Source: Synergistaceae bacterium
Lineage (GTDB): Bacteria > Synergistota > Synergistia > Synergistales > Aminobacteriaceae
Direction: 5' to 3'
Length of the DNA: 15,109 nucleotides
NCBI GenBank assembly: GCA_017475805.1
Contig: JAFVEW010000251.1
Coordinates: forward strand, 1-15,109
The position numbers and the translations under genes are program-made. Positions 1-15,109 of the stretch are shown piece after piece (the first letter of the stretch is position 1; the number at the start of each line of letters is the position of its first letter). The notes under the pieces were generated by a model. It was not told the origin of the DNA, made no database searches, and worked only from the letters and a program-made list of their open reading frames with translations.

Positions 1-141
1 AATAATTTATTTTATGTATAAATTTTTTAAGTGGGCTAAAATCCTGTTCAATAGACTGATCCACGAGAATATTTCTATCAGCCAAATACAAAATTTTGCT
101 TTTTAATCCTGAATGAAGAAGCCGATAAACAATTTGAAAAG
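1..141. repeat. Terminal direct repeat, left copy (circular overlap)
   Basis: These 141 bases recur without change at 14969-15109, the very end of the window. Both copies lie inside hsdR, and joining them keeps the hsdR frame open. This is best read as the overlap left when a circular molecule is written out linearly, not as a biological long terminal repeat. The circle would be 14,968 bp. Confidence 0.93.
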
Positions 142-715
142 CTGTATAAGTCTTGCCCGTACCTGTTGCCATTACAAGTAAAAGTCTATTCTGACCTTTT
201 GAAATAGCTTTTAGAACTCTATTAACGGCTATACGCTGATAAAAACGTGGCGGAAAAGTATTTTGCGATGAATAGAAAGGCTGATCAAGAATTTTCTTTT
301 CACCATCTGAAATTTTTGATTCTTTATAATAACGCTCTACTAATTGCTCTCTTGTAGGAAATTCACTCATACTAAATGAGCGTTCCACGCCAGTTAAATA
401 ATCAAATTCTTGAAAACCGAAACCGTTTGAAGAGTAAGCAAACGAAACTTCAAGTTTTTCAGCATACGTTTTAGCCTGTTGCAGCCCGTCTGAAATAGAA
501 TGTTCTGCATTTTTAGCTTCAATAACAGCTAAAGGTTCGTTAGCCGACATAAATAATAAATAATCAGCCCTCATAGGCTTTTCTCGTGAAGTTATATTTC
601 CGGCAAGCCTAATTCTTCCATTCGTGATTTGAGCTTCCATCGAAATAAATTCAGAAGGCCAGCCTTTTTGAACAGCAGGATTAATAAAACGTAATTTTAT
701 ATCTTCTTCAGTCAT
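1..715 (-). CDS. hsdR: Type I restriction enzyme R subunit, N-terminal part (continues across the circular join)
   Basis: This is the 5' part of hsdR. It starts at the ATG at 713-715 and runs off the window at base 1; the rest is at 13389-15109. Joined, the protein is 764 residues, the size of EcoEI-like (type IB) R subunits and shorter than the roughly 1,170 residues of EcoKI. This part holds the nuclease domain, with a PD-(D/E)xK signature at D51 and E66-A-K68. It also holds helicase motif I, ATGTGKT (183-189). HsdR translocates DNA with ATP and cleaves unmethylated DNA in complex with HsdM and HsdS. The ribosome site is weak (only AAG-rich sequence before the ATG). The gene follows the relaxase gene by 51 bases and has a possible promoter of its own at 745-750. 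A gene prediction on the linear window would miss this half. Confidence 0.9.
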   Translation of the reverse strand, partial: MTEEDIKLRFINPAVQKGWPSEFISMEAQITNGRIRLAGNITSREKPMRADYLLFMSANEPLAVIEAKNAEHSISDGLQQAKTYAEKLEVSFAYSSNGFGFQEFDYLTGVERSFSMSEFPTREQLVERYYKESKISDGEKKILDQPFYSSQNTFPPRFYQRIAVNRVLKAISKGQNRLLLVMATGTGKTYTAFQIVYRLLHSGLKSKILYLADRNILVDQSIEQDFSPLKKFIHKINY

Positions 716-744
716 TTTCTTAGAAAACTTTTATTTATATTTTA

Positions 745-750
745 ATTATA
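745..750 (-). promoter_or_regulatory. Possible -10 box for the hsd operon
   Basis: On the minus strand a perfect TATAAT lies between the relaxase stop (767) and the hsdR start (715). The -35 region at 17 bases' spacing (TTTTTG) is poor, so this may be a weak promoter, or hsdR may mostly be read through from the mob genes. No terminator separates them. Confidence 0.35.
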
Positions 751-766
751 CAGTTAATTTTCTCTT

Positions 767-2668
767 TCAAAAAATTTTTATAACTCGATAACACAATTTT
801 ACAAGATTAACTTTAGCTTTCTGATTATCATCACAATAAAAAACTTTTAACGCCTCTCCAACTTGGGGAGAAATTTCAAACTTATCTAACCTATGAACAA
901 AAAGACTGCGTTGACCAACCAACTGAACACAATATCCGCGCTCTTGATTCACATAAACTATTTTACCCCTGTAACTCTGATTATCTTTTCTTGGATTTAC
1001 ATATATTAAAGGATTTTCAACAAGATTTAACTTTTCAATTTCTTCAACAGTTACTGCCTTATAAGAAAAAAATTTTTCCCGATGTTCTTTTCTTTGGCGT
1101 TCAACTTCAGCTGCTAAATCTGGATTCGCTATTTTTAAGCCGTGCTTCACAGCAACTGAAACACACAGGGCTTTATATTCATCTGACCCATTAATTTGAG
1201 TCGCTCCCCATTTCGCATTGGCAAGCTGTAACGCTGATAAAACTGATTCTTCTGTCAAGTTTTTTTTATTCAAGACTATTCTCTTGCCCATATCCGAAAA
1301 ATCAGCCGTAAATTTTCCTGCTCGACAATATAATACACTGCCTCCCGATCCTCGTCGCGGAAAATAATCCCGCAAATCAAATTCTTTCGGAAGTTCCACA
1401 GAAGATATACCGCTCTGCGCTGGCGACAAAATGAAAGCTCCTGGAAAACGATATTTCCTGTAATCTTCTTCACGCTCCTGCTCTAAAAGCCATTTCTTAA
1501 AAGACGGAAATCTTTGAAGATAATGAGATTTTAACTCAAGCATTTCTTGCTTCTGTTCGTCCCTTAAATTTAATTGCTCCTTTTTATAAATAAAGGATAC
1601 TAAGTGCCTTAAATAATTCAGATCGCGACCTTTCCCTTCACAACTGCCGCTTTTCAACTCTCGCCATTTTAATTTTTGAACATCGTGCAAAGATTCTCGT
1701 TCTAATTTTTGCTGAAACCTTAAATTTTTTATCGCTGAATTTTTAGATTCTAAATATTTTTCTTTTTCTAATTGATAATCTTGCAACGAATTTTTTACAT
1801 CAGAAACAATAGAAGTTTTAATAAAAGATTTTTCTGAAATTTTAAGATTCTCATCAGGTGCATTATAAACTCCTAACCTGTGTTCAAGTTGTGTCAAACT
1901 ACATTTTCTTGACACGCTTGATAGTTTCAGAATAGTTCCACAGAAGTGCAAGATCGCACCTTTTCCGCGACGTTCTAAATACGCTCCTCGTTCAGATAAC
2001 TTACTGTGAAGATTTTTCCAAGTGTCTGCAGACTCCAAAATCGGTAAAATTTCACGTTTAGCAATTCTTTCGATGCTTTCAGAGCCGGTATGAGCTTCAA
2101 TATCTCGAGCCTTTTGTGAAAGTTTTGAATCAGCTCTCATTTCAATTTTTTCATGAATATTTCCCGAACTGTCAACAACATAACGCCCGCTCTGTTCAAT
2201 CTCCCATCCCTGAGTAAATTCGATTTTTCGGGCTGCTCTTTCGAGTGCTTTTTTAGTCCAGCCTTGCGCAGGCCGAACAGCCTTAAAAGTTTCCGGCGAT
2301 ATTCTATTCACGACAACATGAACATGTAAATTTTCCGTATCCTTTTGCAACGCCCATAAGGATTGACAGTCCTCTAAATTTAATTCTCTAAGAGCAATTT
2401 CTACTGCTTCATCGACTTGCTCGTTTGTCGGACTTTCATATGAACGCCACGACAATATAAAATGGAGCGCAGGATTTTTACTTCGGACATTCTCATACGA
2501 TAATCCTTCCATTTCAAGATACGCTCTTTCAGGCGGAGAATTTAAGTTTTTCATTCCGACATGAATGACAGCATTTTTTTCATGTCCTGTTATACCAAGA
2601 CAATAATTTATTAACGCCTTAAAATTCGTTTTGCTGTCGCGCCTACGATATGGAATTTTCGTTATCAC
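767..2668 (-). CDS. mobA: MobA/TraI-type relaxase (MOBP-like) with LPD7 and KfrB-like C-terminal domains
   Basis: A 633-residue DNA relaxase that should nick oriT, become covalently joined to the 5' end and lead the strand into a recipient. The N-terminal domain has a candidate catalytic Tyr (ALINYCLG, Y22), an LHFILSW block around H69, and the metal-binding histidine motif HVHVVVNR (115-122). A charged, coiled-coil-like stretch covers about 295-405. Residues about 425-525 match an LPD7-type domain (NAKWGATQINGSDEYKALCV, then HGLKIANPDL). Residues about 545-625 look like a KfrB domain (YRGKIVYVNQERGYCVQLVG). The start is a GTG at 2668 behind AAGGAGTG, inside the end of the accessory gene, with a 26-base overlap. 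No coupling protein or type IV secretion genes are present, so the element depends on a helper for transfer. Confidence 0.88.
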   Translation of the reverse strand: MITKIPYRRRDSKTNFKALINYCLGITGHEKNAVIHVGMKNLNSPPERAYLEMEGLSYENVRSKNPALHFILSWRSYESPTNEQVDEAVEIALRELNLEDCQSLWALQKDTENLHVHVVVNRISPETFKAVRPAQGWTKKALERAARKIEFTQGWEIEQSGRYVVDSSGNIHEKIEMRADSKLSQKARDIEAHTGSESIERIAKREILPILESADTWKNLHSKLSERGAYLERRGKGAILHFCGTILKLSSVSRKCSLTQLEHRLGVYNAPDENLKISEKSFIKTSIVSDVKNSLQDYQLEKEKYLESKNSAIKNLRFQQKLERESLHDVQKLKWRELKSGSCEGKGRDLNYLRHLVSFIYKKEQLNLRDEQKQEMLELKSHYLQRFPSFKKWLLEQEREEDYRKYRFPGAFILSPAQSGISSVELPKEFDLRDYFPRRGSGGSVLYCRAGKFTADFSDMGKRIVLNKKNLTEESVLSALQLANAKWGATQINGSDEYKALCVSVAVKHGLKIANPDLAAEVERQRKEHREKFFSYKAVTVEEIEKLNLVENPLIYVNPRKDNQSYRGKIVYVNQERGYCVQLVGQRSLFVHRLDKFEISPQVGEALKVFYCDDNQKAKVNLVKLCYRVIKIF

Positions 2669-2966
2669 TCAAAACACTCCTTTCTAAGCCTTCAATAAAT
2701 TTATTAATATTATTCAGAGTAATTTTTATTTCTTCGCTATACATTCCATTTGAGGCATTAAAAATTTTTTTCAAAAGTCCTCCCTGTCGTCTTAATTCTG
2801 AAATCATTTTTACATCAACTACAGAATCGACTCGACGGCCTAACGCTCTTCGGCGGACATACTCCGACACCGATAACCCGGACGCTTCTGCCCGCTCTTG
2901 AATTTCTTGACGTTCTTCTATCGTTACTCGAAAATCAACTCGACTTTCAAGATTCTCTCGTTTCAT
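2643..2966 (-). CDS. mobC: Relaxosome accessory protein, ribbon-helix-helix (MobC/TraJ-like)
   Basis: A 107-residue protein. The N-terminal half is a ribbon-helix-helix DNA-binding domain (about residues 9-44: a beta strand DFRVTIEE, helix ERQEIQERAEASG, then LSVSEYVRRRALG). The C-terminal half has the ELRRQGGLLKKIFN segment typical of MobC-family proteins. Such proteins bind oriT, help the relaxase open the strands and often repress their own promoter. The start is an ATG after GAGGAGTG. Its end overlaps the relaxase start by 26 bases, so the two are translationally coupled. The candidate oriT and the promoter lie just upstream. Which named subfamily it belongs to (MobC, or TraJ of P-type plasmids) is not certain. 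Confidence 0.8.
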   Translation of the reverse strand: MKRENLESRVDFRVTIEERQEIQERAEASGLSVSEYVRRRALGRRVDSVVDVKMISELRRQGGLLKKIFNASNGMYSEEIKITLNNINKFIEGLERSVLSDNENSIS

Positions 2967-3002
2967 TTTTCACTCCTCTAAAAATCTTTTTCAAAATAAA
3001 GG

Positions 3003-3100
3003 GTTCGGGAAATATGTCCCCGACAAGCTAACGCGAGAAACTTCTTAAAAGTTGATTGCGTTATATGCTCTTGTTCTACAAACAACGAAGTTACTTTGTA
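3003..3100. other. oriT: Candidate origin of transfer (oriT): three inverted repeats
   Basis: Three inverted repeats are packed just upstream of the mob genes. The first is GTTCGGG(8 nt)CCCCGAC at 3003-3024, an imperfect stem. The second has TAACGC (3029-3034) pairing with GCGTTA (3058-3063) around an inner stem AACTT/AAGTT (3039-3043 and 3049-3053). The third is TACAAA...TTTGTA at 3077-3100. Position and structure fit an oriT. I could not find an RP4/R64-style ATCCTG nic core here, so the nick position is unknown. Confidence 0.5.
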
Positions 3101-3145
3101 CGACAATAGCCTGCTTGCTTATTATTATCTTTATTTTTTGCTGTT

Positions 3146-3174
3146 ATTATATCACAAAGAAATCAGTCAGCCAA
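3146..3174 (-). promoter_or_regulatory. Sigma-70-type promoter for the mob genes
   Basis: On the minus strand TTGGCT (3169-3174) and a perfect TATAAT (3146-3151) are separated by exactly 17 bases. Transcription would start near 3139 and pass through the candidate oriT into the accessory protein and relaxase genes. The inverted repeats at 3077-3100 lie just downstream of the start, where a bound relaxosome protein could repress it. Confidence 0.6.
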
Positions 3175-3710
3175 ATATCGTTTTGTGGTTAAAGAAGATG
3201 TCCGTCTAAATAAAGAAAGTCGTTACAAAATAGAAATAAAAATCTTCAAACTGTTCATCGAAAATCATATCCGTCAGAGGTAAAACAGCGATCAAAAAGT
3301 ATTCCTGAAGAACATAACACGAACGAAGAAATAACTCTCAACAAATCACCATGCTGAAGCCCTGTTGAATGTCAATAAATGCATATCAAAATGCAACAAA
3401 AAACTCTTTAACGTTCTTCAAAAATCTTTTCAAAAAACGAATAGAAGTTCATCAAAAATTTATCAGGCAGTTCATATAACATTTCATGAAATTATCACGC
3501 CCATAAAGAAAAAAATTATTATCAGTTTTTATGTCAGAGTAATGTCAACATTCCGACTGAATGACACACGAAAAAAAAGATAATTATCATTAGTCTGAGG
3601 GCAAATTTCATATTCAAATGTTGAACATCTGACATAAAAAATTATCGTCAAGACGGTCTTTGAAGTTACCTTTGAGTCTGCTCCTTGTCATGATTACGAT
3701 ACTATGCAAA
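3175..3710. other. AT-rich intergenic stretch without a convincing gene
   Basis: No open frame here has a ribosome site or protein-like composition. The only longer frame (3365-3583, plus) starts at a TTG without a Shine-Dalgarno site and looks random. Small palindromes are visible, such as ATGTTGAACAT (about 3619-3629) and GATAATTATC (about 3580-3589), but none has an evident role. It may be decayed sequence or part of the transfer-origin region. Confidence 0.5.
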
Positions 3711-3769
3711 CCACGAAAAAACGACTGAAATTTATAATCATATTTTATAAAAATTCTCATAAATTTCAG
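3711..3769 (-). terminator. Intrinsic terminator after the primase-helicase gene
   Basis: Eleven-base perfect inverted repeats CTGAAATTTAT (3725-3735) and ATAAATTTCAG (3759-3769) are separated by 23 bases. On the minus strand the stem is followed by TCGTTTTTTC. The stem starts 11 bases after the stop codon. It is AT-rich with a long loop, so it is probably only moderately strong. Confidence 0.5.
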
Positions 3770-3780
3770 AAAAAATTACT

Positions 3781-5754
3781 TCAAAAGGCTTCTTTCTGAG
3801 GTCTGAAGTAATTAAACGCCGGGAAAAAATCAAAAAGTAAATTACCTTTCAATCCGTTACGATTCTTCAAAATTTTAAGCTGCATATCCTGACTGCTAAA
3901 ATTACGCGCAGCCTCTTCCATCATTTTTCTAACTTCACGAAGTCGTTTTGACCTTACGATGTCAGACTCATTATCACGATAATCCCAGCCGTTATATTGC
4001 AAGCCTATTAAAACGTCAGAAGAATATTCAATTGCTCCAGACTCTTTGAATGATGCCATGCTGACAGGAACAGAATAACTCTCACGGTTAAAAGATGAAA
4101 CACCAAGCACAGGAATATTAAAATCACGGCTTAATCTTTTAAGCTCAGTGATATTTTTATCAACGTTTTGTTTGTCTGTCATCTTTATCGAATACGGAGC
4201 AAGAATTTGAAGATAGTCTATTATTACAATAGGCGTAGTACCATTCGTAAATTTTCTAAATTCTTCAAGTTTTTCCTTAATATGAGAAATTCCAACGTTG
4301 CCTATGCCTTCAGTGATGTAAATGTTACGACCCCAATCCGAATATTCATTCATAGATTCCGCAATTATCCTACTGTCAAATTCATTATTATAACTGCCTA
4401 ATAAGACGCTTCGAGTCGTTTTCGCATAAACAGTAGATTTATATTCAGAGAGGCTTTTAACAAAAGACATTCGGCTTAAAGTCTTCGCAATCAATTCAAA
4501 TCTTGACATTTCAAGACTAAAAATCAAAACTCCATGACCTGACTTTGCTATATTGTCGGCAATCTGCAAAACTAAAGTCGTCTTTCCTAACGAACTGTTC
4601 GCTCCAATGACATAAAGTCCGGGATATAATCCTCCGTCAAGAAGTTTATCAAGATTCTCGAAACCTGTCGAAATTCCTCCAGATTTATTTTTCAAAACGA
4701 ACTCCGCAAAATCATTCAAACATTGAGCTCCACTTTCGTTCTGTAAGTTATTTTGCTCGGAAACTTGACTTTCTTCTATTAAATCTGTAAAATTAAAATT
4801 TTCTACATCATTAACCCACGCAATAAAATTTACGCGATCCGCCATCAAGAATTCATTAGCGTCCTTAAAGGATTCAGGTAAAGCATAATGCCTATAAGAA
4901 AAAAATCCCAGATTTCTAAGAGCTTCAATAAGTTTCTTCTCGGATTGTCGACCTCTCTCATCATTATCAAGCTGAATTATCAAAGGAACTTTCGGCAACT
5001 CCGCTTTAACGGCTTCAATTAATTTTCCTATATTTGCAACGCTTCCCAATCCTACGGCTTGACCTCCTGCGTCAATAATTGAAAGAGCGTCAATCTCTCC
5101 TTCAACGATAAAAACGGGCTTCAAATTCTGCCTTAATGCGCTGGAATTAAATAACCGTGTCTTTCCGACCCGCATTTTTGAATATTTAGTTTGTTGCTCC
5201 GTTAAATCCGACCTCGTATCGCGTGCGAGATAACCGCCTGACCATACAGGAATTATAAGACGTGGTGAAGTCGGAGCATGGGGTTTTGCTCTCCAGTCAG
5301 GAATAAATCCGACATGAAATTTTTTCAAAGTTTCAAGGCTTATTCCTCTGTGATAATCCGTTTGATTTAAATTAGAGGCAGCTTGTTTATAAAAATTTGT
5401 GAAGTCTTGAACTTTAACAGACTGACTCTGTATCTCAGGCTTCGAACTTGGACTAACATAATTAACCGTAACTCTAAAAAGCTCACAAGCCTTATTAAAA
5501 ATTTCATTGAAGTCTGTCAGATTAAATTGCCTTCCGATGATTTCAAAAATATCGGCGTTCTTAAAACAATCTCCGCCCCAACAGGTGAAGTGTCCTTTGT
5601 CTTTCGGATTTTCTGTTATCCCCGTGCCGTTCACGCCTCCGCCACTTCCGCATATAGGACAGATATAGCCTTTACCGCTTCGATCACGCTGAAAATAATA
5701 TGTAGCGTGTTCTTTAATATAACGTTCAGCGTCTTCCCGAAATTCTCTGCTCAT
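3781..5754 (-). CDS. Bifunctional primase-helicase: CHC2-like zinc finger, TOPRIM, DnaB-type helicase
   Basis: A 657-residue replication protein built like phage T7 gp4. Counting from a TTG one codon upstream, the zinc finger is CPIC (33-36) plus CWGGDC (59-64). The TOPRIM primase core is FIVEGEIDALS (216-226) with the acidic pair in QLDNDERGR (262-270). The RecA-like DnaB helicase begins near 360 with Walker A GANSSLGKT (385-393), followed by SLEMS and the Walker B strand IVIIDYLQI. It should unwind the plasmid and make primers, freeing replication from host DnaB/DnaG. ATG at 5754 is chosen, with AAGGAGGTGA ten bases ahead; the TTG at 5757 is possible. It shares a strand with the initiator gene, and the iteron and hairpin region lies between them. 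A terminator follows. Confidence 0.88.
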   Translation of the reverse strand: MSREFREDAERYIKEHATYYFQRDRSGKGYICPICGSGGGVNGTGITENPKDKGHFTCWGGDCFKNADIFEIIGRQFNLTDFNEIFNKACELFRVTVNYVSPSSKPEIQSQSVKVQDFTNFYKQAASNLNQTDYHRGISLETLKKFHVGFIPDWRAKPHAPTSPRLIIPVWSGGYLARDTRSDLTEQQTKYSKMRVGKTRLFNSSALRQNLKPVFIVEGEIDALSIIDAGGQAVGLGSVANIGKLIEAVKAELPKVPLIIQLDNDERGRQSEKKLIEALRNLGFFSYRHYALPESFKDANEFLMADRVNFIAWVNDVENFNFTDLIEESQVSEQNNLQNESGAQCLNDFAEFVLKNKSGGISTGFENLDKLLDGGLYPGLYVIGANSSLGKTTLVLQIADNIAKSGHGVLIFSLEMSRFELIAKTLSRMSFVKSLSEYKSTVYAKTTRSVLLGSYNNEFDSRIIAESMNEYSDWGRNIYITEGIGNVGISHIKEKLEEFRKFTNGTTPIVIIDYLQILAPYSIKMTDKQNVDKNITELKRLSRDFNIPVLGVSSFNRESYSVPVSMASFKESGAIEYSSDVLIGLQYNGWDYRDNESDIVRSKRLREVRKMMEEAARNFSSQDMQLKILKNRNGLKGNLLFDFFPAFNYFRPQKEAF

Positions 5755-5866
5755 CAAAAGTTCACCTCCTTCATTTCGTTATTTTTAATATTTTTAAGTT
5801 AATCTTGCCTTTAAGAAAGAACTTTTTCTGCCTGTAAAGAAAAATTTATGTTTTTTCTGTTATTTT

Positions 5867-5940
5867 GCGGCTCGTTGGCCGCTAATAAGCCTTTGTCCTG
5901 TTATAGCCGACCAACGAGTCGGCGTCTTATTTTTTTCTCT
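5867..5940 (+). terminator. Paired hairpins with complementary loops, the second terminator-like
   Basis: Hairpin A is GCGGC-TCGTTG-GCCGC (5867-5882). Hairpin B is GCCGAC-CAACGA-GTCGGC (5906-5923), followed on the plus strand by GTCTTATTTTTTTC, an intrinsic-terminator shape. The two 6-base loops are exact reverse complements. A longer pairing of CTCGTTGG (5871-5878) with CCAACGAG (5911-5918) would exclude both short hairpins. No plus-strand protein gene precedes this, so a short antisense RNA to the primase-helicase leader, or a structural replication element, are the likely roles. This is inference from structure only. Confidence 0.55.
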
Positions 5941-6016
5941 AAGTCAAAGATGAGAAATTTTTTCTTTATAGGCACTCTTTAATTTTTTCTTTCGAGGGCG
6001 CGGGGAATATTATAAA

Positions 6017-6049
6017 CACGTCGCCCCATCTTTATTTGGGGCGCACGTG
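6017..6049. other. GC-rich hairpin in the origin region
   Basis: The stem CGCCCCA (6022-6028) pairs with TGGGGCG (6037-6043). An outer CACG/CGTG pair extends it across a small bulge. It stands out in AT-rich surroundings and has no T-tract in either direction, so it is unlikely to be a simple terminator. It could be a primase loading or single-strand initiation site. Confidence 0.4.
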
Positions 6050-6095
6050 AGCTAAACGTACTGAGAGTACTAAAAGTACTCAAAATTTTTAGCTC
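6049..6095. other. Large compound hairpin in the origin region
   Basis: An outer stem GAGCTAAA (6049-6056) pairs with TTTAGCTC (6088-6095). Inside is a second perfect stem, GAGTACT (6065-6071) with AGTACTC (6075-6081), around a 3-base loop. It follows the GC-rich hairpin directly and sits 35 bases before the first iteron. Its placement suggests a role in replication initiation, not transcription stop. Confidence 0.45.
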
Positions 6096-6130
6096 TGTAA
6101 AGTGGCTTAAATACTGAAAAATTTTTTGAG

Positions 6131-6342
6131 TTTGCGTATGGAACTTACACCTTTGCGTATGGAACTTACACCTTTGCGTACGCGACTTACACCTTTGCGT
6201 ATGGAACTTACACCTTTTGCATAAATTACTTATACATGAGTGCTAAAATTAGCACTATTGAAAATATGGATGTATATTGTTTTTATAACTTTTCGTGTTT
6301 TTTGCGTATGGAACTTACACCTTCACGTACGGAACTTACACC
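6131..6342. other. oriV: Iteron-type replication origin (oriV), six 21-bp repeats
   Basis: Six direct repeats of 21 bp share the core GCGTATGGAACTTACACC. Four are head to tail at 6131-6151, 6152-6172, 6173-6193 and 6194-6214. Two more are at 6301-6321 and 6322-6342. The third and sixth are variants (GCGTACGCGACTTACACC and ACGTACGGAACTTACACC). Between the groups is an 86-bp AT-rich stretch with the inverted repeat GTGCTAA-AA-TTAGCAC (6240-6255), a likely melting region. Two turns of helix per unit, so all sites face the same side of the DNA, is classic for initiator binding. The array ends nine bases from the 3' end of the initiator gene, whereas iterons often lie upstream of rep. Confidence 0.85.
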
Positions 6343-6351
6343 TTTATAAGT

Positions 6352-7614
6352 TTAGTTATTATCTGTGTTTTTCTTGTTTTTTTGTTTGATTTGAAGTTTT
6401 TTTATTTTTTCTGCTTTCTTTTCTTGGATTTCTATAGTTCTAATTTTGGAGGTTTCGTAATCGTTTAATTCAAATTTCAAAATCAGAGAAATGAATTTCT
6501 CGTAGTTGTCGATTGCTCCTGCTCTTATTTCTTGATCTGTGATTTCTATTCCGCCTGAATAGCAATATCTCCAGTCTTTAAGGAATCCGCATTCTATAAG
6601 TTTGTCTAAGGCGTTTTCAAAAAGTTCTTTAACGTGTGCTTCCCAGCTCCATCTATGTTCTTTTAATTCATCGTAGGTTGGGAATGAAGTGCATTTTAAG
6701 ATTGTTTCTACTCTTAATTTTCCTTCTGTCTGTCGGATGACGTTATTATCTTGACTGTAATGAATGCACATGGCTTCGCCAATTGCAAAGGCGTTATAAT
6801 CCCTGTCGTCAAGTTTATAGAGTGATCGTGGATAATTTATCAGCGGTAGTGATGTGAGATATTCAGCCATGCTTATTGTAAACTCGATTCTGAGTGAATT
6901 TCCTTTTAGGTCGTATTTTCCGATGTAATTCATTCCGCTGTAATTTCTTTCTTGTCCTTTAATTTTTTCTGTCCACGTTATGTTTGAAGTCAGCAATATA
7001 TTTAAGGAGTTTTTTAGCTTACGTCTAAAATTTTTCATTGCGTCGTTTGAAGTTGTTTTAACTCCGTTGGCTGTGGCAAAGTCTTTAACGTCAAGGAGAA
7101 TTCTGCAGTTTGCTTTGTTTCCTTTTGCGTTTGAACTGTTTCTTTTTGTAAATTCTGCTACGGCGTATCTAAAAATTTTGGCTGTTCCTACACCTATATT
7201 TTGGATGCTCTCAGAGGTAAAGATATTCACGCCTTCTATATTTAATGTCCTTGTTGCTATGTCGAATTCGCCTTTTGTTTTTGCTCGTCCTAATACATTT
7301 GTAGCTTTGCCGCTGAACATATGTTGAAGGGGCTTGACGGCTGGGAGCTGGCGGTAGGCCTCTGACTTTACGGGCTTTTCTTCTTTTTCTTCGGCCTTAT
7401 CACGTATTTCGTTTCGATCGTCTTCAGGACTATTTCCGCCGGAGCGTCCCTCAGTGCTTTGCGCCGATTTTTTTTTTGACGCGGTTAATTCGCCGTTCTC
7501 GTCCAAACGCCCGAGACATTTCGATTTTTTCTTTACTTTGCCGTTATCGCGGTAGCTTGTAATTTCGTAAAGATACTTTCTTCCGTTAATATTTTTTGTT
7601 ACAATAAAGCTCAT
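6352..7614 (-). CDS. rep: Plasmid replication initiator protein
   Basis: A 420-residue protein, called an initiator mainly because a six-copy iteron array abuts its 3' end and a primase-helicase follows. The N-terminus (1-36, INGRKYLYEITSYRDNGKVK then LG) resembles the short N-terminal domain of IS1634-type transposases. A low-complexity, charged linker (about 45-85) follows. The main domain (about 95-365) is predicted mixed alpha/beta, with two likely winged-helix units (around FATANGVKTTSNDAMKNF and YDELKEHRWSWEAHVKELF). The C-terminus (390-420) is lysine-rich. The ATG at 7614 has AAAGGAGA six bases ahead and a TATAAT promoter flanked by operator-like sites. I do not recognise a precise Rep family, so the role is an inference from context plus fold-like features. 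Confidence 0.7.
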   Translation of the reverse strand: MSFIVTKNINGRKYLYEITSYRDNGKVKKKSKCLGRLDENGELTASKKKSAQSTEGRSGGNSPEDDRNEIRDKAEEKEEKPVKSEAYRQLPAVKPLQHMFSGKATNVLGRAKTKGEFDIATRTLNIEGVNIFTSESIQNIGVGTAKIFRYAVAEFTKRNSSNAKGNKANCRILLDVKDFATANGVKTTSNDAMKNFRRKLKNSLNILLTSNITWTEKIKGQERNYSGMNYIGKYDLKGNSLRIEFTISMAEYLTSLPLINYPRSLYKLDDRDYNAFAIGEAMCIHYSQDNNVIRQTEGKLRVETILKCTSFPTYDELKEHRWSWEAHVKELFENALDKLIECGFLKDWRYCYSGGIEITDQEIRAGAIDNYEKFISLILKFELNDYETSKIRTIEIQEKKAEKIKKLQIKQKNKKNTDNN

Positions 7615-7634
7615 AAAAAATTCTCCTTTATAAT

Positions 7635-7704
7635 TTTTAACACCACACGAAATTATACAGGGAATTTTATTTTTTTACTACCACTTTTAACACCACGTGG
7701 TGTT
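7635..7704 (-). promoter_or_regulatory. rep promoter with palindromic operator and half-site
   Basis: On the minus strand a perfect TATAAT (7652-7657) lies 38 bases before the rep start, with a weak -35. A perfect 16-bp palindrome AACACCACGTGGTGTT (7689-7704) sits about 45-60 bases upstream of the likely start point. A half-site AACACCAC (7639-7646) sits on the start point itself. The two copies of TTTTAACACCAC begin exactly 50 bp apart. This layout suggests an autoregulated promoter, possibly by looping. The motif is unrelated to the iterons, so it may be read by another domain or another protein. Confidence 0.6.
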
Positions 7705-7708
7705 ACGG

Positions 7709-7777
7709 AAAATTTTTTTCTAACGGGTCCAGCGTCACGCTGGCGGGTGAAGCGTCACGCTTCAAAATTTTTTTCTA
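7709..7777. repeat. Two palindromes framed by a 14-bp direct repeat
   Basis: CCAGCGTCACGCTGG (7729-7743) and GAAGCGTCACGCTTC (7749-7763) are perfect hairpins with TCA loops. Both follow GGGT. The pair is framed by two copies of AAAATTTTTTTCTA (7709-7722 and 7764-7777). On the plus strand the second hairpin plus its T-run could stop transcription. The stem ends differ but stay paired (CC/GG and GA/TC), so structure is conserved over sequence. Confidence 0.6.
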
Positions 7778-7784
7778 TCGGCGT

Positions 7785-7790
7785 TATAAT
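7785..7790 (+). promoter_or_regulatory. Possible -10 box of the 45-codon gene
   Basis: A perfect TATAAT lies 21 bases before the ATG of the small gene. A partial -35 (TTCAAA, 7761-7766) sits 18 bases upstream at the edge of the palindrome. The leader would be only about 15 bases, just long enough for the GGAGG site. Confidence 0.4.
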
Positions 7791-7811
7791 TTTGACGGAG
7801 GTGAGAATAAA

Positions 7812-7949
7812 ATGGATTCTGATTTTCAAAAAGATTTTCAAGTTCGGGTTTATCACGATGAAGGTTGTCTTATGGTTGAAGTTTCGAAAATCCGGGACAT
7901 AAATTTTTTTTTGTCGGTTATAAATTTTCTTGAAAGAATGCGGGAGTAA
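7812..7949 (+). CDS. Small protein of unknown function, 45 residues
   Basis: The frame opens with ATG 12 bases after the start of a near-perfect Shine-Dalgarno site (GGAGGTGA) and ends in TAA at 7947-7949, inside an intrinsic terminator. The protein starts MDSDFQKDFQVRVYHDEG and has a hydrophobic, helix-like second half (about 28-42) ending in basic residues. No cysteine pair, signal peptide or known motif is visible. It has its own promoter-like box, ribosome site and terminator, which makes a real gene more likely than its size alone would. The next 37 codons after the stop are also open in the same frame (to 8060) and read like a protein tail (YKKVIADWEKEHG), so it could be a shortened version of a longer gene. 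Function is unknown. Confidence 0.55.
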   Translation: MDSDFQKDFQVRVYHDEGCLMVEVSKIRDINFFLSVINFLERMRE

Positions 7950-7967
7950 ATCTCCCGGATTTTTTTG
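7941..7967 (+). terminator. Intrinsic terminator overlapping the stop codon of the small gene
   Basis: CGGGAG-TAAAT-CTCCCG (7941-7957) is a perfect 6-bp GC-rich stem whose loop contains the stop codon. It is followed by GATTTTTTTG. Confidence 0.85.
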
Positions 7968-7973
7968 TATGGG

Positions 7974-7990
7974 TTCAGCGTTACGCTGGC
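7974..7990. repeat. Third copy of the AGCGTYACGCT palindrome
   Basis: CAGCGTTACGCTG (7976-7988), preceded by GGGT, is a third member of the palindrome family at 7729-7763. The central triplet differs (TTA instead of TCA). It lies between the small gene's terminator and the ATPase gene, so the three copies bracket the small gene. Confidence 0.55.
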
Positions 7991-8084
7991 TGTGGATTTT
8001 TATAAAAAAGTTATAGCGGATTGGGAAAAGGAACACGGAGAAATAAAATTTCCTGATTAACTGGGAAGTTAAGGAGATATTTGT

Positions 8085-9638
8085 ATGAAAATAAGAAGCT
8101 TGTCTATTACTAATTTTAGAGGTTATAGAAATACTACTCAGATATTTTTTGATGATTTAACTGTTTTTGTAGGTAAAAATGATGTTGGTAAGTCTACGAT
8201 TTTGGAAGCTCTTGATATTTTCTTTCATGATGGCAAAGATTTAATTAAATATGATAAGACGGATGTGAATATTCAAGAGGGACGTATAGGTAATGATGAT
8301 ACTATTATTTCTGTTGTTTTTGATGAACTTCCTGAACAAGTTGTTATTGATGCAACGTCAAATACAACTCTTAAGGATGAGTATTTACTTAATGCTGATG
8401 GTTTCTTGGAAGTAGTAAAAAAATTTCATAGTGGTTCAAGCATTAAGATTTTTATTAAAGCATTACATCCGACTGTTTCCAAATGTAGCGATTTACTTTT
8501 GAAAAAGAATAGTGAATTAAAATCGATATTGAAGAGTAATGATATTTGTTGTGAAAATCAGTCTTCTAACGTTAGTATTAGGAAGGCTATTTGGAAATGT
8601 TTCTCTGATGATTTGGGTTTACAGTCAATAGAGATTGATGTATCTAAAGAGGATGCTAAAAAAATATGGGGAAATATCTCCACTTACATGCCTGTATATT
8701 CCCTTTTTCAGTCAGATAGAAAGAATAGTGATGGGGATAGTGAGGTTCAAGATCCTCTTCAGGAAGCAGTAAAGCAAATTATTAATGATTCTAAATTGAA
8801 GAAGTCTTTAGCAGATATTGCTAATATAGTTATGAATAAACTTAATGAAGTATCTGATAGAACTCTTTCAAAATTGCGTGAAATGAATCCAGATATAGCA
8901 AATAGTTTAAGTCCTGTGATTCCAGCATTTGAAGAATTGAAGTGGTCGGATGTGTTTAAGAAAGTTTCTATATCTGGAGATGAAGGTATTCCGATAAATA
9001 AGCGTGGTAGTGGTGTGAAAAGGCTTGTCTTGTTGAATTTCTTTCGAGCTGAGGCTGAACGTAGAGTTGAGGAGAGAAGCGAAGAATTGGGTAGCACTGG
9101 GGTAATTTATGCTATAGAAGAACCTGAAACGTCGCAACATACTGAAAGTCAAAGGACATTAATACAAGCATTAAAAAGACTTTCTGATTTGCATCATACA
9201 CAAGTTATATTAACAACACATAGTGGATTTATCGTTAAGGAGCTTTCTTTTGAAAATTTAAGATTGGTAGAAGATATTGATGGTGAAAAGAAAGTTTTGA
9301 ATGTAGATTCTAAGGTTCTTACTTATCCTTCTCTTAATGAAGTTAATTTTTTGGCTTTTGGTGAGGTAGCTGAGGAATATCATAACGAACTCTATGGCTT
9401 TATTGTGTTGCAAGGTTGGCTAAGTGACTACGAAAAAGGGAAAAAACTTGTTAATTATATCCAAATTAATAATAGTGGAATTGTTTGTCAAAAGTTACAA
9501 ATTACTAAATCGAAATATATACGAAATCAAATTCATCATCCAGAAAATCAGCATAATGTGAGGTTTACTTTTCAAGAACTTAGAGATTCTATTGAGGATA
9601 TGAGGCAATATATTCAGAATAGGTTGGGAGAAGATTAG
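8085..9638 (+). CDS. OLD/RecF-like ATPase with a C-terminal HEPN-like RNase motif, putative defence protein
   Basis: A 517-residue protein. The ATPase has Walker A GKNDVGKS (30-37), an ABC-like signature KRGSGVKRL (306-314), Walker B IYAIEEPE (341-348) and an H-loop TTHSG (377-381). The helical insert (about 85-300) is the SMC/OLD arm region. Unlike OLD nucleases it has no TOPRIM domain. Instead the last 95 residues look helical and contain IRNQIHHPEN (479-488), an R-x4-H pattern (R480, H485) like the active site of HEPN RNases. ATPase-HEPN fusions include the anticodon nucleases PrrC and RloC, which guard type I R-M systems, so an RNA-cutting abortive-infection role is plausible. It starts at an ATG behind AAGGAGA. 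It is on the opposite strand to almost all other genes and ends two bases from the broken stub of the hsd operon. Confidence 0.75.
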   Translation: MKIRSLSITNFRGYRNTTQIFFDDLTVFVGKNDVGKSTILEALDIFFHDGKDLIKYDKTDVNIQEGRIGNDDTIISVVFDELPEQVVIDATSNTTLKDEYLLNADGFLEVVKKFHSGSSIKIFIKALHPTVSKCSDLLLKKNSELKSILKSNDICCENQSSNVSIRKAIWKCFSDDLGLQSIEIDVSKEDAKKIWGNISTYMPVYSLFQSDRKNSDGDSEVQDPLQEAVKQIINDSKLKKSLADIANIVMNKLNEVSDRTLSKLREMNPDIANSLSPVIPAFEELKWSDVFKKVSISGDEGIPINKRGSGVKRLVLLNFFRAEAERRVEERSEELGSTGVIYAIEEPETSQHTESQRTLIQALKRLSDLHHTQVILTTHSGFIVKELSFENLRLVEDIDGEKKVLNVDSKVLTYPSLNEVNFLAFGEVAEEYHNELYGFIVLQGWLSDYEKGKKLVNYIQINNSGIVCQKLQITKSKYIRNQIHHPENQHNVRFTFQELRDSIEDMRQYIQNRLGED

Positions 9639-9639
9639 G

Positions 9640-9755
9640 ATATTTTGCCTGCGCCGTTGTCGCTGATGATGATGTTTATGTCCGACGCAAGCAAATTTGA
9701 CGGTCAAATCTTCCATGCATCTGAAATTTACGAGGCGTATTTTACTGATGTACAT
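9640..9755 (-). pseudogene. Frameshifted 5' stub of an AAA/RecF-like ATPase gene
   Basis: Directly behind hsdS (ATG at 9755, three bases after its stop, with AAAGGAGA inside the hsdS end) a frame begins MYISKIRLVNFRCMEDL, a classic start of RecF/OLD-like ATPases. After about 24 residues the frame is lost. One frame over, the sequence continues as DINIIISDNGAGK, a clear Walker A. Homology stops at once near 9640, where the opposite-strand ATPase gene ends. So this is the translationally coupled fourth gene of the hsd operon, cut off in its P-loop and also frameshifted. It marks the edge of a deletion or insertion. Confidence 0.75.
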
Positions 9756-9758
9756 GAT

Positions 9759-11234
9759 CTATTCTCCTTTCATGGCTTCGCAAAGTGGCAATAATCCGTT
9801 TAGACGTTTGACGATTCGATTCTGTTCGGCAAGTGGCGGAAGTGGGACGAGTAAATTTTGCATTGTTTCTTTGTTCACTCTGGGCATTTTTATTCCGTAA
9901 GTTTTTTGATTGACTTCATTATCAATGAATGGTGATTTGAGAAAATAAATAATATATTCGTAATTTATTTTTCCATAACAACGGAATGGTACTAACTCCG
10001 GCGTGCAAAATCCATCGGATGGTGCAAGAAGAATTTTCAAGAGATACGGGCGTAACTTGCTGTATAAAATATCCCCTCTGTGGAAAATTGTTTTATCACC
10101 GATTGATTTTAATTCTTCAGCTTTTCTGTATCTTAAAATTTTTCCACCTTTTTCTATGTCTTCAAGGTCAAGAATCCATTCATTTTTATTGATGTTCTTG
10201 GCGTTGATTTTTGCGATAGGTTTACCATATGTTGAAATTTCTCCAAGCCTAACCCATACCCAATTATCAGGAATTTCAAAAGGCTTTTCGTAATCATCAA
10301 TCGACGGCAATGGCTTTTCTTTTTTGATTTTGCCTTCCGCAATCAATTTTTTCTTCTCAGCGCGAATTTCTTTTAATAGGTCATCCGCGTTGCCGTCCTC
10401 CGCACGTTGTTCTGTCAATTTGCCTTGAATTGCCGCTTGCAAAAGAGAGTCGCGCATATCGCCGGGAAATTTTTTCTTTAAGGCTTCTAATTCTGATTCG
10501 GCCTTGTCAAGTTCATCGAGCTTTGACATTATCGCCTCGACCCGTTCAACGATTCTTTCTTGTTCAGCGAGTGGCGGAAGTGGGATTAAAAATTCCGTTA
10601 TATAGCTTTCTTTGATGTTTTTTATACCTATTCCGTTAACTGTACTTGAAATATGTTCCCTATAATATTGACCTTGAAAAATTATTTTTATATATTCAGC
10701 GATGTTATTATAGATAGGTCTTATTATTCTTAAAAATGCTCCTATTTGTGCTTCTTTAAAAACATTATTTACAAAGGCGGCGCGCCCAATGCCTTTTAAG
10801 CTACCTGTTGAAGCGATTATGACTATATCTTGATTTTTTATTTTTTTCTCGTTATCGGAATATTTTCCCGGCAAGAAGACATCATCGTCAAAAATTTCAA
10901 TCTTTTCATTAACAAGATTTCCCCCGCGTAAAATTCTTAACCCCTTTTTGCAAATATCTTTTTTCTCATATGAAGTTCCAGATATTAATTTTATGATTTC
11001 TCCGAGCCTGATCCACGCCCAATTATCAGGAATATCAAACGGTTTTTCGTCATCATCAATCGACGGAAGGGGCTTTTCTTTTTTAATTTTGCCCTCCGCG
11101 ATTAATTTTTTCTTCTCAGCGCGAATTTTTTTCAATAAATCCCCTGCGTTACCGTCCTCCGGGCGTTGCTCCGTCAACTTGCCTTGAATAGCGGCTTGCA
11201 AAACCGACCGCTTTAAATCTTCTGAAAGTTTCAT
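9759..11234 (-). CDS. hsdS: Type I restriction-modification specificity subunit
   Basis: A 491-residue S subunit that picks the DNA target for both methylation and cleavage. It has two target-recognition domains (about 80-230 and 335-465) separated by helical spacers, each TRD ending in IPLPPLAEQ or VPLPPLAEQ. The segment before each TRD, from LLQAAIQGKLTEQ to PDNWxWxRLGE, occurs twice. At DNA level this is a 204-bp repeat with 31 differences (about 85% identity) offset by 759 bp. The ATG at 11234 is preferred because it overlaps the upstream stop as ATGA and follows GGTGAG; an upstream ATG (11255) has no ribosome site. It differs from the common hsdM-hsdS pairing in that a PIN module sits between it and hsdM. 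Confidence 0.92.
   Translation of the reverse strand: MKLSEDLKRSVLQAAIQGKLTEQRPEDGNAGDLLKKIRAEKKKLIAEGKIKKEKPLPSIDDDEKPFDIPDNWAWIRLGEIIKLISGTSYEKKDICKKGLRILRGGNLVNEKIEIFDDDVFLPGKYSDNEKKIKNQDIVIIASTGSLKGIGRAAFVNNVFKEAQIGAFLRIIRPIYNNIAEYIKIIFQGQYYREHISSTVNGIGIKNIKESYITEFLIPLPPLAEQERIVERVEAIMSKLDELDKAESELEALKKKFPGDMRDSLLQAAIQGKLTEQRAEDGNADDLLKEIRAEKKKLIAEGKIKKEKPLPSIDDYEKPFEIPDNWVWVRLGEISTYGKPIAKINAKNINKNEWILDLEDIEKGGKILRYRKAEELKSIGDKTIFHRGDILYSKLRPYLLKILLAPSDGFCTPELVPFRCYGKINYEYIIYFLKSPFIDNEVNQKTYGIKMPRVNKETMQNLLVPLPPLAEQNRIVKRLNGLLPLCEAMKGE
10241..10444. repeat. hsdS internal direct repeat, copy 2
   Basis: 204 bp matching 11000-11203 at 173 of 204 positions (my count). The longest exact run is about 25 bp (around 10345-10369). 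The offset of 759 bp is divisible by three. Confidence 0.85.
11000..11203. repeat. hsdS internal direct repeat, copy 1
   Basis: Partner of 10241-10444. Each copy encodes the helical spacer plus the first residues of a target-recognition domain. Many differences are at third codon positions, so both copies stayed under protein-level selection after duplication. Confidence 0.85.
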
Positions 11235-11452
11235 AATCTCACCGCATTTGGACATGAATTTTTATGAACTTCAAAATATTCACTCATTTCAGCGTCAATT
11301 TCTTCGCGTGATTTTTTATCAAAATAATTTCTCTGCCATTCTGTGTAGTCAAAGTCTTCTGCTTTGATGAGAGAAATAAATTTTTCAGTTTCAATAATTC
11401 CCATATTTTCGGCAAGAATTTGCATTCCTTGAAATATTGTGTTAATATTCAT
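11231..11452 (-). CDS. Small partner protein of the PIN toxin, probable antitoxin
   Basis: A 73-residue acidic, helical protein. The most distinctive segment is FDYTEWQRNYFDKKSREEI (34-52). No DNA-binding fold is obvious by eye. It begins at an ATG eight bases after GAGGTGA, which itself overlaps the stop of the PIN gene, and its own stop overlaps the hsdS start as ATGA. Direct coupling to a PIN-domain gene is the main reason for calling it the antitoxin or cognate partner. Small proteins of this kind beside PIN genes are familiar to me, but I cannot name the family. The toxin gene comes first, the reverse of the usual antitoxin-first order. Confidence 0.6.
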   Translation of the reverse strand: MNINTIFQGMQILAENMGIIETEKFISLIKAEDFDYTEWQRNYFDKKSREEIDAEMSEYFEVHKNSCPNAVRL

Positions 11453-11465
11453 AACTTAATTCACC

Positions 11466-11900
11466 TCAAATTATTCTTATGAAATCTAAAGGATTTACGA
11501 TTTTTATTTCTGAACCTTTGTATCTCTTTTGCAATCTTATATCAGTCGTGATAAAATAATCAGTTCTTGCGAATATTGCACAAGCAACGTGTGTAGCGTC
11601 TTTATAAGCTATTCCGTAATTCATAATTTCTGTAATTTTTTCCTGCAAATCGTCTTTTCTTTCTATAGGCACGAAATATTTTGAAAATTCATATATGTAT
11701 GATAAAACAAAAGTTCTTTTTACTAAATCGTGATTTTTAGAATTTTCATATTCGAGCATATATGAGGCTACGAGCTCTAAATCTCCTTGTCTGATTTTTT
11801 CTTGTATATAAAGTTTCGCTTGTGTTTCAAGTGAAACCTTTAATGAAGTTTGAGAATCATATGGCCGATTGTAACAACAGTTATCAAGATAAATTCTCAA
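11466..11900 (-). CDS. PIN-domain ribonuclease, probable toxin
   Basis: A 144-residue PIN-domain protein. The four acidic metal-binding positions can be placed at D6 (IYLDNCC), E50 (SYMLEYENS), D101 (YKDATHVACAIF) and D120 (FITTDIRL). The KDATHVACA and FITTD blocks are typical of VapC-like nucleases, which cut RNA such as tRNA or rRNA. The start is a TTG at 11900, about 12 bases after AAGGAG in the end of hsdM; no ATG fits the start of the fold. It lies ten bases after hsdM and 13 before its small partner, inside the hsd operon. It would be co-expressed with the methylase, so its toxicity must be controlled by the partner or by the complex. Confidence 0.8.
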   Translation of the reverse strand: MRIYLDNCCYNRPYDSQTSLKVSLETQAKLYIQEKIRQGDLELVASYMLEYENSKNHDLVKRTFVLSYIYEFSKYFVPIERKDDLQEKITEIMNYGIAYKDATHVACAIFARTDYFITTDIRLQKRYKGSEIKIVNPLDFIRII

Positions 11901-11909
11901 AATAAATTT

Positions 11910-13385
11910 TCACTCCTTACTATTTATGAGCTTACTAAGTTCATCAATTTTGGCATCAATGACCCTGTCGAGTTCATCGCGCCGTCTAATAAATTCGCCC
12001 ATTGTTTCTTCGGGACTCAAAATAATTTTTTCTTCAGCAGGATAGTCGCATAAATCTAAGTTACAACCGTTTGTTAAAATTTCTTCAGCTGAAAATTTTT
12101 TGCTTTTCCAGTTACCTTTATCGTCCTGAACTTCAATGCGATTATCCCACCATTCGTCAACAGGTTTGAAATGTTCTCGGATCATCGGCTTAGTTTTACT
12201 GAAATGTTTATAACCTTCGGGCATATCGAGGCGGTAGAACCAAATTTCTTTAGTTCTGCCAGTCTTATCGAAAAATAAAATATTTGTCGTTATGCTCGTA
12301 TATGGCGCAAACACAGAGCCGGGCAGTCTTATGATAGTATGAAGGTTGAAATTTTTTAGAAGATTTGATTTAATATTAAGTTTAGTTCCATCGTTACCAA
12401 ATAAAAATCCGTCTGGCAAAACAACAGCCGCGCGTCCATTATTTTTCAAGTTGTACATGATGACATTCATAAATAAATCCGCCGTTTCGGAGCTACGAAT
12501 GTCTTTAGGGAAGCCTTTTGAAATTCCTGGCATTTCTCTACCGCCGTATGGGGGATTCATCATTATTACGTCAAATTTTTCATTTTCAGTAATATCAAGA
12601 ATATTTTTCTCAAGAGAATTTTTATGAAAAATCTGTGGATTATTAACTCCGTGAAAAAGCATATTTGTAATACAAAGAATATAAGGAAGCTGTTTTTTCT
12701 CGACACCATAAATTGAATTTTCAAATTTTTCACGGTCATTAGCTTTCTTGACTTTTGATTCAAGAACTTTCAACCAACTTGTTAAAAAACCTCCTGTGCC
12801 GCAAGCAAAATCAGCGCAGATTTCACCGATTTTAGGATTAATTTTTTCAGCAACGAAATCAGTAACAGCTCGGGGTGTATAAAATTCTCCTGCATTACCT
12901 GCGTTTTGTAACTCTTTTAAGAATATTTCATAAATTTCACCGAATGCTCTCGTGTCTTCATAAGAATTAAAATCCACAGCATCAATTTCGTTAATAACCT
13001 TACGTAGTGCAACGCCGTTTTTCATATACTGTTTTGCGTCATCAAATACAGTTCGTACTACGGATTTATATGTTGGCGTGTTAGCGTCAACTGTTAAATT
13101 TTTCAATGTTGGAAATAATTCACGGTCAACAAACTCTAACAGTTTATCGCCAGTAATGGATTTTCCATTTTTGTCTGGATGTGCCCAATTTCTCCAGCGA
13201 AAAATTTCAGGAATGATCGATTTATAGTTATCGTTTTCAAATTCCCAATCGTATTCTCTTGCATCGTAAATTTTTAAGAATAAAATCCACGCTAATTGCT
13301 CTATTCTTTGTGTGTCGGTATCACTTCCTGCATCATCTCGCATAATATCTTGAATCTTTTTAATTAAACCGCTTAAATTACTCAT
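11910..13385 (-). CDS. hsdM: Type I restriction-modification methyltransferase subunit
   Basis: A 491-residue N6-adenine DNA methyltransferase. The N-terminal helical domain (about 1-160) is of HsdM_N type. The catalytic domain has GEFYTPR (166-172), the S-adenosylmethionine-binding motif DFACGTGGF (192-200) and the catalytic motif NPPY (277-280). With HsdS it forms the modification enzyme that protects host and plasmid DNA; with HsdR it forms the restriction enzyme. The ATG at 13385 is three bases past the hsdR stop, with AGGA inside the end of hsdR. Its own last codons contain the AAGGAG site of the PIN gene. Size and motifs are normal for the type IB-like group, matching the short HsdR. 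Confidence 0.95.
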   Translation of the reverse strand: MSNLSGLIKKIQDIMRDDAGSDTDTQRIEQLAWILFLKIYDAREYDWEFENDNYKSIIPEIFRWRNWAHPDKNGKSITGDKLLEFVDRELFPTLKNLTVDANTPTYKSVVRTVFDDAKQYMKNGVALRKVINEIDAVDFNSYEDTRAFGEIYEIFLKELQNAGNAGEFYTPRAVTDFVAEKINPKIGEICADFACGTGGFLTSWLKVLESKVKKANDREKFENSIYGVEKKQLPYILCITNMLFHGVNNPQIFHKNSLEKNILDITENEKFDVIMMNPPYGGREMPGISKGFPKDIRSSETADLFMNVIMYNLKNNGRAAVVLPDGFLFGNDGTKLNIKSNLLKNFNLHTIIRLPGSVFAPYTSITTNILFFDKTGRTKEIWFYRLDMPEGYKHFSKTKPMIREHFKPVDEWWDNRIEVQDDKGNWKSKKFSAEEILTNGCNLDLCDYPAEEKIILSPEETMGEFIRRRDELDRVIDAKIDELSKLINSKE

Positions 13386-13388
13386 GTT

Positions 13389-15109
13389 TTATCCTGCCTT
13401 ATAAATTATTTCTTCTAACTTCCGTAACGCTTCAGTATAGCCTTCTTTGCCGTCGAAATATGAAATTATTTTTGACGGGCTGCCAAATTTATTCAACGGA
13501 TCGGATTTTAGAATGGCGTTATTTTCTATTTCAAAAACTCCTAAATCTTTGTATTTTTCGAGAAGAGTTTCAAGAATTTCTCTTGCTGTTCCTGAATATT
13601 TGCTGAAAAAATCGCTTCGTTTGACTTTTTCGGCGCGTTCTGCCCTTGTTAAAGGCTTTTTATCAAAGGCAACATGGCAGATAAAATCGAAGTCATCAAC
13701 ATCAGCCATATTTTGCTCACGTTTCAGAACTTCGAGATCGAGTCCCTTTTCTTTGAGAAGCTCGTCAAGTTCGCGTTTTTTCTTCATACTTGACCATTTG
13801 AGAATAAAATTATCGAGCGTAGCAAATTCTCCACATACGCTTCTCTTTGTGTAGTCAATAATGCTTTCTTGCCTTAAAAGTTTTCCGCTTGCGTCATAAA
13901 TTAAAACTCTCTTCTGAATTATAAAAACTGAACAGCCGTCTTTATCAACAATAGGCTTTTGCTGTGGTGGTAACGGCGGTAATGGTGGCCAATCAATAAT
14001 AGGATGTTCAGGGGACTTTTTACCTTTTCCAAAATCAGGATCAATATCAATAGGACCGTCCCAATCAGGGTCAGCGAAATGCCTACTAACTCCGCGTAAA
14101 TCCATAATTACGAATGAAAGTTTATCAGCTTTTTCTACAATCCGTGTTCCGCGTCCTATAATTTGCTTAAACTGTGTCATTGACGAGATATTTTTATCGA
14201 TGACTATTAATTTTACAGTTTTTGTATCAACTCCTGTTGATAATAATTCTGAAGTTGTAGCGATAACAGGATAAGGCTCGGCAATAGAAATAAAATATTC
14301 AAGTTTACTTTTGCCGTAATTATCGGAGCTTGTAATCCTTACAACGTAATCAGGGTGATTTTTCATCATATCAGCGTTTAGCTTTGTAAGTTCCGCTCTC
14401 ATTCTTTCAGCCGCGTCTTGATTAGCGCAAAAGACTATAGTTTTCTGCATTCTATCTGAAGCCTTTAGATAATTTGTAATTTCTTCAGCAACAGCTCTGA
14501 CTCTGTCCTGTAAAATTATGTTGTAATCGTAATCAAGATTATTATAAATTCTGTCTTCAATTTCGTTGCCGTAAATATCTTTTTGACCTTTGACTGGTCG
14601 CCAACCGTCTGCGACGTTTAAGACAGGCTCAACAACTTTGAACGGAGCTAAAAATCCGTCTTGAATTCCATCGTTAAGACTATATTTATAAACAGGCTCT
14701 CCAAAATAGTTTATATTAGAAGCATATTCAGTTTCTTTTGGGGTTGCTGTCATACCGAGTTGAGTCGCCGAAGAAAAATATTTCAAAATATCATGCCATT
14801 GTTTGTCAGCATTGGCCGAACCTCTATGACACTCATCAATAATAATAAAATCAAAGAAGCCAGGCTTAAATAATTTTTCATAGCGTTTCTCACCGTCATC
14901 GCCTATCAGCTGTTGATATAACGAAAAATAAACTTCATAACTTGTAATTTGCCTATCTTTATCCTGTGAATAATTTATTTTATGTATAAATTTTTTAAGT
15001 GGGCTAAAATCCTGTTCAATAGACTGATCCACGAGAATATTTCTATCAGCCAAATACAAAATTTTGCTTTTTAATCCTGAATGAAGAAGCCGATAAACAA
15101 TTTGAAAAG
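13389..15109 (-). CDS. hsdR: Type I restriction enzyme R subunit, C-terminal part (helicase/translocase and C-terminal domain)
   Basis: This is the 3' part of hsdR, open to the window edge. The true start is the ATG at 715, across the circular join, so any start inside this segment (for example the TTG near 15059) is an artefact. In full-length numbering it carries the DECH box (283-286), TATP motif III (312-315) and motif VI GRGTR (510-514) of the superfamily 2 helicase. A C-terminal region of EcoEI_R_C type follows and should contact the methylase core. A proline-rich linker (PPLPPLPPQ) lies between the helicase and the C-terminal domain. The TAA at 13389-13391 is three bases before the hsdM start, so the two genes are translated as a coupled pair. 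Nothing suggests damage. Confidence 0.93.
   Translation of the reverse strand, partial: FQIVYRLLHSGLKSKILYLADRNILVDQSIEQDFSPLKKFIHKINYSQDKDRQITSYEVYFSLYQQLIGDDGEKRYEKLFKPGFFDFIIIDECHRGSANADKQWHDILKYFSSATQLGMTATPKETEYASNINYFGEPVYKYSLNDGIQDGFLAPFKVVEPVLNVADGWRPVKGQKDIYGNEIEDRIYNNLDYDYNIILQDRVRAVAEEITNYLKASDRMQKTIVFCANQDAAERMRAELTKLNADMMKNHPDYVVRITSSDNYGKSKLEYFISIAEPYPVIATTSELLSTGVDTKTVKLIVIDKNISSMTQFKQIIGRGTRIVEKADKLSFVIMDLRGVSRHFADPDWDGPIDIDPDFGKGKKSPEHPIIDWPPLPPLPPQQKPIVDKDGCSVFIIQKRVLIYDASGKLLRQESIIDYTKRSVCGEFATLDNFILKWSSMKKKRELDELLKEKGLDLEVLKREQNMADVDDFDFICHVAFDKKPLTRAERAEKVKRSDFFSKYSGTAREILETLLEKYKDLGVFEIENNAILKSDPLNKFGSPSKIISYFDGKEGYTEALRKLEEIIYKAG
14969..15109. repeat. Terminal direct repeat, right copy (circular overlap)
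   Basis: Exact copy of bases 1-141. In a circularised sequence one copy should be removed. The repeat length is a common maximum k-mer size in short-read assemblers, which supports an assembly origin for the overlap. Confidence 0.93.

What the first reader, a model, noticed from the sequence alone, without database searches (positions are those of the whole stretch)
9321..9638. ATPase fused to a HEPN-like domain beside a type I R-M operon
The plus-strand OLD-like ATPase lacks a TOPRIM domain. Its last 95 residues look helical and carry IRNQIHHPEN, matching the R-x4-6-H active-site pattern of HEPN RNases. PrrC and RloC are ATPase/HEPN-type anticodon nucleases linked to type I R-M loci and are set off when restriction is disturbed. 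This protein has a different, shorter ATPase but the same domain logic and neighbourhood, so it may be another guard-type RNase.
Basis: inference. Interest (0 to 1): 0.7.

Follow-up and report, generated by a model that had tools for sequence, protein, structure and literature searches.

The report
Restriction-linked ATPase with RNase-like tail
A bacterial plasmid carries, beside its DNA-restriction genes, a one-piece alarm protein: an ATP-driven sensor joined to a small domain that looks like an RNA-cutting enzyme, and relatives of it sit beside several classes of DNA-restriction system.

Summary
The 517-residue plus-strand protein (8085-9638) is an OLD/AAA_15-type ABC ATPase (residues 1-395) without TOPRIM, ending in a 108-residue domain that no Pfam model covers. 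R480, H484 and H485 are kept in all 248 aligned domains; 359 of 360 listed homologues fit R[HND]xxHHP[ED]N, the HEPN pattern. A confident AlphaFold2 model (pLDDT 88.7) has the published HEPN layout, but fold searches found no solved relative and my profile-profile test had no power: HEPN is likely, not proven. The PrrC/RloC catalytic triad is absent. The same tail sits on very different ATPase cores, and the window's core is closer to TOPRIM-ending cores than to those, so the tail fills an effector slot. Best reading: an R-M companion that senses DNA damage or failed restriction and cuts RNA to abort infection; a new variant of the ABC-ATPase-HEPN kind. The window is a complete circular plasmid of about 14,968 bp.

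The parts
8085..9269 (+). OLD/AAA_15-type ABC ATPase core, residues 1-395 (Walker A GKNDVGKST, signature RGSG, Walker B AIEEPE, H-loop TTHS)
   Evidence: Pfam AAA_15 1-384; these motifs found in 117, 119, 118 and 118 of 120 homologues; full-length model, best structural matches include SMC heads, GajA, TsOLD, PtuA
9312..9635 (+).
   Evidence: AlphaFold2 pLDDT 88.7 for residues 405-517; only chance-level Pfam hits for 21 members; same tail on distinct ATPase cores
9372..9395 (+). helix-2 motif EEYHNELY (residues 430-437) with H433 and E435: candidate acidic active-site residue
   Evidence: E435 in 248 of 248, H433 in 247 of 248 aligned domains; helix 430-442 in the model
9522..9557 (+). RNQIHHPENQHN (residues 480-491): R-polar-x3-H motif, predicted catalytic
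   Evidence: R480, H484, H485, P486 and N488 in 248 of 248; residue after R is H 170, N 77, D 1
9640..9755 (-). apparent remnant of the start of another ABC ATPase gene directly after hsdS (MYISKIRLVNFRCMEDLTVKF, frame then broken)
   Evidence: ORF 9495-9755; read by eye, not searched
9759..11255 (-). hsdS, type I specificity subunit
   Evidence: Methylase_S 80.8 bits; PADLOC Specificity_I 432.8 bits
11910..13385 (-). hsdM
   Evidence: N6_Mtase 217.3 bits, HsdM_N
13389..15107 (-). hsdR, C-terminal part; continues at 715-2 across the circular junction
   Evidence: EcoEI_R_C, ResIII; window ends 1-141 and 14969-15109 are identical
2..715 (-). hsdR, N-terminal part of the same gene across the junction
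   Evidence: ORF list and 141-bp terminal repeat

Best explanation
The gene encodes a single-protein abortive-infection companion of R-M systems. An OLD/SMC-head-like ABC ATPase dimer senses a sign that restriction has met an invader (most likely DNA ends left by restriction or by the phage, or an anti-restriction protein) and, by binding and hydrolysing ATP, brings two C-terminal HEPN-like domains into an active pair. These cut RNA, probably tRNA, with R480 and H485 as catalytic residues and E435 as a helper, halting translation and the infection. Shown here: the two-part anatomy, the conservation, the predicted topology, the R-M linkage, and that the tail occupies the place of a TOPRIM-like region in sister proteins. 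Inferred: that the fold is HEPN, RNA cleavage, the dimeric active site, the trigger and the defence role.
For: Motif: 359 of 360 listed homologues fit R[HND]xxHHP[ED]N; I, V or L before R in 248 of 248 and I at R+3 in 247; of 30 HepT-family proteins fetched for comparison (called HEPN from recall) 29 fit the same frame [hydrophobic]R[NDH]x[ILVM]xH. [quoted passage not shown]). Modularity: the window's core is 42-46% identical over about 400 columns to 8 cores ending in TOPRIM-like sequence, while of 17 diverged cores with the window's kind of tail only 3 align along their length (21-24%) and 14 only in short pieces; on a tree of 40 cores the tail type changes once, support 100/99. Linkage: 11 of 27 domain-bearing loci have R-M genes within 4 kb, for example type III Mod-Res-ATPase (L005), HsdM-ATPase-HsdS-HsdR (L030), HsdM-ATPase-HsdS (L025), HsdR-ATPase (L009), and AlwI and NgoBV endonuclease genes directly upstream (L016, L011). 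In 16 genomes, 7 have a DNA-methylase or specificity gene within 4 kb (distances read by hand) against at most 0.97 expected by a union bound, P about 1e-5.
Confidence: 0.6

Rival explanations
1. The tail is a nuclease of another kind, for instance metal-dependent, with H433, E435, H484, H485 and E487 as ligands, or a DNA-cutting domain that replaces TOPRIM.
For: Many polar residues besides R480 and H485 are invariant or nearly so (E419, H433, E435, H484, E487, N488, N491); sister proteins carry TOPRIM-like sequence at the same place; no HEPN structure was matched.
Against: The Rx4H spacing, the H/N/D residue after R and the helix-3/loop position are those published for HEPN. An HNH-type reading would want the HH pair on a beta-hairpin (recalled), but it lies at the end of a helix after the hairpin.
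Confidence: 0.22
2. A PrrC-type guard: it is held silent by direct contact with the R-M enzyme next to it and freed when that enzyme is blocked.
For: Same-strand neighbours of type I and III systems; PrrC is silenced by its linked type I enzyme (PMC2610378 abstract as listed; PMC3710099 passages).
Against: Partners are unrelated enzymes (Hsd subunits, Mod/Res, AlwI, NgoBV, DpnII-type, MutH-like), so one conserved contact surface is unlikely; the PrrC/RloC triad is absent (1 of 248); in 16 of 27 loci no R-M gene was counted nearby.
Confidence: 0.2
3. An anti-restriction sensor like AriA of PARIS, with the AriB effector replaced by the fused tail.
For: The ATPase is of the AAA_15 class used to detect PARIS; AriA detects Ocr, an inhibitor of restriction (PMC12409363 and PMC12839542 passages).
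Against: The PADLOC 'AriA' model that hits best (PDLC02979) spans the same stretch as Pfam AAA_15 and is not specific; phmmer similarity to solved AriA is limited to residues 6-46; no DUF4435 was seen among the 10 window proteins scanned.
Confidence: 0.3
4. A plasmid-maintenance toxin or selfish gene that merely shares islands with R-M genes.
For: The window is a small plasmid with mobilisation genes, an R-M system and a PIN-like gene with a small neighbour; defence and mobile genes cluster.
Against: Direct same-strand placement with R-M genes of several types on genome contigs and IMG/VR contigs. I did not search for a constant antitoxin partner.
Confidence: 0.12

Closest known systems
PrrC / RloC anticodon nucleases (ABC ATPase with C-terminal HEPN)
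   Same: N-terminal ABC ATPase, C-terminal HEPN or HEPN-like domain, some R-M linkage
   Different: Different ATPase (AAA_15/OLD type, no zinc hook), different active-site pattern (R-x4-H, not R-x3-E-x36-52-H), no similarity beyond the P-loop to an E. coli prophage protein that PADLOC labels PDC-S06 and, more weakly, PrrC (best E 0.12), linkage to type II as well
OLD-family nucleases (P2 Old, GajA, Retron-Eco8) and the TOPRIM-like-ending sisters L020-L023, L093-L096
   Same: ATPase core; these 8 sisters share 42-46% of core residues
   Different: TOPRIM replaced by the HEPN-like domain
PARIS (AriA/AriB)
   Same: AAA_15-type ATPase class, presumed sensor role
   Different: No AriB/DUF4435 partner seen; effector fused and of another kind
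Other ABC-HEPN fusions of PMC3710099 (APECO1_4465, ERFG_01251 groups)
   Same: ABC ATPase with C-terminal HEPN
   Different: A P2-like-prophage ATPase of E. coli APEC O1 that is probably, not certainly, APECO1_4465 is unlike the window's protein. ERFG_01251 is described as closer to MNT-associated HEPN and was not compared. The supplementary alignments could not be read, so identity with a group listed there is not excluded
paraMORC-Ymh and DUF499-HEPN proteins at R-M or BREX-like loci
   Same: ATPase plus HEPN as a proposed backup effector beside R-M components (PMC3710099 and PMC12839542 passages)
   Different: Other ATPase families; HEPN N-terminal in DUF499

Membership tests
HEPN superfamily | Rx4-6H motif, residue after R mostly N, D or H | tested here: met
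   359 of 360 listed homologues; H 170, N 77, D 1 of 248; definition from PMC3710099
HEPN superfamily | motif at end of helix 3 / start of loop to helix 4; two helical hairpins with insert between helices 2 and 3; about 100-120 residues | tested here: met
HEPN superfamily | conserved acidic residue in helix 2 | tested here: met
   E435 in 248 of 248; E or D at 431 in 247 of 248
HEPN superfamily | that acid within Ex3[KR] (typical, not universal) | tested here: not met
   E435 is followed by LYGF; no K/R at +4
HEPN superfamily | fold match to a solved HEPN | tested here: inconclusive
   No significant match
HEPN superfamily | profile-profile similarity to known HEPN families | tested here: inconclusive
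   No hit, but the positive control HepT against AAA_13 failed too
HEPN superfamily | metal-independent RNase activity | not testable with these tools
   needs a bench assay
PrrC/RloC anticodon nucleases | R-x3-E-x36-52-H triad | tested here: not met
   can be placed in 1 of 248 domains; triad from PMC2610378 passage
PrrC/RloC anticodon nucleases | RloC: Rad50-like coiled-coil with CxxC zinc hook | tested here: not met
   no CxxC in the 517 residues (read by eye); AAA_15 match runs through
OLD nuclease family | ABC ATPase linked to C-terminal TOPRIM | tested here: not met
   ATPase present, no TOPRIM match; definition PMC10568477 passage
PARIS | AriA-type ATPase with AriB (DUF4435) as partner or fusion | tested here: not met
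   no DUF4435 in the 10 window proteins scanned, this one included; not scanned: the N-terminal hsdR part and ORFs under 140 aa other than the two small ones listed there

The most novel reading that the evidence does not exclude
A previously unnamed effector domain (signature NE[VI]N ... E[YF]H[ND]ELYG ... R[HND]x-I-HHPEN-xx-N), fused to several far-diverged ABC ATPase cores, serves as a general last-line companion of R-M systems of types I, II and III. It responds to something all of them share, such as broken or failed-to-be-broken DNA, rather than to one partner enzyme.
Probability: 0.35. Interest if true: 0.8.

Novelty: new variant of a known kind. Interest (0 to 1): 0.6.

Why it matters
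PrrC is the classic case of a suicide RNase kept beside an R-M system as a second line of defence, tied to one type of enzyme. A family with the same domain logic but another ATPase and another active site, found beside restriction systems of types I, II and III, suggests that backing up restriction with RNA cleavage is a general strategy with a shared trigger. That makes the trigger testable by asking what unrelated restriction enzymes have in common. The domain has no Pfam model, no specific PADLOC label in the rows shown and, in my nine searches of a CC-licensed library, no name in print.

Tried and rejected
Sequence search of solved structures with the domain profile: only chance-like hits, best E 0.035. 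Pfam scan of 21 domain members at E up to 10: chance-level hits only, including one to RnlA_toxin at E 0.074, which I do not use. Foldseek against PDB and BFVD and VIA-align: nothing usable. By title I saw no HEPN structure in the rows shown (50 of 192, 50 of 504, 13 of 13); by the tool's note that does not exclude the fold. hhalign against HepT (30 sequences) and AAA_13 (16 sequences, at least two of them truncated or off-frame at the C-terminus): no power (one search used the wrong strand for most loci and was superseded).

HNH reading of HHPEN...N: set aside because the HH pair ends a helix in the model. PADLOC 'AriA' and 'GajA' labels: set aside as generic ATPase matches. RloA of Campylobacter: a paper describes rloA and an overlapping rloB inside an hsd region (PMC2928727 passage); a Campylobacter jejuni fragment carries the present domain (P0227), but I could not link it to any rlo gene.

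Prevalence by sampled genomes: the domain was found in 1 of 398 genomes of one phylum, that one being the seed itself, so this route was dropped. The window's own genome is not held. No plasmid in PLSDB matches the window by megablast. One viral-contig scan with the full protein gave no relative; the domain profile gave 5 loci.

Limits of the counts. The 16 genomes of the enrichment count are those of 16 of the 20 domain-bearing genome loci (not L001, L004, L008, L015). Neighbours of the 20 loci were scanned by Pfam as one pool of 121 proteins, of which only the first 25 of 138 families were shown, and 14 neighbours one by one; neighbours of L027-L032 were compared only with 20 reference proteins by phmmer. 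Not counted as R-M-linked: L004 (MT-A70 methylase only) and L029 (a 239-aa ORF about 1.5 kb away with a weak HsdM match, E 1.8e-10). Near-duplicates are counted apart in the 27: L001/L002, L007/L008 (like proteins, different neighbours), L027/L028. Rows left out of the domain alignment: P0003 (a 379-aa fragment), P0070 and P0097, and 15 of 120 diverged rows, the latter two groups because my cutting pattern missed them; all 18 keep the motif. L024 (core 48% identical) ends at a contig end and shows no tail, so it is in neither group.

Novelty in print rests on searches; supplementary files could not be opened. Papers: PMC3710099 section 6 read plus passages; PMC2610378, PMC12839542, PMC10853773, PMC9122126, PMC13092281, PMC12409363, PMC10568477, PMC2928727 and PMC9490421 passages only; PMC3874168 abstract and section list only. 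Miller et al. 2005 (rlo genes) seen only as a reference.

Full report
The window is a whole plasmid. Its first and last 141 bases are identical, so it is a circular molecule of about 14,968 bp read slightly past its start. It carries an unannotated 420-aa gene that I take for a replication protein (no family match) with iteron-like repeats beside its stop end, a TOPRIM/DnaB-type gene, a NikA/TraI-type mobilisation pair, and a complete minus-strand type I R-M operon whose hsdR gene crosses the junction. The gene of interest, 8085-9638 on the plus strand, is convergent to hsdS with 120 bp between their ends.

The 517-residue protein matches Pfam AAA_15 over residues 1-384 at 290.7 bits and has no TOPRIM match. 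A full-length AlphaFold2 model (pLDDT 84.6, pTM 0.77) is nearest to SMC/Rad50 heads, Gabija GajA, OLD from Thermus scotoductus and Septu PtuA. For the last 108 residues Pfam gives only chance-level hits.

That tail is strongly conserved. In 121 aligned sequences R480, I483, H484, H485, P486, N488 and N491 never vary, and 17 of 35 invariant columns among 42 aligned proteins lie in it. A second search seeded with a very different ATPase (L031) found 328 proteins with the same tail. Over 248 aligned tails (window included) R480, H484, H485, P486, N488, E419 and E435 are invariant, and the residue after R is H, N or D in all 248 (170, 77 and 1). Over the 360 listed homologues 359 fit R[HND]xxHHP[ED]N.

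Is it HEPN? [quoted passage not shown]). The tail-only model (pLDDT 88.7, 21 aligned sequences) agrees with the full-length one: helices at 417-425 and 430-442, a beta-hairpin insert within 455-474, helix 475-484 holding R480 with H485 next after it, and helix 496-516. These features are met, except that the acid is not in an Ex3[KR] string. In 30 HepT-family proteins fetched for comparison, 29 carry the same frame (hydrophobic)-R-[NDH]-x-[ILVM]-x-H. Against this, neither Foldseek nor VIA-align showed a HEPN structure, and profile-profile comparison found nothing, though it also failed between two accepted HEPN families and so has no power. I put HEPN at likely, not proven.

It is not a PrrC or RloC. 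Their triad R-x3-E-x(36-52)-H (PMC2610378 passage) can be placed in 1 of 248 tails, there is no zinc hook, and an E. coli prophage protein of the PrrC/PDC-S06 kind shows no similarity beyond the P-loop (best E 0.12).

The tail looks like an exchangeable effector. Cores of L020-L023 and four plasmid proteins (L093-L096) are 42-46% identical to the window's core over about 400 columns but end in sequence with the VEG..D and D.D marks of TOPRIM (recalled motif). Pfam's OLD-like_TOPRIM hits only one of the four scanned (L020, below cut-off), and L093 is cut short next to a Tn3 transposase gene. Of 17 diverged cores that carry the window's kind of tail, 3 align with the window's core along their length at 21-24% and 14 only in short pieces. 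On a tree of 40 cores the tail type changes once (support 100/99). The tree is unrooted, so the direction is not known; it warns of long branches, and whether the TOPRIM group lies inside or beside the window's group is weakly supported (88/66).

Neighbours. Of 27 domain-bearing loci outside the window (20 of the 25 loci, one more place, five, one), 11 have R-M genes within 4 kb. Type III: L005 (Mod, Res, then the ATPase) and L031 (a Mod-like gene, a large gene read by eye as a helicase, then the ATPase). Type I: L025 (HsdM-ATPase-HsdS), L030 (HsdM-ATPase-HsdS-HsdR), L009 (HsdR-ATPase), a second place in the L025 genome (G016:C22) and L006 (methylase fragment and S-like gene upstream). Type II: L016 (D12 methylase, AlwI endonuclease, then the ATPase), L011 (C5 methylase, NgoBV endonuclease, then the ATPase), L010 (D12 and N6_N4 methylases downstream; a DpnII endonuclease is among the pooled neighbours) and L013 (C5 methylase, MutH-like endonuclease, two genes between). 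Loci without a counted R-M gene include L018 (TIR-domain neighbour) and L007 (AAA_21 ATPase neighbour). Counting five methylase/specificity families over 16 genomes, 7 have one within 4 kb of the gene, against at most 0.97 expected by a union bound (Poisson-binomial P about 1e-5; distances read by hand). Clustering of defence genes in islands could account for part of this, but the direct same-strand cases are harder to explain that way. For comparison, the RloC authors found 8 of 72 RloC genes at type I or III R-M loci.

How it most likely works. The ATPase is of a kind that in OLD, SMC and Rad50 relatives dimerises on ATP and often touches DNA (recalled). The tail has the marks of a HEPN RNase, which is typically dimeric (PMC13092281 passage). 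The simplest model is that ATP-driven closure of the heads brings two tails together. Because the R-M partners are unrelated enzymes, a trigger they share, such as DNA ends (as for RloC; PMC3874168 abstract) or a phage anti-restriction protein (as for PARIS; PMC12409363 passages), is more plausible than one fixed contact as in PrrC. The target is probably tRNA by analogy only. None of these steps has been shown here.

Novelty. ABC-ATPase-HEPN fusions and R-M-linked HEPN proteins as a class are known (PMC3710099). What appears new is this domain, the kind of ATPase it is fused to, and association with R-M of types I, II and III. I could not read the supplementary alignments of the 2013 survey, so one of its listed groups might include it.

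Noticed in passing
window 1-141 and 14969-15109: The window ends are identical: a complete circular plasmid of about 14,968 bp; the hsdR gene spans the junction.
   Followed up: yes
window 9640-9755 (-): Directly after hsdS lies what looks like the broken start of a second ABC-ATPase gene (Walker A region readable only in another frame), as if the R-M operon once had its own downstream ATPase.
   Followed up: partly
window 11231-11452 and 11466-11900 (-): Two small genes between hsdS and hsdM: a 73-aa protein without a match and a 144-aa protein with a sub-threshold PIN match (E 0.079): possibly a toxin-antitoxin pair inside the hsd operon.
   Followed up: no
window 6110-6345: 21-bp iteron-like repeats (TTTGCGTATGGAACTTACACC) in two clusters beside the stop end of the unannotated 420-aa gene 6352-7614(-).
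   Followed up: no
window 10237-10444 and 10996-11203: Two 208-bp repeats (85% identical) inside hsdS, in its two half-subunit regions, a possible site for recombination of specificity.
   Followed up: no
window 7812-7949 (+): A 45-codon ORF (MDSDFQKDFQVRVYHDEG...) with an apparent ribosome-binding site between the 420-aa gene and the ATPase; function unknown.
   Followed up: no
G016:C22 and G016:C58 (L025): One Moranbacteria genome has two places that match the tail profile, each beside its own methylase and specificity genes.
   Followed up: partly
L007 5604-7297 and L014 6403-9684: Other ATPase genes followed by small genes, read by eye as RloB/TOPRIM-like, lie next to the HHPEN ATPase in two loci: likely defence islands.
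   Followed up: partly
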